This document shows, one piece after another, positions 1 through 64,000 of a stretch of DNA of 64,000 nucleotides (its first letter is position 1; the number at the start of each line of letters is the position of its first letter). The notes beneath the pieces were generated by a model, which did not search any database, was not told where the DNA came from, and saw only the letters and a program-made list of their open reading frames with translations. Origin of the DNA: Chloroflexota bacterium (GTDB taxonomy: Bacteria > Chloroflexota > Dehalococcoidia > Bin125); assembly GCA_009838915.1 (NCBI GenBank), contig VXQT01000034.1, positions 37,896 to 101,895 of the forward strand, in the 5' to 3' direction. The position numbers and the translations under genes were made by a program.

Positions 1-137
<137 letters not shown>

Positions 138-187
138 TCCGCGACTCACTTTCCATTCGTGGAATCGTGACGCGAGGCTAACGAAAT

Positions 188-217
188 CAGACCCGCGCCG
201 TACGGCGCGGGTCTGAT
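188..217 (-). terminator. intrinsic terminator hairpin
   Basis: This is a perfect inverted repeat with 14-base arms (TCAGACCCGCGCCG and its complement) around a TA centre. On the minus strand it is followed by TTTCGTT. It lies 27 bases after the stop codon of the binding-protein gene at 244-2256 and before the start of the next copy, so it should end that transcript. Confidence 0.75.
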
Positions 218-243
218 TGTGGAAGAGCGAACGACGGACGCGG

Positions 244-2256
244 CTAGGCCGGGTACTCCTCGTGCGCGGTGTCGATCCACAACTCCTCGACGATCTTGTG
301 CCCCTGGTGGGCGAACTGGTAGCCGTCGGGAATCACGTGGTACCACGGCCAAGCTGCCTCGTTTGAGACCGGGTTCATCACGCCCGGACCCGGCGAAATG
401 CCCTCCCAGCCCCAGTCGGGGTGGATGCCGAGCTGGATCTCGATCATCTCGTCGGCCAGACCCTTCTTGGCTTCGAGATCGAGCGTGACCTTCATCTCGT
501 TCGCGATTTCGGTCGCGCGCGGGTTCTCGTAGCTGTAGAAGTTGAGCGAGCCGCCGGGAATCAGACCGGCGAGCCATCGAGTGGTGGGGTCCAGATCGTC
601 GGGTGGGTTGGTCCAGCAGGGGATCTGGCCCTGGAACGTGCCCTCCACCAGGCGTTGCAGCAGGACCGTGTACGGGTCGATGCCGATGTCGAACGTGATC
701 CCCATCGCCGACTCGTACATGTTCTTCGACGTCTCGACGATGCCCGGGTAGCGCTGCTCCCAGACATCGGGCGCGAACAGCCCAATCGAGCGGCCGGTGT
801 CGCGGAAGCCGGTCGCGTCGACCAGCTCGTTGACCATCTGCAGCTCCGCCTGGCGGTCGGGGCGGAAGCCGGGAATCTGCGACATATCCTCCTGGCTCGG
901 CGTGAAGAACGTCGAGAACCAGGGAATCTCCGGCAGCACCGACGGCTTGGCCGAGCCGAGGTAGACGGTGTCGATCATCAGATAACGGTCCGTCGCGATG
1001 TGGTAGGCGGCCCAGAGTCGGCGGTCCACCCACGGATTGCCGAGCCCATCCTCGCCCGGCCAGTCCGGGTTGAAGTTGCCGCGGATCATGATCGTGAATC
1101 CGCCGCCGACCGTGTTGCGCTGCATCTGCGGGAAGTCGTTGAGCAGCGATTCCACGCGGCTGATGTTCAGCCAGGCGCCGTCCAGCTCCTTCGAGCGCAC
1201 CGCGGTCTCGATCGCGGTCTCGTCGAACAGGTTGTAGTACTCCATCCGATCGACGTACGGAAGCTGCCGACCCCACTGGTCGTCCTTCCAGTAGTTGGGG
1301 TTGCGGTTGGCGATGAAGACTTCGGTTGGCTCGTAGCTCTCGGCGATGAACGGACCCGACCCGGCGACGCGCAAGGTTGACGGATCGTCTCGCCAGACAT
1401 CGGAGTCGAGGCCCCATTCGCGGATCGCCTCCGGCGCCGCCATCCAACCGAACGGACGCAGGAAGGTCGCGCCCAGATAGGTCGAATCGATGCCGTCGGA
1501 CGTGGTCTTCAAGGTCAACTCGTCGACCGCCTCGGCGGTAGCGATCTTCTGCCAACTGGTCTGGCCGAGGAACGTACCGTCTTCCGCGCCGGTCGAGTCG
1601 ACGCCGGCCTTGTTGCGGTCGATGTTCGCAATGATGTCCTCGGCCGTGATGTTGCGACCACCCTCGGTCGGGTAGGCATCGTGCCAGGCCGCGCGCGGGT
1701 TGATCTGGAAGATGTACGTGGTCGCGTCGGGAATCTCCGGCAGGGCGGCGATGTCCGCCTCCATCTCAGAGTTTTCCTTGTTCTTCCAACGTATGAAGTT
1801 GTTGTAGAGCATCGAGTGCATGAACTGGGTCGGCCCGAACACGCCGCGGTGCGGGTCCCAATAGTCATGCGTCTCGATCGTCGACGCTCGCCGCATCACG
1901 CCGCCATACTGCGGCGCGCTGTCCGGCGGACCGGCCGAGACCTGTTGTTGCTCCTGTTGGTCCTGCTGGGCCGCAGCGACGGTCTGTTCTTGCTCGTCCG
2001 CTTGCTGCGCCGCCTGGTCGGCGGCCTGCTGCTGCGCCTCTTGCTGCATCGCCTGTTGTTGCGCAGCCTGTTGCTGCTGATCCTGCGGCTGGGCAACCTG
2101 CGCGACGGAGTCGTCGTCATCGTCGCCGCAGCCGACCAGCGCCAGGCCAGCCGCGCCAACGCCGGCGCGGCCCGACGCGCGCAACAGCGCTCGTCTGCTC
2201 ATCTGCTTGCGCTTCATGCGCTGCCAGTAGTTTCGGCCATCGTGTCGCTCTGTCAT
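244..2256 (-). CDS. peptide ABC transporter substrate-binding lipoprotein (SBP_bac_5 type)
   Basis: This is a 670-residue extracytoplasmic solute-binding protein for oligopeptide- or nickel-type ABC importers. The start ATG at 2256 has a GGAGGA Shine-Dalgarno sequence eight bases upstream; an in-frame extension to 2355 has no such support. The N terminus carries a Tat-like SRRALLR motif and a lipobox ending LVGC, with the lipidated Cys at residue 43. Residues 44 to about 107 are a run of Asp followed by a very Gln/Ala-rich linker that would hold the binding domain away from the membrane. The rest resembles the family-5 fold (ITAEDIIANI, YWKDD, DRYLMIDTVY). No permease or ATPase gene for an importer is adjacent. 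The substrate is unknown. Confidence 0.85.
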   Translation of the reverse strand: MTERHDGRNYWQRMKRKQMSRRALLRASGRAGVGAAGLALVGCGDDDDDSVAQVAQPQDQQQQAAQQQAMQQEAQQQAADQAAQQADEQEQTVAAAQQDQQEQQQVSAGPPDSAPQYGGVMRRASTIETHDYWDPHRGVFGPTQFMHSMLYNNFIRWKNKENSEMEADIAALPEIPDATTYIFQINPRAAWHDAYPTEGGRNITAEDIIANIDRNKAGVDSTGAEDGTFLGQTSWQKIATAEAVDELTLKTTSDGIDSTYLGATFLRPFGWMAAPEAIREWGLDSDVWRDDPSTLRVAGSGPFIAESYEPTEVFIANRNPNYWKDDQWGRQLPYVDRMEYYNLFDETAIETAVRSKELDGAWLNISRVESLLNDFPQMQRNTVGGGFTIMIRGNFNPDWPGEDGLGNPWVDRRLWAAYHIATDRYLMIDTVYLGSAKPSVLPEIPWFSTFFTPSQEDMSQIPGFRPDRQAELQMVNELVDATGFRDTGRSIGLFAPDVWEQRYPGIVETSKNMYESAMGITFDIGIDPYTVLLQRLVEGTFQGQIPCWTNPPDDLDPTTRWLAGLIPGGSLNFYSYENPRATEIANEMKVTLDLEAKKGLADEMIEIQLGIHPDWGWEGISPGPGVMNPVSNEAAWPWYHVIPDGYQFAHQGHKIVEELWIDTAHEEYPA

Positions 2257-2351
2257 CGGTGTCCTCCAAGAAACTGCATCGACCGTCCAGAGGTGCAAGA
2301 AAGCTAGCGCTTCTATCACGCGATTGCAAAGCGGATTACCGGCCGGCGAAC

Positions 2352-4352
2352 TCACACGGAATAGTCGGGATGTCGAACGTCGATCCAGGTGTCATCGTGG
2401 CGGTGCGAGTCGTGGGCGAACTGCAGCGAATCTTCGCCCCGGTGCAGGAACGGCCACCAGATCGAGGGCGCGATGCCGTTCATCACGCCCGGCGTGGGTG
2501 AGATGCCAGCCAGCCCGTGCTCGGGGTGAGTGCCGAGCGCGATGCGCTGGGCCTCGTGCGCCAGGTCGCGGCGCGTCTCAAGGTCGAGTGTGACCCTCAT
2601 GCGACGCGCAATCTCGGCCATCGGCTCGTAGTCGTAGAAGAAGTAGTTCCAACTACCGCCGGGCAAGAATCGGTTGCCATAGGCGGTCGTCGGATCGAGC
2701 TCGACCGGCGCATTCGTCCATTGCGGACCGGAGCCGGGGTATGAGCCTTCGATCATCCGCTGCAGGATGACCGGGAACGGCTCCAGGTCGAACTGCACCT
2801 CGATGCCCAGCGCTTCTTGATACATGGCGCGTTCCGTCTCAATCACACCGGGATAGGTCACTTCCCAGAATTCGGGAGCGATCAGCCTGACCGGTCGGTC
2901 CTGGTCGTATCCCGACGCGGTCAGCAGCGCGCGTGCCTCGGCGACGTCGGCCGCTCGATCAGGCCGGAAGCCAGGCGTAGCAAGCAACTCATCCTCGGGA
3001 ATCGCCCAGTATGCGTTAAACCACGGGGTGTCTTCCTGGCCGGTCGGCTTGCCCGATCCGAGGTACACCGTGTCGATCATCTGATAGCGATCCACCGCTA
3101 CGTGCATCGCCTGGGCAAATCGACGATCGAGGTATGGGTTACCCAGTCCATCCCATCCGCTCCAGGCGGGATTGAAGTTGAACCAGCCGGTGATCACGGT
3201 GAAGCCGAATGGCACGCTGCCGGTTGGATGGTCAGGAAAGTCGGAGCTCAAGCCTTCGACTTGCACCGATGTCAATGGAAACCCACCGATCGATATCCCG
3301 CGTCCTCGATACGCCGTCTCAATCGCCGTTGGATCCTCCATGCTGGCCAGACTGACAGACTCGAGGTACGGCAGCGGCAGCCCGTCCAGGCCCGGCTTCC
3401 AGAAGCTCGAATTGCGTTTCATTTCAATGCCGATGTCAGGGTCATAGGACAGAGGGATCATCATTCCGGTGCCGCTGGACAGATCGATGTTGGTCGGTTC
3501 ATCGCGCCAGCGGTCGCCGAACACGGAAATCGCCTCGGGGGATGTGATCCAGCCAAACGGCCCTGACGGAATCGCCAGCCAGGTCGCGTCGGGACCGTCG
3601 GTGCGGGCAATGAAGGTAGCGTCGTCCGGCGCCTCCATTGAGGTGGTCTTGGCGAAGGAATCGCGATGCGGGAAGGTTCCGTCCTCCTCGCCAAGTGCGT
3701 CGCGGCCGTCGATGTGCCGCTGGAAGTTGACCCGAAGGTCCTCTGAGGTCACCGCGCGACCGCCCTCTGTCGGGTACTGATCCCAGAAACGCGCACCCTG
3801 ATCGACCCGGAACAGGTAGGTCTGCTCGTCGGGTAACTCGGGCAAGCTGCAGATATCGGCCTCCATCACCGCGTCGGCTTTGTTGCGCCAACGCACGATG
3901 TTGTTCATGTAGAAGCCCATCCAATACTGCGTGCTGCCGAATACCGCGCGATGTGGATCGAAGTAGTCATGCGCCCGAGCCGGAGTGGACAGACGCATGT
4001 TGCCGCCGCGAACAACCCGGCTGACCAGGGCGGTTTGCGCGCCCTGCTCCTGCTCCTGTGTCTGGGTCGGATCGGTATCCCGTTCTTGCTGTTCCGCCTG
4101 CGTCGCGGCGTCTTCGGCCTGCGACTGCCGCGGTCCAGCGACCGCGACGCGAACCGCCGCGGGCTCCTCGCGCTCAGCCTCTTCCTGCTCGACCACCAAT
4201 TCGGCAACGGCCTCGTCCTCGTCCTGCCCATCACCGCAACCCACCAGCGGCAACGCGGCCGCACCCACGCCGGCGCGTCCGGCGGTACGGAGCAGCGAGC
4301 GACGGCTGATCCGTCCTGCCTGAAGTCCCCGCCAGGCGCCTGACGCTGCCAC
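2352..4352 (-). CDS. peptide ABC transporter substrate-binding lipoprotein, paralogue
   Basis: This is a tandem paralogue of the gene at 244-2256, about 666 residues long and sharing the same architecture. It has SRRSLLRTAGRAG, a lipobox ending PLVGC (Cys 39) and an acidic, Gln/Glu-rich linker. The family-5 binding domain follows (VTSEDLRVNF, SSFWKPG, DRYQMIDTVYLGSGKP). I chose the GTG at 4352 because GGAG lies six bases before it. An ATG at 4415 would add 21 residues and has no Shine-Dalgarno sequence, but it cannot be excluded because TCTACT lies six bases upstream of it, as in leaderless genes. The gap to the next copy is 95 bp. The ligand is not predictable. Confidence 0.82.
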   Translation of the reverse strand: MAASGAWRGLQAGRISRRSLLRTAGRAGVGAAALPLVGCGDGQDEDEAVAELVVEQEEAEREEPAAVRVAVAGPRQSQAEDAATQAEQQERDTDPTQTQEQEQGAQTALVSRVVRGGNMRLSTPARAHDYFDPHRAVFGSTQYWMGFYMNNIVRWRNKADAVMEADICSLPELPDEQTYLFRVDQGARFWDQYPTEGGRAVTSEDLRVNFQRHIDGRDALGEEDGTFPHRDSFAKTTSMEAPDDATFIARTDGPDATWLAIPSGPFGWITSPEAISVFGDRWRDEPTNIDLSSGTGMMIPLSYDPDIGIEMKRNSSFWKPGLDGLPLPYLESVSLASMEDPTAIETAYRGRGISIGGFPLTSVQVEGLSSDFPDHPTGSVPFGFTVITGWFNFNPAWSGWDGLGNPYLDRRFAQAMHVAVDRYQMIDTVYLGSGKPTGQEDTPWFNAYWAIPEDELLATPGFRPDRAADVAEARALLTASGYDQDRPVRLIAPEFWEVTYPGVIETERAMYQEALGIEVQFDLEPFPVILQRMIEGSYPGSGPQWTNAPVELDPTTAYGNRFLPGGSWNYFFYDYEPMAEIARRMRVTLDLETRRDLAHEAQRIALGTHPEHGLAGISPTPGVMNGIAPSIWWPFLHRGEDSLQFAHDSHRHDDTWIDVRHPDYSV

Positions 4353-4472
4353 GCTGTGCTCCGATCGGAAGTGGCGCGAGTATACGGAGTTCTGCGTCCA
4401 CGACGGCGCTCTCATCCGTTCAGTAGAGGAGAGCGCACGTAGCGAACGTGTTCATCCGGCACGCTCGCCGAC

Positions 4473-4478
4473 TACTCT
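4473..4478 (+). promoter_or_regulatory. -10 element of a leaderless promoter
   Basis: TACTCT is followed by exactly six bases (GTTCGC) and then the ATG of the methyltransferase gene. At the usual -10 to start-site distance, transcription would begin at or next to the A of the start codon. The same TANNNT-N6-start arrangement recurs before several other genes here. Confidence 0.5.
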
Positions 4479-4484
4479 GTTCGC

Positions 4485-5312
4485 ATGACGCAGCAATCAC
4501 CCGAAATGCCCAGCGACCCTGAGGCGTACCTGGCCGACCTCAAACAACAGGTCCTGGATGGATGGGAGAACGGCGCAGACTTCTTCGATGAGCGCTGGGG
4601 CGACCAGGGCGACGAGTTTCATCACGGCGTGTTCGCGCCCGCGGCTGAGGGCATGCTGGGACTCGAACATGGCGCGCGGGTGCTCGAGCTGGCCTGCGGC
4701 AACGGCGGCTTCGCCCGGCGCCTCGGCCGCCAGGGCATACGCGTCCTCGCCACCGACCTGTCCCCCGCGCTGATCGCTCATGCAGAGCGGCGCACTGAGA
4801 CGATTGCCGATCAACAGGTGGATGTCAGCTACCAGGTCGTGGACGCGACGGTCGAGCGCGAGATCGTGAACTGCGGCGGCCCGTTTGACGCCGCCGTCTG
4901 CATCATGGGCGCGATGTCGATGCTCTCGCTGCGACCGATGTTCGGCGGCGTCTGGCGCGTGCTCAAGCCGCGCGGCATCTTCGTGCTCGTCACGCTGCAT
5001 CCCAGCTTCGCTACTTCCGGCTACAAGTTTGCGAAGTCGGAGAACGAAAACGAGCCGCACGGACTCACCGTCAGCCGTTATCTCTCTCGTTACGTCACGC
5101 ACGGCGTGACTAACACCGCGCAGAAGGAACCGCAAATCTACTTCCACCGCCCAATGCACGAACTCCTGACCGACGCCTTCGCTTCCGGCCTCGTGCTCGA
5201 CGGCATGGCAGAGCTGGCCGCGCCCGAGCAGCCCATGGAAGATTCGCGGCTGATGTGGAACGTGCTGCCCGACATCCCTATGGCGGTCGCCCTGCGCTTC
5301 CGCCGACCGTAG
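4485..5312 (+). CDS. class I SAM-dependent methyltransferase
   Basis: This 275-residue protein has the Rossmann-type methyltransferase signature. Motif I is VLELACGNGGFA at about residues 64-75, an acidic residue follows in ATDLSP, and the post-I region FDAAVCIMGAMS precedes VLKPRGIFVLVTLHPSF. That arrangement fits the Methyltransf_11/25 group, which methylates small molecules or lipids; the actual substrate cannot be read. No Shine-Dalgarno sequence precedes the ATG and a TACTCT element sits six bases upstream, so it is probably leaderless. It is divergent from the binding-protein genes and followed 14 bp later by a small membrane-protein gene. Confidence 0.85.
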   Translation: MTQQSPEMPSDPEAYLADLKQQVLDGWENGADFFDERWGDQGDEFHHGVFAPAAEGMLGLEHGARVLELACGNGGFARRLGRQGIRVLATDLSPALIAHAERRTETIADQQVDVSYQVVDATVEREIVNCGGPFDAAVCIMGAMSMLSLRPMFGGVWRVLKPRGIFVLVTLHPSFATSGYKFAKSENENEPHGLTVSRYLSRYVTHGVTNTAQKEPQIYFHRPMHELLTDAFASGLVLDGMAELAAPEQPMEDSRLMWNVLPDIPMAVALRFRRP

Positions 5313-5326
5313 ATGGAGATGCCGAC

Positions 5327-5785
5327 ATGATCCTGGTGGCGATGGGCGAGATTGTGGTTGTCGTGTTCCTGCGACCGCTTCGTTTGCTCTCGGGCGGCGA
5401 TCGGACGCCGATCGGCCGAGCATTGCACCGGTTTGAGGGCTGGGTACTGCATCACCTGCATGTGATCCACTCGGAGTCTCGAATGCGGCAAGAGCTGAGT
5501 CTGCACGGCGGCGCGACCGCCTCGCTCGCTTCAGGTCTGACCGAGCAATCGAACCTCGCAGAAAGCACCAGCGACACGATTGAGCGAATGCGCAACCAGA
5601 CCGGCGCTACGGTTGAAGACCGCGCCCGCGCATCCAAGTTGCAGGGCTCGGGAAGTATCGGTGCAGGCCGGCGTCGAGTCGACTCCAGCGGCGGCGCCCG
5701 ATCGGACGACATACAGCAAGCGCTCCTCGAAGCCCAGCGCCGCCAAAATCAGGAAGCCGAGCAAGCCCGCCGGCGCAGGTCCTAG
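5327..5785 (+). CDS. hypothetical protein with N-terminal membrane segment
   Basis: This 152-residue protein is one I do not recognise. The start ATG at 5327 has GGAG eight bases upstream; an earlier in-frame start would overlap the methyltransferase gene. Residues 2-18 (ILVAMGEIVVVVFL) could form one membrane segment. The remainder is polar and low in hydrophobic residues, ending in a Gln/Glu/Arg-rich stretch (EAQRRQNQEAEQARRRRS) likely to be helical or disordered. It follows the methyltransferase gene by 14 bp and may be co-transcribed. Its stop overlaps the stop of the convergent ABC permease gene by four bases. Confidence 0.6.
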   Translation: MILVAMGEIVVVVFLRPLRLLSGGDRTPIGRALHRFEGWVLHHLHVIHSESRMRQELSLHGGATASLASGLTEQSNLAESTSDTIERMRNQTGATVEDRARASKLQGSGSIGAGRRRVDSSGGARSDDIQQALLEAQRRQNQEAEQARRRRS

Positions 5786-6609
5786 CCCGACCGATCCCAC
5801 TGGAACGTCAGCACTGCAAGTCCCAGGCCGACCACTATCCAGACCGCCAGTACGACTGCCGCCACCTCCAACTGCCAGCTCATCCCCGGCTCGGCGAACT
5901 TGTAGGCGTCGGGCAGGAAGACTGAGCGCAGACCCTGGGCCAACCAGCGCAGCGGGAACAGGCCGGAAACCCATTGCAGCCACGTCGGCAGCGACGCGAG
6001 CGTGAAAAAGACGCCCGATATGAACTGCAGGATGATGAACGGCAGCTGGATCACTGCAGGCGCCGCGTTTGCCGACGGCATCACCCTGGTAATGGCGATG
6101 CCGAGCACGCAGCCGGCCGGGACTCCCAAGAGGATGATCCAGATCAGCGTGAGCCAGCCGCCGGCATCCGGCAGCTCGATCCCATACGCCGCGACCCCCA
6201 GGGCAATCATGATCACCATCTGCATGATCGTGTAGGCGAGCGCCGTTCCCACCAGACCGATAAAGAACGACGCCTTGGGCAGCGGCGTGGCTGCCAGTTG
6301 CTTCAGCGTGCCGTCGAACTGCTGGAAGGCCAGCGATGTGCCCAGCAGGTTGAATGATGTGCCGAAGATGGCGGACGCCGTGATCCCGGCGACGAAGTAC
6401 TGGCTGAACTTGATCGCCGGCACGCTGCCCTCCGCCTCGGGAGGGAGCCCAATCTCAAACGTCAGCAGCGACGAGAAGATGACCAGGAAAAGAATCGGAA
6501 AGAGCAGCACAAACAGGACTGCGGCCGGCTGCCGGAAGACCGTCCGCATGTTGAGCAACATGTAGGCCCAGCCGAGCCTGATCGTGCGGATCGTCACGGC
6601 GGCGCTCAC
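5782..6609 (-). CDS. ABC-2 type exporter permease
   Basis: This 275-residue integral membrane protein has about six hydrophobic segments. The first follows the N-terminal RTVFRQPAAVLFVLLFPILFLVIF, and a central block contains YFVAGITASAIFGTSF and FDGTLKQLAATPLPK, which is the typical ABC-2 coupling region. It is the membrane half of an exporter whose ATPase is encoded immediately upstream, and the two genes overlap by ATGA, indicating translational coupling. Family members export drugs, lipids or polysaccharide precursors; the cargo here is unknown. Confidence 0.9.
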   Translation of the reverse strand: MSAAVTIRTIRLGWAYMLLNMRTVFRQPAAVLFVLLFPILFLVIFSSLLTFEIGLPPEAEGSVPAIKFSQYFVAGITASAIFGTSFNLLGTSLAFQQFDGTLKQLAATPLPKASFFIGLVGTALAYTIMQMVIMIALGVAAYGIELPDAGGWLTLIWIILLGVPAGCVLGIAITRVMPSANAAPAVIQLPFIILQFISGVFFTLASLPTWLQWVSGLFPLRWLAQGLRSVFLPDAYKFAEPGMSWQLEVAAVVLAVWIVVGLGLAVLTFQWDRSG

Positions 6610-7541
6610 TGCGGCCTTGCCTGTTCCTGCGCCTCGCTATCGTCAATCAGCTCCAGGTACATCTCCTCCAGATCGGGACGTTCAACCTGCAACTCGGGAA
6701 TCTCTCCCATCCCGCGACCCCGTGCCCAGTCAATCAACTGCGCCAGGTGCGCCGTCGGCTGCTGCGTCGGCAGCGACAGCCGACCATCCGCGCCTGCCTG
6801 CAGCGCGGCCCACTCGTCGAGAAGGTCCGACGGATCGAATCCAGGCGGCGGCTGCCAGGAGATGCGCGTGTCCGACTCCATCTCCCTGCGCAGCCCGGCA
6901 ATGTCGCCCTCGTAGATGATCCGCCCGCCCTTGATCAGTCCGATCCGCTGCGAGAGGTGTTCCGCCTCGTCCAGGTAGTGCGTCGTCAGGATCACGGTCG
7001 CGCCGCGCGCCGTCAGACCGCGGACAATCTCCCATGCCTGCCGCCGCGCGGTCGCGTCGAAGCCTGTCGTCGGTTCGTCGAGAAAGATCAGATCCGGGTT
7101 GCCGATCACGCTGATTGCCAGATCGAGTCTTCGCTTCTGCCCGCCGGACAGCTTCGAACCCCGTTGATTCGCCTGGTCCGTCAACCCAACCAGTTCCAGC
7201 GCCTCATGTGTCGACATCGGCGCGTCGTACAGCTTGGCGGTGAAGTCGAGCATCTCCCGTGGAGTCACGCCCTCCATCGGCGTGCTGCGCTGCAGCACTA
7301 TCCCCACCCTGCGATTCAGCTCGCTGCGCTGGCGTTGCGGGTCCATTCCCAGCACCGACACCTCGCCCGCATCGCGCCGGCGATAGCCCTCAAGAATCTC
7401 GACCAGTGTCGTCTTGCCCGCCCCGTTCGGACCGAGCAGCGCATAGACCTGCCCCGACTCGATCTCCAGATCGACCCCGTCAACCGCCGTCACCGGCCCG
7501 TACCGCTTGGTCACGCCGCGAATGCTGATCGCCATTGACAT
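6606..7541 (-). CDS. ABC exporter ATP-binding protein
   Basis: This 311-residue ATPase subunit pairs with the overlapping permease gene. It has Walker A GPNGAGKT at residues 37-44, a Q-loop around VLQRSTP, signature LSGGQKRRL, Walker B LIFLDEPTTGFD and H-loop LTTHYLDEAEHL. The C-terminal 80 or so residues form an extra domain typical of DrrA/NatA-like exporters. I chose the ATG at 7541, which has TAAGCT seven bases upstream and would be nearly leaderless. A GTG at 7547 and an ATG at 7535 are alternatives. Transcribed away from the serine hydrolase gene at 7602. Confidence 0.92.
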   Translation of the reverse strand: MSMAISIRGVTKRYGPVTAVDGVDLEIESGQVYALLGPNGAGKTTLVEILEGYRRRDAGEVSVLGMDPQRQRSELNRRVGIVLQRSTPMEGVTPREMLDFTAKLYDAPMSTHEALELVGLTDQANQRGSKLSGGQKRRLDLAISVIGNPDLIFLDEPTTGFDATARRQAWEIVRGLTARGATVILTTHYLDEAEHLSQRIGLIKGGRIIYEGDIAGLRREMESDTRISWQPPPGFDPSDLLDEWAALQAGADGRLSLPTQQPTAHLAQLIDWARGRGMGEIPELQVERPDLEEMYLELIDDSEAQEQARPQ

Positions 7542-7601
7542 CCGCACCAGCTTAGGTGAGCACCCTAGACTTGCCTCATCTCAACACGGGAGCAGGCAAC
7601 G

Positions 7602-8732
7602 ATGACTTCAATCAACCAGGACAAACTCAGCGAACTCTTCGACTACGTCGAGGGGATTGTCAGCGAGGAGAAGGTGCCGGCCGCGCAGATCGCCATTGGG
7701 CACGACGGCAAGCTCGTCGGCATGCGGACGTTCGGCAAAGCGCACAACGGCACCTCGGTCGAGCCCGCATCCGACGACACGCTCTTCTGCATGTTCTCCG
7801 CAACCAAGGCCATCGTGGGCGTCGGCGTCTGGAAGCTGCTCGACGAGGGCCTGCTCGACCTCGACGAGCGCGTCGTCGACATCATTCCCGGCTGGTGCGC
7901 CGAGGGCGGCGGCGACGCCTCCTACGTCGACGTGACCGTCCGCCAGGTGATGCTGCACACCGGAGGATTCCCCTTCGCGCCGATGAACCCGCGGCTCTGG
8001 GAAGACCGCGACGCGCGCCTGCGGCGGATGATGGGTTGGCGGCTCAACTGGACGCCCGATTCACAGTTCGAGTACCACGCGACCTCCGCCCACTGGGTGC
8101 TCGCCGAGATCATCCAACAGAAGACCGGCGAGGACTTCCGCGACTGGCTGCGCGCGAACCTGCTCGACCCCATGGGACTCGACAACCTCTACGTCGGCCT
8201 GCCCAATGAGGAACACGACCGCGCTGCGGGCATCGTCTACACCGAGGAGCCGCTGCCCGTCGCCGGCGGCGAGGTCTTCCCCCAGACCATCCTGCACTTC
8301 AACCTCGCCTCGCAGCGACGCGCCGGATGCCCCGGCGGCGGCGCATTCGCCAACGCCGCCGATGTCGCCATGTTCTACCAGGGCCTGGTCAAGCCGGCCG
8401 ACGACGGACCGCTCAGCGCCAACGCCATCGAGCTCGGCACCACGGTCGGCACCAACCCGGACCGGCACGTCGACCTGCTCAGCGGCATCCACGTCAACCG
8501 GGCGCTCACGGTCGTGCTCGCCGGGGACGACGGTCTGACCGCGGAGCGCGGATTCGGCAGGGGCGCATCTCCGCGAGCCTTCGGCCACGCGGGCGCCGGC
8601 GGCCAGATCGCCTGGGGCGATCCCGAGACCGGCCTCTCGGTCGGCTTCCTCACCAACGGCTTCCAGCAGGACGAGAACGTCTACGCACGCACGCACACGA
8701 TCGGCACAATGGCCGCCGCCTGCGTCGAGTAG
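7602..8732 (+). CDS. serine hydrolase, beta-lactamase/EstB family
   Basis: This 376-residue protein of the class-C beta-lactamase-like (PF00144) fold has the catalytic motif S-A-T-K at residues 66-69 (MFSATKAIV). A Tyr follows in FEYHATSAHW, the position of the family's YxN motif, and a glycine-rich HAGAGGQIAWG near the C terminus corresponds to the HxG/KTG region. No signal peptide is visible, so it is probably a cytoplasmic esterase or peptidase rather than a periplasmic lactamase. GGGAG lies nine bases before the ATG. The gene ends in a convergent pair separated by a repeat copy. Confidence 0.85.
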   Translation: MTSINQDKLSELFDYVEGIVSEEKVPAAQIAIGHDGKLVGMRTFGKAHNGTSVEPASDDTLFCMFSATKAIVGVGVWKLLDEGLLDLDERVVDIIPGWCAEGGGDASYVDVTVRQVMLHTGGFPFAPMNPRLWEDRDARLRRMMGWRLNWTPDSQFEYHATSAHWVLAEIIQQKTGEDFRDWLRANLLDPMGLDNLYVGLPNEEHDRAAGIVYTEEPLPVAGGEVFPQTILHFNLASQRRAGCPGGGAFANAADVAMFYQGLVKPADDGPLSANAIELGTTVGTNPDRHVDLLSGIHVNRALTVVLAGDDGLTAERGFGRGASPRAFGHAGAGGQIAWGDPETGLSVGFLTNGFQQDENVYARTHTIGTMAAACVE

Positions 8733-8745
8733 GCCACTATCTTCG

Positions 8746-8785
8746 CCCCCCGCTCTGCGGGCGGAGATGCCGCAGGCAGAGGGGG
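8746..8785. repeat. GC-rich intergenic hairpin repeat, copy 1
   Basis: A CCCCCCGC/GCGGGCGG hairpin is followed by a small hairpin TGCC-GCA-GGCA and a G run. It lies between two convergent genes, where it could act as a bidirectional terminator. It belongs to the family also found at 12494, 21575, 45011, 45956, 46829, 48107, 49170 and 57193. Confidence 0.75.
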
Positions 8786-8786
8786 C

Positions 8787-9743
8787 CTACTCCGACTCAG
8801 TCCCCGGCAGCAGCGGACCGTCCGAGATGGCCGGAAACGCACGGGTCACCGCGAGCGCCGCGTCGGTGTCGACGAAGCTCAGCCGCTGGATCACGGTCCA
8901 GGCGTCTGATTCCCAGCGCTGGCGCAGTTGGTCGCCGTCGATCGCTCGCTCGCAGACCACCTCAATCAGGTGATCGAGCAGCGCGTCGAGCCAGGTGAAC
9001 ATGCCCTGCAGCGAGTCGTCAATCGCCTCGGCCGCCGCGATCGTCTGATTCGCCGACGCTTTCAGCGCCGACAACTTCTGCTCAGGGTTAGCCCCGTCGA
9101 AGTTGGGATGATTCGTGACCAGGTAGATGTTTGGGTCGTTGGCCATCGGCAGCGCTGTGAAATCAGGATCCTCGCCGATAGACGAACTCGTCAGCGTCTC
9201 CGCCCAATCCGGCAAGGATCCGCCCGGCGCGACGATCTCGGCCAGCGCCGTATCGACCTCCGACAACCCACAGCTCGCCAGTCGTCGCAGGCCGCCGCGT
9301 CCGGTGTTCAGTTGGGCGCCGTCGGCGCCGTAGCAGCTGGGAATGATCGTCGCGACGTGATCCAGCAACTCAGCCAGATAGGACGCGACCTGGTCGACCG
9401 CGAGCGGCGTCCGTTCGACCAGCTCAAGCGTCAGTTCTTCCTCGATCGCGCCAACCGTGCGATTCTTCAGGTCTTCAAGCGGCACCTGCATCTGCTGCAG
9501 CGCCGCGACGATCTTTGGTCCCAGCTGCCGCAGACGCACCGCCGCGTCGGTGAACGCGTCATCGACTTCGATGTACGCCATCAGCTCCGACGGCCAGAGG
9601 CAGATGCCGAAGCGGATATCGGGATTCGGCATCCTCGACACGTCGCGATCTCGCCCGGCCGCGACGAATGTGCCCCGCGCGGGCATGTAGATCCCGTGGC
9701 GGCGCAGCTGCGATATCGCCTGCGCAGCGTCAGTAGCCGGCAT
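8787..9743 (-). CDS. hypothetical protein
   Basis: This 318-residue protein is one I do not recognise. It starts at the ATG ending at 9743, overlapping the end of the upstream dehydrogenase gene by 14 bp, which suggests coupled translation. No signal peptide, membrane segment or nucleotide-binding motif is visible. The sequence alternates helical, acidic stretches (LRQLGPKIVAALQQMQVPLEDLK) and ends acidic. The phrase VTNHPNFDGANPEQKLSALK and a conserved-looking SCYGADGAQLNTGRGG are the only distinctive segments. A longer in-frame extension to 9896 would lie entirely within the dehydrogenase gene and looks spurious. Confidence 0.6.
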   Translation of the reverse strand: MPATDAAQAISQLRRHGIYMPARGTFVAAGRDRDVSRMPNPDIRFGICLWPSELMAYIEVDDAFTDAAVRLRQLGPKIVAALQQMQVPLEDLKNRTVGAIEEELTLELVERTPLAVDQVASYLAELLDHVATIIPSCYGADGAQLNTGRGGLRRLASCGLSEVDTALAEIVAPGGSLPDWAETLTSSSIGEDPDFTALPMANDPNIYLVTNHPNFDGANPEQKLSALKASANQTIAAAEAIDDSLQGMFTWLDALLDHLIEVVCERAIDGDQLRQRWESDAWTVIQRLSFVDTDAALAVTRAFPAISDGPLLPGTESE

Positions 9744-10752
9744 TGCGATCCACGATGTCGAGCAACGGTTCGTTGTCCAAGAAGCGCCGCAGGTTGTCGG
9801 CGAAGCGGTGCGCCGCCTTGCCGAAGTAGTCAGGCTGCAGACCGCTGTTGTGCGGCGTGATGAAGAGGTTCGGCGCGTTCCAGAGCGGGTGTCCATCGGG
9901 CAACGGCTCCGGGTAGGTCACGTCCGTGTACGAGGCGCGCAACTGGCCGCTCTCCAGCGCCGCCACCTGCGCATCCCAATCCACCACCTCGCCGCGCGCG
10001 ATGTTGATCAGCGCCGCGCCCGGTTTCATCTGCGCCAATTCCTTCTCTCCGATCAGGCGATGCGTCTCGTCGGTCAGGGGGACGGCCAGGACCACGTAGT
10101 CGGACTCGGACAGGACATCATTCAGACGCTCCGGGGGCCAGATCAGCGCCACGCAATCGGGCGCGCCGGCTGGAGGCGTCCCGTCGCCCGAGGCCCGGCG
10201 CCGAATCCCCACTACCCGCATCCCAAAGCCCTCCGTCAGCCTGGCGATCTCGGCCCCAATCGCTCCATAGCCGACAATGCCGATCGTCTTGCCCTCCAGC
10301 GTGTCGGGCTCGGAACGCTCCCAGGTGCCCATCCGGTGCGAGTCGAGATGAAAGATCATCCGCTTCGCGTCCATCAGCATGAATGCGATCACCCACTCGC
10401 CAATCACCCGCGCCGCCAGCCCGGGCATCTTCGTGATCACTACATTTTCGCCGATCGGGTGATCGAGAATCTGGTTCGCGCCCGCTGACGCCAGCGAGAT
10501 CCACTCCAGCGCCGACGCCTCCCTGGCCAGGTCTCCGCTGAAGAACGTGAACCAGATCCGGTCACGACCCTGGATCTCCGTACGCTCCGCCTCCGCCTCC
10601 GTTCGGTCGACACCCGGGTGATTCGGTTCCCGCATCCAGCGGATCAAGTTCTGAGAGACGTTGTGGATCTCAACTCTGCTATCGACGGCGCGCACCACAT
10701 CGAGCGCATCTTCTGGGACCGGCAAGAAATTGGCGATGTGAATCTTGTCCAT
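9730..10752 (-). CDS. D-2-hydroxyacid dehydrogenase (NAD-dependent)
   Basis: This 340-residue member of the D-isomer-specific 2-hydroxyacid dehydrogenase family has the NAD-binding GYGAIG at residues 161-166. The catalytic triad is visible as Arg in NIARGEVVDWDA, Glu in YPEPLPDGHPLW and His in FITPHNSG. Such enzymes interconvert 2-keto and D-2-hydroxy acids; the substrate is uncertain. The start ATG at 10752 is preceded by six bases and then TATTCT, pointing to a leaderless transcript. A much longer in-frame extension upstream crosses tsaE on the other strand and is rejected. It is likely co-transcribed with the unknown gene at 8787-9743. Confidence 0.9.
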   Translation of the reverse strand: MDKIHIANFLPVPEDALDVVRAVDSRVEIHNVSQNLIRWMREPNHPGVDRTEAEAERTEIQGRDRIWFTFFSGDLAREASALEWISLASAGANQILDHPIGENVVITKMPGLAARVIGEWVIAFMLMDAKRMIFHLDSHRMGTWERSEPDTLEGKTIGIVGYGAIGAEIARLTEGFGMRVVGIRRRASGDGTPPAGAPDCVALIWPPERLNDVLSESDYVVLAVPLTDETHRLIGEKELAQMKPGAALINIARGEVVDWDAQVAALESGQLRASYTDVTYPEPLPDGHPLWNAPNLFITPHNSGLQPDYFGKAAHRFADNLRRFLDNEPLLDIVDRNAGY

Positions 10753-10758
10753 GGATTC

Positions 10759-10782
10759 AGAATACCCCGCTGGCGGTAAGCT
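10759..10782. promoter_or_regulatory. divergent leaderless promoters
   Basis: The 36-bp gap between the dehydrogenase gene and tsaE holds two opposed -10 elements. On the minus strand TATTCT (10764-10759) lies six bases before the dehydrogenase ATG. On the plus strand TAAGCT (10777-10782) lies six bases before the tsaE ATG. There is no room for untranslated leaders, so both genes are probably leaderless. Confidence 0.55.
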
Positions 10783-10788
10783 GGACCC

Positions 10789-11310
10789 ATGCCCGAGCAC
10801 TCCTCCACATACCGCACCACCTGTGCCGACGCGGAAGCGACGCGCGAACTCGGAGCGGCGCTGGGGCGCAACGCGTCGCCCGGCACGACCGTCCTGCTGC
10901 AGGGCGACCTGGGCGCCGGCAAGACGGTCTTCGCCCAGGGCGTCGGCCGAGGACTGGACGCGCCGACGGTGGTCAACTCGCCCACATTCGTGCTTGTCAA
11001 CGAGCATCTCGGGGGGCGCTTGCCGATGCGTCACGCCGACCTCTACCGTCTCGACGATCTCGACCTGATCGCCGAACTCGGCCTCGACCAGGCCGCCGAG
11101 GGCGGCGTCCTGCTGGTCGAGTGGCCGGAGCGTGGACAGGCCGCGCTGCCCGCGGACCACATCCGCGTACAGATCACTCCGCTCGAGGAGGACCCCTCCG
11201 AAGACGCGCTCGACGCCTCGCCGCGCGAGCTGCTGCTGACCGCCTCAGGCGAACAGGCCGAGTCGCTGTTGCAACTCTTGACCGAGCAGTTCGCCCTGGC
11301 AACCGCCTGA
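10789..11310 (+). CDS. tsaE: tRNA threonylcarbamoyladenosine biosynthesis ATPase TsaE
   Basis: This 173-residue P-loop ATPase works with TsaB and TsaD to make t6A at position 37 of ANN-decoding tRNAs. Walker A GDLGAGKT is at residues 39-46, followed by the family phrases FAQGVGRGLD, VNSPTFVLVNEH, HADLYRLDD and VLLVEWPERG. The length fits the family. The stop codon TGA overlaps the ATG of tsaB by one base, so the two are translationally coupled. tsaD is not in the window. Confidence 0.95.
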   Translation: MPEHSSTYRTTCADAEATRELGAALGRNASPGTTVLLQGDLGAGKTVFAQGVGRGLDAPTVVNSPTFVLVNEHLGGRLPMRHADLYRLDDLDLIAELGLDQAAEGGVLLVEWPERGQAALPADHIRVQITPLEEDPSEDALDASPRELLLTASGEQAESLLQLLTEQFALATA

Positions 11311-12017
11311 TGGAACTCTCAATCGACACCGTCGGCGAGCAGTCCAGCGTCGCGGTCAGCGATCAGGGCCGCGTGCTCACCGAGATCAACTGGGAGTCCG
11401 GTCGTCGGCACACGCCCTCATTGACGCCGATGATCGACTTCGTCTGCCGTCAGACCGGCAATGCCGAGATCGTGAGACAGGAACTCGAAGCGGTCTTCGT
11501 TGACGTCGGACCCGGCGCGTACGGCGGTATCCGTTCAGGGATGGCGGCCGCGGAGGGCCTGGCGGTTGCCCTGGACCTGCAGTGCGTCGGCGTCGGCCGG
11601 TTCGAACTCGAGGCCTACCAGCACGTCGCCTCCGGTCTCGCAGCCGCGATCCATCGAGCCGCGCGGAGCACCTGGGCCTGGCAGATCTTCTGGGGACCGC
11701 TCGACCGCTGGCGCGAACTCGGACCGCCGGGCACCGGCGCCGAGTTTGAGCTGCTCCGAGCCCTCGGCGACGCCAGGCGCTTCGTCGGGCGGGCAGGCGT
11801 GATCTGCGGGGAGCCGGAGCGGCTCGACGAGGACGCCGCGGCCTCGGTCCGCGACGCGGGTTGGACGTTTGCCCCGCCTTCCCTCAACGTGAGACGGGCC
11901 GGAGTCCTCGCCGAACTCGGTTGGCGCAAGCTCCAGGCCGGCCAGGGTGTGCCTCCCGCCGCGCTCGAGCCTCTCTACCTCCGAGAACCCGCCATCGGCC
12001 CCCAATCGCCTCAGTAG
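11310..12017 (+). CDS. tsaB: tRNA threonylcarbamoyladenosine biosynthesis protein TsaB
   Basis: This 235-residue protein is an ASKHA-fold, catalytically inactive partner of TsaD. It starts MELSIDTVGEQSSVAV, corresponding to the first beta-strand loop of the family, followed by GRRHTPSLTPMIDFV and VDVGPGAYGGIRSGMAAAEGLAVAL, which matches the conserved GPGSFTGLRIG region in diverged form. The start overlaps the tsaE stop. No rimI-like acetyltransferase follows, unlike the arrangement in many bacteria; ndk comes next after 14 bp. Confidence 0.88.
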   Translation: MELSIDTVGEQSSVAVSDQGRVLTEINWESGRRHTPSLTPMIDFVCRQTGNAEIVRQELEAVFVDVGPGAYGGIRSGMAAAEGLAVALDLQCVGVGRFELEAYQHVASGLAAAIHRAARSTWAWQIFWGPLDRWRELGPPGTGAEFELLRALGDARRFVGRAGVICGEPERLDEDAAASVRDAGWTFAPPSLNVRRAGVLAELGWRKLQAGQGVPPAALEPLYLREPAIGPQSPQ

Positions 12018-12031
12018 ATCTGGAGCAGCCT

Positions 12032-12487
12032 GTGTCCACCGAACGCACCCTCGTCCTCGTCAAGCCCGACGGTGTCCAACGCGGTCTGATCGGCCAGGTG
12101 CTTGCTCGCCTCGAACGGCGCGGCCTCAAACTGATCGGCCTCAAGCTGATGCAGATGGACGAGGCGCTCGCCAATCGGCACTACGCCGAGCACGTCGAGA
12201 AGCCCTTCTTCCCCGGCCTGCGCGACTTCATCACCTCGGGTCCGCTCGTGGCGGCCGCCTTCGAGGGCGCCAACGCGGTCCAGCTTGTGCGCAACACAAT
12301 GGGCGCCACCAACCCGCTCGACGCCACACCGGGCAGCATCCGCGCCGACTTCGGCGTCGACCTCGGCCGTAACGTGATCCACGGCTCCGACTCCCCCGAG
12401 TCAGGCGAGCGCGAACTCGCCCTCTTCTTCCAGCCATCGGAACTTGTCAACTGGACCCGCGACGTCGAGGGCTGGATGTACGAGTAG
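12032..12487 (+). CDS. ndk: nucleoside diphosphate kinase
   Basis: This 151-residue enzyme transfers the gamma-phosphate between nucleoside triphosphates and diphosphates. The catalytic His is residue 117 in NVIHGSDSPESG, and KPDGVQRGLIG, GATNPLDATPGSIRADFG and the C-terminal W motif are all present. The start is GTG at 12032 with GGAG seven bases upstream. The length is exactly that of the family, which excludes the longer upstream extension. It probably forms an operon with tsaE and tsaB. Confidence 0.96.
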   Translation: MSTERTLVLVKPDGVQRGLIGQVLARLERRGLKLIGLKLMQMDEALANRHYAEHVEKPFFPGLRDFITSGPLVAAAFEGANAVQLVRNTMGATNPLDATPGSIRADFGVDLGRNVIHGSDSPESGERELALFFQPSELVNWTRDVEGWMYE

Positions 12488-12493
12488 TCCCAA

Positions 12494-12543
12494 CCCCTCT
12501 CTCCCCCCGCCCTGCGGGGGGAGATGCCGAAGGCAGAGGGGGG
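12494..12543. repeat. GC-rich three-way-junction repeat, copy 2
   Basis: An outer CCCCTCT/AGAGGGG stem encloses a CCCCCCGC/GCGGGGGG hairpin and a small TGCC-GAA-GGCA hairpin. It lies between the convergent ndk and rsfS genes. Confidence 0.8.
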
Positions 12544-12580
12544 CAAGGGAACGTACACACGCAGTGCGACTGGAAACCGA

Positions 12581-12976
12581 CTACTCCACCCGCAACAATG
12601 TGTCCGCCTGCGACCAGAGACCGTCCAGGTCGTAGTAGTCGCGGGTCTCTCGATCGAAGATGTGCACGACCACTGAGCCGTAGTCGCAGAGCAGCCAGCC
12701 GCCCTCCGAGCCGCCCTCGCGGCGGGGGAAGTCGGCGTCGGGCACGTGCCGCAGCGCGTCCTCGAGTGCGCCGAACTGACGCCGCGAGGTTGCCGAGGCG
12801 ATCACGAAAAAGTCGGCCAGGTCGGTATGCGGTCCCACGTCGAGCAACACGATCGCCTCGGCCTGCCGCTCGTCGAGTTGCTCAACGATTGCGCGGGCAA
12901 GCCGCTCTGCGTCTGCCTTGGTGGTACGAGTTGGCCTCGACGCGGATAGGCTGAGATCCGTCGAGGAGGTCGTCAC
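12581..12976 (-). CDS. rsfS: ribosome silencing factor RsfS
   Basis: This 131-residue RsfS/Iojap family protein binds ribosomal protein uL14 and blocks subunit joining. Family landmarks are IVLLDVGPHTDLADFFVIASATSRRQ, then GWLLCDYGSVVVHIFDRETRDYYDLDGLW. The GTG at 12976 is preceded by six bases and TACCAT, giving a leaderless start. An ATG at 13003 is possible and would share a CATG with the start of mnmA on the other strand, but it adds residues not usual in the family. rsfS diverges from mnmA with only 25 bp between start codons. Confidence 0.92.
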   Translation of the reverse strand: MTTSSTDLSLSASRPTRTTKADAERLARAIVEQLDERQAEAIVLLDVGPHTDLADFFVIASATSRRQFGALEDALRHVPDADFPRREGGSEGGWLLCDYGSVVVHIFDRETRDYYDLDGLWSQADTLLRVE

Positions 12977-12982
12977 GTAGAA

Positions 12983-12988
12983 ATGGTA
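12983..12988 (-). promoter_or_regulatory. -10 element of the leaderless rsfS promoter
   Basis: TACCAT on the minus strand is followed by six bases (TTCTAC) and the GTG start of rsfS. It falls in the 25-bp gap between the divergent rsfS and mnmA genes. Confidence 0.5.
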
Positions 12989-13001
12989 GCGGGTCGCGCC
13001 C

Positions 13002-14051
13002 ATGACTGAACGAGTTGTTGTTGCCATGAGCGGTGGAGTTGACTCCTCCGTTGCTGCAGCGCTGCTGGTTGAGCAGGGCTACGAGGTGATCGGGATCACC
13101 ATGCGGCTGTGGACCGAGGCGCGACCCGAGGATTACACCGGCCGCAGCCAGTGCTGCGCGATCGAGGACATCGGCGACGCCCGCCGCGTTGCGCAGCGAC
13201 TCGGCATCCCGCACTACACCCTCAACCTCGAAAGTCCCTTCCGCAAGTTCGTGGTTGATCAGTTCATCGACGAATACGCCCACGGCCGCACGCCCAACCC
13301 CTGCCTCAACTGCAACACCTACATCAAGTTCGACGCCTTCCTCGAACGCGCCCGCGCGCTCGGCGCGGACTGGATCGCCACCGGACACTATGCCCGCTCG
13401 GTCGCCGGCGAAGACGGACGCGCCCAACTCCTGCGCGGCGTCGACCGCGACAAGGACCAGTCCTACTTCCTCTACACGCTCAACCCCGAGGCCCTGGCGA
13501 TGACCCGGTTCCCCGTCGGCGGACTGCAGAAGCCTGAGGTTCGCGCTGTCGCCGAGCGCCACAATCTCGCCGTCGCCGACAAGCCGGAGAGCGCCGACAT
13601 CTGCTTCGTCCCAGGCGGCGACTACCGCGCCGTCGTCGCGACCCAGGTCGCCGATCGTCCCGGCCTCGTGCTCGACACCGAAGGCCGCGAGGTTGGCCGT
13701 CACCGGGGCATCCAGCACTTCACCATCGGTCAGCGCAAAGGACTGGAACTCGGCGGCGGCGAGCGCCGCTTCGTCACTGCGATCGATGCTGCAACGAATG
13801 TCGTGACCGTTGGCAACGCGGACGACTTGCAGGTGAGCCGCATCGGACTGAGCGACATTCGCTGGCTCGCGAAGCCGACCACCCGACTCGAAGCCCAGCT
13901 CCGCTACCGCTCAGACCCCGTCCTGGCAACGCTCGCCGGCGGCTCACTCCAGCTCGACACGCCAGCCCGCGCAGTCGCGCCGGGACAGGCAGCCGTCTTC
14001 TACGACGGCGACCGCGTGCTTGGCGGCGGCACCGTGGAATCGACTGCGTAG
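13002..14051 (+). CDS. mnmA: tRNA-specific 2-thiouridylase MnmA
   Basis: This 349-residue enzyme thiolates U34 of tRNA-Lys, -Glu and -Gln. The PP-loop SGGVDSS is at residues 10-16. The two catalytic cysteines are in TPNPCLNCN (Cys 101) and SADICFVPGGD. GHYAR and the family phrase KDQSYFLYTL are also present, and the C-terminal beta-barrel domain (FTIGQRKGL onward) is complete. Start context is weak; no clear Shine-Dalgarno sequence or TANNNT element at the usual distance was found. Confidence 0.97.
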   Translation: MTERVVVAMSGGVDSSVAAALLVEQGYEVIGITMRLWTEARPEDYTGRSQCCAIEDIGDARRVAQRLGIPHYTLNLESPFRKFVVDQFIDEYAHGRTPNPCLNCNTYIKFDAFLERARALGADWIATGHYARSVAGEDGRAQLLRGVDRDKDQSYFLYTLNPEALAMTRFPVGGLQKPEVRAVAERHNLAVADKPESADICFVPGGDYRAVVATQVADRPGLVLDTEGREVGRHRGIQHFTIGQRKGLELGGGERRFVTAIDAATNVVTVGNADDLQVSRIGLSDIRWLAKPTTRLEAQLRYRSDPVLATLAGGSLQLDTPARAVAPGQAAVFYDGDRVLGGGTVESTA

Positions 14052-14053
14052 GT

Positions 14054-14059
14054 TACGCT
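14054..14059 (+). promoter_or_regulatory. -10 element of a leaderless promoter
   Basis: TACGCT starts two bases after the mnmA stop codon and is followed by six bases (CACCCC) and the ATG of the small membrane-protein gene, another TANNNT-N6-ATG case. Confidence 0.5.
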
Positions 14060-14065
14060 CACCCC

Positions 14066-14395
14066 ATGCCGTTGAGCACGATCACCGACATCCGCGACAT
14101 CGTCATCGTGATCGCCGGCCTGCTCAGCGTGATCGCACTGTTCGTCATCATCGTCGCCACGATCGTCATCGGCTTTCTCTCGTTCCGCCTCCTGCGCGCT
14201 GCGCGCAAGACCTTCCAGGACGGCGTCCCGCCGCTGCTCGAACATGCCCAGGAGACGGTCAAGACGGTCAAGGGTACGGCCGAGTACCTCGGCGACTCCG
14301 CCGCCGAACCGGTGATCCGCGCCTACGCCACCGTCTCTCGGGTTCAGCGGATGCTCGACGTACTCAGCGGCAGCTTCCGCGCGAAAGGCGATTGA
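14066..14395 (+). CDS. small membrane protein with N-terminal anchor
   Basis: This 109-residue protein has one strongly hydrophobic segment at about residues 12-40 (IVIVIAGLLSVIALFVIIVATIVIG in part), then a basic RLLRAARKTF and an amphipathic helical tail (LLEHAQETVKTVKGTAEYLGDSAAEPV). The layout resembles the DUF948-type proteins that anchor a helical rod at the membrane; this is a resemblance only. It lies directly after mnmA and one base before another small gene, so the pair probably acts together. Confidence 0.7.
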   Translation: MPLSTITDIRDIVIVIAGLLSVIALFVIIVATIVIGFLSFRLLRAARKTFQDGVPPLLEHAQETVKTVKGTAEYLGDSAAEPVIRAYATVSRVQRMLDVLSGSFRAKGD

Positions 14396-14396
14396 G

Positions 14397-14594
14397 ATGG
14401 GCTTTTGGCGAGGACTGCGCTGGGGGCTGTTCCTGGGCGTGGTCGCCGCGCTCGTCGGGCGCATCCTCAGCGGTCCCGACAACGAGGCCAACTGGGACCA
14501 GGCCAAGATCGCGGGAGACCTCGCCGCCGCCCAGACCGAAGCCGAACAGCGAGAGAAGTTCAACCGCTCCCGCAGTGGCGAGAGCGGCGACTGA
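14397..14594 (+). CDS. small membrane protein, YtxH-like layout
   Basis: This 65-residue protein begins MGFWRGLRWGLFLGVVAALVGR, a single membrane segment with Gly-rich N terminus. A polar, helical tail follows (AKIAGDLAAAQTEAEQREKF). The start lies one base after the TGA of the preceding gene, with GATTGAG providing a weak ribosome-binding site. The pairing of a DUF948-like and a YtxH-like protein is common in bacteria, which supports both calls although neither function is established here. Confidence 0.6.
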   Translation: MGFWRGLRWGLFLGVVAALVGRILSGPDNEANWDQAKIAGDLAAAQTEAEQREKFNRSRSGESGD

Positions 14595-14604
14595 GCCTGC
14601 GCTG

Positions 14605-16005
14605 CTACAGACTCCGAACGTCGACGAAGTGGCCGGCGATTGCGGCGGCGGCTGCCATTGCCGGGCTGACCAGGTGCGTGCGACCGCCGGGGCCCTGCCG
14701 ACCCTCGAAGTTGCGATTGCTGGTCGAGGCGCAGCGCTCCTGCGGGCTGAGGATGTCGGGGTTCATGCCCAGGCACATCGAGCAACCGGCGTCGCGCCAC
14801 TCGAAACCGGCGTCACGGAAGATGTCGGCCAGCCCCTCTTGCTCGGCCTGGACCTTCACCAGCCCTGAGCCCGGAACTACCATCGCGCTGACGCCCTCGG
14901 CCACGCGGCCGCCGGCGATTGCGGCGGCGGCGGCGCGCAGGTCTTCGATCCGCCCATTAGTGCAGGAACCGATGAACACCCGGTCGATCGCTATATCCGA
15001 GATCGGCGTGCCCGCGGTGAGGCCCTGGTAGGCGAGCGCCCGCTCCGCCGACTCCTGCGCCGACGCCGTGGCCAGGCTGGCCGGGTCGGGAATCGCGCCT
15101 GTCACCGGCGCGCTCTGCGCGGGATTGGTGCCCCAGGTCACGAACGGCGCGATCTCTGCGCCTTCGATTACGACCTCGGTGTCGAAGACGGCATCGTCGT
15201 CGCTGACCAGCTCGGTCCAGCGTTCCACTGCCGCGTCCCAGTCCTTGCCGGACGGCGCGTGCGGACGGCCCTTGACGTAGTTGATCGTCGTCTCGTCGGG
15301 CGCGACCAGGCCGGCGCGGGCGCCGCCCTCGATCGTCATGTTGCAGACGGTCATCCGCCCTTCCATCGAAAGGTTGCGGATCACGTCGCCGCGGTACTCA
15401 ATCACGTGTCCGACGCCGCCGCCGGTACCGATCGTGTTGAGGATGGTGAGGATCACATCCTTGGCCGAGCATGCGTCCGGGAGTTCACCCGTGACTTCGA
15501 CCGACATCTGCTTGAGCGGGGCCTGCGGCAAGGTCTGCGTGGCGAGCACGTGCTCGACCTCCGAGGTGCCGATGCCGAACGCGAGCGCGCCCAGCGCGCC
15601 GTGCGTCGAGGTGTGGCTGTCGCCGCAGACGATGGTCAGTCCCGGCTGAGTCAGACCCTGCTCGGGGCCGATGATGTGGACGATGCCCTGGCGCGGGTCG
15701 AGCGTGTCATACAGCGGCACGCCAAACTCCTCGCAGTTGGCGCGCAGCGACTCGACCTGCTGTTGCGAGAGCGGGTCTGCGTACGGCTCGATCCGCGTAT
15801 CGGTGGGGACGTTGTGGTCCTGCGTCGCCAGGGTCAGGTCGGGACGACGCACGCTGCGACCGCTCAGACGCAGACCTTCGAACGCCTGCGGCGAGGTCAC
15901 CTCGTGCACGAGATGCAGGTCGATGTAAAGCAGGTCGGGCTGGCCCTCCGCGCTGCGGATCATGTGCTCGTCCCAGATTTTCTGCGCAACAGTGCGTCCA
16001 GCCAT
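14605..16005 (-). CDS. leuC: 3-isopropylmalate dehydratase large subunit
   Basis: This 466-residue aconitase-family subunit catalyses isomerisation of 2- to 3-isopropylmalate with LeuD in leucine synthesis. The 4Fe-4S cysteines are seen in FIGSCTNGR and in [10 protein letters not shown], and substrate-binding phrases [24 protein letters not shown] and [10 protein letters not shown] are intact. GAGGAG lies before the ATG at 16005. It follows leuA by 44 bp and shares its promoter. The small subunit gene leuD is about 28 kb away next to leuB. Confidence 0.97.
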
Positions 16006-16049
16006 GGCTGTCTCCTCAACTTCGATAGCGGCCGTCGGTCGCCGGGGCT

Positions 16050-17603
16050 CTACGGCGTTCGCTCTTGGGTCGCCGCTGCGGTCGCGCCGGTCTGACCGCT
16101 GACGTGGCGGTTGATCGCGTTGATGTACGCCCGCGCCGAGGCGACGAGGATGTCCTGGTCGGCCGCCCGACCCGTGTGCGTGGCGCCGTCGACGAGGATG
16201 CGGATTGTGACATCACCCTGGGCGTCCAGTCCTTCGGTGATACTGGAGACGCTGTACTCCTCGAGCTCGTCGGCGACGCCGGTCAGCTCGCGGATGGTTT
16301 GGTAGATCGCGTCCACAGGACCGGTGCCGGTCTTCGTGCCGCCGCATTCTTCGCCGTCGGGTGAGCGCAACGAGACCGTCGCCGACGGCGTCGACGTCGT
16401 GCCAGCAGAGATGTCAATCGAGACGAGCTGCCATCCTTCGGTGGGCTGACCGAGTCGGTCCATCACGATCGCCTCAAGGTCGCGGTCGTCGACGACCGTC
16501 TTGCGGTCGGCAAGCTGCTGGAACCGCTCGAACGCGGCCTTCAACTCGTCGGCGTCCAGTTCGTACCCCAGGTCTTCCAGCCGCGAGCGGAAGCCCGCGC
16601 GGCCGGAGAGCTTGGACAGCACGAACTGCGATCCCTCGACCCAGCCGACCTCCTTGGGGTCCATGATCTCGTAGGTCTCGCGCATCTTGACCACGCCGTC
16701 CTGGTGGATGCCGGACTGGTGGCGGAACGCGTTCAGCCCGACGATCGCCTTGTTCGGCTGGACGTGCATACCGGCGAACTCCTGGACCATGCGCGACGCG
16801 GGAACCAGGTACTGCGGGTCGACGCCGATCTCGACGCCCAGGTGGTCGGCGCGCGTGCGGATCGACATCACGGTCTCCTCGAGCGAGGTGTTGCCCGCTC
16901 GCTCGCCCAGACCATTGATCGTGCATTCGACCTGACGCGCGCCGGCGCGCACGGCGGCCAGCGAGTTGGCGGTCGAGAGTCCGAGGTCGTTGTGGCAATG
17001 CACCGAGACGACGACGTTGTCGGCGCCCGGCACGTCCTCGAGGATGCCGGTGATGAAGCGGGCGAACTCGTCGGGAATCGCGTAGCCGACGGTGTCGGGG
17101 ATGTTGATCGTGGTCGCGCCGGCCTCGATCACCTCGCGCAGCATGCGGCGGACGAAGTCGACATCCGAGCGCGTCGCGTCCATTGGCGAGAACTCGACGT
17201 CAGACGTGTATTGCTTGGCCCGGGCGACCATCTCGCGGGCCTGCTGCAGCACCGACTCGCGGTCCTTGCGCAACTGGTGTGCGATGTGGATGTCGGAGGA
17301 GGAGAGGAAGACGTGGATGCGCGGATTCTCGGCGTCGCGGATCGCTTCCCAGCCCTGGTCGACGTCGTTGGGCACAGCGCGGCAGAGCGTCGCGATCTGG
17401 GTCCCCCGCACTTCGCGGGCGATGCGGTTGACGGCGTCGAAGTCGGCCGGCGAGGCGGCGGCGAAGCCGGCCTCGATGCAGTCGACGCCCATGCGCTCGA
17501 GCAGCTTGGCGATCTGCAGCTTCTCCTCGGCGGAGAAGGAGACGCCGGCGGCCTGTTCGCCGTCGCGCAGGGTGGTGTCAAAGATTCGGACTCGATCAGC
17601 CAT
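16050..17603 (-). CDS. leuA: 2-isopropylmalate synthase
   Basis: This 517-residue enzyme condenses acetyl-CoA with 2-ketoisovalerate, the committed step of leucine synthesis. The N-terminal TIM barrel has [13 protein letters not shown], the metal-binding HCHNDLG and GLGERAGN. The C-terminal third (from [10 protein letters not shown]) is the LeuA dimerisation and leucine-feedback domain with [15 protein letters not shown]. The start is the ATG at 17603 with GGAG eight bases upstream. A structured leader of about 150 bases lies ahead of it. The length indicates the full feedback-regulated form. Confidence 0.97.
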
Positions 17604-17766
17604 GAGAGGCACTCCAAGGGTCAGAGCAAGGGATGAAGGTGAAAGACGACGCGGCCGCCGGCGCGAGGGTCTCGGGGCGGCCTCCGATCAGGCCACGAGC
17701 ACGCCGCGGGCTGTTGCCCGCGGTTCAGCTCCTCCAAGCACACACTGCGTCATGCTGTGCAGTATA
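17604..17766 (-). promoter_or_regulatory. leuA promoter and candidate attenuator leader
   Basis: A TATACT -10 element (17766-17761) lies seven bases before an ATG at 17753. That ATG opens a 21-codon leaderless reading frame ending at 17688 with Gly-Val-Leu-Val-Ala-stop. The frame overlaps a perfect hairpin (CCGCGGGC-AACA-GCCCGCGG) and abuts a second (GGCC-TGATCGGA-GGCC). A leuA Shine-Dalgarno sequence follows. The arrangement fits a branched-chain amino acid leader that senses translation, but only two Leu and three Val codons are present, so the mechanism is an inference. Confidence 0.5.
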
Positions 17767-17954
17767 GGGCCGTCACCGCGTGTTGAGGGCGGCGTAGGGA
17801 ACGTTCAGGCCTCCCAAGGCGGATCTGGCCCGATTCCAGACAAGGACCGGCTGCAGACGACTCCTAACGACACTGCTGATCACAGGACTGGCAGGCGAGC
17901 GTCGCATAGGTGACACTGTGGTGACATCGACCGCCACAGGCGTGTTCGTTCTGC

Positions 17955-17960
17955 GATAAT
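17955..17960 (+). promoter_or_regulatory. candidate extended -10 promoter
   Basis: TGCGATAAT matches an extended -10 element (TGn then GATAAT), 37 bases before the start codon of the amber-interrupted gene, which also has a GGAGGGG ribosome-binding site. I see no convincing -35. The 190 bases between this and the leuA promoter hold no recognisable gene. Confidence 0.35.
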
Positions 17961-17996
17961 CGGCGTGACGACGAGGAAGACGAAGTGGAGGGGATG

Positions 17997-18392
17997 ATGC
18001 CTGACCTGACCGATCTGATCGCGAACGCTCCCTGGCGGGAAGCAGTGACCTACCGCAAGACCTGGCCGCACGAGTAGGTGATGAGCACGAGCCACCATCA
18101 GCGGGAGCTGCTGGCGGCGATCTGCGAGCGCTTCCACAAGGGGGAAGGCGTGGCCGGCCGCTTCTTCCGCATGGAGAACACCTACCTGTTCATCGGCGAG
18201 TACAAGTACTGGCTGATGACCCACTACGAGAGGATCGACCCCTACTTCGACCAGGACAACTACGCGATCAACCGAGCCCCGCTCTACCGCGATCGTCGGG
18301 ACTTCGTGATCCAGGATGGCGATACCGGCCGTCGGGAGGATTACCCGTCGGAGCCGGCGCGGCTGGCAGAGTCTGAACCTAAGGAGGAGACA
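17997..18392 (+). pseudogene. small conserved gene interrupted by an in-frame amber codon
   Basis: Reading from the ATG at 17997 gives MPDLTDLIANAPWREAVTYR then KTWPHE and a TAG at 18075-18077. The same frame resumes at once and contains RELLAAICERF, GRFFRMENTYLFIGEYKYW, PLYRDRRDFVIQ and GDTGRREDYP. From memory these phrases belong to one small conserved protein family in which TWPHEY continues unbroken, so TAC (Tyr) to TAG is the likely lesion. The function of the family is unknown to me. The frame runs without a stop into the next gene, but that gene has its own strong ribosome-binding site. A sequencing error or amber recoding are alternatives to a true pseudogene. Confidence 0.65.
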
Positions 18393-19448
18393 ATGAGCGA
18401 GAGTGATTCCTTACTGGCGTATCTGCTCCCCAGCTACACAAGCCTGCTGGAGGATGCTGCGACCGACGCGCTGGCATTCATTCTGAGCAAGTCCGAGGCC
18501 TGTCGGATGGCACTGGACGAACTGCTTCAAGACGATGAGGCAAGCATGGCACCATCAGTGAGATTTGCCACCCAGGTGTCGTTCAGCGACGGCTCGCGAC
18601 CAGACATGGTCGGATATGACGACCAAGGCCAGAAGCACCTCATGGTCGAGTCGAAGTTCTGGGCAGGACTACAACCAGACCAAGCGGGGCGTTATCTCAG
18701 GTTGCTCGATGAGCCGGGCGTGCTCATGTTCATTTGTCCTGCATCCCGCGTCGATGCCTTGTGGCCAGCAGTTCGCTCTCAGTTGAAGCACGGAGAGGCA
18801 TCGCACGAACTTGAAAACATCGAAACGACAGAGGACATTTGCCGAGCGCAAGTTGTCGGCAGCAAAAAGTGTGTCATCCTGTTGAGTTGGAACTCGCTGC
18901 TCGCTCGAATGCAGGAGACTGAACCAGACGACTCAGTCCAATCGGATCTTCGCCAACTTCGAGGTTTGACTCGACGCCAGAATGACGGAACCCTCCAGAT
19001 TCCAGAAGCAGGCAAGGACAAACCTGACTTCGACGCACGCCACGCCTACTACCGCAGCCTGATTGGTGCTGCTGTCCGACAAGGCATAGGCAAAGGCTGG
19101 CTAGTCTCGAACGGTCTCACGTGGGGCAACAGCCCGCGCCTCTACAGTCGCCGATATGTACACGTAGCCGACGCTCTTCCGGTCTGGTTAGGGCTGGGCG
19201 TCGAGTACCGGACTAAGCTGTTTGATCAAACTCCGCTTTGGGTTTCGGTGCCAAATCGCTTCAGGCCGGTTGGAGCGAAGATGCCGGAGGACGCCGTGTC
19301 GACCCGGGACTACTGGATGCTGCCGATGATTCTGAAGGACAGTGATGCTTTTGAGGTTGTCCTCAATGATCTAGTTGACAAGTTCAAGAACATCACTGAT
19401 CTGTTCGTCGCCGCCAAGCAAACTGATGGGGTCGAAGACAAGCAGTAG
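18393..19448 (+). CDS. PD-(D/E)XK nuclease-like protein
   Basis: This 351-residue protein starts at an ATG preceded by AAGGAGGAGACA, the strongest Shine-Dalgarno sequence in the region. Residues around 70-95 read SRPDMVGYDDQGQKHLMVES then K, giving the D-x(n)-E-x-K pattern of restriction-endonuclease-like folds, with Gln-rich QPDQAGRYLRLLDE just after. The rest (LLSWNSLLARMQE, DYWMLPMILKD) is not recognised. Base composition is visibly less GC-rich than that of the flanking genes, suggesting transfer. Neighbours are the amber-interrupted gene and a 247-bp inverted-repeat element. A role in defence against foreign DNA is plausible but unproven. Confidence 0.65.
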   Translation: MSESDSLLAYLLPSYTSLLEDAATDALAFILSKSEACRMALDELLQDDEASMAPSVRFATQVSFSDGSRPDMVGYDDQGQKHLMVESKFWAGLQPDQAGRYLRLLDEPGVLMFICPASRVDALWPAVRSQLKHGEASHELENIETTEDICRAQVVGSKKCVILLSWNSLLARMQETEPDDSVQSDLRQLRGLTRRQNDGTLQIPEAGKDKPDFDARHAYYRSLIGAAVRQGIGKGWLVSNGLTWGNSPRLYSRRYVHVADALPVWLGLGVEYRTKLFDQTPLWVSVPNRFRPVGAKMPEDAVSTRDYWMLPMILKDSDAFEVVLNDLVDKFKNITDLFVAAKQTDGVEDKQ

Positions 19449-19460
19449 GGAAGCCTGCTC

Positions 19461-19707
19461 CCGTCATTCCCGCGCAGGCGGGAATCCATCCAGGATCAGG
19501 TTCGATACCAGCAGCGAAGACTGAGCCTTCCTCCCCGCCTGTGTAGCCGCGACCAGGCCAAGTCCTCGCCCAGGACTCGCCAAGCCGAAGCAGCCGCCTG
19601 CCCGATTCGCGGCTTCAACGGGTACTCCCACCTTTTCGGTTGTTTCGCACGGAGAGTCGTGGACGGACGTCTTCCTGGATGGGTTCCCGCCTGCGCGGGA
19701 ACGACGG
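19461..19707. mobile_element. MITE-like element with 35-bp terminal inverted repeats
   Basis: The ends 19461-19495 and 19673-19707 are inverted copies of each other with two mismatches in 35 bases. Each end itself contains the palindrome TTCCCGCGCAGGCGGGAA or its variant. The 177-bp interior holds no gene I can support. No clear target-site duplication is visible. It follows the nuclease-like gene by 12 bp and may also end its transcript. Whether it moves depends on a transposase elsewhere; none is in the window. Confidence 0.6.
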
Positions 19708-19745
19708 GGTGAGGGGCGCGGGAACGACGAAATCGGCGTCAGGCC

Positions 19746-19778
19746 TTGACAACGGGGGCGTTCTGGTTTCCCTATCCT
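19746..19778 (+). promoter_or_regulatory. weak candidate promoter for the amidohydrolase gene
   Basis: A perfect TTGACA at 19746-19751 is followed after 21 bases by TATCCT at 19773-19778. The spacing is longer than the usual 16-18, so only one of the two elements may be real. Confidence 0.3.
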
Positions 19779-19830
19779 CCGAACAACCGTAGGGGCCGCT
19801 TCCGACGCCCTGGATTGCTTGGAGACTGAG

Positions 19831-21561
19831 ATGGCGAAGTTTGACGTTTTGATTCGCGGCGGGACCGTCGTGGATGGGACGCGCGTGCCGCGATTTGTGG
19901 CCGACGTGGGGATCAAGGATGGGGTCGTCGCCCAGGTGGGCGGCAGGATGGACCCCGCCGACGCCGACCAGGTGCTCGACGCCGACGGCCTCGTTGTCGC
20001 GCCGGGATTCGTCGACCTGCACACGCACTACGACGCGCAGATCCAGTGGGACCCCTATTGCACGATCTCGGGCTGGCACGGCGTCACCTCGGTCGTGCTG
20101 GGCAACTGCGGATTCGGCTTCGCGCCGGTGCGCGAGGAAGAACGCGACCGCGCCATGCTGACCATGTCGCGGACCGAGGCGATTCCCTTCGACTCGATGA
20201 AGGAAGGCATGATCTGGGACTGGATTTCGTTCCCCGAGTTCCTCGACACGCTGGAGCGGATTCCCAAGGGCGTCAACTGCATCTCCTACATGCCGCTGGC
20301 GCCGCTGATGACCTGGGTGATGGGCTTGGAGGCGGCCAAGTCGCGCAGGGCGACCGACGAGGAGATCGCCGAGATGCAGCGTCTGCTGCACGAGGCGATG
20401 GACGCCGGCGCCTGCGGTTGGTCGACGCAGCGGCTGGGCGAGCACTCGGTGCAAGCCGACTACGACGGCACGCCGATGGTGACCGACATCATGTCGGACA
20501 ACGAATGCCTCGCCCTGGCTGAGGTGCTGGCCGAGCGCGACGAGGGCTTCATCCAGATCACCCAGTTCACTGGCGACCTGCAGAAGGACCTCGAGTTCCA
20601 GTCGGAGCTCGCCGCCACAGCCAAGCGGCCGATCCTGCACAACCTGGTCGCGGTCAACCGCAACAACCCCAGCATCCACCGCGACCGACTGCAGTGGCTG
20701 GAGGAGTGCAACGCGCGGGGTGAGCGCGTCTTCGGACAGGCGGCGACGATCCGCGCCTCGTTCACCTTCACGCTCGAGGACTGGAACCTATACGACTCGT
20801 CGCCGGCCTGGAACTACGCGACTACCGGCACGCACGACGAGAAGAAGACCAAGATGTCCGACCCGGACGTGCGCCAGCGGATCATCGACGAGATCGACGA
20901 GGCGATCAAGAAGCTCGGCCAGACCCAGGCGCTGGGCGGGCCGATCGAGGAGCTGATGATCCAGGACCTCGCCCACATGGACGAGCTGGAGCAGTACGTC
21001 GGCATGACCGTTGGTCAGGTCGCCGAGATTCGTGGCTATCACCCGGTCGAGGCGATGCTCGACCTCGCCGTCGAGACCGACCTGGCGGCCGAGTTCCTGA
21101 CCCCGATGCGCGAACAGAACGACGAATGGATGACGGAGATGATCACGTCTCCGTACTGCATCCCCGGCGTCTCCGACGGCGGCGCGCACACCAAGTTCCT
21201 CACTGCAGGTTCGTACCCGACCGACTTCCTGATGTGGCTGGTCCGCGACACCGGACGCCTCTCGCTCGAGGAAGCGCACTACCGGCTGAGCTACCTGCCG
21301 GCCCGAGCGGCCGGATTCCGCAACCGCGGCACGCTGACCGAGGGCGCGCCGGCGGACGTGGTCGTCTACGACCTGGACGCGCTCAACCTGACCCCGGAGT
21401 GGGCCGGTGAGATCGTCCACGACTTCCCCGGCGGCGAGTGGCGCCGGGTCCAGCGACCCGAGGGCTACCGCTGGATCCTGGTCAACGGAGAAGTCACGTT
21501 CCAGGATGGCGAAGCCACCGGCAGCACGCCGGGGAAGCTACTGCGTCACGGTCGGGGGTAG
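19831..21561 (+). CDS. N-acyl-D-amino-acid deacylase family amidohydrolase (copy 1)
   Basis: This 576-residue metal-dependent amidohydrolase has the HxH metal motif in FVDLHTHYDAQ at about residues 64-68. The bridging-Cys region is LGNCGFGFAPV and the C-terminal catalytic Asp is in IPGVSDGGAHTKFL. These features fit the D-aminoacylase branch, which hydrolyses N-acyl-D-amino acids or related amides; cytoplasmic, with no signal peptide. I chose the ATG at 19831 (GGAG six bases upstream) because its paralogue starts at the same residue. An upstream TTG at 19819 is less likely. A closely similar tandem copy follows. Confidence 0.85.
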   Translation: MAKFDVLIRGGTVVDGTRVPRFVADVGIKDGVVAQVGGRMDPADADQVLDADGLVVAPGFVDLHTHYDAQIQWDPYCTISGWHGVTSVVLGNCGFGFAPVREEERDRAMLTMSRTEAIPFDSMKEGMIWDWISFPEFLDTLERIPKGVNCISYMPLAPLMTWVMGLEAAKSRRATDEEIAEMQRLLHEAMDAGACGWSTQRLGEHSVQADYDGTPMVTDIMSDNECLALAEVLAERDEGFIQITQFTGDLQKDLEFQSELAATAKRPILHNLVAVNRNNPSIHRDRLQWLEECNARGERVFGQAATIRASFTFTLEDWNLYDSSPAWNYATTGTHDEKKTKMSDPDVRQRIIDEIDEAIKKLGQTQALGGPIEELMIQDLAHMDELEQYVGMTVGQVAEIRGYHPVEAMLDLAVETDLAAEFLTPMREQNDEWMTEMITSPYCIPGVSDGGAHTKFLTAGSYPTDFLMWLVRDTGRLSLEEAHYRLSYLPARAAGFRNRGTLTEGAPADVVVYDLDALNLTPEWAGEIVHDFPGGEWRRVQRPEGYRWILVNGEVTFQDGEATGSTPGKLLRHGRG

Positions 21562-21574
21562 GAACGGAATCCCG

Positions 21575-21740
21575 CTTCCCCCTCTGGGGGAAGCTGTCGC
21601 GGAGCGACTGAAGGGGGCTCCCGTCGACCACTGACGACAGAGGAGCCCCCCTCTGCCTTCGGCATCTCCCCCCGCTCTGCGGGGGGAGAAGGAGGAGGCA
21701 GACATTCGGCCTCTCCCCCCGCTCTGCGGGGGGAGAGGGG
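21575..21740. repeat. cluster of GC-rich hairpin repeats, copy 3
   Basis: Three units lie between the two amidohydrolase genes. 21575-21619 has CTTCCCC/GGGGAAG and a GTCGC-GGA-GCGAC hairpin. 21645-21693 has a GCC-TTC-GGC hairpin and CCCCCCGC/GCGGGGGG. 21709-21740 repeats the large hairpin alone. The first unit uses different hairpin arms from the others. Confidence 0.8.
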
Positions 21741-21773
21741 AAACACAGGAATCGGCGACCAAGGAGAACAATC

Positions 21774-23504
21774 ATGGCCAAGTACGACGTACTGATTCGC
21801 GGCGGGACCGTCGTTGACGGAACCCGCGTCCCGCGGTTTGTCGCGGATGTCGGGATCAAGGACGGACGCATCACGCAGATTGGCGGGAGGATGGACCCGG
21901 CCGACGCCGACCAGGTGCTCGAAGCCGAGGGCAAGATCGTGGCTCCCGGATTCGTCGACCTGCACACGCACTATGACGCGCAGATCCAGTGGGATCCGTA
22001 CTGCACGATTTCCGGTTGGCACGGCGTCACGTCGGTGGTGCTGGGCAACTGCGGATTTGGCTTCGCGCCGGTGCGCGAGGAGGAGCGCGACCGCGCCATG
22101 CTGACGATGTCGCGCACCGAGGCGATCCCGTTCGACTCGATGAAGGAAGGCATGATCTGGGACTGGATCTCCTTCCCCGAGTGGTTGGACACGCTCGACC
22201 GCATCCCCAAGGGCGTCAACTGCCTGTCCTACATGCCGATCGCGCCGCTGATGGTCTGGGTGATGGGACTGGAGGCGGCCAAGTCGCGGCGGGCGACGGA
22301 CGACGAGATCGCGGAGATGCAGCGTCTCTTGCACGAGGCGATGGACGCCGGCGCCTGCGGCTGGTCGACCCAGCGGCTGGGCGAGAACTCGGTCCAGGCC
22401 GACTACGACGGCACGCCGATGGTAACGGACATCATGTCGGACAACGAATGCCTCGCCCTGGCCGAGGTCCTGCGCGACCGCGACGAGGGCTTCATCCAGA
22501 TCACCCAGGCAACGGGCGACATCAAGTCCGACCTCGCCTTCGAGGCGGAACTTGCGCGGGCCTCGGGACGACCAATCCTGCACAACGTGATTGCGCCCTC
22601 CAACTTCCGACCCGACGCGCACCGCAAGTCGGTCAAGTGGCTGCAGGAGCGCAACGACGCCGGCGAGCGCATCTTCGGTCAGGCGTTCACGATCCGCTCG
22701 GCCTTCGCCTACACCCTCGAGGACTGGAATCTCTACGACTCCTCGCCCGCCTGGAACTACGCCACGACCGGCACGATCGAGGAGAAGATGGTGAAGTTCG
22801 CCGACCCCGAGGTCCGCGAGCGGCTCAAGGCGGAGATGGACGACGCGATCGAGAAGCTCGGTCAGACCCAGGCAATCGGCGGCTCGATCGAAAAGGTCAT
22901 GATCCAGCACCTCGAGGCCAAGCCGGAGCTGGAGCAGTACGTCGGCCTGACGCTCGAGGAAGTCGGCGAGATGATGGGCACGCACCCGATCGACGCGATG
23001 CTCGACCTGGCGCTGGCGACCGACCTCAAGGCCGAGTTCCTGACCGAAGTCTCATCGGAGAATCCCGAAGCGGTGGCTGAGATCATGGAGTCGCCCTACA
23101 CGATTCCCGGCGTCTCCGACGGCGGGGCGCACACCAAGTTCCTGACCGCGGGTTCGTATCCGACCGACTTCCTCATGTGGATGGTCCGCGATTCGGAGAT
23201 GATGACGCTCGAGGAAGCCCACTACCGACTCAGCTACCTGCCGGCGCGCGCAGCCGGCTTCCGCGACCGCGGCTCATTGGTCGAGGGCGCGCCCGCCGAT
23301 GTGGTCGTCTACGACCTCGACGAACTGAAGCTCGATCCGGAGTTCCAGGGCGAGATCGTCTACGACTTCCCCGGAGGCGAATGGCGCAGAGTCCAAAAGC
23401 CGCACGGCTACAAGTGGATCCTCGTGAACGGCGAAGTCACGATGCAGGACGGCCAGGAGACGGGCGCCACTCCCGGGAAACTGCTGCGTCACGGTCGGGG
23501 GTAG
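21774..23504 (+). CDS. N-acyl-D-amino-acid deacylase family amidohydrolase (copy 2)
   Basis: This 576-residue tandem paralogue of the preceding gene is the same length and nearly identical over the first 230 residues. The metal site FVDLHTHYDAQ, the Cys site GNCGFGFAPV and the Asp site GVSDGGAHTKFL are all kept. Divergence is concentrated in the middle (residues about 240-320, where substrate loops usually lie) and near TEVSSENPEAVAEIMESPY. AAGGAG lies seven bases before the ATG. The pattern of conserved chemistry with altered loops suggests a second, related substrate. Confidence 0.85.
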   Translation: MAKYDVLIRGGTVVDGTRVPRFVADVGIKDGRITQIGGRMDPADADQVLEAEGKIVAPGFVDLHTHYDAQIQWDPYCTISGWHGVTSVVLGNCGFGFAPVREEERDRAMLTMSRTEAIPFDSMKEGMIWDWISFPEWLDTLDRIPKGVNCLSYMPIAPLMVWVMGLEAAKSRRATDDEIAEMQRLLHEAMDAGACGWSTQRLGENSVQADYDGTPMVTDIMSDNECLALAEVLRDRDEGFIQITQATGDIKSDLAFEAELARASGRPILHNVIAPSNFRPDAHRKSVKWLQERNDAGERIFGQAFTIRSAFAYTLEDWNLYDSSPAWNYATTGTIEEKMVKFADPEVRERLKAEMDDAIEKLGQTQAIGGSIEKVMIQHLEAKPELEQYVGLTLEEVGEMMGTHPIDAMLDLALATDLKAEFLTEVSSENPEAVAEIMESPYTIPGVSDGGAHTKFLTAGSYPTDFLMWMVRDSEMMTLEEAHYRLSYLPARAAGFRDRGSLVEGAPADVVVYDLDELKLDPEFQGEIVYDFPGGEWRRVQKPHGYKWILVNGEVTMQDGQETGATPGKLLRHGRG

Positions 23505-23529
23505 ACGGGCCTTCCCCACCTGGTCGGGA

Positions 23530-23559
23530 GACCGTAGGGGCGCTGGCGCCTCTACGGTC
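23530..23559. terminator. bidirectional terminator hairpin
   Basis: A near-perfect inverted repeat, GACCGTAGgGGCGC and its complement around TG, lies between the convergent amidohydrolase and carboxyltransferase genes and overlaps the latter's stop codon. There is no long T run, so termination strength is uncertain. Confidence 0.5.
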
Positions 23560-25153
23560 GAATGATTCGCTTCGGGCGCTGCGCGATGCGGCGGAGCATG
23601 GGTTGGGCGGCGTCAATGAACCTGAACGCGATGCGGCGCGTGTCCCTGGGATCGATCAGGTCGATCACGTCGAAGTTGTGAGCCGCCTTCATTGGGCTGC
23701 GTAGCCGCAGCAGGCGGTTCTCGATCATCTCGCGGTGGGCTTCAGGATTTTCTGCCGCCTCGATCTCGCGTCGGTACGCGGCGGCGACGCCGCCCTCGAT
23801 CGGGATGCCGCCCCACTCGCCCGCCGGCCAGCCGAAGCGCATGTTGACGCCGACCGGCTCGCCCATGCTGTTGGGCGCGTCGGCGGCGACGCCGTAGCTT
23901 TTGCGGATATTGAACTCGACCTTGGGCACCTGGGCTTCGTAAGCGGCGATCAGCGCGCGAGTGCCGCGCCGCATGGTCTGGTTCAGCTCGGCTTGCGAGC
24001 CCAGCATGAAACCGGGCATATCGAGGAACACGACCATCGGCAGATTGAACCCGTCGCAAAGGTCGACGAAGTGGGCGAACTTGTCCGCGGCGTCGCCGTT
24101 CATCGCGCCGGCCATGACATACGGATCGCTGGCCACGACTCCCACGGCATATCCGCCGATCCGGGCGAATCCGGTAATGATTGCGCCGCCCCAGTGCGGG
24201 CGCATCTCGAAGAACTCGCCATTGTCGACGACCAGCTTGACGAGCTTGCGCGGGTTGTAGCCGCGCTTGCGGTTCTCGGGGATGATCCTCAGCAGCTCTT
24301 CGACGCGCCGATTCGGATCGTCGCCGGTGTCGATCCGCTCCGTGACCTCGCTCGTCGTGTTGGGCAAGTAGGAAAGAAACTGCTTGATCTGGTTGAAGGC
24401 GTCCTCTTCCGACTCCGCCTCGTTGTCGACCTGCCCGCTCTTGTAGACGTGGACTTGCGAGCCGCCCAGCTCTTCCTTGGTAAAGGTCTCACCGATGGCC
24501 CGGCGCACAACCGGCGGTCCCGAGGGGAAGATCTGCGACTGTCCCTTGATCATCACTGTGAAGTGGGAGAGCAGGGCAAAGGCCGCCGGCGCGCCCGCGA
24601 CGGAGCCCATAATCCCCGCCGCGACCGGCACCTTGTCGAGCAGGTTGAGATGCCGCCACCAGGTCTGGCCGCCGGGCAGCGCCATGCGGCCCTCTTCTTC
24701 GTCCCGCTTGGCGCTGTGTCCGACGCCCTCAATCAGTTGGACGTACGGCAGTCCGTACTGCGCCGCAAGCGGCGTGGCGAACTGCGATGCGCCCTTGGAG
24801 ACATTGTGCGGTGACCCACCCGAGATCGTGAAGTCGTCGCCGCCGATCACGATGTTGCGGCCGTCGATCTGTCCCATGCCCATCACGAACGCGCCCGGCG
24901 TGAACTCGCGCAGGTCGCCGTTCTCGTCGTACTCGTAGCCGCCGACCAGCGGTCCCGCCTCGAAGAACGAATCCGGGTCGAGGAACTGGTCAATCCGCTC
25001 GCGGATCGTCAGGCGGCCGCCGCGATGCTGTCGTGCGACGCCGTACTCGCCGCCCATTTCCTGGGCCAGTCCCTTGATGTAGTTGATTTCGTCAATCGCG
25101 CCCTGCCAGTCCTGGCCCGGCTTCCACGATTCGCGATTCTGATCAACGGGCAT
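23552..25153 (-). CDS. acyl-CoA carboxylase carboxyltransferase (beta) subunit
   Basis: This 533-residue carboxyltransferase is of the propionyl/methylcrotonyl-CoA carboxylase beta type. The N-terminal crotonase-like half carries GGRLTIRERIDQFLDPDSFFE and the oxyanion region GGGxT-type loop SVAGAPAAFALLSHF. The C-terminal half carries VDNGEFFEMRPHWGGAIITGFAR and the biotin-pocket region LCDGFNLPMVVFLDMPGFMLG. It would transfer CO2 from carboxybiotin to an acyl-CoA, or run in reverse as a decarboxylase module. No biotin carboxylase gene is adjacent; a complete fused carboxylase lies at 39277-42675. The substrate acyl group cannot be read. Confidence 0.88.
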   Translation of the reverse strand: MPVDQNRESWKPGQDWQGAIDEINYIKGLAQEMGGEYGVARQHRGGRLTIRERIDQFLDPDSFFEAGPLVGGYEYDENGDLREFTPGAFVMGMGQIDGRNIVIGGDDFTISGGSPHNVSKGASQFATPLAAQYGLPYVQLIEGVGHSAKRDEEEGRMALPGGQTWWRHLNLLDKVPVAAGIMGSVAGAPAAFALLSHFTVMIKGQSQIFPSGPPVVRRAIGETFTKEELGGSQVHVYKSGQVDNEAESEEDAFNQIKQFLSYLPNTTSEVTERIDTGDDPNRRVEELLRIIPENRKRGYNPRKLVKLVVDNGEFFEMRPHWGGAIITGFARIGGYAVGVVASDPYVMAGAMNGDAADKFAHFVDLCDGFNLPMVVFLDMPGFMLGSQAELNQTMRRGTRALIAAYEAQVPKVEFNIRKSYGVAADAPNSMGEPVGVNMRFGWPAGEWGGIPIEGGVAAAYRREIEAAENPEAHREMIENRLLRLRSPMKAAHNFDVIDLIDPRDTRRIAFRFIDAAQPMLRRIAQRPKRIIRP

Positions 25154-25269
25154 GATCGTGCTTTCCGTAGGCGCTTGAGTTGAAGATGATCCGCAGGCAG
25201 TCTATCGGCAGGCCTGCTCGAGCGAACGCTGGTCAGCGTGTCCTGGAACCTGCGGGTTCACGGCAGGCG

Positions 25270-26202
25270 TCACGAGAAGGCGGGAATCACCTCTGACGCG
25301 AAGGCGCGCAGCGCGTCCCAGTCCCAGGGTGGGCGCAGCGTGATGTTGACTCGGTTGACGCCAGCCTCGGCGAACGGCATCAGCAAATCGATCGCCTCGT
25401 CCGGCGTGCCGAGGATGGCACCGCGCTGACGGAACGCGTCGCCGGCGGGACCGAAGACCTCCTCGAAGTGCGCGATCGCCCTGGGTCGGTCGGCCTCGGT
25501 CGCGGCGAGATGGAAGGAGAGGTTGACATCCCGCTTAATCGTCAACGGGTCGCGGTCGACCCGCTCGCACCATTCGTCGAGCACACTTGAGAGTCGGTGG
25601 TACTGATCGATGGTCAGATAGGGCGCGTTCCAACCCTGGGCGTAGCGGGCGACCAGTTGCAGCGTGCGTTTCTCGCCGACGCCGCCGATCCAGATCGGCA
25701 GCGGCGATTGCAGCGGCTTGGGCTCGCACAGTGCGTCGGTCAGAGTGAAGAACCGACCCTCCAGATTCGCGCGCGGTTCCTCCCACAGCGCCCGCAGCAC
25801 CTGGATGCCCTCTTCCAACTTGTCGAGCCGCTTGCCCAGGCGCTCGAACGGAATGCCGTAGGCCGTGTACTCCTGCTCGTTCCATCCGGCGCCGAGTCCG
25901 ACATCGAGCCGACCGTTTGAGAGCTGGTCAATCGTCGCCAGGGCATTGGCCAGCACCGCCGGATGCCGGTAGTCCATCGCGATCACACAGGTTCCGACGC
26001 GGACGTGCTCCGTGTCCGCCGCCAGCGCCGCGAGTCCGGCCAGGCATTCGAGATACGGACCCTGCTTCTCGGTCATCGGCGACTCGTAGAAGTGGTCCGA
26101 GACATCGACCCAGGTGAATCCCGCCGTATCAGCCCAACGCCACAGCTCGCGGCACTCGCCAATCGTCACGTTCTGCTGCACCAGGTGGATCCCGAACTCC
26201 AT
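25270..26202 (-). CDS. LLM-class flavin-dependent oxidoreductase
   Basis: This 310-residue luciferase-like TIM-barrel enzyme uses F420 or FMN. Recognisable features are MEFGIHLVQQ at the start, VRVGTCVIAMDYRHPAVLANALATIDQLSNGRL with the typical cofactor-binding loop, GLGAGWNEQEYTAYGI, and PLPIWIGGVGEKRTLQLVARYAQGWN. The latter two are most like the F420-dependent group. It is one of three such enzymes in the window. The next gene downstream on this strand is the carboxyltransferase, and the upstream neighbour is an acyl-CoA ligase. A role in oxidative breakdown of organic compounds fits the context but the substrate is unknown. Confidence 0.88.
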   Translation of the reverse strand: MEFGIHLVQQNVTIGECRELWRWADTAGFTWVDVSDHFYESPMTEKQGPYLECLAGLAALAADTEHVRVGTCVIAMDYRHPAVLANALATIDQLSNGRLDVGLGAGWNEQEYTAYGIPFERLGKRLDKLEEGIQVLRALWEEPRANLEGRFFTLTDALCEPKPLQSPLPIWIGGVGEKRTLQLVARYAQGWNAPYLTIDQYHRLSSVLDEWCERVDRDPLTIKRDVNLSFHLAATEADRPRAIAHFEEVFGPAGDAFRQRGAILGTPDEAIDLLMPFAEAGVNRVNITLRPPWDWDALRAFASEVIPAFS

Positions 26203-26250
26203 GGCCGTGCTTCTTTCGAGTGAGGGCGACGCTGTCCGACGACCGATGCG

Positions 26251-27798
26251 CTACTCCGCCAGGCCGAGCTTCTCGGCCAGGCCGATTCGCTGGACTTTGC
26301 CGGTGGCGCCTTTGGGAATCTCGTCGAGGATCACGATCCTCCGCGGAGTCTTGAAGTCGGCAATTCGCTCGCCGACGAAGCGGCGGATGGCCCGCTCGTC
26401 CGAGTCTTCGCCGTCGCGCAGGACCACGGCGGCGGCGATCTCTTCACCCAGCCGGTTGTGGGGCATGGCGAACGTGACCGCCTGGGCGACGGCGGGATGC
26501 TGGAGCAGCGCTTCGTCCACCTCGCGGGGGGAAATCTTCTCGCCGCCGCGATTGATGATCTCCTTGAGCCGGCCCGTGATCGTCAGGTAGCCGTCGCCGT
26601 CGAGCACGCCCTGATCGCCGGTGCGGAACCAGCCTCGCGTGTACGCCGTAGCGTTGGCCTCGGGGTTGTTGCGGTAGCCGTCGGTGACGTTCGGGCCGCG
26701 GATTACGACCTCACCGCGCTGACCCATGGCCAACAGCGCGCCGTCCTCGTCCATGATTGCGATCTCGGGACCGGCCGGCAGACCGACGCTGCCCGGCTTG
26801 CGTTCCTGCGGCGGCAGCGGATTCGAACTCATCTGATGCGCCGCCTCGGTCATCCCATACGACTCGATCACCGGCGCGCCGAAGGTGTCTTCCAACTCCG
26901 CCATCACGGTCGGCGGCAGCGAGGACGAGGATGAGCGGATCAGGCGGAGGTCGGTCTCGTCCAGCGCATCGGCATTGCGGGAGGCACGGGTGAGGATGAG
27001 CTGATGCATGGTCGGAACGGCGGTGTACCAGGACGGCGTCGACTCACGCAGCCAGCCGAACACCTGCATCGCGTTGAACCCGGGCGAGCACCAGGTGCTG
27101 CCGCCCGCACCGACGCTGGCGAGAATGCCGGCCATGATCCCGTGAATGTGGAACAGCGGCATGATGTTGAGACAGCGGTCCTCTGAAGTGAGCTGCAGTG
27201 TGTCGCGAATGTGGTGCGCGGTGGCAATCAGGTTTCGCTGTCGCAGTGGGACGATCTTCGGTCGCGACGTCGTGCCCGACGTATGTAAAACCAGGCCGAC
27301 ATCGTCCGCTCCGGCCTCGCCCGGCCGTTCTGCTGAGCCGCCGATCTCGGCCGACAGCGTGAAGCTCCCGGCAGGACCGTCGGCATCGGGCTGCAGCTCG
27401 ATCAACGGGATGCCGAGCTTCCCCGTTACTTCGCGGACAGGCGAGTCGACGCCCTCCTGCACGACGACGGCGCGGGCGTCAAGGTCGGCGAGGTAGAACT
27501 CGAATTCGTCCGTGCGGTAGCCGGGATTGAGCGGCGCGGCGGTCGCCGCATTGGCGACGCCGAGGAAGGCAGCCGCCATTTCGGCGCCGTTGGGCAGGAC
27601 GATCGCGATCCCGTCCTCGCGCCCCAGACCGAAGCTGTTGAGCTGCTCGCCTGTGCGCGCGATCTGTTCGCGCAGACCGTCGAAGCTGAGGTCGGGTCGG
27701 CCCGGTGAGCCGAGAGCGGATGCGTCACCGTCGAGCGGAGCGAGCAGCTCGGAGATGGTCCTGGCATTGACATGAGGCTTGACTGGGGGCTGGGTCAC
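26251..27798 (-). CDS. AMP-dependent acyl-CoA synthetase
   Basis: This 515-residue ANL-superfamily ligase activates a carboxylic acid to its acyl-CoA through an acyl-AMP. Adenylation motifs are LVLHTSGTTSRPKIVPL, the A5-type ESYGMTEAAHQMSSNP, GWFRTGDQGVLDGDGYLTITGRLKEIINRGGEKI and the catalytic Lys in PKGATGKVQR near the C terminus. The overall layout resembles oxalate-CoA ligase and 4-coumarate-CoA ligase-like enzymes. The start is GTG at 27798 with GGGAG six bases upstream; a 20-residue extension lacks support. It is probably the first gene of a short unit with the LLM oxidoreductase. Confidence 0.9.
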   Translation of the reverse strand: MTQPPVKPHVNARTISELLAPLDGDASALGSPGRPDLSFDGLREQIARTGEQLNSFGLGREDGIAIVLPNGAEMAAAFLGVANAATAAPLNPGYRTDEFEFYLADLDARAVVVQEGVDSPVREVTGKLGIPLIELQPDADGPAGSFTLSAEIGGSAERPGEAGADDVGLVLHTSGTTSRPKIVPLRQRNLIATAHHIRDTLQLTSEDRCLNIMPLFHIHGIMAGILASVGAGGSTWCSPGFNAMQVFGWLRESTPSWYTAVPTMHQLILTRASRNADALDETDLRLIRSSSSSLPPTVMAELEDTFGAPVIESYGMTEAAHQMSSNPLPPQERKPGSVGLPAGPEIAIMDEDGALLAMGQRGEVVIRGPNVTDGYRNNPEANATAYTRGWFRTGDQGVLDGDGYLTITGRLKEIINRGGEKISPREVDEALLQHPAVAQAVTFAMPHNRLGEEIAAAVVLRDGEDSDERAIRRFVGERIADFKTPRRIVILDEIPKGATGKVQRIGLAEKLGLAE

Positions 27799-27890
27799 GG
27801 GGTCTCCCGACGAAACAACAGGTGCGCGAGCGGCGGTCAAATGCGCCACATGGCACACAGCCTATTGCGGGATCAGGTCCAGGCGCTGCG

Positions 27891-27896
27891 TATACT
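27891..27896 (+). promoter_or_regulatory. -10 element for the tRNA-Ser genes
   Basis: TATACT ends seven bases before the first base of the first tRNA-Ser, the spacing expected if transcription starts at or near the mature 5' end. No clear -35 element at 17 bp. Confidence 0.5.
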
Positions 27897-27903
27897 TCAA
27901 CGT

Positions 27904-27995
27904 GGAGAGGTGTCCGAGTGGCCGAAGGAGCCGATCTCGAAAATCGGTAGGTGCGGCGACGTGCCTCGTGGGTTCGAATCCCACCCTCTCCGCCA
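27904..27995 (+). tRNA. tRNA-Ser (anticodon CGA)
   Basis: This is a 92-nt class II tRNA. The acceptor GGAGAGG pairs with CCTCTCC, the discriminator is G, and CCA is encoded. The anticodon loop CTCGAAA gives CGA, reading UCG. The long variable arm expected of serine tRNAs is present, and the T loop is GTTCGAATC. Confidence 0.97.
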
Positions 27996-28019
27996 GTTTG
28001 CATATCGGCCACCGTCTCC

Positions 28020-28109
28020 GGAGAGGTGCTGGAGTGGACGATCAGGCACGCCTGGAAAGCGTGTAGGGCTGCAAGGCCCTCGTGGGTTCGAATCCCACCC
28101 TCTCCGCCA
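28020..28109 (+). tRNA. tRNA-Ser (anticodon GGA)
   Basis: This is a 90-nt class II tRNA with the same acceptor and T arm as its neighbour 24 bases upstream, and CCA encoded. The anticodon stem CACGC/GCGTG encloses CTGGAAA, anticodon GGA, reading UCC and UCU. It is probably co-transcribed with the tRNA-Ser(CGA). Confidence 0.97.
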
Positions 28110-28124
28110 GCTCAATCCTGTTCA

Positions 28125-29531
28125 TCACTCTACGGCTGGCAGCGTGAGCGTAATCGTGGCGCCCTGGCCGGGGCCGTCGCTTTCGGCTGTGACTGTGCCT
28201 CCGTGCGCTTCGACGATGGCGCGGGTGATGGCCAAACCCAGTCCGGATCCCGATACCCCCCGGTCTCTCGATTGCGCGGTGCGGTAGAGCCGATCAAAGA
28301 GGTGCGGCAGATCGTCGGCGCTGATGCCGACGCCGTCATCGATCACCGAGATCGACGCGGATTGTTCCGGTCCCAACGCCGCCCTGACTACTACGTCGCC
28401 TCCGGGCTCCGTGCTCTGGATCGCGTTGTTCAAGACGTTGCCGAGCGCCTGGCTGATACGCATCCGATCGACAGGTATCTCGGGCAGATCGGCGACCGGC
28501 TCGAGCGAGAGCGCCACGCCACGCGCGTCCGCGCGCGGCTGCCAGCGGGTGACCTCTCTGGAGAGCAGATCGGAGACTGCAACCTGCTCGGAGTCCAGGC
28601 GCAGTTCGCCGCTGTCGGTCTCGGCGAGCGCGTTGAGGTCGGTCAGCAGCCCGCGCAGACGGTCAACCTCCTGAACGATCTGTTCGGCCGCCTGCTCGGG
28701 AGACTGCAGACCATCGCGCAGTCCCGCAGCTTCAAGCTGCACGACGCTCAGTGGTGTGTTGAGTTCGTGGGACAGATCGTGAATCAACCGGCGCCGCAGC
28801 TCTCGTTGCGTTTCCAGAGTGTCGGCCATCTGGTTGAAGGCTGCGCTCATGCGGCCCAGTTCGTCGTTGGTGGTGATGTCAAGTGGCGTCGAATCACCGC
28901 GAGCGATGGCCTGGGTCGCCTCGGTCAACGCCTTGACCGGGGCGGTGATCCGCTTGGCCAACCAGTTCGACAGCAGGATCGCCGCGGCAACCGTGCCGAG
29001 TCCGGCGAACAGGATGATGTAAAGCAGCGTGCTCAGAAACCCGTGCGACTCGCTGGAGAGCAACTCCTGGTCGACATCCACAAAGAGGCGACCAACCGGT
29101 TGGTTGGTCGATAGGTCGTACACCGTCCGGCGCGAGCCGTCCAGGTCGGTCGCGTCCGCGCCGCTGGCCAGCACGGACATGTTGTCGGTGACGACGCGTC
29201 CGTTGACATCGGTGATCACGACGCGCACCTGCTCGAGGTGGAAACTCTCTCCTGCCTCATCGCCTCGCGAGTCCTCACCCTCATCGTGCGAGGCCTCGGC
29301 ATTGAGATATCCGGCCCGTTCCAGGGCATCGCCGATCGTGTGCCACCCGCCGACCGCCGTGTACTCCTCGCTCACGCTTCGGGCCAGGTAGGCCGCCTGG
29401 TCATCGGCGATCTCGGAGACGAACACGTTCAGCCGCGACTCGGTGGCCCAGTAGCCGACGCCGACGCTGATGGCGACCGTCAGCGCGGCCAACAGTACAA
29501 GCGATCCCATGATCCGCCAGCGCAACGACAT
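28125..29531 (-). CDS. sensor histidine kinase (HAMP, HisKA, HATPase)
   Basis: This 468-residue membrane kinase has membrane segments at about residues 8-28 and near STLLYIILFAGLGTVAAAILL. They bracket a periplasmic domain of about 130 residues that contains an acidic stretch (HDEGEDSRGDE). A HAMP domain follows (LAKRITAPVKALTEATQAIARGD), then HisKA with the phospho-acceptor His in HDLSHELNTPLS, and the ATPase domain with N box LGNVLNNAI, DDGVGI and GSGLGLAI. Its start overlaps the stop of the response regulator gene by one base. The signal is unknown; an upstream lipoprotein gene may contribute to sensing. Confidence 0.93.
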   Translation of the reverse strand: MSLRWRIMGSLVLLAALTVAISVGVGYWATESRLNVFVSEIADDQAAYLARSVSEEYTAVGGWHTIGDALERAGYLNAEASHDEGEDSRGDEAGESFHLEQVRVVITDVNGRVVTDNMSVLASGADATDLDGSRRTVYDLSTNQPVGRLFVDVDQELLSSESHGFLSTLLYIILFAGLGTVAAAILLSNWLAKRITAPVKALTEATQAIARGDSTPLDITTNDELGRMSAAFNQMADTLETQRELRRRLIHDLSHELNTPLSVVQLEAAGLRDGLQSPEQAAEQIVQEVDRLRGLLTDLNALAETDSGELRLDSEQVAVSDLLSREVTRWQPRADARGVALSLEPVADLPEIPVDRMRISQALGNVLNNAIQSTEPGGDVVVRAALGPEQSASISVIDDGVGISADDLPHLFDRLYRTAQSRDRGVSGSGLGLAITRAIVEAHGGTVTAESDGPGQGATITLTLPAVE

Positions 29532-30208
29532 CAGGCTTCATCCACCACAAACTTGTAGCCCGCGCCGTACACGGTCTGGATCGGCTGCCGACCGCCGCGG
29601 TCGATCTGCTTGCGCAAGCGCGCAATCTGGCTGTCGATGGCGCGATCGTATCCCTCGAACTCATGATGGAACGCCAGGTTGATCAGCTGCTCTCGGCTCA
29701 GCACCTGGTTGGGATGCCGCATCAGCACGGCGAGCAGGGTGATCTGGGCATGGGTCAAGTTCACCGGCTGACCGTCGATCGTGACGCGGCGCGATGTCTC
29801 GTTCACGCTGATGTCGCCGTGGGTAATGACTTGCTGGACTTTGCCCTGCACCCTGCGCAACACCGCTTCGGCCCGAGCGATGACTTCCTGAGGATCGAAT
29901 GGTTTGATGATGTAGTCGTCCGCCCCGCTGTCGAGACCAAGAATCCGCTCGGCCGGCGCTTCCCGAGCGGTCAGCATGATGATCGGAACATCGGACTCGC
30001 GGCGCAAGATGCGACAGAGTTCGATGCCATCCAACCGGGGCAGCATCAGGTCGAGGATGATCAAGTCCGGCGCCATGCTGCGGGCACGGGCGAGGCCGGA
30101 CTCCCCGTCGTGAGCGACCTCAGGGGAGTATCCGGCCTGTTCGAAGTAGCGCTTGACCCAGTGAGCGATCCGCGTGTCGTCTTCGACGATCAGAACGGTG
30201 TCGCTCAT
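29531..30208 (-). CDS. OmpR/PhoB-family response regulator
   Basis: This 225-residue regulator has an N-terminal receiver domain with the acidic pair ED at 9-10, phospho-acceptor Asp 53 (LILDLMLPRLDG), the switch Thr in MLTAREAP and Lys in YIIKPFDP. The C-terminal winged-helix DNA-binding domain follows (LTHAQITLLAVLMRHPNQVLSREQLI, QTVYGAGYKF). I chose the ATG at 30208, where the receiver domain naturally begins. It forms an operon with the histidine kinase. The lipoprotein gene 51 bp upstream on the same strand is probably part of the unit. Confidence 0.94.
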   Translation of the reverse strand: MSDTVLIVEDDTRIAHWVKRYFEQAGYSPEVAHDGESGLARARSMAPDLIILDLMLPRLDGIELCRILRRESDVPIIMLTAREAPAERILGLDSGADDYIIKPFDPQEVIARAEAVLRRVQGKVQQVITHGDISVNETSRRVTIDGQPVNLTHAQITLLAVLMRHPNQVLSREQLINLAFHHEFEGYDRAIDSQIARLRKQIDRGGRQPIQTVYGAGYKFVVDEA

Positions 30209-30259
30209 CTTGCAATCCCTACTTCTGTTTGCCCTGCGCAAACTCGGTCTTGCCGAAGG

Positions 30260-31438
30260 CTAGTCCTGTCCGGACTCGCCCCGCCCGCCGTGTTCGCCAC
30301 CGGACTCGCTGCCCGATTCGCCGGAGCTGCCGTGCTCGCCGCCGGACTCGTGGCCCGACTCGCCCGAGCCGCCCTGGCCGCTCTCGCCTTCACCGCTACC
30401 GACTTCGGCGTGAGCAACCCATCCGTCGAACGGTTCGACCGTGGCCGGCAGGGTGATGGCGATCATCTCGCCGGGAGCCAGGTCAGTCGGCGTAGTCGGA
30501 CCGAGTTCCGTCTCGTTCGAGAGGTGGACCTCGACCCGTACGCGAGTCAGCACCTGGTTGGTGGTGTTCTCGGCGGTGCCGACGAACGAGTTGCTGCCGG
30601 CGTCGTAGCTGAGGATCAGCCGCGCGCCGCGGCGTACCTCGTCGTAGACCTCGTCGAGCGGCATCATCGGCGCGTTGGCGCCGTCTTCGTCGCCCGCTCC
30701 AGCAGAACCTTCACCAGCTTCGCCCGAGTGCGGCTGCGGTCCGGGGCCGGCGCAGTCGAAGACTTCCATGTGCACGACGTAGCCGTCGAACGACACACCT
30801 GCGAGCCCCGGCTCGCTGCTGACGGACAGGCTGGAGACGACTTCCTCGCCCGGTTGCAGATCGCCCAGCTTCTGCGGACCAAGCTCACCGACGGTCGTCG
30901 TGCCCGACTTCAGGTGAGGTTCGGCCTGCACGAAGCAGAGGACCTCGGACGTGGTGTTGCGCACCGTGCCGAACACCGTCTGCGTGGCGTCGTCGTACTG
31001 CATGGAGACGGCCAATCCGCCCAGGTTCCCAGACCATGACTGGTCGAGCGGGATGATGGGACTGGACATCTCGGCTTCGCGGCTCTCGCCGCCCTCGCCT
31101 TCAGGGCCGTGACCTTCGCCTCCGGTGCCTTCGTTGCCGCCTTCGCCGCCGGAGCCTTCGTTGGACTCACCGCGTTCGCGGCTGCCCTCGCCTCCGGCGC
31201 CGTGTTGGTTCTCGCCTTGCCTGCCTTCCTGGGCGTTCTCCGCGCCTTCGCGCGCGCCGTGTTGGCCTTCAGACCCGCCTTCGCGGCTCTCGCTGGTCGT
31301 CTGGCTGATCGTGCGTTCCGCGTCCCCGTTGTGATCGGAGCCGCCGCTGGCGCATCCGAGGAGGATGGCTCCAGACAGGGCGACGCCCAACACCGGCGCG
31401 AACAGCAATGCCGCCGACTTCTTGAAACTGCGCTTCAT
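30260..31438 (-). CDS. lipoprotein with two repeated beta-domains and Gly/Glu/Ser-rich linkers
   Basis: This 392-residue predicted lipoprotein starts at an ATG with AAGGAG eight bases upstream. A basic MKRSFKKS precedes a hydrophobic stretch and lipobox ILLGC. Then comes a long low-complexity linker rich in Glu, Gly, Ser and Asn (GGEGGNEGTGGEGHGPEGEG). Two related domains of about 90 residues follow, each beginning PxxPLD and containing a VxGxVxNTT-type strand, VxVExHL and DLxPGE; they resemble FxLYD-type extracellular beta domains. The C terminus is again a Gly/Ser/Glu/His repeat. It sits immediately upstream of the two-component genes, so a surface role linked to that sensor is likely. Confidence 0.75.
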   Translation of the reverse strand: MKRSFKKSAALLFAPVLGVALSGAILLGCASGGSDHNGDAERTISQTTSESREGGSEGQHGAREGAENAQEGRQGENQHGAGGEGSRERGESNEGSGGEGGNEGTGGEGHGPEGEGGESREAEMSSPIIPLDQSWSGNLGGLAVSMQYDDATQTVFGTVRNTTSEVLCFVQAEPHLKSGTTTVGELGPQKLGDLQPGEEVVSSLSVSSEPGLAGVSFDGYVVHMEVFDCAGPGPQPHSGEAGEGSAGAGDEDGANAPMMPLDEVYDEVRRGARLILSYDAGSNSFVGTAENTTNQVLTRVRVEVHLSNETELGPTTPTDLAPGEMIAITLPATVEPFDGWVAHAEVGSGEGESGQGGSGESGHESGGEHGSSGESGSESGGEHGGRGESGQD

Positions 31439-31604
31439 TTCGCCACTCCTTTCGTCTGTGTTTCTGTGGCAATGCCCAGAGTGACGAGCAAATGTCGCAG
31501 AAATATGTCGGCAGAGCGTGCATTCCCGAGCGCGGTGGGGACACGGAGATCTCGCGCGGCCGCGGACCGCCTCGTTCACTGACCAAAGACGTGAGCAGGG
31601 TGTG

Positions 31605-31757
31605 TCAGCGCCAGAGCGCGAACTCTTCTTGGCGATCGGCAGTCGTAGATCTGACGTCCGGTCCGATGTCCACCGTGTACGGCTGGTCGCTGCGGTACTG
31701 CGGCCAGCCGGGAAGCGCGGTCGTGCCGGGATTGCCGCTGCACATGCGAGCGAAGAA
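31605..31757 (-). pseudogene. C-terminal remnant of a third carboxylesterase gene
   Basis: Fifty codons ending in a TGA at 31605-31607 read FARMCSGNPGTTALPGWPQY, RSDQPYTV and TTADRQEEFALWR. They closely match the last 50 residues of the esterase at 32731-34266 (GNPGTQALPGWPQYRSDQPY, TTADREEELALWR). The homology begins only eight bases beyond the stop codon of the dehalogenase-like gene, so roughly nine tenths of the gene is missing. No start codon or promoter of its own is visible. The 165 bases to its right hold nothing I can identify. Confidence 0.85.
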
Positions 31758-31765
31758 CAGCCTAA

Positions 31766-32668
31766 TCAAGTCAATCGCAGAAACTGCTTGATCAGCGGCA
31801 CGATGATCTCCGGAGCATCCTCCTGGCAGAAGTGCCCTGCGTGAGGCAGGATCGTGATCGGCGCGTCGGGATAGAGTGCGCGGAAACTACCGATCGCCAC
31901 GTCCGGGTTGATGGCGTGGTCCTGCATGCCTTCAACCATCATCGCCGGCATTGAGCCCAGTTCCGGCACCTGGCTAACTCGTTCGAGGACGTAGTCGCGC
32001 GTCCGACCCAGGTACGCGTCAAGCGGGAACTCAATCGCGCCGATGCATGACTCTTTGTCCGGGAACGGCGCAGAGTATGCACGAATCCAGGTGTCATCAA
32101 CGGCAGCCGAATTCTCGAAGCCAATGATCTTCATCACGCTAAGGACATTGCTGCCCAAATGACCGAGCGTCTCATTCAGCGAGCCGGCCTCGTGATGTTT
32201 GCCGATCCACTGGAACCACGGCATTAGCGGCGCGCTTGGCGGCACCCGTTGGGCGCCGGGAATGACAGTGTTCAAGACACACATCCGTTTGACACGGTCG
32301 AGGTTGCGCACCGCGTACTGCGAGCCCATTGGACCGCCCCAGTCCTGCATGATCAATGTGATGTCGTGCAGGTCGAGTTCGTCGATCAGCGACGACAGAT
32401 TCTCGACATGGGTCCTGAGCGTGTACTCGCGGTCTTGCGGAGTCTCACTCTTGCCGAATCCCATGTGGTCGGGCACGACCACGCGGTTCGACTCGGCGAC
32501 GGCCGGAATGAAACGACGGTACAGGTACCCCCAGGTTGGCTCACCGTGCAACATGACGACGGGTTCGCCCTCACCTTCGTCGACATAGTGCATTCGGAAC
32601 CCGGGAGCCTCGCTGAAGTGCGGCTCGAACGGAAAGGTGCCATCAAACGTCTCATCGGCGGGGATCAT
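31766..32668 (-). CDS. haloalkane dehalogenase-like alpha/beta hydrolase
   Basis: This 300-residue hydrolase has an Asp nucleophile. The oxyanion region is HGEPTWGYLYR (residues 41-51), the nucleophile elbow is MQDWGGPMG (Asp 109 with Trp 110), a probable acid Asp is in EGMQDHAIN, and the base His is in LPHAGHFCQED. This is the pattern of haloalkane dehalogenase subfamily I (DhlA type), with Trp beside the nucleophile able to bind halide. I chose the ATG at 32668, which gives the usual N terminus (FPFEPHFSEAPGFRMHYVD). An ATG at 32734 overlapping the esterase stop by ATGA would add 22 residues. It is in line with the two esterase genes. Confidence 0.8.
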   Translation of the reverse strand: MIPADETFDGTFPFEPHFSEAPGFRMHYVDEGEGEPVVMLHGEPTWGYLYRRFIPAVAESNRVVVPDHMGFGKSETPQDREYTLRTHVENLSSLIDELDLHDITLIMQDWGGPMGSQYAVRNLDRVKRMCVLNTVIPGAQRVPPSAPLMPWFQWIGKHHEAGSLNETLGHLGSNVLSVMKIIGFENSAAVDDTWIRAYSAPFPDKESCIGAIEFPLDAYLGRTRDYVLERVSQVPELGSMPAMMVEGMQDHAINPDVAIGSFRALYPDAPITILPHAGHFCQEDAPEIIVPLIKQFLRLT

Positions 32669-32730
32669 GGCGTCGTCTTTCGTCGTAGTTGAGAGTCCGG
32701 TTACGTGGCGATCTTGCACCACCCCAGCGC

Positions 32731-34266
32731 TCATCGCCAGAGCGCGAGCTCTTCCTCACGATCCGCTGTGGTGGTTCTGACGTCGGGGCCGAAGATCATC
32801 GTGTAGGGCTGATCGCTTCGGTATTGCGGCCAGCCGGGGAGCGCCTGCGTACCCGGATTGCCTGTTCGGGCGAAGTTGAGCCAGACATCCATCATGAATC
32901 GGCTGAGCTGATCGACCTGTGGGTCGCTGCCGACGAAGTCGCGCATCAGGTCGTTGGTTCCCCAGATCAAGGGCACGTCGAGCGCATGGGGCGAACCCAG
33001 CCGACCCTCGAACATCGGCGATTGCTGCTCGACGAGGTAGGCGTAGGTACCGCCCGATGCTCCCTCGCGGACGTCGAGCAGACGGCGGGTAGAGCCCCGG
33101 TACTGACGGTCGGTCATGACCGCGTTGTAGACATCGAGAGGATCGGTCGGTTCGCCGCGCCCGATGCGCAGGGCGCGGTACGTCTCGTAGCATTCGCCGG
33201 CGCGTTCGCTTCCTCCGACCAACGGCGATAACAGCTCCAGCGCGCGCTCCTCGTTGAGGTCGCTCAATCCTGCCATCGCGGAGAGCAGCGTGAACTCGTT
33301 GCGCATCGTGCCGGCGAGCAGGTCGACTCCTGAGCCTCGACCCTCTCGCACCGCGTCGATCGGGATCGCGTCGAGGAGCTCGTCCTCGATTACGGCATTG
33401 AAGACGCCGTGTAGTCCGGCGGCGGGATTAGCCGCTGGATCGGCCGCTGCCAGCGCGCTCTGGGCATTGAGGATGTCCTCCGCGGGCAACCGACGCAGCT
33501 CGTCGGCGGATGGGTGATCGAGCCCAAGTTCGCGGTAGTAGTAGGGAAGCATCTCGGCGACGGAGCCGCGCGAGTGGATACGGTCGGCTGCACCGCTCTG
33601 GATGATTGCGCGATGGAATAGACCTTCCGCGCGAGGCGACGCGAGCAAGATGCCGACCGCGATGCCACCGGCCGACTCACCGAAGATCGTCACGTTACCC
33701 GGGTCGCCGCCGAACGTCGCGATCTCGTCTCGCACCCACTCCAGCGCCGCGACCATGTCGTGGAAGCCGAAGTTGCCCTCGGCCTCGCCATCTGTTGCGA
33801 GCACGGGGTCCGGTAGGAAGCCGAGTGAGCCGAGACGGTAGTTGATCGTGACGATCACTGCGTTTCCACGTGCAGCCAGATGCGATCCGTCGTAGGCCGG
33901 CGACGAACCGGAACCGCTGGACAAGCCGCCGCCGTGAATCCAGAGCATCACTGGTCGGCGGGCGTCGTCGAGTCCTGGAGTCCAGACGTTGAGGTAGAGA
34001 CAGTCTTCCGAGGTTCGCTCCTGGCTGTGGCCCATGATCCCCGCGAACGGACCGGCCGCCGGTCGCGGCGGCTGGATCGAGATTGGACCGAACTCGAGGG
34101 CATCCCGGACTCCATCCCACCTCTCGAGCGGCTGCGGCCGGCGCCAACGCAGGTCGCCGACGGGCGGCTGGGCATAGGGCACTCCGCGGAAGACGTGCAG
34201 ACCGCTCTCAACCTGGCCTCTCAGGTCTCCCCGGCGGGTTTCGACAGTGCTTGTGTTCGAAGCCAT
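32731..34266 (-). CDS. type B carboxylesterase (copy 2)
   Basis: This 511-residue alpha/beta hydrolase of the carboxylesterase/para-nitrobenzyl esterase family has oxyanion HGGG at 111-114 and nucleophile Ser 198 in FGESAGG. The N-terminal family signature is HVFRGVPYAQPPVGDLRW, with EDCLYLNVWTPG following. No signal peptide is seen. AGGAG lies before the ATG, nine bases after the stop of the other esterase gene, so the two form an operon with the dehalogenase-like gene. The two esterases share layout and C-terminal end (PGWPxYRxDQxYTM) but differ in the lid region. Confidence 0.9.
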   Translation of the reverse strand: MASNTSTVETRRGDLRGQVESGLHVFRGVPYAQPPVGDLRWRRPQPLERWDGVRDALEFGPISIQPPRPAAGPFAGIMGHSQERTSEDCLYLNVWTPGLDDARRPVMLWIHGGGLSSGSGSSPAYDGSHLAARGNAVIVTINYRLGSLGFLPDPVLATDGEAEGNFGFHDMVAALEWVRDEIATFGGDPGNVTIFGESAGGIAVGILLASPRAEGLFHRAIIQSGAADRIHSRGSVAEMLPYYYRELGLDHPSADELRRLPAEDILNAQSALAAADPAANPAAGLHGVFNAVIEDELLDAIPIDAVREGRGSGVDLLAGTMRNEFTLLSAMAGLSDLNEERALELLSPLVGGSERAGECYETYRALRIGRGEPTDPLDVYNAVMTDRQYRGSTRRLLDVREGASGGTYAYLVEQQSPMFEGRLGSPHALDVPLIWGTNDLMRDFVGSDPQVDQLSRFMMDVWLNFARTGNPGTQALPGWPQYRSDQPYTMIFGPDVRTTTADREEELALWR

Positions 34267-34275
34267 CGCTCGCTC

Positions 34276-35814
34276 CTATTCGAGCAGGTCCGAGCTCCAG
34301 ATCTCGCGCTCGACCTCGCGGTCCTCGCGGACCGTCTTCACGTCCGGGCCGAGGACCATCGTGTAGCGCTGATCGGCGCGGTACTCGGGCCAACCCGGCA
34401 GCGCGTTGGTGCTGGGATTGCCGTTGCGAGCGAAGCTGATCCAGGCGTCCATGACGAAGCCCGAGAGCTGATCGGTCTGCGGATCTTCGCCGATGAACGC
34501 TCGCATCTGGTCGCCGGTGCCCCAGACGAAGGGGATGTCGATCGCGTGCGGGGCGCGCAGCCGACCATCCATCGCCGGCGACTGCTGATTGAACATGTAC
34601 CCGTACGTTTTCCCCGAACCACCGAGAGCGCTGTGCGCGTCGAGCAGGCGGTCGGATGGAATCCGGAACACGTAGTCGGTCATCACCGAGTCGTAGACGG
34701 TGAGCGCGTCCGAGGCGGCGCCGCGAGCAGTTCGCGCATCTCGGTAGTGGTCATAGAGTTGGTTCGCCACATCGGCGTCACCGGCGGTGACGGCGAGGGC
34801 TCCGCGAGCGCTCGTCTCGTCCATCTCGTTGACGCCCTGGATCGCGGCCAGCAGGGTCCACTCGTCCTCGATCGTGCCGCAGAGCAGGTCGACATCCTTG
34901 CTGCGACCGTTGCGCACGGATTCGATCGGCAGTGTCTCAAGGAATCCACCTTCAACAACCGGCGAGAAGGCCATCAGGTAGCGGCCGGTCAGTGCCGAGG
35001 TCTGCGGATCCGCTGCCAGCGCATTCTGCGCGTCGAGCATGTCCTGGGCGGGAATGCTGCGCAGCGAGTCGGCATCCTCCGGGCTGACCTCGAGGATGGC
35101 GCAGTAGCGTCGACAGACTTCCTCGGCGACCTCGGTCGGCAGTGAGTGATGTCCAGCGCCCGACTGGGGGATTGCTCGGTGGAAGAGACCCTCGGCTTCG
35201 GCCGCGCCCATCAGCACGCCAACGCTCATGCCGCCGGCCGACTCGCCGAAGATCGTCACGTTCTCGGGGTCGCCGCCGAACGCGCCGATGTGATCGCGCA
35301 CCCACTCCAGCGCGGCGACCTGATCGCGCATCCCGTAGTTGCCGGAGGTCGGGTCGTCGCCGTCGGTCAGCGCCTGGTTGTAGAGATAGCCCAGCGCGCC
35401 GAGCCGGTAGTTGATCGTGACGACCACCACGTCGCCGCGATTGGCCAGGTGCTGCCCGTTGTAGATCGGCGTCGCCCCCGAGCCGCCGGCGAAGCCGCCC
35501 CCGTGGATCCAGAACATCACCGGACGTTTGGCATCGTCGAGCCCGGGCGTCCAGATGTTGAGCGTGAGGCAGTCTTCGTCTACCGGCATCTCCCAGGCGC
35601 CCAGCAGCTCAAGTCCGCGCACGAAGGTCTGCATCGAGCCATAGCCGACTTCGTTCGCCTCGCGGACGCCGTCCCAGGACTCGGGCGGACGCGGCGCGCG
35701 GAAGCGCAACTCGCCGACCGGCGGCGCGGCGAAGGGGACGCCGCGGAACACGTGCAGGTCATCCTCTGTCTGTCCCTGGAGTTTGCCGTATCTGGTGTCG
35801 ACGATGGGAGGCAT
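34276..35814 (-). CDS. type B carboxylesterase (copy 1)
   Basis: This 512-residue paralogue of the neighbouring esterase has the HGGG oxyanion hole at about 104-107, nucleophile Ser 192 in FGESAGGMS and the N-terminal HVFRGVPFAAPPVGELRF. I chose the ATG at 35814, with AAAGGA upstream, because it matches the paralogue's start; a long upstream extension is antisense to the LLM gene and spurious. It is the first gene of a probable operon, esterase-esterase-dehalogenase. Substrates would be carboxylic esters, but nothing more precise can be inferred. Confidence 0.9.
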   Translation of the reverse strand: MPPIVDTRYGKLQGQTEDDLHVFRGVPFAAPPVGELRFRAPRPPESWDGVREANEVGYGSMQTFVRGLELLGAWEMPVDEDCLTLNIWTPGLDDAKRPVMFWIHGGGFAGGSGATPIYNGQHLANRGDVVVVTINYRLGALGYLYNQALTDGDDPTSGNYGMRDQVAALEWVRDHIGAFGGDPENVTIFGESAGGMSVGVLMGAAEAEGLFHRAIPQSGAGHHSLPTEVAEEVCRRYCAILEVSPEDADSLRSIPAQDMLDAQNALAADPQTSALTGRYLMAFSPVVEGGFLETLPIESVRNGRSKDVDLLCGTIEDEWTLLAAIQGVNEMDETSARGALAVTAGDADVANQLYDHYRDARTARGAASDALTVYDSVMTDYVFRIPSDRLLDAHSALGGSGKTYGYMFNQQSPAMDGRLRAPHAIDIPFVWGTGDQMRAFIGEDPQTDQLSGFVMDAWISFARNGNPSTNALPGWPEYRADQRYTMVLGPDVKTVREDREVEREIWSSDLLE

Positions 35815-35892
35815 GAATGCGTCCTTTCCGAAGCAGTCCAACCTGGCGATAGCCTGCGAGGGCAATCTGGGACGCATGATAGGCGGGACGCG

Positions 35893-36924
35893 ATGGCAAT
35901 CGGACAGGTCGGGCTGGGACTGGACTTCTCGTTGGGGATGACGTTTGAAGATCAGCAGACGCTGGCGCGGGAGGCCGCTGAGTTGGGCTACCAGTCGCTC
36001 TGGACGCCGGAGGGCGCCGGGCTCGACTCGTTCCACCTCTGCTCGATCCGCCATCAGGCCAGCGGTCTGGCGACGGGCATCGGCGTCTGTCCCATCGCGT
36101 ATCGCTCGCCGGTGGCGTTCGCGATGTCTGCGGGGACGGTCTCAGCGATGAGCGGGGGCACGTTTTCGCTGGGGATCGGTTCGGGCGGCATCTATCGGGC
36201 CGACGCACGCCGCCAGCTTGGCCTGCCCCGGCGGTCCACGCTCGGCGTCATGCGCGAATACACCGCTGCCGTGAAGGGCTTGCTGGCCGGGGAGTCCGTG
36301 ACGATCCAGGGGGAGTCGGTTCAGTACGACGGCGTGCAGCTCGGCTTCCGACCGCCGACGACGCCGGTGCTGGTAGGCGCACTGGGGCCGCAAATGATCC
36401 AGCTCGGCGCCGAAGTCGGCGACGGCGTGGTGCTCAACTGGTGCGATCCGGAGCGCGTGAGCTGGAGCCGCGAGCGGCTCAACGAGGGCGCGGCCAAGGC
36501 AGGCAAGCGTCCCGAAGACGTGCGCCTGGTCGAGTACATTCGCATCTGCGTGGACGAGGATGTCGAAGCGGCGCGGATGTCGTACGCCAAGTCGATGCTC
36601 GGCTACGCGCTGGGACAGGGAGTGCCGTCGGAGCGGCTGCGCAAGTTCGCGTATCGCGCGCACTTCGAGCGGATGGGTTTCACCGACGAGCTGGCGTCGC
36701 TGGACGACATGCGGCGCAGCGGCGCCTCGGCGGACGAGGTGGCATCGGCGGCCTCAGAGGAGCTGCTGACGCGGGTCGGCTACTACGGCAACGCGTCGGG
36801 TGCCAAGGCGGCCTTCGAGGCGCTCGCCGACGGTCTCGACACCGCGATCGTACGAGTCGTGGCGGCGAAGCCGGGATTGGAGTCGGTCAGAGCGGTGATG
36901 CGCGCCTGCGCGCCGAATCGCTAA
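35893..36924 (+). CDS. LLM-class flavin-dependent oxidoreductase
   Basis: This 343-residue F420/FMN-type TIM-barrel oxidoreductase has GLGLDFSLGMTFEDQQTLAREAAELGYQSLW at its start. The cofactor loop follows (GIGVCPIAYRSPVAFAMSAGTVSAMSGGTFSLGIGSGG) and then PTTPVLVGALGPQMIQLGAEVGDGVVLNW. It is closer to the methylenetetrahydromethanopterin-reductase-like group than the other two in this window. It is divergent from the esterase operon with 78 bp between starts. The stop overlaps that of the convergent aminotransferase gene by four bases. Confidence 0.87.
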   Translation: MAIGQVGLGLDFSLGMTFEDQQTLAREAAELGYQSLWTPEGAGLDSFHLCSIRHQASGLATGIGVCPIAYRSPVAFAMSAGTVSAMSGGTFSLGIGSGGIYRADARRQLGLPRRSTLGVMREYTAAVKGLLAGESVTIQGESVQYDGVQLGFRPPTTPVLVGALGPQMIQLGAEVGDGVVLNWCDPERVSWSRERLNEGAAKAGKRPEDVRLVEYIRICVDEDVEAARMSYAKSMLGYALGQGVPSERLRKFAYRAHFERMGFTDELASLDDMRRSGASADEVASAASEELLTRVGYYGNASGAKAAFEALADGLDTAIVRVVAAKPGLESVRAVMRACAPNR

Positions 36925-38216
36925 CCGCGCGCCTCTCCGAGCGCAATCGCCAGTATGTCCATCGCCAGATCGATCTGAGCCTCAGTTGTGCTGGCGGGCG
37001 GGACGAAGCGCAGGACAGAGCCTTCGCGCCGGACGCTGAAGATCAAGCCCTCGTGCAGGCAGCGCTCTGCGATCGCCTTGCCCTCGGTCGTCGCCGGTTC
37101 CTTCGTCCGACGATTTCGGACGAGTTCGATTCCCTGCAGCAAGCCGCGACCGCGCACGTCGCCGACGATCTCGAACCGCTCGGCGATCTCGTTGAGTTTC
37201 GACTTCAAGTGCCCGCCCAGCCGTCTCGCCCTGCCGGCGAGGTCTTCATATTCGAGGACATTGAGCGTCGCCGTACCGGCGGCGCAGGCGAGCGGATCGT
37301 TGGAGTGTGAGTGAGTAACGATGAACTCCTCGGCGACGACTTGTTCCTCGATCTCGGCGGATGTCGACACGGAAGAGATGCAGATGCCGCCGCCGAAGTG
37401 CTTGGCCAGGGTCATGATGTCGGGGACGACGCCGTCTTGCTCGAAGGCAAACGTGTCCCCGGTCTTGCCCAGACCGGTCTGCTCTTCGTCCAGGACCAGC
37501 AGCATCCCGCGATCCTCGCAGCGCCGCTTGAGTTCCGCCAGCCAACCGGATGGAGGCTCAATCACGCCGCCGGCCGAGAAGATCGGCTCAGTCAAGACTG
37601 CTGCCGGCCGAGAAGTAGTCTGCGCGTCGATCAGTTCGAAGGAGGCGTCCAGGCAGGCGAGATCACAGGTCTCGGGCTCGAGGTTGATCGGACAGCGGTA
37701 GCAATAGGGCGCCAACATCGCCATCATCCCGGGTTGCGGCGGGCCGTAGCCGCGATGCCAACCGGCGAACGTCAACGAACGCGTGGTGTCCGACATGCCG
37801 TGGAATGAAGCGTGCGGACTGACGATCTCGAAACCGCCGGTGTACTTCCTGGCGATGTTGATTGCCGCCTCGTTCGCGTCGGCTCCGGATTGCAGGAACA
37901 TACTCTTCTGCAGCGGATCCGGAAGCAGATTGCCGAGCCGCTCGGCGAGCTCAATCTCCTTGTCGTTGTAGTAGCTGCTGTGGGAGTGAATCAGTACGTC
38001 GCAGGCGTCGCGCACTGCCTCCGTGATGGCGGGATGATTGTGTCCCAGCCAGGCGCACATCTGGCCGGAGTTGAAGTCGAGGTACCGCTTGCCGCTTGTG
38101 TCTTCAACTTCGGAACCGGAGCCACGCACAAAGATCGGACCCGTACCCGACTTGTCCATCCGTCCGCCGAAGGAGAAGCGGCGTGCGGATTCGAGCAGTT
38201 CGGCTTCGCTGTTCAT
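36921..38216 (-). CDS. class III PLP-dependent aminotransferase
   Basis: This 431-residue fold-type I enzyme of the aminotransferase class III family resembles 2,2-dialkylglycine decarboxylase in its N-terminal phrases (LDFNSGQMCAWLGHNHPAI, QSGADANEAAINIARKYTG). The PLP-binding Asp is in LLVLDEEQTGLGKTG, where the usual Val/Ile after DE is Glu, and the Schiff-base Lys is in MTLAKHFGGG. THSHSNDPLACAAG and VRGRGLLQGIEL complete the family set. The start is the ATG at 38216. The gene is followed upstream by a dioxygenase gene on the same strand at a 23-bp gap. Substrate not determined. Confidence 0.88.
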   Translation of the reverse strand: MNSEAELLESARRFSFGGRMDKSGTGPIFVRGSGSEVEDTSGKRYLDFNSGQMCAWLGHNHPAITEAVRDACDVLIHSHSSYYNDKEIELAERLGNLLPDPLQKSMFLQSGADANEAAINIARKYTGGFEIVSPHASFHGMSDTTRSLTFAGWHRGYGPPQPGMMAMLAPYCYRCPINLEPETCDLACLDASFELIDAQTTSRPAAVLTEPIFSAGGVIEPPSGWLAELKRRCEDRGMLLVLDEEQTGLGKTGDTFAFEQDGVVPDIMTLAKHFGGGICISSVSTSAEIEEQVVAEEFIVTHSHSNDPLACAAGTATLNVLEYEDLAGRARRLGGHLKSKLNEIAERFEIVGDVRGRGLLQGIELVRNRRTKEPATTEGKAIAERCLHEGLIFSVRREGSVLRFVPPASTTEAQIDLAMDILAIALGEARG

Positions 38217-38239
38217 CTCTCCGGCCAATGGAGGAGTCC

Positions 38240-39211
38240 CTATGCGCAGGCTTCGTCGTCGAGCGACCAGCGGTTGTAGTCGGGGTCCGGCTGATCGGCG
38301 AGCGCGGCGCGGGCGTCGAGCCACAACCGGCGCCAGCGGCTGGCGTCGGAGAGGACGGCGTCCGGGTCTCGGCGGCTGCGGGCGATGAAGCCGGGGAAGG
38401 CCTCGCGTCCGGTCGGCTGGCCGGGCGGGTGGTAGCGCAGATCGAAGCTCCAGCGGATGCGATCGCTGAGGTTGGGCAGTGCGCCGTGGACGGTCTTGCG
38501 ATGCAGGAAGAGGCATCCGCCGGCGGGCAGCGGCACGGCGCGCGCCGAGTCTTCGCCGGGCAGGATCGACGACGGGATGGTCAGGCCCTGCACGCTGGAG
38601 CAATGGGTCAGCACCTCGCCGCGGTGCGAGCCGGGGATCACCTGCAAACAGCCGTTCTCGGCGTCGGTGTCCATCAGCGGGAACCAGACGGTGAGCATGT
38701 CGGTCTCGTCAGCCGAAGCGTTGATCACGCCCGAGTCCTGGTGCCAGGGCGTCGCGCCGTAGATCACGTTGCCGTCGGCGTCGCGCGGCGCGATCGACTC
38801 GGGCACCTTGACCCGCACGTGCTGGACCGGGTTGGAGTAGATCTCGGGACCGATGAATGACTCGACCGTGTCGAGCAGGCTGGGATTGGTCAGCGCGTTG
38901 AAGACGGCGGGGCCGGCCCAGAACGGCGTGTCGGCCGTGATCCCCTTCTGCGGCAGCGAGAAGTCGAAGTACTGCGCATGCACCTTCTGCGACTCGACGT
39001 AGACCTTGCAGACCCGCTCGGCGAAGGGCAGGTCCTCGTAGGTGTCGGTGATCGTTCCCTGCTCAACCAGCTCGCGCGCCAGCGTGTCAAGCACGCCGGC
39101 GTACTCGTCCATGACCGGCGCGATCACTTCCTCAGGATCGAAGACCTCGTCGACGGAGAGGAATCCAAAGGTCTCGAAGTGGTCAAGCTGTTCAGCGGTC
39201 ATGGTAGTCAC
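38240..39211 (-). CDS. phytanoyl-CoA dioxygenase family protein
   Basis: This 323-residue Fe(II)/2-oxoglutarate-dependent oxygenase has a beta-helix core. The metal triad is visible as HxD in TPWHQDSGV and the distal His in FLHRKTVHGALPN. A downstream Arg in RIRWSFDLRYHP would bind 2-oxoglutarate. GTG at 39211 has GGAG seven bases upstream and is preferred over the ATG at 39202. It is probably co-transcribed with the aminotransferase gene. Family members hydroxylate diverse small molecules, so the substrate is open. Confidence 0.88.
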   Translation of the reverse strand: MTTMTAEQLDHFETFGFLSVDEVFDPEEVIAPVMDEYAGVLDTLARELVEQGTITDTYEDLPFAERVCKVYVESQKVHAQYFDFSLPQKGITADTPFWAGPAVFNALTNPSLLDTVESFIGPEIYSNPVQHVRVKVPESIAPRDADGNVIYGATPWHQDSGVINASADETDMLTVWFPLMDTDAENGCLQVIPGSHRGEVLTHCSSVQGLTIPSSILPGEDSARAVPLPAGGCLFLHRKTVHGALPNLSDRIRWSFDLRYHPPGQPTGREAFPGFIARSRRDPDAVLSDASRWRRLWLDARAALADQPDPDYNRWSLDDEACA

Positions 39212-39276
39212 GGCAGTGCTCCGCCTGTTCGGTTCCGTCAATGCACCTGCTCAGGCTAACGGCCTGGAGCAGATAC

Positions 39277-42200
39277 CTACCAGCTATCGATGTACGGCCG
39301 TCGGCCTTCACGGATCGGCTCGGAGTTGGGTACGGCGTCCAACAGGCGCAAGATCCACTGCCGCGTCTCGGCCGGGTCAATCACATCGTCCGACTCCAAC
39401 ACGGTGGCGGCGTTGACTGCGTTGCCGCGCTCATAGGCGTCGGCGACCATCTCTTCGTAGACCCGAGTGCGTTCCTCGAGGTCTTCAATCTGTTCGAGCT
39501 GCGCCCTCGCGCCGAGCTTGACGCCCGCCTCGAGGTTCATGCCGCCGTACTCCGACGTGGGCCAGCCGACGTTGAACAGTCCCGCCTCGGTGCTGCCGGC
39601 GAGCATCGCCAGTCCCCCGAGTCCATAACACTTGCGCAGCGTGATCGTCATTTTCGGCGTGGTCAGATTGGCCAACGAGACGAATACACGGTGGCAGTGA
39701 CGGACCAGTGCCGTTTTCTCGACCTCCGGTCCGACCATCATGCCGGGAGTATCAACCAGCGTCAGCACAGGGATGTTCCAGCAATCGCAGATCTGGGCGA
39801 AGCGAGCCAGCTTGTCCGAGCCATCGCTGTCGACAGCGCCGCCGAGATGCATGTTGTTGTTGGCGATCACACCGACGGACCGGCCTTCGATGCGAATCAG
39901 CGCGGTGACAACCCCAATGCCGAACTCCGGCCGCAGCTCAAGCACGGAGTCATGGTCGGCCAAGAGTTCAATAACCTTGCGCACGTCGTAGGTTCGAAGG
40001 CGATTCTCGGGGATCACGTGGCGCAGCAGTCGCTGATCGGGCACGCTCCACTCCTTGAGCCGGCCCTGGAAGTACGAGAGGTACCTTTTGACCGCCGCCA
40101 TCGCTTCTTCTTCGTCCTTGACGAAGATGTCAACGACGCCATTCGGTACTTGCTGCGACATCGGACCGAGCTCCTCGGGCAGGAACAAGCCGAGCCCGCC
40201 GCCTTCGATCACCGCAGGACCGCCCATGGCGATGTTGGATCCCTCGGTGGCAACGATGATGTCGCACATGCCGAGCATCGAGGCGTTGCCGGCGAAGCAG
40301 CGCCCGGCGGTGATTGAGATCATCGGCACGCGGCCGGAGAGTTCGGCCAGGCGCTCGAAGGTGCGCACGTTGCGTGCCGCGACGCGGGTGTAGGCCGCAT
40401 CGGTATCACCCGAACGTCCGCCGGCGCCTTCAGCGATGAAGACCAGCGGCGTCAGCAGTCGGTGCGCGGTCTCGACCATGCGATCGGTCTTCTCGTGACC
40501 ACGCAAGCCCTGCGTCCCAGCCCAGACAGTCTCGTCGTAGGAGATGATCGCCGTCGTGGCGGTGGAGTTGTCAAAGAGATCGGCGTTGACCGTGCCGAGC
40601 CCGCAGATCAGACCGTCGGCGGGCGATACGCGGCGCAACTCTTCCCACGACCGAACGCGCCGCTGCGCGGCGACGCCGAGCGGCATGTACTCGGTCCAGG
40701 TGCCGCCCTCGACGAGCTGGGCGATGTTCTCGCGAGCCGTGCGCTTGCCCTTGGCATGCCGCCGAGCGACAGGCCCTTCGCGATTGTGGTCAAGCAACGC
40801 CTCGTGCAGGTCGATGCTGTGTTGCAGGTCGGGGCGGATGTGGTCGGGGTCTATGTCACCGGACGCGCCATCGAGCGCCGAGCCGACGTCGGCCGGCTCG
40901 ATGAACACGAGCGGGTGGCCCTCCCAGATGATGTCGCCGATCGAAACGGTGATCTCCTGCACAATCCCGCCGACGTCTACCTGGAGGACGTGCTCCATCT
41001 TCATCGCGTTCATGATGATCACGTCCTGGCCGGCGGCGACGCTGTCGCCGTCGCCGACAAGAATCTCGATGATCGTGCCCTGGATCGGCGCGCGCAGCGG
41101 TTCCGTGCCGGGCGGGCCGATGATCTCGGGCGCGGGGAATCCGGAACGGTCCTCTTCCAGGCCGCGATTGACATCGAGCGAAGCCGCCCCGGCGCCCTGG
41201 CGGAAGAAGTCGAGCGCAGCCAACGGATCGGTGACCTGGTTCTCGACTCGCCCGCCGGCCCAGGCAGACTGACTCCCCGAGGCGGCGCCGTTGTCCGAAC
41301 TGACCGCCAACTCACCGATTCGCTCATCGATCCAGCGAGTGTGCAGGTCTCCGGCAATGAAATCAGGGTGACCCAGGATGTTGCGCAAGAAGCCAATGTT
41401 TGAGTCGGGGCCTTCGAGCTGAAATTCGTCCAGCGCGCGGCGCGCGCGGCGCACTGCGTCCTTGAAATCGCTGCTGGGATGTCGGGTCACGACCTTGGCA
41501 ATCAATGAGTCAAAGCTCGGATTGGCCGCAAATCCGACGAAGCCGTAGGTGTCGACGCGGATGCCAGGTCCGGCGGGCGGCCGGAAGGTACCCAACGTTC
41601 CGGCGGCCGGACGGACATCGCCGTCCTCGCGCATCCGCTCGAGATTGACTCGCGACTGAATGGCGAATCCGCGCAGCGGCGGCGGGGACTCCATGCCGAG
41701 GTCGTCGAGTGTTGCCCCTTCGGCGATCCGAAGCTGGCACTCGACCAGATCGAGCCCGGTCACCTCCTCGGTCACGGTGTGTTCAACCTGTAGACGGGCA
41801 TTGGCCTCGATGAAGGCGTACTCGTCGTTGGTGTCGGCATCCACCAGGAACTCGAACGTTCCCAGATTGGAGTAACCGCCGGCCTCGGCCAACTCAACCG
41901 CAGCTCCGGTGATTCGCTCGCGAAGACTTTCGCTGAGCGTTGGCGAGGGAGCAATCTCGATCAGCTTCTGATAGCGCCGCTGAATGGTGCATTCCCGTTC
42001 ACCCATGTGAGTGACATTGCCGTGCTGGTCACACACAATCTGGACTTCGATGTGTCGGGCGCGAGGAATAAACCGCTCGACGAACAGCGCGCCATTGCCA
42101 AATGCGGCCTGGGCCTCGCGTGTACAGCGTTCAAACGCGTCTTCGATCTCGGATGCCTCGTTGATCGCACGCATTCCTCGACCACCGCCGCCTCCGATTG

Positions 42201-42675
42201 CCTTGATCACCATCGGCCGGCCGTCTAACTGCTCGAAGAACGCGCGGGCGCCGGCCAGGTCAACCGCGTGGTCCGATCCCGTCAAGATGGGAACGCTGCG
42301 CTCGCCCGCAAGTATGCGGGCGCGGGCTTTGTCTCCGAACAGCGCCAACGCAGCCGGCGAGGGTCCAATGAACGTGATGCCAGCCGCTTCGCAGGCTCCT
42401 GCGAAGTCGGAGTTCTCGGACAGGAATCCGTAGCCGGGATGTATTGCATCGCAGTCGTCGGCTTGCGCGCGCTCGATGATCTGCTCGATGTCGAGATACG
42501 CCGACGGTCCCATTCCCTCGAGCGCAATAGCCGAGTCCGCATGCCGCAGATGATCCGACGTTGCATCGTCGGATGAGTGAATCGCTGTGGTGGCGATCCC
42601 GAGTTCGGACGCAGTCCGCAGAATCCGCACGGCGATTTCTCCGCGATTCGCGACGAGTAGGCGTTGGATGGTCAT
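39277..42675 (-). CDS. single-chain biotin-dependent acyl-CoA carboxylase
   Basis: This 1132-residue enzyme carries all carboxylase parts in one chain. Residues 1-450 are biotin carboxylase (LLVANRGEIAVRI, ATP loop IGGGGGRGMRAI, IEANARLQVEHTVTE). A biotin carrier domain has the biotinylation motif MNAMKMEHV with Lys 559. Residues from about 640 are the carboxyltransferase (RTARENIAQLVEGGTW, VIANNNMHLGGAVDSDGSDK, VDTPGMMVG). The order matches single-chain long-chain acyl-CoA carboxylases described in actinobacteria. The start is the ATG at 42675; an in-frame TTG at 42714 is less likely. It could carboxylate acyl-CoAs made by the ligase in this window. Confidence 0.92.
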   Translation of the reverse strand: MTIQRLLVANRGEIAVRILRTASELGIATTAIHSSDDATSDHLRHADSAIALEGMGPSAYLDIEQIIERAQADDCDAIHPGYGFLSENSDFAGACEAAGITFIGPSPAALALFGDKARARILAGERSVPILTGSDHAVDLAGARAFFEQLDGRPMVIKAIGGGGGRGMRAINEASEIEDAFERCTREAQAAFGNGALFVERFIPRARHIEVQIVCDQHGNVTHMGERECTIQRRYQKLIEIAPSPTLSESLRERITGAAVELAEAGGYSNLGTFEFLVDADTNDEYAFIEANARLQVEHTVTEEVTGLDLVECQLRIAEGATLDDLGMESPPPLRGFAIQSRVNLERMREDGDVRPAAGTLGTFRPPAGPGIRVDTYGFVGFAANPSFDSLIAKVVTRHPSSDFKDAVRRARRALDEFQLEGPDSNIGFLRNILGHPDFIAGDLHTRWIDERIGELAVSSDNGAASGSQSAWAGGRVENQVTDPLAALDFFRQGAGAASLDVNRGLEEDRSGFPAPEIIGPPGTEPLRAPIQGTIIEILVGDGDSVAAGQDVIIMNAMKMEHVLQVDVGGIVQEITVSIGDIIWEGHPLVFIEPADVGSALDGASGDIDPDHIRPDLQHSIDLHEALLDHNREGPVARRHAKGKRTARENIAQLVEGGTWTEYMPLGVAAQRRVRSWEELRRVSPADGLICGLGTVNADLFDNSTATTAIISYDETVWAGTQGLRGHEKTDRMVETAHRLLTPLVFIAEGAGGRSGDTDAAYTRVAARNVRTFERLAELSGRVPMISITAGRCFAGNASMLGMCDIIVATEGSNIAMGGPAVIEGGGLGLFLPEELGPMSQQVPNGVVDIFVKDEEEAMAAVKRYLSYFQGRLKEWSVPDQRLLRHVIPENRLRTYDVRKVIELLADHDSVLELRPEFGIGVVTALIRIEGRSVGVIANNNMHLGGAVDSDGSDKLARFAQICDCWNIPVLTLVDTPGMMVGPEVEKTALVRHCHRVFVSLANLTTPKMTITLRKCYGLGGLAMLAGSTEAGLFNVGWPTSEYGGMNLEAGVKLGARAQLEQIEDLEERTRVYEEMVADAYERGNAVNAATVLESDDVIDPAETRQWILRLLDAVPNSEPIREGRRPYIDSW

Positions 42676-42720
42676 GGTCGGGCTCGATGAACTACACGGA
42701 CACAGGGCATGCAAACCAGG

Positions 42721-43815
42721 TCAGCCGCCGGCAACGGCGCTGCTGATCAGGCCGCCCAGGGCCTCGGTGCCGAGGGGTGCGTCGGCATCGGCGGCGAGGT
42801 CGGCGGGGCGGTGGCCGGCGGCGAGGATGTCGATCACGGCTTGCTCGATGGTGGCGGCTTCCTCTTCGAGGCCGAAGGAGTAGCGCAGCATCAGGGCGGC
42901 GCTGAGGATCATGGCCATCGGATTGGCGACGCCCTGGCCGGCGATGTCGGGCGCGGTGCCGTGGATCGGTTCGAAGAGGCCGAGCGTCGAGCCGTCGTCG
43001 GCCGCGCCGAGCGAGGCGGAGGGCAGCATGCCCATCGAACCGGCGAGCATCGAGGCTTCGTCGGTGAGGATGTCGCCGAACATGTTCTCGGTCACGATCA
43101 CGTCGAAGTAAGACGGATGGCGGATCAGGTCCATGGCGCAGGCGTCGACGAGCCGGTGCTCGAGCGTCACGTCGGGGTAGTCTTTGGCGATCTCCTCCGT
43201 GATCTCACGCCACATACGCGAGGTGTCGAGGATGTTGGCCTTGTCGACCGAAGTGAGCAGCTTGCGCCGCCCGCGGGCGGTCTCGAATCCGAGCCGGACG
43301 ATGCGTTCGACCTCTTCCTCGGAGTAGGCGAGCGTGTCAACCGCCTTGCGCTGGCCGGCTTCCTCCCAGCGTCGCTGCGGTTCGCCGAAGTAGATGCCGC
43401 CGGTCAGCTCGCGCAGGACGACCATGTCGACCGCCTCGACGGTCTCGCGCTTGAGCGGCGTGGCGTCGGCGAGGATGGGCAGCATCTTGACCGGCCGGAT
43501 GTTGGCGAACAGGCCCAGTCCCTTGCGCAGCCCGAGGATCGCCTGCTCCGGTCGGACCGTGGCTTTCGGGTCGTCCCACTTGGGGCCGCCGACCGCACCG
43601 AACAAGACGGCGTCCTGGGCTCGGCACATGTCCAGCGTCTGGTCGCGCAGGGCGGTGCCGTGGGCATCGATTGATGCGCCGCCGACGAGATCCTCGGTGT
43701 ACTCGAAGGAGTGGTCGAAGCGTCCGCCGAGGGCGTCGAGCACGCGAACCGCTTGCCCGATCACTTCGACGCCAATGCCGTCACCGGGCAAGAGCGCAAT
43801 CCTGTAGTGGGCCAT
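42721..43815 (-). CDS. leuB: 3-isopropylmalate dehydrogenase
   Basis: This 364-residue NAD-dependent beta-decarboxylating dehydrogenase catalyses the third step of leucine synthesis. Family features are LLPGDGIGVEVIGQAV, GAVGGPKWD, NIRPVK, LRELTGGIYFG, DKANIL and the metal/NAD region GSMGMLPSASL and EPIHGTAPDIAGQGVANP. It lies 39 bp upstream of the fused carboxylase gene on the same strand. leuD is nearby upstream, with two tiny genes between. Confidence 0.96.
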   Translation of the reverse strand: MAHYRIALLPGDGIGVEVIGQAVRVLDALGGRFDHSFEYTEDLVGGASIDAHGTALRDQTLDMCRAQDAVLFGAVGGPKWDDPKATVRPEQAILGLRKGLGLFANIRPVKMLPILADATPLKRETVEAVDMVVLRELTGGIYFGEPQRRWEEAGQRKAVDTLAYSEEEVERIVRLGFETARGRRKLLTSVDKANILDTSRMWREITEEIAKDYPDVTLEHRLVDACAMDLIRHPSYFDVIVTENMFGDILTDEASMLAGSMGMLPSASLGAADDGSTLGLFEPIHGTAPDIAGQGVANPMAMILSAALMLRYSFGLEEEAATIEQAVIDILAAGHRPADLAADADAPLGTEALGGLISSAVAGG

Positions 43816-43894
43816 GTAGTGCCGATCCTCGTCGTGGGCTAATCGTGGGCTAGTCGTCGCTTTGGCGCTCCTCCGGAGCGCGTTCGGGAGAAAC

Positions 43895-44056
43895 TCAACA
43901 GCCGGGCGCGCCGTAGTCGCCGCAGCACGTCTGTCGCTCGGTCAGCCTATTCCACCAGATCGCCAGCACGCCGGTGACCAGGCGTAGACCGTGACGGCCG
44001 TCCCTGCGCAGGTTCTCAACAGCGTCCAGGAAGGAGGGGCGTGGTCGCTTGTTCAT
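43895..44056 (-). CDS. Cys-rich microprotein ending CCGDYGAPGC (copy 2)
   Basis: This 53-residue protein starts MNKRPRPSFLDAVENLRRDG and ends RQTCCGDYGAPGC-stop. It shares the Cys-Cys-Gly-x-Tyr-Gly-x-Pro-Gly-Cys C terminus and an N-terminal basic helix with NLRR with the microprotein 58 bp upstream. The middle (LRLVTGVLAIWW) is hydrophobic. A longer in-frame extension to 44134 covers the tail of the other gene and is unlikely. I do not know this family. The terminal three cysteines could bind metal, form a disulfide or be modified. Confidence 0.65.
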   Translation of the reverse strand: MNKRPRPSFLDAVENLRRDGRHGLRLVTGVLAIWWNRLTERQTCCGDYGAPGC

Positions 44057-44114
44057 CGTTGCACTAGTCCTCTTCCGCCTTGAGGCGCTCGTCCCGAGCG
44101 CGTTCTCCGGACAC

Positions 44115-44279
44115 TCAACAGCCGGGATCGCCATAGTTGCCGCAGCAGTTCTCGACGTTTTTCATTTTGATCAAGGTGTTCTTGATCAAGCCATAGAGCG
44201 CATGGCGCCGGCCGATCGAGCGGCGCAAATTGGTGATGCTCTCGCGGACGGACGGGGTCGGGTGCTGCTGCCTGGGCAT
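44115..44279 (-). CDS. Cys-rich microprotein ending CCGNYGDPGC (copy 1)
   Basis: This 54-residue protein starts MPRQQHPTPSVRESITNLRR and ends VENCCGNYGDPGC-stop. The final ten residues match the neighbouring microprotein at eight positions, and the stop codons lie in matching sequence (ACTCAACAGCCGGG on the plus strand in both). The middle is basic and hydrophobic (LYGLIKNTLIKMKN). A weak AGG-containing ribosome-binding site precedes the ATG. It lies between leuD and leuB, all on the same strand. Function unknown; the duplicated, strictly kept C terminus argues for a real coding gene. Confidence 0.65.
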   Translation of the reverse strand: MPRQQHPTPSVRESITNLRRSIGRRHALYGLIKNTLIKMKNVENCCGNYGDPGC

Positions 44280-44391
44280 GTGCTCAACCTGACGCTCACG
44301 CTCGGAAGACGACTGCGGACAGGATAGGGCTACTGGGTCGGACTCAGGTCCGGACGCGAGAAGTGACGAGAGCGTCTAATCAGGCCCAGTC

Positions 44392-44982
44392 CTAGACGGT
44401 TGCCGGCTTTGTCGAAGGTCGATTGGACTCGTACTCGGCGATCAGGTCGTCGTGCTCCAGCGTGAGCGAGATATCGTCGAGGCCGTTGAGCAGACAGTGC
44501 TTGACGAACGGCGCGATCTCGAACGAGCGTGACCAACCGCCCGGCGCGGCGACGGTCTGCTCTTCGAGATTGACCGTGATCGGCGTGTTCGACTCTGCCT
44601 CGACCATGCGCATCAGCTCTTCGACATCGGGCTGCGAAAGCTGAATCGTGAGCAGGCCCATCTTGGCCGAGTTGTTGCGGAAAATGTCGGCGAAGCTGGG
44701 CGCAATCACGGCCCGGACGCCCATGCCCTGGATCGCCCAGACGGCGTGCTCGCGTGAGGAACCGCAGCCGAAGTTGGGCCCCGCCAGCATCACGCTGGCG
44801 CCGTCGTACTGCGGCTGGTTGGTGACGAACTCGGGATCCCTGGCCCAGGCCTCGAAGGCGAACGGACCGTAACCGGTACGCTCGATCCGCTTGAGGTACT
44901 TGGCCGGGATGATCTGGTCGGTGTCGACATCGGCGCGGTCGAGCGGCAATCCGGTGCCGCTGAAGGTCGTGACGGGTTCCAT
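44392..44982 (-). CDS. leuD: 3-isopropylmalate dehydratase small subunit
   Basis: This 196-residue swivelling-domain partner of LeuC has the family phrases DVDTDQIIPAKYLKRI, GPNFGCGSSREHAVWAI, VIAPSFADIFRNNSAKMGLL and the C-terminal HDDLIAEYE. The ATG at 44982 has GGAG six bases upstream; the upstream in-frame TTG is not needed. The gene is separated from leuC by about 28 kb but stands in line with leuB. Confidence 0.96.
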   Translation of the reverse strand: MEPVTTFSGTGLPLDRADVDTDQIIPAKYLKRIERTGYGPFAFEAWARDPEFVTNQPQYDGASVMLAGPNFGCGSSREHAVWAIQGMGVRAVIAPSFADIFRNNSAKMGLLTIQLSQPDVEELMRMVEAESNTPITVNLEEQTVAAPGGWSRSFEIAPFVKHCLLNGLDDISLTLEHDDLIAEYESNRPSTKPATV

Positions 44983-45010
44983 GGGTTGCTCCAATCCTTG
45001 GCTTGGGAGT

Positions 45011-45063
45011 GCCCCCCTCTGTCACTACGTGACATCTCCCCCCGCTGCGCGGGGGAAGAGGGG
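45011..45063. repeat. GC-rich three-way-junction repeat, copy 4
   Basis: The outer stem CCCCTCT/AGAGGGG is present. The small hairpin is GTCAC-TAC-GTGAC instead of the usual TGCC/GGCA, and the large hairpin is CCCCCGC/GCGGGGG. It lies just after the dehalogenase-like gene and ahead of leuD. Confidence 0.82.
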
Positions 45064-45065
45064 AA

Positions 45066-45953
45066 CTAGATGAAGAATTCGCGCAGGGCGGCCTCGGTTT
45101 CGGCGGGGAGTTCTTCGGGGAGGAAGTGTCCGCAGGGAAGGCCGACACCTGTGACATCAGTAGCCCAGCGATGCCAGGTGGCCATGAATCGGCCGCGCCG
45201 GTTGGTCTGCCGTCCCGCGCCCCAGATCACGAAGAGCGGACAGGTGATCTTCCTGTTCTCCGAGCGGTCGGCGCGATCGAGCCGCAGATCGAAGCGCGCG
45301 CCCGAGCGGTAGTCCTCGCACCAGCTTCGGACCGTCTCGCGGTCCTGGGCGGCGGCGAGGTACTCAGCCATTGCCGCCTCGGTGAAGACATCGCCCTCAT
45401 CGTCTCCCGCCCAGGAGCCGAGCATGCGCTTGAGGAAGAACTCGGGCTCGGCGTTGATCAGCGTTTCCGGTAATGGCGCCGGCTGGGCGAGAAAGTACCA
45501 GTGGAACCCGCCGAGTCCGCCGGCGATCCCCATCTGCTCGAATTGCTCGGCGGTGGGGATGATATCCAGCAGCGAGAGGCGCTCGACGCGTTCGGGATGA
45601 TCCAGCGCGAGCCGATAGGAGACGCGGCCGCCGCGGTCGTGCCCGGCGAGCGAGAACGTGTCGAAGCCGAGATCGGACATCAGCTCGACCATGTAGCCGG
45701 CCATCGCGCGCTTGGAGTAGGCCTCGCCGCCGCCGTCGCCAGGCGGAGAGTCGCTGGCGCCGTAGCCCAACAGGTCGGCGACGACCACGGTGTGTTCTTC
45801 GGCCAGGCCGGGCGCCATCTTGTGCCACATCGCACCGGTCTGCGGGTAGCCGTGCAGCAGCAGCAGGGGGGGACCAGATCCACCGACGCGGGCGAAGATC
45901 GGGCCGGTTCTGTGCTCGCGGAAGCCGGGGAACAGGGTCTCGGTATTGGGCAT
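45066..45953 (-). CDS. fluoroacetate/haloacetate dehalogenase-like hydrolase
   Basis: This 295-residue alpha/beta hydrolase has an Asp nucleophile (Asp 106 in GHDRGGR), acid Asp 130 in LLDIIPT and base His 276 in LPCGHFLPEE. Arg 107 and Arg 110 would bind the substrate carboxylate. His 151, Trp 152 (FHWYFLAQPAPLPE) and Tyr 215 (CEDYR) match the halide pocket of fluoroacetate dehalogenase. This full residue set favours that enzyme over epoxide hydrolase. The Shine-Dalgarno G run before the ATG is supplied by a flanking repeat copy. Confidence 0.85.
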   Translation of the reverse strand: MPNTETLFPGFREHRTGPIFARVGGSGPPLLLLHGYPQTGAMWHKMAPGLAEEHTVVVADLLGYGASDSPPGDGGGEAYSKRAMAGYMVELMSDLGFDTFSLAGHDRGGRVSYRLALDHPERVERLSLLDIIPTAEQFEQMGIAGGLGGFHWYFLAQPAPLPETLINAEPEFFLKRMLGSWAGDDEGDVFTEAAMAEYLAAAQDRETVRSWCEDYRSGARFDLRLDRADRSENRKITCPLFVIWGAGRQTNRRGRFMATWHRWATDVTGVGLPCGHFLPEELPAETEAALREFFI

Positions 45954-45955
45954 CG

Positions 45956-46046
45956 GCCCCCTCTGCCTTCGGCATCTCCCCCCGCTGTGCGGGGGGAGAT
46001 GAAATGTGGTTACTTCGGCCTCTCCCTCCGCTGCGCGGGGGGAGAG
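45956..46046. repeat. GC-rich hairpin repeats, copy 5 (two units)
   Basis: The unit at 45956-46000 has a GCC-TTC-GGC hairpin and CCCCCCGC/GCGGGGGG-type hairpin. 46018-46046 repeats the large hairpin. The end next to 45953 forms the ribosome-binding region (AGAGGGGGCCG before the ATG) of the dehalogenase-like gene. Confidence 0.8.
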
Positions 46047-46055
46047 AATTGTTCG

Positions 46056-46805
46056 TTATAGCGCGACGGTTCCGCTGATCGCGGGCTGCATGGGGTCGCA
46101 GATATAGCGGATGCGGGGCAGCGTAATGTTGGCCGTCGTGTAGCTGGCGACGATGGGGTAGACCGGGCGCAGATCGGGCGCGTCCCAGAAGACGCTGTCG
46201 AAGGCGTCAATCTGGGCCTGGCCGCGGTCGGCGCGGCTGACCTCGAACTCGGGATCGACCTGCACCAGCCACGGCTTGGACTCGCGCTCGCGCTCGACCG
46301 TGGCGATGTGCATCCCAGCGGTGTAAAGCAGGTCGCCGTTGCCGATTGGCACCGGATCGATGAGCTGGGCCGAGAGCACCGCGACGTTGCCGTCGTTAAC
46401 TTCGATCGACTGGCGGTCGTAGCGCTCGCGCAGGACCGGCTCGCCGACAGTAATCGGGAATCCCCAGCGCTGCTCCAGCGCGGCGGCGGCATCGCCTGCG
46501 GTGCAGACGGCGCGCGTGGGCAGGCCGCGCGGTCGGACGGCGGCGCGGCAGCCGACACGAACAACGGCCAGCGTGAACGCGCCCAGCGGCCCGTCATCGG
46601 CGCGCAGACCGATCACATGCAACGTCGGCGGAATCGTTGGGTGCAAGGCGGGTGGCAGCAAATCGGCCATGACCGAGTCATCGATTTCGTAGATCACCTG
46701 CAGCACCTTGACGCTCGGCAGGGTCAGCGCCTCGGTGTCGAGGCTCGCCATCGTCGGCGCATAGCGGGTCAGTTGGCCGGGGTCGGCATTGCCATTGATT
46801 GGCAT
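46056..46805 (-). CDS. acetoacetate decarboxylase-like protein
   Basis: This 249-residue protein's layout resembles the acetoacetate decarboxylase superfamily: an N-terminal VIYEIDDSVMADLLPPALHPTIPP, then FTLAVVRVGCRAAVRPRGL and WGFPITVGEPVLRERYD. Where classical members have a catalytic Lys-Lys pair I see no obvious equivalent, so the reaction may differ from decarboxylation. An AAAGG ribosome-binding site precedes the ATG. It is flanked by repeat copies on both sides and by the LLM oxidoreductase gene upstream on the same strand, with which it may work on one pathway. Confidence 0.6.
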   Translation of the reverse strand: MPINGNADPGQLTRYAPTMASLDTEALTLPSVKVLQVIYEIDDSVMADLLPPALHPTIPPTLHVIGLRADDGPLGAFTLAVVRVGCRAAVRPRGLPTRAVCTAGDAAAALEQRWGFPITVGEPVLRERYDRQSIEVNDGNVAVLSAQLIDPVPIGNGDLLYTAGMHIATVERERESKPWLVQVDPEFEVSRADRGQAQIDAFDSVFWDAPDLRPVYPIVASYTTANITLPRIRYICDPMQPAISGTVAL

Positions 46806-46828
46806 CTGATGCCTTTCTCCGATGATTC

Positions 46829-46876
46829 ATCTCCCCCCGCCCTGCGAGGGGAGAAGTCCCACAGGGACAGAGGGGG
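46829..46876. repeat. GC-rich hairpin repeat, copy 6
   Basis: The large hairpin is CCCCCGC..GCGAGGGG; the small hairpin is GTCCC-ACA-GGGAC, a different arm pair from most copies. It lies between two genes of the same strand. Confidence 0.78.
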
Positions 46877-46890
46877 CGCGGCTGGCCCGA

Positions 46891-48030
46891 CTAGTCGCCG
46901 CCGGCGGCCGCGGCCGCGGCCTCGCGCGGTTGGGAAGTAGTCGCTGGCTTGTCGTCGGCGAAGTGCGGCATCACCTCTTCGCCGAACAGGCGCAGGCTCT
47001 CCAGCACCTCTTCCTGGGGAATGGTCTCCAGTGCGTTGAGCAGGAAGTTGATCTGGTCGACGCCGCAGGACTCCCACTTCTTGATCTCCTCGACCAGCCG
47101 GTCGGGGTTGCCGATGCAGACGCCCTCGGGCGCGGAGACGCCCTCGCCCGGGTTCTGCGCGGCCTGCTGGCGGGTCGCTGCGAGCAAGCCGGGGTTGGGG
47201 TAGCTGCGGGTCGGGTGCACTTCGCGGACCGGCAGGAGCTGGGCGGCGAGGTAACCGAAGGAGCCGGTCAGGCGGCTGCCGGTCTTGATTCCGGTCTCGT
47301 TGTCCGGGTGGCAGTAGAGGAAGTTGACCGTGGCGACGCGCTCGTTGACGAAGGCGCCGGCGGGTTCGCAGTTGCGGATGATGCTGCGGTAGCGCTGGAC
47401 CTTCTCCTCCTGCTCGGCGAAGCCGCCGAAGGTCAGGCCCAGTGAGCCCATGCCGCGCTCGGCGGCGTCGATCTCCGTGCCCGGCGAGGAGACGGCGACC
47501 CACATCGGCGGGTGCGGCTTCTGGTAGGGCTTGGGCAGCACGGCGCGGGTGGGCATGCGGAAGGCGCGGCCCTCATAGCCGTAGCGCTCGTTGGTCCACA
47601 TCTGCGGGATCGTGCGGGTGTACTCGTCCCAGGTTTCCTTGGTCTCGTCCGGGTTGGCGTCCATGCCGCCCAGCTCGGTCCAGGTCGCGGAGCGGCCGGT
47701 GCCGAACTCCAGGCGTCCGTCGGAGAGGATGTCGAGCACCGCCGCGCGCTCGGCGGCGCGGATCGGATGGTTGAACTGCGGCACGCAGACGACGATGCCG
47801 TGTCCGACGCGAATCTGCTTGGTCTGCATCGCGCAAGCAGTCAGGAACAGCTCGGGCGCGGAGCAGTGTGAGTACTCCTCGAGGAAGTGGTGCTCGACCG
47901 CCCAGACCGAGTGGAAGCCCATCTCGTCGGCGAGGCGCACCTGCTCCAGGCAACGGTGATAGACCGTGTGCTCGATGTCGTTCTCCCATGGTCTGGGCAC
48001 GGAGATTTCGTAGAAGATGCCGAATCTCAT
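46891..48030 (-). CDS. LLM-class flavin-dependent oxidoreductase (luciferase-like)
   Basis: This 379-residue luciferase-like monooxygenase begins MRFGIFYEISVPRPW and contains GFHSVWAVEHHFLEEYSHCSAPELFLTA, the family's EHH(F) signature. IRVGHGIVVCVPQFNHPIRAAERAAVLDILSDGRLEFGTGRS follows in two conserved blocks. This group usually uses reduced FMN from a separate reductase, which is not seen nearby. The C terminus is an Ala-rich tail (AAAAAAGGD). AGGACG precedes the ATG. Substrate unknown. Confidence 0.87.
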   Translation of the reverse strand: MRFGIFYEISVPRPWENDIEHTVYHRCLEQVRLADEMGFHSVWAVEHHFLEEYSHCSAPELFLTACAMQTKQIRVGHGIVVCVPQFNHPIRAAERAAVLDILSDGRLEFGTGRSATWTELGGMDANPDETKETWDEYTRTIPQMWTNERYGYEGRAFRMPTRAVLPKPYQKPHPPMWVAVSSPGTEIDAAERGMGSLGLTFGGFAEQEEKVQRYRSIIRNCEPAGAFVNERVATVNFLYCHPDNETGIKTGSRLTGSFGYLAAQLLPVREVHPTRSYPNPGLLAATRQQAAQNPGEGVSAPEGVCIGNPDRLVEEIKKWESCGVDQINFLLNALETIPQEEVLESLRLFGEEVMPHFADDKPATTSQPREAAAAAAGGD

Positions 48031-48106
48031 GGCGTACGTCCTCGCTGGCGCACAGGCGCGCTGGTTCGATCAGATGGTAACGGACGCGGGCGGAGCTTCG
48101 ATCTGC

Positions 48107-48146
48107 CCGCCCCCCTGCAGGGGGAGCTGCCGAAGGCTGAGGGGGT
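48107..48146. repeat. GC-rich hairpin repeat, copy 7
   Basis: CCCCCTGCAGGGGG forms the large hairpin, followed by GCC-GAA-GGC and a G run. It lies in the divergent gap between the LLM oxidoreductase and the nuclease-like gene. Confidence 0.72.
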
Positions 48147-48174
48147 CCCTCTGCGCCTAACTCAACGCTGCTTC

Positions 48175-48180
48175 TATCAT
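48175..48180 (+). promoter_or_regulatory. -10 element of a leaderless promoter
   Basis: TATCAT is followed by six bases (CGGCTC) and the ATG of the nuclease-like gene. There is no Shine-Dalgarno sequence. Confidence 0.55.
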
Positions 48181-48186
48181 CGGCTC

Positions 48187-49125
48187 ATGGTCTTGGAAGA
48201 TCTCCACGAGCTGATTGAGACGCTGCAGGCGCGAATCGACGCGCACGGTCCGGCGTTGCAGCAGAGCGAGGCGTTGACTCGGTATGCGCTGATCGACCCG
48301 CTGCTGCGCAGACTGGGGTGGGATACGGGGGATCCTTCGCAGGTGATGCCGGAGTATCGCTCTGCCGCGGGCTCCGCTGACTGCGCCTTGCTTGGTACGA
48401 CGGGTAAACCGCAGATCATCGTCGAAGCCAAGAAGCTCGGCGCTCAACTGGACTTCAAGGTGCGCCAGCAGGTCACGGGGTACTGCCAGGAAGAGGGCAT
48501 TCCCTATGCGGTCATCACCGATGGCCGGCTCTGGGAGCTGTACGACGTGTTCAAGCCGGTTGCGATGAAGGACTCGATCATCACTACACTTGACCTTAGC
48601 GATTCACCCGCAACGACGGCGCTCAAGGCTTTGGCCCTCTGGCGGGCGAGCGCTACCAAGGGAACAACCACAGTTGGTGCCACGCCTCTTGTCAACGAGT
48701 CCGAGGCTCCGCCTATCTCGACACAATCAACCAAGTTGGCTGCTCAGCCGTTGGGACCTGAGTGGCAACCGCTCTCTGAATTCAAGCCGCAGGCTGGATC
48801 AAAGCCTGCCGAAGTGTCTTTTCCTGACGCGACCATAGTAGTCACGCCCAGTTGGGCAAGCCTTAGCACCGAGATTGTCAGATGGTTGAAGTCAACTGGG
48901 CATGTCACGGAGCACGATCTGCCGATCAGGCTTGGCAACGCGCAGGCTTACTTCGTCAACACCATAGACGCTAACGGTATGGGGGCACAGTTCAAGACAT
49001 ACCGACAAGTCGAAACGTGGTTCGTCAACGCGAACTACAACGCAAAGCAACAAGCGAACAACGCAAGAGGCATCCTCCAAAGAGTAGGACTGAATCCCGC
49101 CGACTTCGCGGTGAAGTTGCAGTAG
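48187..49125 (+). CDS. stand-alone HsdR-N-like restriction endonuclease-fold protein
   Basis: This 312-residue protein's N-terminal 140 residues match the type I restriction HsdR N-terminal nuclease domain: YALIDPLLRRLGWDTGDPSQVMPEY, then Asp in SADCALL, E-x-K in IIVEAKKL, QVTGYCQEEGIPYAVITDGRLWELYD. No helicase domain follows. A Ser/Thr/Pro-rich linker leads to an unrecognised C-terminal domain (PSWASLSTEIVRWLKSTG, VETWFVNANYN). No methylase or specificity gene is adjacent. The second half is less GC-rich than the surroundings. Such lone proteins are widespread with uncertain roles, some perhaps in defence. Confidence 0.72.
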   Translation: MVLEDLHELIETLQARIDAHGPALQQSEALTRYALIDPLLRRLGWDTGDPSQVMPEYRSAAGSADCALLGTTGKPQIIVEAKKLGAQLDFKVRQQVTGYCQEEGIPYAVITDGRLWELYDVFKPVAMKDSIITTLDLSDSPATTALKALALWRASATKGTTTVGATPLVNESEAPPISTQSTKLAAQPLGPEWQPLSEFKPQAGSKPAEVSFPDATIVVTPSWASLSTEIVRWLKSTGHVTEHDLPIRLGNAQAYFVNTIDANGMGAQFKTYRQVETWFVNANYNAKQQANNARGILQRVGLNPADFAVKLQ

Positions 49126-49140
49126 GCGGAGGCCGAGCTG

Positions 49141-49161
49141 GTCCCTGCGTGAAGCAGGGAC
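49141..49161. terminator. terminator-like hairpin
   Basis: GTCCCTGC-GTGAA-GCAGGGAC is an eight-base perfect stem 16 bases after the stop of the nuclease-like gene. No T run follows; with the adjacent repeat it probably separates the convergent nuclease and gyrA transcripts. Confidence 0.5.
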
Positions 49162-49169
49162 TGTGGCGT

Positions 49170-49218
49170 GCCCCCCTCTGCCTTCGGCATCTCCCCCCGC
49201 TGCGCGGAGGGAGAGGGG
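49170..49218. repeat. GC-rich three-way-junction repeat, copy 8
   Basis: The outer stem CCCCTCT/AGAGGGG encloses GCC-TTC-GGC and CCCCCCGC/GCGGAGGG. It lies between the convergent nuclease-like gene and gyrA. Confidence 0.8.
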
Positions 49219-49222
49219 AACT

Positions 49223-51694
49223 CTAGGTGCGTTGACCGAACTCTCGGCTGGTGTCGACGACGGCGATGGCGGCGATGCCTTCGTCGGAGGACATGACCTT
49301 GACTCCCTTGGAGGAGCGGCCGACCTGGCGGATTTGCTGGACCTCGGTGCGCAGGATTTTGCCTCCGCCGGAGATCACGACCAGTTCCTCGTCGCCGCGG
49401 ACGACGGCCATGCCGACTACCGGGCCGGTCTCGTCGGAGACCTTATGGCCGATCATGCCCTTGCCGCCGCGACCCTTGGTCGGGTACTCGGCTTCCGGCG
49501 TACGCTTGCCGAAGCCTCGGCTGGTCACGGTGAGCACTTCAGCCTCTGGATCGACGGTCTGCAGACCGACCAGCGCGCCTTCGTTGGGGATGTTGATGCC
49601 ACGCACGCCGCCGCTGATCCGCGAGGCTTCCCGCAGCGAGTCGATGGCGAAGCGTACGGTGCGTCCGTCGGAACCGGTGACAATCACGTCGTCGCCGCTG
49701 TGCGCGAAGGTCGCCTCGACCAGCTCGTCGTCGTCGCGCAGGTTGAACGCCAACAACCCGCTGCGGCGTACGTTCTGGAAGTTCTTGAGCTCGGTCTTCT
49801 TCACGTAGCCCTGGCGCGTGCCGAGGATGATGTAGTCGCCCTCGAACGACTCGACCGGAATGATCGTGGTGACCTGCTCGTCGAGTTGGAGCTCGACCAC
49901 GTTGCGGACGGGCAGTCCGCGCCATTCGCGGGATCGGGCTTCGACTTCGTGGGCCTGGAGTCCGTAAACGCGTCCTCGCGAGGTGAATAGCAACAGGTGG
50001 TCGTGAGTGTCGCACGCGATCAGGCGGTGCGGCGCCTCAACTTCAGTGGCGCCGTTCTTGCGCTCGATGCCCTTGACTCCCTTGCCGCCGCGCCGCTGCG
50101 AGCGGAAGGCGTCGACCGGCTGGCGCTTGATGTACCCGTGGCGGGTGAGCGTGACGACTGAGGACTGGTGGGGGACGAGATCGGCCGGGCTGAAGTCGTC
50201 GACGGAACGGTGAATCACGCGGGTCTTGCGCTCCTCGCCGAAGGTCTCGACCAGCTCGTCCATATCCTCGGCGATCAGGCCGTCGATTTTCTTGGGGTCG
50301 GCGAGCAGACCCTCGAGGTACTCGATCGTCTCGGTCAGCTCCTGGTACTCCTCCTCGAGCTTGGTCCGCTCAAGCTGGGCGAGGCGGCGGAGCTGCATCT
50401 CGAGCACGGCCTGGGCCTGCCGCTGAGAGAGATCGAAAGGGTCTTCCTGCAGGCGGTCGCGGGCGGCCTCGGCCGATTCGGCGGCGCGGATGGCGGCGAT
50501 GATCGCGTCGATGCTGTCGATCGCCTTGAGCAGGCCCTCGACGATGTGATGCCGGTCGCGCGCCTTCTCCAGGTCGAACTCGGTGCGCCGGGTGATGATC
50601 GTCTGGCGGTGGCGGATGAACTCGCGCAGCAGTTGGAAGAGCGTCAGCGTCCGCGGTCGATTGTCGACCAGGGCGACGAAGTTGCCGCTGTACTGAGACT
50701 GCAGTCCGGTCGACTTGTAGAGCTGGGCGAGAATCGTCTGCACGTGCCCGTCGCGGGTGAGTTCGACAACCAGACGCATGCCATGGCGATCCGACTCGTC
50801 GCGCAGGTCGCGAATACCCTCGATCTTCTTGTCGCGAACCAACGCGGCGATCTGCTCGATGATGCGGACCTTGTTGGCCTGGTATGGGATCTCCGTGAAC
50901 ACGATTTGCAGGCGATTACCGGTCGTGGTCTCTTCCAGGTGGTGATGCGCGCGAACGGTGAAGCCACCGCGTCCGGTTCCATACATGCGCCGCAGATGCT
51001 CATCGTTCTCACCGGCGAAGAGGCTGCCGGCGGTGGGGAAGTCGGGACCCTGAATGTGCTGCAGCACATCGTCCAGCGTCGCCTGATCGTTTACCAGGAT
51101 GGTCTTGATCGCGCCGCCCAGCTCGATCAGGTTGTGCGGCGGGATGTCGCAGGCCATGGCAACCGCGATTCCGGCTGCGCCGTTCAGCAACAGGTTAGGC
51201 GCGCGACCTGGTAGTACTGTCGGTTCGTTCAACGACTCATCGAAGTTCGGTGCAAAGTCGACAGTGTTCTTGTCGAGGTCGGCAAGCATCTCCTCGGCGA
51301 TACGTGAGAGCCGCGCTTCCGTATAACGCATCGCCGCCGGCGGGTCGTTATCTATAGAACCAAAGTTGCCCTGACCATCGACCAACGTGTGACGCAAGGA
51401 GAAGTCCTGCGCCATTCTTACCATGGCGTCGTACACCGGTTGGTCGGAGTGCGGATGATACTTACCGAGTACTTCACCAACAATACGCGCGGACTTTCGG
51501 TGGGGCTGGTTGGCGCGCATGCCGAGATCGTCCATTGCATAGAGAATGCGCCGTTGAACCGGCTTGAGTCCGTCTCGCGCGTCAGGCAACGCACGCGAGA
51601 TGATTACGCTCATGGCGTAGTCGAGATACGACGAACTCATCTCATCGACGAGCGTCCGCGTCGGAAGATCGGGGGCAGTTTGCTCAGTAACCAA
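49223..51694 (-). CDS. gyrA: DNA gyrase subunit A
   Basis: This 823-residue gyrase breakage-reunion subunit has catalytic Tyr 124 in [10 protein letters not shown]. The C-terminal DNA-wrapping beta-pinwheel contains the GyrA box in [10 protein letters not shown], which marks gyrase rather than topoisomerase IV. The quinolone-resistance region reads [20 protein letters not shown], unusual at three positions. The start is TTG at 51694 with GGAG seven bases upstream; the first residues lead straight into the conserved [15 protein letters not shown]. gyrB is not in the window. Confidence 0.96.
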
Positions 51695-51726
51695 GCGTCA
51701 ACTCCGCAGAAGGCTTCTGATCAAAC

Positions 51727-51732
51727 ATTCTA
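51727..51732 (-). promoter_or_regulatory. extended -10 promoter of gyrA
   Basis: On the minus strand TGCTAGAAT has TGn joined to TAGAAT, about 32 bases before the TTG start, leaving a short leader with a Shine-Dalgarno sequence. The element overlaps the stop codon of the upstream gene. Confidence 0.5.
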
Positions 51733-52425
51733 GCACAGAGCAGACATAAATTCAGGATCAGTGCGATACTGCACCGCCTCACGTGGTATCACTCGCCAAT
51801 CCGTGGGAACTGGATTCAGGCGCGAGGAAGAGCGCTCGATCTGCAGTCCCGATTGCTGACTGCCAGGCGGCCGATACACGTCAAACCACGCCACCGATTC
51901 GCTGTCGCAGAGCAACGCATCGAACCACCAGGCGAAGATGCCGGCCGGCTTCCGCCACTGCGCCGGCATCAGCGATGCGTCGGCGAGCGGCTTGCCGCCG
52001 ACGAGCGCGTACCGCGGGCCCTCGCTCGCCGAGATGAGGTTGAGCTGATCGATCGTCAACCACTGCATCCAGGTGAGACAGACCGCTCCCGGTCGGCTGG
52101 CGAGCGTGACCGGCACGTAGCCCTTGCGCGAGCGCACGGGACAGTAGGCGACGTCGAAGCCGCGCATGATTGTTGGGAGGAGCGGGAGTCCCTGCAGATC
52201 CGCAATCGTTCCAACGAGCTTGTCGGCAAGTTGCCGAGGGTACGCGTTGCTGCCAACCGCGAGCAGAGGAATGCGTCCGCTGGTGTCGATGGGACGCCTC
52301 AACGGGAAACACTTGCCGGCGCGGTAGAGCAGCGGTCCCCGATTGATTCGGTTGCGGGCGTCGGGATAGAGCGCCGGAACCACTGCCAGACTCGGCCAGG
52401 TCCGTGTGTGACTCGGTTGAGGCAT
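51730..52425 (-). CDS. hypothetical protein, possible cyclotransferase-like fold
   Basis: This 231-residue protein has an N-terminal PLLAVGSNAYPRQLADKL that recalls the first strand and loop (GSN) of gamma-glutamylcyclotransferase-like proteins, but I see no other diagnostic residue. Later segments (VCLTWMQWLTIDQLNLI, FAWWFDALLCDSESVAWFDVYRPPG) are rich in aromatic residues. I chose the ATG at 52425: TAGCGT lies six bases upstream and no Shine-Dalgarno sequence exists, so it appears leaderless. It is divergent from the aldo-keto reductase and directly upstream of gyrA. Confidence 0.6.
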   Translation of the reverse strand: MPQPSHTRTWPSLAVVPALYPDARNRINRGPLLYRAGKCFPLRRPIDTSGRIPLLAVGSNAYPRQLADKLVGTIADLQGLPLLPTIMRGFDVAYCPVRSRKGYVPVTLASRPGAVCLTWMQWLTIDQLNLISASEGPRYALVGGKPLADASLMPAQWRKPAGIFAWWFDALLCDSESVAWFDVYRPPGSQQSGLQIERSSSRLNPVPTDWRVIPREAVQYRTDPEFMSALC

Positions 52426-52431
52426 GAGCAC

Positions 52432-52437
52432 ACGCTA
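52432..52437 (-). promoter_or_regulatory. -10 element of a leaderless promoter
   Basis: TAGCGT on the minus strand, six bases (GTGCTC), then the ATG at 52425. Confidence 0.45.
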
Positions 52438-52505
52438 ACGCTCGATGCCGCTAGTCAAAGTCGGCGCTAGGCTCACCTGCGGAGGCGGAGAGCGAGGATC
52501 TGATC

Positions 52506-53504
52506 ATGATGCGATATCGCAAGCTGGGCCGAACGGGACTGGTGGTATCGGAGATTGGCGTGGGCGGCGGCGGGATCGGTCACGTCTGGGGCGAGACGAC
52601 CGATGAGGCGATTGCAGAAACGATCGCGCTGGCCATGTCGGAGGGGATCAATTTCTTCGATGTCGCGCCGAGCTATGGCAACGGTGCGGCGGAGCGCAAT
52701 CTGGGCCGTGCGCTAGTGGAGGCGCTGCAGGGAGTGGGCCGCGACATGCTGGTCGCGACCAAGGTCGCGCTGAGCAAGGAGGACCTGGACGACGTACCGG
52801 GCGCCGTTGAGCGTGGGATCCATGAGTCGCTCGAGCGTCTGCGCCGCGAAAGGATCGACATCTTCCAGTTGCACAACACAATCACGTCCGAGCGGGGGCG
52901 CTATCGCCGCTCGATTTCGGTGGACGATGCGATGCTCGCCGTCGAGACGCTGCACAGGCTCAAGCAGGACGGACTGACGCGCTTCATCGGCATTACCGGC
53001 ATGGGCGAGGCTGAGCGCGTGCGCGAAGTTCTGGGCCGCGCCGAGCTGGACACGGTGCAGTGCTACTACAACCTGCTCAACGACTCGAACGCGCGACCGC
53101 TGCCGCCAGGATCCAGCTTGCACGATCACGGTCAACTGCTGCCGCTGGCCGCTGAGTTGGGTCTAGGCGTGATTGGCATTCGCAACCTCTCGGGCGGCGC
53201 GCTGTCGAACGGTCTCGATCGTGGAGTCGAACCACAGTCACTGGTCGCCATGGACGCGAGGCGGGCGGAGACATTGCGATTTCTCGAAGACGACGGCATT
53301 CCGCTGTCGCGCTGGTCGGCCAGGTTCGCGTTGCAGCAGGCAGCGATCTCCAGTGTCGTGCCAGGCGTGAAGAACAGCGACGAACTCGCCGATCAGATCG
53401 CGGCTGTGAACATGCCGGACATCGATCACGATCAACTCGCCCGGATCGACGCGCTGCGGGCCCAGGATTTCGGATTGCCGCAACCCGACGATCGCGTGTT
53501 GTAG
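52506..53504 (+). CDS. aldo/keto reductase
   Basis: This 332-residue NADPH-dependent TIM-barrel reductase has the catalytic tetrad in place: Asp and Tyr in NFFDVAPSYGNG, Lys in LVATKV, His in IFQLHNT. The N-terminal RYRKLGRTGLVVSEIGVGGG is typical of the family, as is the C-terminal SSVVPGVKNSDELADQI that binds the cofactor phosphate. GAGG lies eight bases before the ATG. The physiological carbonyl substrate is not predictable. It is followed by rex in the same direction after about 90 bases. Confidence 0.9.
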   Translation: MMRYRKLGRTGLVVSEIGVGGGGIGHVWGETTDEAIAETIALAMSEGINFFDVAPSYGNGAAERNLGRALVEALQGVGRDMLVATKVALSKEDLDDVPGAVERGIHESLERLRRERIDIFQLHNTITSERGRYRRSISVDDAMLAVETLHRLKQDGLTRFIGITGMGEAERVREVLGRAELDTVQCYYNLLNDSNARPLPPGSSLHDHGQLLPLAAELGLGVIGIRNLSGGALSNGLDRGVEPQSLVAMDARRAETLRFLEDDGIPLSRWSARFALQQAAISSVVPGVKNSDELADQIAAVNMPDIDHDQLARIDALRAQDFGLPQPDDRVL

Positions 53505-53591
53505 GCGTAACAGGCGTCCGCACCGTTGACGCCCTCGTAACGTGATTCCGCCAAGCGGTTGTAGCCTGATTGCACAGTGAAAGGGCGATCT

Positions 53592-54248
53592 GTGAGCGAG
53601 ACCGAGATCCCGGACATCGTGATCCGCCGCTTGCCGCTCTATGCGCGCGAACTGGGCCTGCTGGCGGGAGAGGGACGCGACTTCATCTCGTCCCAGGAGT
53701 TGGGACAGCGCCTGGGGGTGACGCCCGCGCAGATTCGCAAGGACCTGTCATACTTCGGTCGCTTCGGCAAACGAGGCCGCGGTTACGAGGTCGTCGGTCT
53801 TCGTGAACGGCTGCGCACCATCCTGGGGCTGAACGGACGGGTGAAGGAGATGGTGCTCGTGGGCGTGGGGCGGCTGGGACGCGCCGTGCTGGGCTACGCC
53901 GGGTTTCGGCGCGGCGGCTTTGAGGTCGTGCGCGTCTTCGATTCCGATCCGAATCAGATCGGCCGAATGATCGACAATCACCACGTGGCCGATGTCGCGA
54001 CCCTGCCTCAGTATCTGCAGAGCAGCCGAGTCGCTATGGGCATCGTCGCTGTGCCGGCAGAGGCCGCGCCCTCGGTGATCGAGATGCTGGTCTCAGGCGG
54101 CGTCCGTGCGATTCTCAGTTACGCGCCGATCACGACCAGCGTGCCGAGCGGCGTTCACCTGCGCCAGATCGATCCGGTCATGGAGCTGGAAAGCATGGCC
54201 TACTACCTCGAAGCGCCGTTCGACGGCTATGTCGAAGATCCGCAGTAG
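53592..54248 (+). CDS. rex: redox-sensing transcriptional repressor Rex
   Basis: This 218-residue repressor senses the NADH/NAD+ ratio. The N-terminal winged helix contains the family phrase RLPLYARELG, then SSQELGQRLGVTPAQIRKDLSYFGRFGKRGRGY. The Rossmann domain begins VLVGVGRLGRAVLGYAGF and ends with LEAPFDGYVEDPQ. I chose the GTG at 53592, with AGGG six bases upstream; a GTG at 53577 is an alternative nine bases after TAGCCT. I could not find a Rex operator (TTGTGA-N6-TCACAA) in the upstream gap. Confidence 0.95.
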   Translation: MSETEIPDIVIRRLPLYARELGLLAGEGRDFISSQELGQRLGVTPAQIRKDLSYFGRFGKRGRGYEVVGLRERLRTILGLNGRVKEMVLVGVGRLGRAVLGYAGFRRGGFEVVRVFDSDPNQIGRMIDNHHVADVATLPQYLQSSRVAMGIVAVPAEAAPSVIEMLVSGGVRAILSYAPITTSVPSGVHLRQIDPVMELESMAYYLEAPFDGYVEDPQ

Positions 54249-54263
54249 CTGGCGCTCGCCAAG

Positions 54264-55310
54264 CTAACGAGCGTCGGCGCCGGCGAGCGCACTCTCCGGT
54301 GCGAGCAGGTTGGGTCCGACGATGTCGAGGTTGTCCAACGCTTCGGCTGCGCCGAGCGCGACAGCGTCCTCGGCGTTGTCGGCGATCGTGACTGGTATGC
54401 CAATCTGGTCGGAGAGGTAGATGTCGAGGCCCTGGAGTCGCGCGGCGGCGCCGGTCAGCAACATGCCGCGGTCGATGATGTCGGCGGTCAGTTCCGGCGG
54501 GGTGCGCTCGAGCGTGCTGCGCGTAACCTCGACGAACGTCTGCAGCACTTGCTGAATCGAAGGCACCAGCTCGTTGGACGTGATCGCGACACTGCGTGGC
54601 ATGCCCGTGGCCTGGTCGCGGCCTCGAATCTCGGCGCGTGCCGGTTCGTCGACCGGCACGGCCGAACCGGAAGCAAACTTGAGCTCCTCGGACGTTGGTT
54701 CGCCGATCAGCAGACTGTGTCGGCGCTTGACGTGCTCGGCGATGGTCTCGGTCATCATCTGACCGCCGACGCGTGCGGACTCCCAGACGACGACGCCGTA
54801 CAGCGAAAGCACGGCGGCCTCGGACCGCCCGGCTCCGAGGTTGCCAATCAGCGTGCCTCGCGCGTCACCCATTGGCACGCCGGCGCCGATGGCCGCGGCC
54901 AGCGGATTGGCGATCAGGTGCGCCGGACGCCGCGCCCCGGCCTGCTCCGCCGCGTCGCGCACGGCCCGCCGCTCGACATTGGTGACGCCGGCCGGCGTCG
55001 CAATCATCACTTCAGGACGAACGAGGTTGAAGCGTCCGGTGACCTGGCCCATGTAGTAGCGCAGCAGGGCTTCGACGATGCGGTAGTCGTCGATCACGCC
55101 CTCTCGCATCGGATTGACCACGGTGACGGACTCGGGCGTACGACCAATCATGTTGGCGGCGTCGTTACCGGCGGCCAGCACAGCGTTCTCGGCGCTGGAG
55201 AGCGTCACCACGGTCGGCTCGTCGACCACGATGGTTCCACCGCGACCGGGTACGGCGATGCGCAGTCTGGACGTGCCGAGGTCAATCCCGAGTCGCTTGG
55301 TGAAGAGCAT
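54264..55310 (-). CDS. divergent MreB-like actin homologue
   Basis: This 348-residue actin-fold protein keeps the phosphate-1 loop GIDLGTSRLRIAV, RPEVMIATPAGVTNVERRAV and the C-terminal adenosine region LTGAAARLQGLD. However, the hydrolysis-linked EEP before AAAIGAG is ANP (Asn 135), and the phosphate-2 loop DIGGGT is NLGAGR (156-161). Loss of both Glu and Asp suggests little or no ATPase activity. It follows murA by 55 bp. It may act as a structural or regulatory paralogue of a normal MreB elsewhere in the genome. Confidence 0.82.
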   Translation of the reverse strand: MLFTKRLGIDLGTSRLRIAVPGRGGTIVVDEPTVVTLSSAENAVLAAGNDAANMIGRTPESVTVVNPMREGVIDDYRIVEALLRYYMGQVTGRFNLVRPEVMIATPAGVTNVERRAVRDAAEQAGARRPAHLIANPLAAAIGAGVPMGDARGTLIGNLGAGRSEAAVLSLYGVVVWESARVGGQMMTETIAEHVKRRHSLLIGEPTSEELKFASGSAVPVDEPARAEIRGRDQATGMPRSVAITSNELVPSIQQVLQTFVEVTRSTLERTPPELTADIIDRGMLLTGAAARLQGLDIYLSDQIGIPVTIADNAEDAVALGAAEALDNLDIVGPNLLAPESALAGADAR

Positions 55311-55365
55311 GGCGTCCTATGGCTCGATTGGTCTGCTACCGGGTGACGGTCCGTCGCGGGAACGG

Positions 55366-56661
55366 TCAGGGACTCAGTGTATCGAGGCCCGGCAGTTGCT
55401 CAATGTCTGCGCCCAGAGCGCGCAACTGTCCCGGTAGGTCCGCGTAGCCTCTGGCCAGATGCTCGACACCGTAGATGCGGCTCTCGCCCGCAGCCGCCAG
55501 CGCCGCGACGATCAGGGCGGCGGTCCCGCGAATATCGCTGCCCCGCACCATCGCCCCCGAGAAGGGGGTCGGTCCGATGATTACCGGGGCAGCGCCGCCG
55601 GCGATGATGTTTGCGCCGAACTTGCGCAGCTCGTCCAGGTGTTGCATCCGATTCTCAAAGACGCGTTCGTGCACGATCGACGTGCCCTGGACCTGGGTTA
55701 GCAGCGCCGTGATCGGTGCCTGGAGGTCGGTAGCGAAGCCGGGAAACGGGAGCGCCTGAACGTTAGTGGCATACAGCGCCGCGTCCGCATCGACGCGGAT
55801 GTCGAGCTGATTGGGGCCGAGCCGGACGTCAACGCCGATTTCGGCAAGTTTGGCGAGAAGCGCCTCATTATGTTCGGGATGTACGCCCCGCAGGCAGACA
55901 TCGCCGCGCGTCGCCGCGGCCGAAATCAACAGCGTGCCCGTCTCGATCCGGTCGGGAATCAGCTCGTGCTCGGCGCCCGAGAGCCGCTCGACGCCGTCGA
56001 TCGTGATTGTGTGTTGTCCGGCATTCGAGATCCGTGCTCCCATCCCATTCAGCATGTCGGCCAGGCAGGTGATCTCCGGCTCCATCGCGGCGTTGACGAT
56101 CTGCGTGCGTCCTTCCGCCAGCACGGCGGCGAGCAGCAGATTCTCGGTGCCCAGCACACTCGGATAGTCAAGCACGATCGTTGCGCCGCACAACCCACGC
56201 GGCGCCCTGGCGATGGTGCGGCCGCCGACCGTCTCGATTTGCGCGCCCAGGGCGCGGAACCCGGCGAGATGCACGTCCAATGGTCTCGCGCCGATTACAT
56301 CGCCACCCGGCGCGCCGCAACTGGCCTGACCGGTGCGGGCCAGGAGCGGACCCATGATCAGGAATGAGGCGCGCAGCGCAGCCGCCAACTCGTCGGGCGG
56401 CGCGCCGCCACACTCCCTCGTGTGACTGATGAACACTTCGCCGCCGGCGAACTCGGAATCAACGCCGACGAAGGTCAGGATGTCGATCAGCCGTCGAACG
56501 TCTTCGATGTCCGGGACGCGAGTGAGTCGGGAGGGTTCGTCGGACAGCAGCGCAGCGGCGAGGCAGGGCAGCGCGGCGTTCTTCGCCCCATTGACGGTGA
56601 CTTCACCGGTCAGGCGGCGCAGGCCCGTGATACGCAGGAACGATTCGGCGACGGCGCTCAT
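55366..56661 (-). CDS. murA: UDP-N-acetylglucosamine 1-carboxyvinyltransferase (MurA)
   Basis: This 431-residue enzyme performs the first committed step of peptidoglycan synthesis, transferring enolpyruvate to UDP-GlcNAc. NGAKNAALP holds the essential Lys-Asn. The active-site loop reads GAPGGDVIGARPLD, so the usual catalytic Cys (Cys 115 in E. coli) is Asp 121. The repeated inside-out barrel domains are complete. TACAGT lies six bases before the ATG, so although it follows atpC it has its own apparent leaderless promoter. Confidence 0.96.
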   Translation of the reverse strand: MSAVAESFLRITGLRRLTGEVTVNGAKNAALPCLAAALLSDEPSRLTRVPDIEDVRRLIDILTFVGVDSEFAGGEVFISHTRECGGAPPDELAAALRASFLIMGPLLARTGQASCGAPGGDVIGARPLDVHLAGFRALGAQIETVGGRTIARAPRGLCGATIVLDYPSVLGTENLLLAAVLAEGRTQIVNAAMEPEITCLADMLNGMGARISNAGQHTITIDGVERLSGAEHELIPDRIETGTLLISAAATRGDVCLRGVHPEHNEALLAKLAEIGVDVRLGPNQLDIRVDADAALYATNVQALPFPGFATDLQAPITALLTQVQGTSIVHERVFENRMQHLDELRKFGANIIAGGAAPVIIGPTPFSGAMVRGSDIRGTAALIVAALAAAGESRIYGVEHLARGYADLPGQLRALGADIEQLPGLDTLSP

Positions 56662-56667
56662 AAGGTG

Positions 56668-56673
56668 ACTGTA
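56668..56673 (-). promoter_or_regulatory. -10 element of the leaderless murA promoter
   Basis: TACAGT on the minus strand, six bases (CACCTT), then the murA ATG. It lies in the 92-bp gap after atpC. Confidence 0.5.
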
Positions 56674-56753
56674 GAGGGTGGCGGACGAGAGCTTGCCGCG
56701 AGTCCAGACCCGGTGAGGCCTGAATCAAGCGCCGTGACCGCGGACGAGTAACG

Positions 56754-57188
56754 CTAGCGAGACATCTCGCGGCCACCACCGCCTCGACGGCGGCGGTGTT
56801 CGAGGACTCGCAGTCGCTGGAGCGAACGGGCGAGCGCTGCCTGAGCGCGGGCTCGGTCGGCGTCGGAGGCCTGCTCGAGGCGTTCCTGCGCTCGTTGACG
56901 AGCGGCTTCGGCGCGTTCGGCGTCAATCTCCGAGCCGTGCTCGGCGGCGTCGGCGAGGACAGTGACTTCATCCGAGTGCACCTCGAGGAAGCCGCCGCTG
57001 ACGAAGAATTCTTCGACATCATTGCCGGTCTTGACGCGCAGTTCTCCCGGCGCCAGCGACGTGATCAGCGGGGCGTGGTTCGGCAGGATGCCGAGTTCGC
57101 CGAGCGAACCGGGCGCTACGACCTCGTCGACATCCTCCTGTCGCAGGAGGCGTCGCTCGCCGGTGATGATCTCGAGCGTGAGCGGCAT
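56754..57188 (-). CDS. atpC: ATP synthase F1 epsilon subunit
   Basis: This 144-residue protein has an N-terminal beta-barrel (MPLTLEIITGERRLL, GELGILPNHAPLITSLAPGELRV, FFVSGGFLEV) and a C-terminal helical hairpin rich in Ala/Arg/Glu that can regulate rotation. The tail ends in RRRRGGGGREMSR. The ATG at 57188 is preceded by AGAGGGGGCTCCCG, where the G run that serves as ribosome-binding site belongs to a repeat copy. It is the last atp gene. Confidence 0.94.
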   Translation of the reverse strand: MPLTLEIITGERRLLRQEDVDEVVAPGSLGELGILPNHAPLITSLAPGELRVKTGNDVEEFFVSGGFLEVHSDEVTVLADAAEHGSEIDAERAEAARQRAQERLEQASDADRARAQAALARSLQRLRVLEHRRRRGGGGREMSR

Positions 57189-57192
57189 CGGG

Positions 57193-57288
57193 AGCCCCCT
57201 CTGTCCCTCCGGGACATCTCCCCCCGCGCTGCGGGAGGAGAGTTGTGTATTGTCTCGCCGCATCTCCCCCCGCGCTGCGGGGGGAGAG
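57193..57288. repeat. GC-rich hairpin repeats inside the atp operon, copy 9
   Basis: The unit at 57193-57240 has a GTCCC-TCC-GGGAC hairpin and CCCCCGC..GCGGGAGG. 57261-57288 repeats the large hairpin. Together they fill the atpD-atpC gap and could attenuate or process the transcript there. Confidence 0.8.
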
Positions 57289-57293
57289 TTGTG

Positions 57294-58727
<1,434 letters not shown>

Positions 58728-59414
58728 CTAGGCCGCGCCGACCAGGTCGGCGGACGGCTCGGACAGCCACGTGAGTTTGAATTCGGTCAGGTCATTGACC
58801 TGCCAGTCGGATGTCAGATTGAGGTCATGGGTGAGTTCGCTGCGCACGAGGACAACCTTCATCCCGGCGGCGCTCGCGGACTCTACGCCGGCGGGCGCGT
58901 CCTCGATGGCGATGCAGCGCGCGGGGTCGACGCCCAGCTTCTCGGTGGCCTTGAGGTAGATCTCGGGCGAGGGCTTGCCCATCGAGACCTCGTCCCCGGC
59001 GGTGGTCTGGTCGAAGTAGTCGCTCAATCCCGCGCCCTTGAGCGCGGCGTCGACCCACATCCGGTGCGACGAACTGGCGACCGCAATCGGCACACCAGCT
59101 TCGCGCAGCTGCTCGACCAGCTCGCGCGCTCCGCGAATGAGCGGCGCGCCGGCCCGGTAATGTGCGAGCACATCGGCGTTGTAGCGCGCTTCGAACTGCG
59201 CGAACGGCATCGTGATCGGGTAGCGATCGCAGAGGTCGTCCCAGGTGCTGGTCAGCGTGGTACCGAGGTAGCGGAAGTAGTCCTCAAGCGGGAAGTCGAC
59301 GCCCTGTTCGGCGAGGATGATGCGCACTGCTTCGTAGTGCAGCGGCTCGGAGTCGAGCAGCACGCCGTCCATGTCGAAGATGACTGCTGAGGACTGCGGC
59401 GACGTGGTCGACAT
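58728..59414 (-). CDS. HAD-superfamily phosphatase, beta-phosphoglucomutase-like
   Basis: This 228-residue HAD hydrolase has motif I DMDGVLLDSEP (nucleophile and acid Asp), motif II in VASSSH, motif III Lys in MGKPSPEIY and motif IV in AIEDAPAGVESA. The small helical cap and sequence fit beta-phosphoglucomutase or a related sugar-phosphate or nucleotide phosphatase. It is wedged between atpG (three-base gap) and atpD (24-base gap) on the same strand, so it must be expressed with the ATP synthase. That position is unusual and no link between the functions is established. Confidence 0.9.
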   Translation of the reverse strand: MSTTSPQSSAVIFDMDGVLLDSEPLHYEAVRIILAEQGVDFPLEDYFRYLGTTLTSTWDDLCDRYPITMPFAQFEARYNADVLAHYRAGAPLIRGARELVEQLREAGVPIAVASSSHRMWVDAALKGAGLSDYFDQTTAGDEVSMGKPSPEIYLKATEKLGVDPARCIAIEDAPAGVESASAAGMKVVLVRSELTHDLNLTSDWQVNDLTEFKLTWLSEPSADLVGAA

Positions 59415-59417
59415 GAG

Positions 59418-60296
59418 TTAGCCCTTGAGCGCCTCGACGCCGCCGGTGATGTCGAGCAGTTCGGAGGTGATCTGCTCCTGGCGGGCCTTGTTGTAGACGA
59501 GCGTGAGGTCGGCGATCATGTCGTTCGCCGCGTCGGTCGCGTTGCGCATGGCGACCATGCGGGCCGACTGCTCCGAGGCGGCCGCCTCGAGCACTGCCTG
59601 GTAAACCAGCAGGTCGACGTAGCGCGGCAACAGATCGGCCAACACCTCTTGCGGTGACGGCTCGAAGATGTACTGCGTCTCTCCCGACGATTCCTCGCCG
59701 CTGGGAGGCGGCTCGACTGGGAGGATCGGTACCGTGACCGGAACCTGCGAGACGGTGTTGATGAATGAGGCGTAGACGAGCAGGACCTGGTCGACGCGGC
59801 CTTCGGTGTAGTCGTCGATGGCGATGCGAGAGATCGGCTGAGTCTCGGCCAGTCCGGGGTAGTCGCCGAGTTCCTGGAAGCTGGCGCGGAAGTTGATTCC
59901 GAAGCGCTGGAAGTAATCGCCGCCCTTGCGGCCTACCGGAATCATCGAGATGTCGCCCGAGCCGCCGGCCTCGGGTCCGAGCACGATCTCGCCGGTGTGG
60001 CGTTCGAGATTGGCGATCAATCCGCCGCAGAGCCCGCGGTCGGGCGTGATCAGGATGACGGTGGTCTCGTTGATCTCGCGCCGTTCCAGCAACGGATGTG
60101 CGGTGTCGGGATCGCCGGCGACACCGGAGAGATGTCCGAGGACGGCCTGCATCTTTTCGGCGTAGGGACGCGCCTGGAGCGCGCGGTCCTGCGCGCGGCG
60201 CATCTTGGACGCCGCCACGAGCTGGATCGCATTGGTGATCTTGGCCGTGTTCTCGACCGAACGGATGCGCCGTCGGATTTCTCGGGTGTTGGCCAT
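59418..60296 (-). CDS. atpG: ATP synthase F1 gamma subunit
   Basis: This 292-residue central shaft subunit has the N-terminal coiled-coil strand RRIRSVENTAKITNAIQLVAASKMRRAQ and the C-terminal one ARMVAMRNATDAANDMIADLTLVYNKARQEQITSELLDI. ILITPDRGLCGGLIANL lies between. A short acidic, Pro-rich insertion (EPPPSGEESSGETQ) sits in the globular part. It is transcribed after atpA with a 53-base gap. Confidence 0.97.
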   Translation of the reverse strand: MANTREIRRRIRSVENTAKITNAIQLVAASKMRRAQDRALQARPYAEKMQAVLGHLSGVAGDPDTAHPLLERREINETTVILITPDRGLCGGLIANLERHTGEIVLGPEAGGSGDISMIPVGRKGGDYFQRFGINFRASFQELGDYPGLAETQPISRIAIDDYTEGRVDQVLLVYASFINTVSQVPVTVPILPVEPPPSGEESSGETQYIFEPSPQEVLADLLPRYVDLLVYQAVLEAAASEQSARMVAMRNATDAANDMIADLTLVYNKARQEQITSELLDITGGVEALKG

Positions 60297-60349
60297 CGAC
60301 CGTTCCCGCTCTCTCTATGCCTCTGTGCTGGTACCGCGCCGCCGGTTGC

Positions 60350-61876
<1,527 letters not shown>

Positions 61877-61898
61877 GATGCTGACTCCTTCGGTGTGC

Positions 61899-62438
61899 TT
61901 AGCCCTGGGCAAGCGAGCGGCGCATGGTGGCGAGCCGCGTGCGAACGGATCCGTCGATGATGCGGTCGCCGATCTGTACGACGGCCCCGCCAATGATCTG
62001 ACTGTCGACCGTCTCGTTGAGCGAGACGGTCTCCGCGTCGGTGTAGCTGCGCACGGCGGCCTCGACGGCGGCGCGCGCGTCGTCCGAGAGCGGCACGGCC
62101 GTGGTGACCGTCGCCTCGGCGATGCCGCGTACCTCATTCAGACGGTCGCGGAAAGCCTCGGCGATCTGCGCCGTCAGGTTGGCCCGACGCTTGCGCACGA
62201 GCAGCTTGGCGAAGTTGCCCGCGGCGGTCTGCACGTCGGGCAGCGCCTGGTCGAGCACCTGTTCCTTTTGCTCCTGCGTGACGCGGGTCGAGATCAGGAA
62301 CCCGTAGATGGTCTGATCCGCGAAGAGCTGGGCGATGTCGCCGAGATCGGACAGCCAGCGCTCGTGCGACGCGGTGTCGTGTGCGATACCGAAGACGGCA
62401 TCGGCGTAGCGTCGGGCGGCTGGGTCGCTCTGCGGCAC
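61899..62438 (-). CDS. atpH: ATP synthase F1 delta subunit
   Basis: This 179-residue OSCP/delta subunit joins F1 to the peripheral stalk. [12 protein letters not shown] opens the N-terminal helical domain, and the conserved C-terminal phrase [29 protein letters not shown] is present. The start is GTG with GAGGAG seven bases upstream. The spacing to atpA (22 bases) and atpF (34 bases) is compact. Confidence 0.96.
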
Positions 62439-62472
62439 GCGGGACTCCTCGTCTTGCTCTTCTCGGGTTCGG

Positions 62473-62964
62473 TCAGTTCTGTGACGACTCGGCGAGCACG
62501 TCGGCGATCAGGCGTTGGTGGTCGTCGGCGTCGAGCGACTGGCCGATCACGCGCTCGGCGGCGGCGATCGCCATGCCGGCGAACTCGTTGCGCAGTTGCT
62601 GGACGGCCTGATCGCGTTCCTGCTCGATCTCCGAGCGGGCGCGTTCGATTAGCTGATCCGCCTGGACCGAGGCGTTGTCTCGCGCTTCCGATTCGATCCG
62701 CTGGGCGAGTTCCTGCGCCTGAGCGACGAGTCGCTGCGCTTCCTCGCGTCCCTGTTGGATCTCGGCGAGCGCTTCGGTGCGCGCCTCTTCAGCCGCTTCC
62801 TGGGCTCGCTCCGAGGCCGTGAGGCCTTCCTCGATGCGCTTGCGGCGCTCGTCGAGGACGCGGCCCAACGGCTTGTAGAGCAGGAAGACCAGGAGGGCGA
62901 ACAGGATGCCGAAACTGATGAAGTGGGTGATCAGTCCGGCGAGGTTGAGACCGAGTGCGTCCAT
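62473..62964 (-). CDS. atpF: ATP synthase F0 b subunit
   Basis: This 163-residue peripheral-stalk subunit has one N-terminal membrane helix (LITHFISFGILFALLVFLLYKPLGRVLDERR). A long charged coiled coil follows (ERAQEAAEEARTEALAEIQQGREEAQRLV in two pieces), ending with a delta-binding tail. There is only one b gene, so the stalk should be a homodimer. The gap to atpE is 124 bases and contains a strong hairpin. Confidence 0.96.
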   Translation of the reverse strand: MDALGLNLAGLITHFISFGILFALLVFLLYKPLGRVLDERRKRIEEGLTASERAQEAAEEARTEALAEIQQGREEAQRLVAQAQELAQRIESEARDNASVQADQLIERARSEIEQERDQAVQQLRNEFAGMAIAAAERVIGQSLDADDHQRLIADVLAESSQN

Positions 62965-63067
62965 ACGGTCCTGCCAATCAATCTGTTCCCGCGGATGTTC
63001 GTCTCAACGCGGCGCAGCAGACTTGTGCTGTGCGAGCCGAGCCGAGACGAGTAGCGGGTGCTTCCGG

Positions 63068-63087
63068 CTCTCGGCGTCTGCCGAGAG
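63068..63087 (-). other. hairpin after atpE inside the operon
   Basis: CTCTCGGC-GTCT-GCCGAGAG is an eight-base perfect stem starting one base after the atpE stop codon. No T run follows on the minus strand, so full termination is unlikely; stabilising or processing the atpBE part of the message is more plausible. Confidence 0.5.
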
Positions 63088-63088
63088 G

Positions 63089-63421
<333 letters not shown>

Positions 63422-63443
63422 TCATGCCTCAGTTTCCAAGCGG

Positions 63444-64000
63444 CTAGTGTTCCGCCGCCTCATCGTGGTGCTCGTCGTGGTCGCCGACCGCGGTCGAAGC
63501 GAAGACGAGCGTCAACATGGCGAAGACGAAGGCCTGGATGAATCCGACGAAGACCTCGAGTCCGAAGAAGACCGTGGGCACGACGAACGCAACCAGGAAC
63601 ATCGAGATGAATAGCACCACTTCGCCGGCGAAGATGTTTCCGAACAGACGGAAGGTGAACGAGATCACGCGTCCGACCTCGGAGACGATTTCGAGTATGC
63701 CGACAAAGACGCCCATCGGCCCCTTGACGATGGCGTGCGAACCGACGCCGATGTACTTGCCGAAGTTGGCGCCGATGCCGACGCCGCGCATGCCGAAGTA
63801 CTGCACGGCGAGGAACGACCAGAGCGCCAGCGCCAGCGGCAGGTTCACGTCGGAGGCCAGGGCCCTGAAGATCGGGAAGATGTGGCCGACGGTCTCGCCG
63901 GCGAAGCCCTGATCTTCGAGCTCAATCACGAAGCCGATATGCGCCGTGTTGACGGTCGTCAGCGCGGCCTGACCGGAGCAACTGCGGTCGTCGGAGGGCA
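63444..64000 (-). CDS. atpB: ATP synthase F0 a subunit, 5' end beyond window
   Basis: The C-terminal 184 codons of the stator channel subunit are present, and the frame stays open to the window edge, so the start is missing. The essential Arg lies in SFTFRLFGNIFAGEVV. Membrane helices flank it (VNLPLALALWSFLAVQYFG, LFISMFLVAFVVPTVFFGLE). The C terminus is His/Asp/Glu-rich (GDHDEHHDEAAEH), an unusual charged tail. It is the first atp gene visible. Confidence 0.94.
   Translation of the reverse strand, partial: PSDDRSCSGQAALTTVNTAHIGFVIELEDQGFAGETVGHIFPIFRALASDVNLPLALALWSFLAVQYFGMRGVGIGANFGKYIGVGSHAIVKGPMGVFVGILEIVSEVGRVISFTFRLFGNIFAGEVVLFISMFLVAFVVPTVFFGLEVFVGFIQAFVFAMLTLVFASTAVGDHDEHHDEAAEH

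Follow-up and report, generated by a model that had tools for sequence, protein, structure and literature searches.

Two short, adjacent frames lying between leuD and leuB in the 64,000-nucleotide stretch of Chloroflexota DNA analysed here (the window) are, with a probability that we put at about 95% on sequence grounds, tandem members of a new family of small selenoproteins carrying the motif CCGxxGxPGC-U. We refer to them as A and B. This reading follows from four observations taken together: a TGA-only codon after the motif, a covarying hairpin downstream of it, the presence of selenocysteine (Sec) machinery, and the existence of homologues with cysteine at the same site.

The two frames and the codon after the motif

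Both frames are present on the minus strand, as the first-pass annotation had described them, each with a CCGxYGxPGC motif. Gene A (44064..44279) starts at the ATG at 44279 and runs for 54 codons (44115–44279, last residues ENCCGNYGDPGC) through the motif CCGNYGDPGC (44118..44147) to a TGA at 44115..44117, the candidate codon for U55. Reading through this codon adds the tail VSGERARDERLKAEED, ends at the TAG at 44064–44066 and gives a predicted protein of 71 residues. Gene B (43850..44056) has its ATG at 44056, starting 7 nt past the TAG of A; the longest open reading frame in this frame begins further upstream, at 44134. Its first 53 codons (last residues QTCCGDYGAPGC) end with the motif CCGDYGAPGC (43898..43927) and are followed by a TGA at 43895..43897 (candidate U54), the tail VSPERAPEERQSDD and a TAG at 43850–43852, for a total of 68 residues. 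The upstream neighbour on the same strand is leuD, the isopropylmalate isomerase small subunit (44392..44994; Aconitase_C, PF00694, 1.4e-28), and the downstream neighbour is leuB, isopropylmalate dehydrogenase (42721..43815; Iso_dh, PF00180, 1.7e-133), which terminates on an ordinary TGA stop. Elsewhere in the window, at 27904–28106 on the plus strand, there are two tandem tRNA genes that bear no relation to A and B.

Are these frames coding? In the 2.87-Mb genome the pattern C-C-G-x-Y-G-x-P-G-C occurs twice, both times at A and B, and the reversed pattern does not occur at all, a control that disposes of the matches being an artefact of the pattern scan. Within the genus, the median dN/dS of the parts upstream of the TGA is 0.10 for A and 0.25 for B, with an excess of third-position changes, indicative of purifying selection. 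The earlier suggestion that the two are coding paralogues thus holds, and with it the coding constraint that had been proposed as a check. A third tandem paralogue (median dN/dS 0.11), with the tail TGPPDAQDERP, lies between the other two in three sister genomes (loci L003, L009 and L010 of G001, G007 and G008) and is absent from the window genome.

What, then, is the TGA that follows the motif? It had been taken for a stop, with the motif as the C terminus. Stop codons in these GC-rich genomes are often TGA, that of leuB among them. However, when the codon after the motif was counted without restriction in the first set of loci, 122 of the 126 matches had TGA, three had TGC and none had TAA or TAG; the lone TGG (L075) lies in a different, unrelated frame that fits the pattern by chance. 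When the GTDB contig set was scanned with TAA, TAG, TGA or TGG admitted at this position, every genuine member had TGA. The same codon was found in all 66 members read from three further phyla and in three extra members of variant spelling or position, four other loci having been missed by the patterns used. In all, TAA and TAG are entirely missing at this position in more than 180 members from four phyla. The downstream stops of the same frames are, by comparison, mixed (73 TAG, 28 TGA and 19 TAA), so that these genomes show no simple preference for TGA.

Beyond the TGA the frames of A and B remain open for another 14–16 codons before the TAG, and among orthologues the variation in the tail codons that precede the hairpin is mostly at third positions. 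Three homologues have a natural TGC in place of the TGA, with the frame continuing: L124 (CCGNHGQPGCC), and L125 and L128 (CCGHPGEPGCCE-stop). The genome of L128 (G101) has no selB. In L125 the hairpin of its Sec-form relative L139 appears to have been kept in decayed form, as if caught after a change from Sec to Cys. We consider it very improbable that the TGA acts as a normal stop, leaving the proteins to end in the cysteine motif, given the absence of other stops, the conserved tail codons, the TGC substitutions and the covarying hairpin described below. The motif is instead internal, followed by conserved coding sequence and hairpin. Tryptophan as the meaning of TGA is likewise excluded: leuB ends on TGA, the genome has SelB along with a canonical tRNA-Sec, and the residue substituted at the site is Cys, never Trp. 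We conclude that the TGA of A and B is almost certainly decoded as selenocysteine and that both predicted proteins extend 14–16 residues beyond it.

Selenocysteine machinery and the downstream hairpin

Can the window organism insert selenocysteine? Its genome contains SelA (528 bits), SelB including the C-terminal part (348 bits in all) and a tRNA-Sec with the anticodon TCA (70.8 bits). It also contains SelD, which is itself a selenoprotein, with an in-frame TGA in the N-terminal loop (ARCGGUGSKFGPE; minus strand, positions 390–1340 of locus L122, corresponding to 22895–23836 of contig C24 of the window genome, G000). From this complement, including a Sec-containing SelD, UGA is very probably read as Sec in this organism. 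Across 301 Chloroflexota genomes selB was found in 36 of the 37 that carry the Sec form, against 198 of the 261 without the family (Fisher p = 9e-4, genome kinship being ignored), and in 38 of all 40 family-bearing genomes. The one Sec-form genome without it, G114, is a fragmented assembly, and other members of its genus do carry selB. Two of 20 assorted carriers also lack a clear selB; in these and in G114 the absence may reflect incomplete assemblies.

Each gene carries a hairpin past its TGA, GCGCTCG-GGA-CGAGCGC in A (44085..44101, minus strand) and GCGCTCC-GGA-GGAGCGC in B (43865..43881, minus strand), and both satisfy the published constraints on bacterial SECIS elements: a loop of 3–9 nt starting 16–37 nt from the TGA, a stem of 4–16 bp and a G at either of the first two positions of the loop (PMC13188914). 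Throughout the family the loop starts 16–23 nt past the TGA, is usually 3–5 nt long and nearly always has G at position 1 or 2. Pairing in the five-pair helix reaches 97% across 33 diverse hairpins and falls to 38–46% when the partner strand is slid by 1–3 bases. Covariation in the same set amounts to 52 doubly changed cells as against 10.4 in shuffles, none of 500 shuffles reaching as high a value.

Since the register of each hairpin in this set was the one with the longest stem, a choice biased toward high pairing, the published constraints were applied equally to real and control sites. At a folding energy of −5 or below, 90% of 183 family sites conform to the model, compared with 27% of 676 control TGA stops taken from elsewhere in those loci; at −7.5 or below the figures are 61% and 13%. 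About 10% of the family sites fall short of the strict hairpin model. Taken as single sequences, the two window hairpins give weak fold z-scores (−0.76 and −0.85).

Is the hairpin conserved as RNA or as coding sequence? In 25 members no more than four codons separate the TGA from the end of the frame, which places the hairpin almost wholly past the coding sequence, and it is kept in 23 of them; at L047, where TAG directly follows TGA, the hairpin is still present. Its retention where the frame ends before it shows that it is conserved as RNA. By its covariation, position and shape, we conclude, the hairpin is a bacterial SECIS element.

Distribution and novelty of the family

The first-pass annotation had asked for the motif in related genomes. 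Among 20 genomes of the same bacterial family, 18 carry the pattern in one to three copies, with no reversed-pattern background, and the GTDB contig set yields 84 stretches that contain it. By profile search the selenoprotein family is present in 40 of 301 Chloroflexota genomes, and in 13 of 246, 40 of 395 and 47 of 396 genomes of the phyla around the Thermodesulfovibrionales, Desulfonatronovibrio and Actinomycetes carriers, respectively. It thus occurs in 5–13% of genomes in the four phyla sampled (Chloroflexota, Actinomycetota, Desulfobacterota and Nitrospirota), the phylum names being taken from the titles of public MAG contig records. In an alignment of 81 relatives, on which the motifs of both A and B were judged, the columns C C G, G, P G C and the Sec/Cys site are invariant, and two upstream Asn are more than 90% conserved. 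Only the x positions and the Tyr vary, the latter being replaced by H, P, D or others. The claim of strict conservation over the last ten residues therefore stands for the CCGxxGxPGC core and fails for the Tyr. The proteins are about 45–90 residues long.

Has this family been described before? Pfam and NCBIfam gave no family match up to E = 10, PHROGs and Rfam yielded nothing useful, and sequence and fold searches of the PDB gave no meaningful match. A 2026 catalogue of prokaryotic selenoproteins lists 119 families and subfamilies (PMC13188914), none with the CCGxxGxPGC-U motif. The motif strings returned no description from the open literature, and the titles and abstracts of papers on selenoproteins of Chloroflexi and Dehalococcoidia describe no such family. 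The earlier remark that no described family has this ending is borne out by these searches. Judged from sequence comparison with Pfam, NCBIfam, the 2026 catalogue and the open literature, the family appears to be new within a known class, the bacterial selenoproteins.

Of the known families, the KCU-star selenoprotein (DUF466, NF033934) is similarly small and bacterial, with a Cys-Sec pair near its C terminus (PMC13188914), and the L047 member of the new family likewise ends right after the Sec. However, NF033934 gave no match up to E = 10, and in the new proteins the Sec is preceded by CCGxxGxPGC and usually followed by a tail. A vicinal Cys-Sec is shared too with SaoC and SaoL of the Sec-assisted organometallic system and with MbdU, small or metal-related selenoproteins, but NF040734, NF040728 and NF045648 were unmatched up to E = 10 and there is no operon in common; nor did other NCBIfam families with a Cys-Sec motif give a profile match up to that value. 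The hypothetical selenoproteins DG, DW and DF from deep-Sep (PMC12013277) resemble the new family in having been found computationally and in being without known function; NF049953, NF041197 and NF049942 were nevertheless unmatched in the NCBIfam search, and DG and DW are catalogued with the motifs GUxG and GxU (PMC13188914).

Small size and UGA would hide such genes doubly from annotation, and so the family has gone unlisted until now, widespread as it is in abundant uncultured bacteria of soil, sea and sponges. Its members would add the Sec motif CCGxxGxPGCU to the known selenoproteome, suggest a further reason for these lineages to retain Sec machinery despite its cost, and offer a module of roughly 50 residues in which to study Cys-Sec chemistry outside the thioredoxin fold.

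Possible function and gene neighbourhood

How might such a protein work? SelB, directed by the SECIS hairpin, would decode the TGA after CCGxxGxPGC as selenocysteine, and translation would continue to the TAG. The product, probably cytosolic, would combine an N-terminal part that is basic and helical with a loop Cys-Cys-Gly-x-x-Gly-x-Pro-Gly-Cys-Sec that holds two vicinal pairs, Cys-Cys and Cys-Sec. An AlphaFold2 model of moderate confidence (pLDDT 72.6, pTM 0.50) has helices at residues 11–20, 24–41 and 58–70, with the motif in a connecting loop. The selenolate could attack an oxidant or a disulfide, a selenenylsulfide could then form between the Sec and the neighbouring Cys, and the Cys-Cys pair, together with a general reductant of the cell, could restore the selenolate. 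In animal thioredoxin reductase, whose C terminus is Gly-Cys-Sec-Gly, the adjacent Cys and Sec form just such a selenenylsulfide. The shared position of the pair near the C terminus offers a possible working analogy only; the new family is without the flavoprotein domain and bears no sequence relation to the reductase. From the chemistry of the motif and the loosely stress-related neighbours, we give a thiol/selenol redox cycle roughly even odds.

The view that the cysteine motif is the functional part is upheld, the function itself being deduced. Metal binding, a redox site or a modification substrate had been proposed for it, and the first two are the right class of guess. The protein might bind, carry or detoxify a soft metal, a metalloid or selenium, with coordination by the Cys-Cys and Cys-Sec pairs and help from His-rich tails. 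Four conserved Cys/Sec ligands fall within eleven residues, 16 of 124 members from several lineages have His-rich stretches at either end (for example, HDHHHGHDHGHGHDHH), and other families with a Cys-Sec motif, namely SaoL, SaoC, HgcA and MbdU, belong to organometallic systems (PMC13188914). On the other hand, no gene for a metal transporter, regulator or chaperone recurs among the neighbours examined, most members lack a His-rich tail, and Sec would be unusual as a plain structural ligand. We regard this role as possible, though rather unlikely.

Small, Cys-rich proteins in one to three tandem copies recall the precursor peptides of modified natural products, and selenobacteriocins are included in the selenoprotein catalogue (PMC13188914). 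Yet no maturase, peptidase or exporter recurs among the neighbours examined, and the core hardly changes from one phylum to the next, which sets it apart from bacteriocin cores. A precursor role is accordingly exceedingly unlikely. More tentatively, and with a probability that we would set well below even, this is a near selenium-obligate family, in which Sec is almost never Cys, forming a common selenoprotein in parts of the four phyla, with a chemistry (redox relay, soft-metal capture or selenium delivery) unlike that of any known small protein.

Do the leucine genes offer a clue? The pair immediately precedes leuB on the same strand, as leader peptides with an attenuator hairpin regulating leuB would. 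But the peptides have no run of leucines, the hairpin lacks a T-run and is tied to the TGA at a fixed 16–23 nt, and leu genes adjoin the family in some lineages only; the chance of such a role is close to nil. The arrangement leuD-x-leuB is conserved in the genus of the window and is also seen in some other Chloroflexota and Actinomycetota. In soil Chloroflexota the neighbours are instead YajQ (DUF520), HisA, an unmatched small protein and a zinc dehydrogenase, and in Desulfobacterota and Nitrospirota photolyase, PNPOx, lipocalin, pirin, MoeA and others. Neighbours that differ in this way outside some lineages rule out a function in the leucine operon, and leuD and leuB, local as they are to those lineages, are not general partners. 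With no general partner among the neighbours, the protein probably works on its own or draws on a universal reductant. Within the Desulfobacterota set (L178–L207), photolyase, lipocalin, pirin and DUF523/DUF1722 recur, which looks like a theme of light or oxidative stress.
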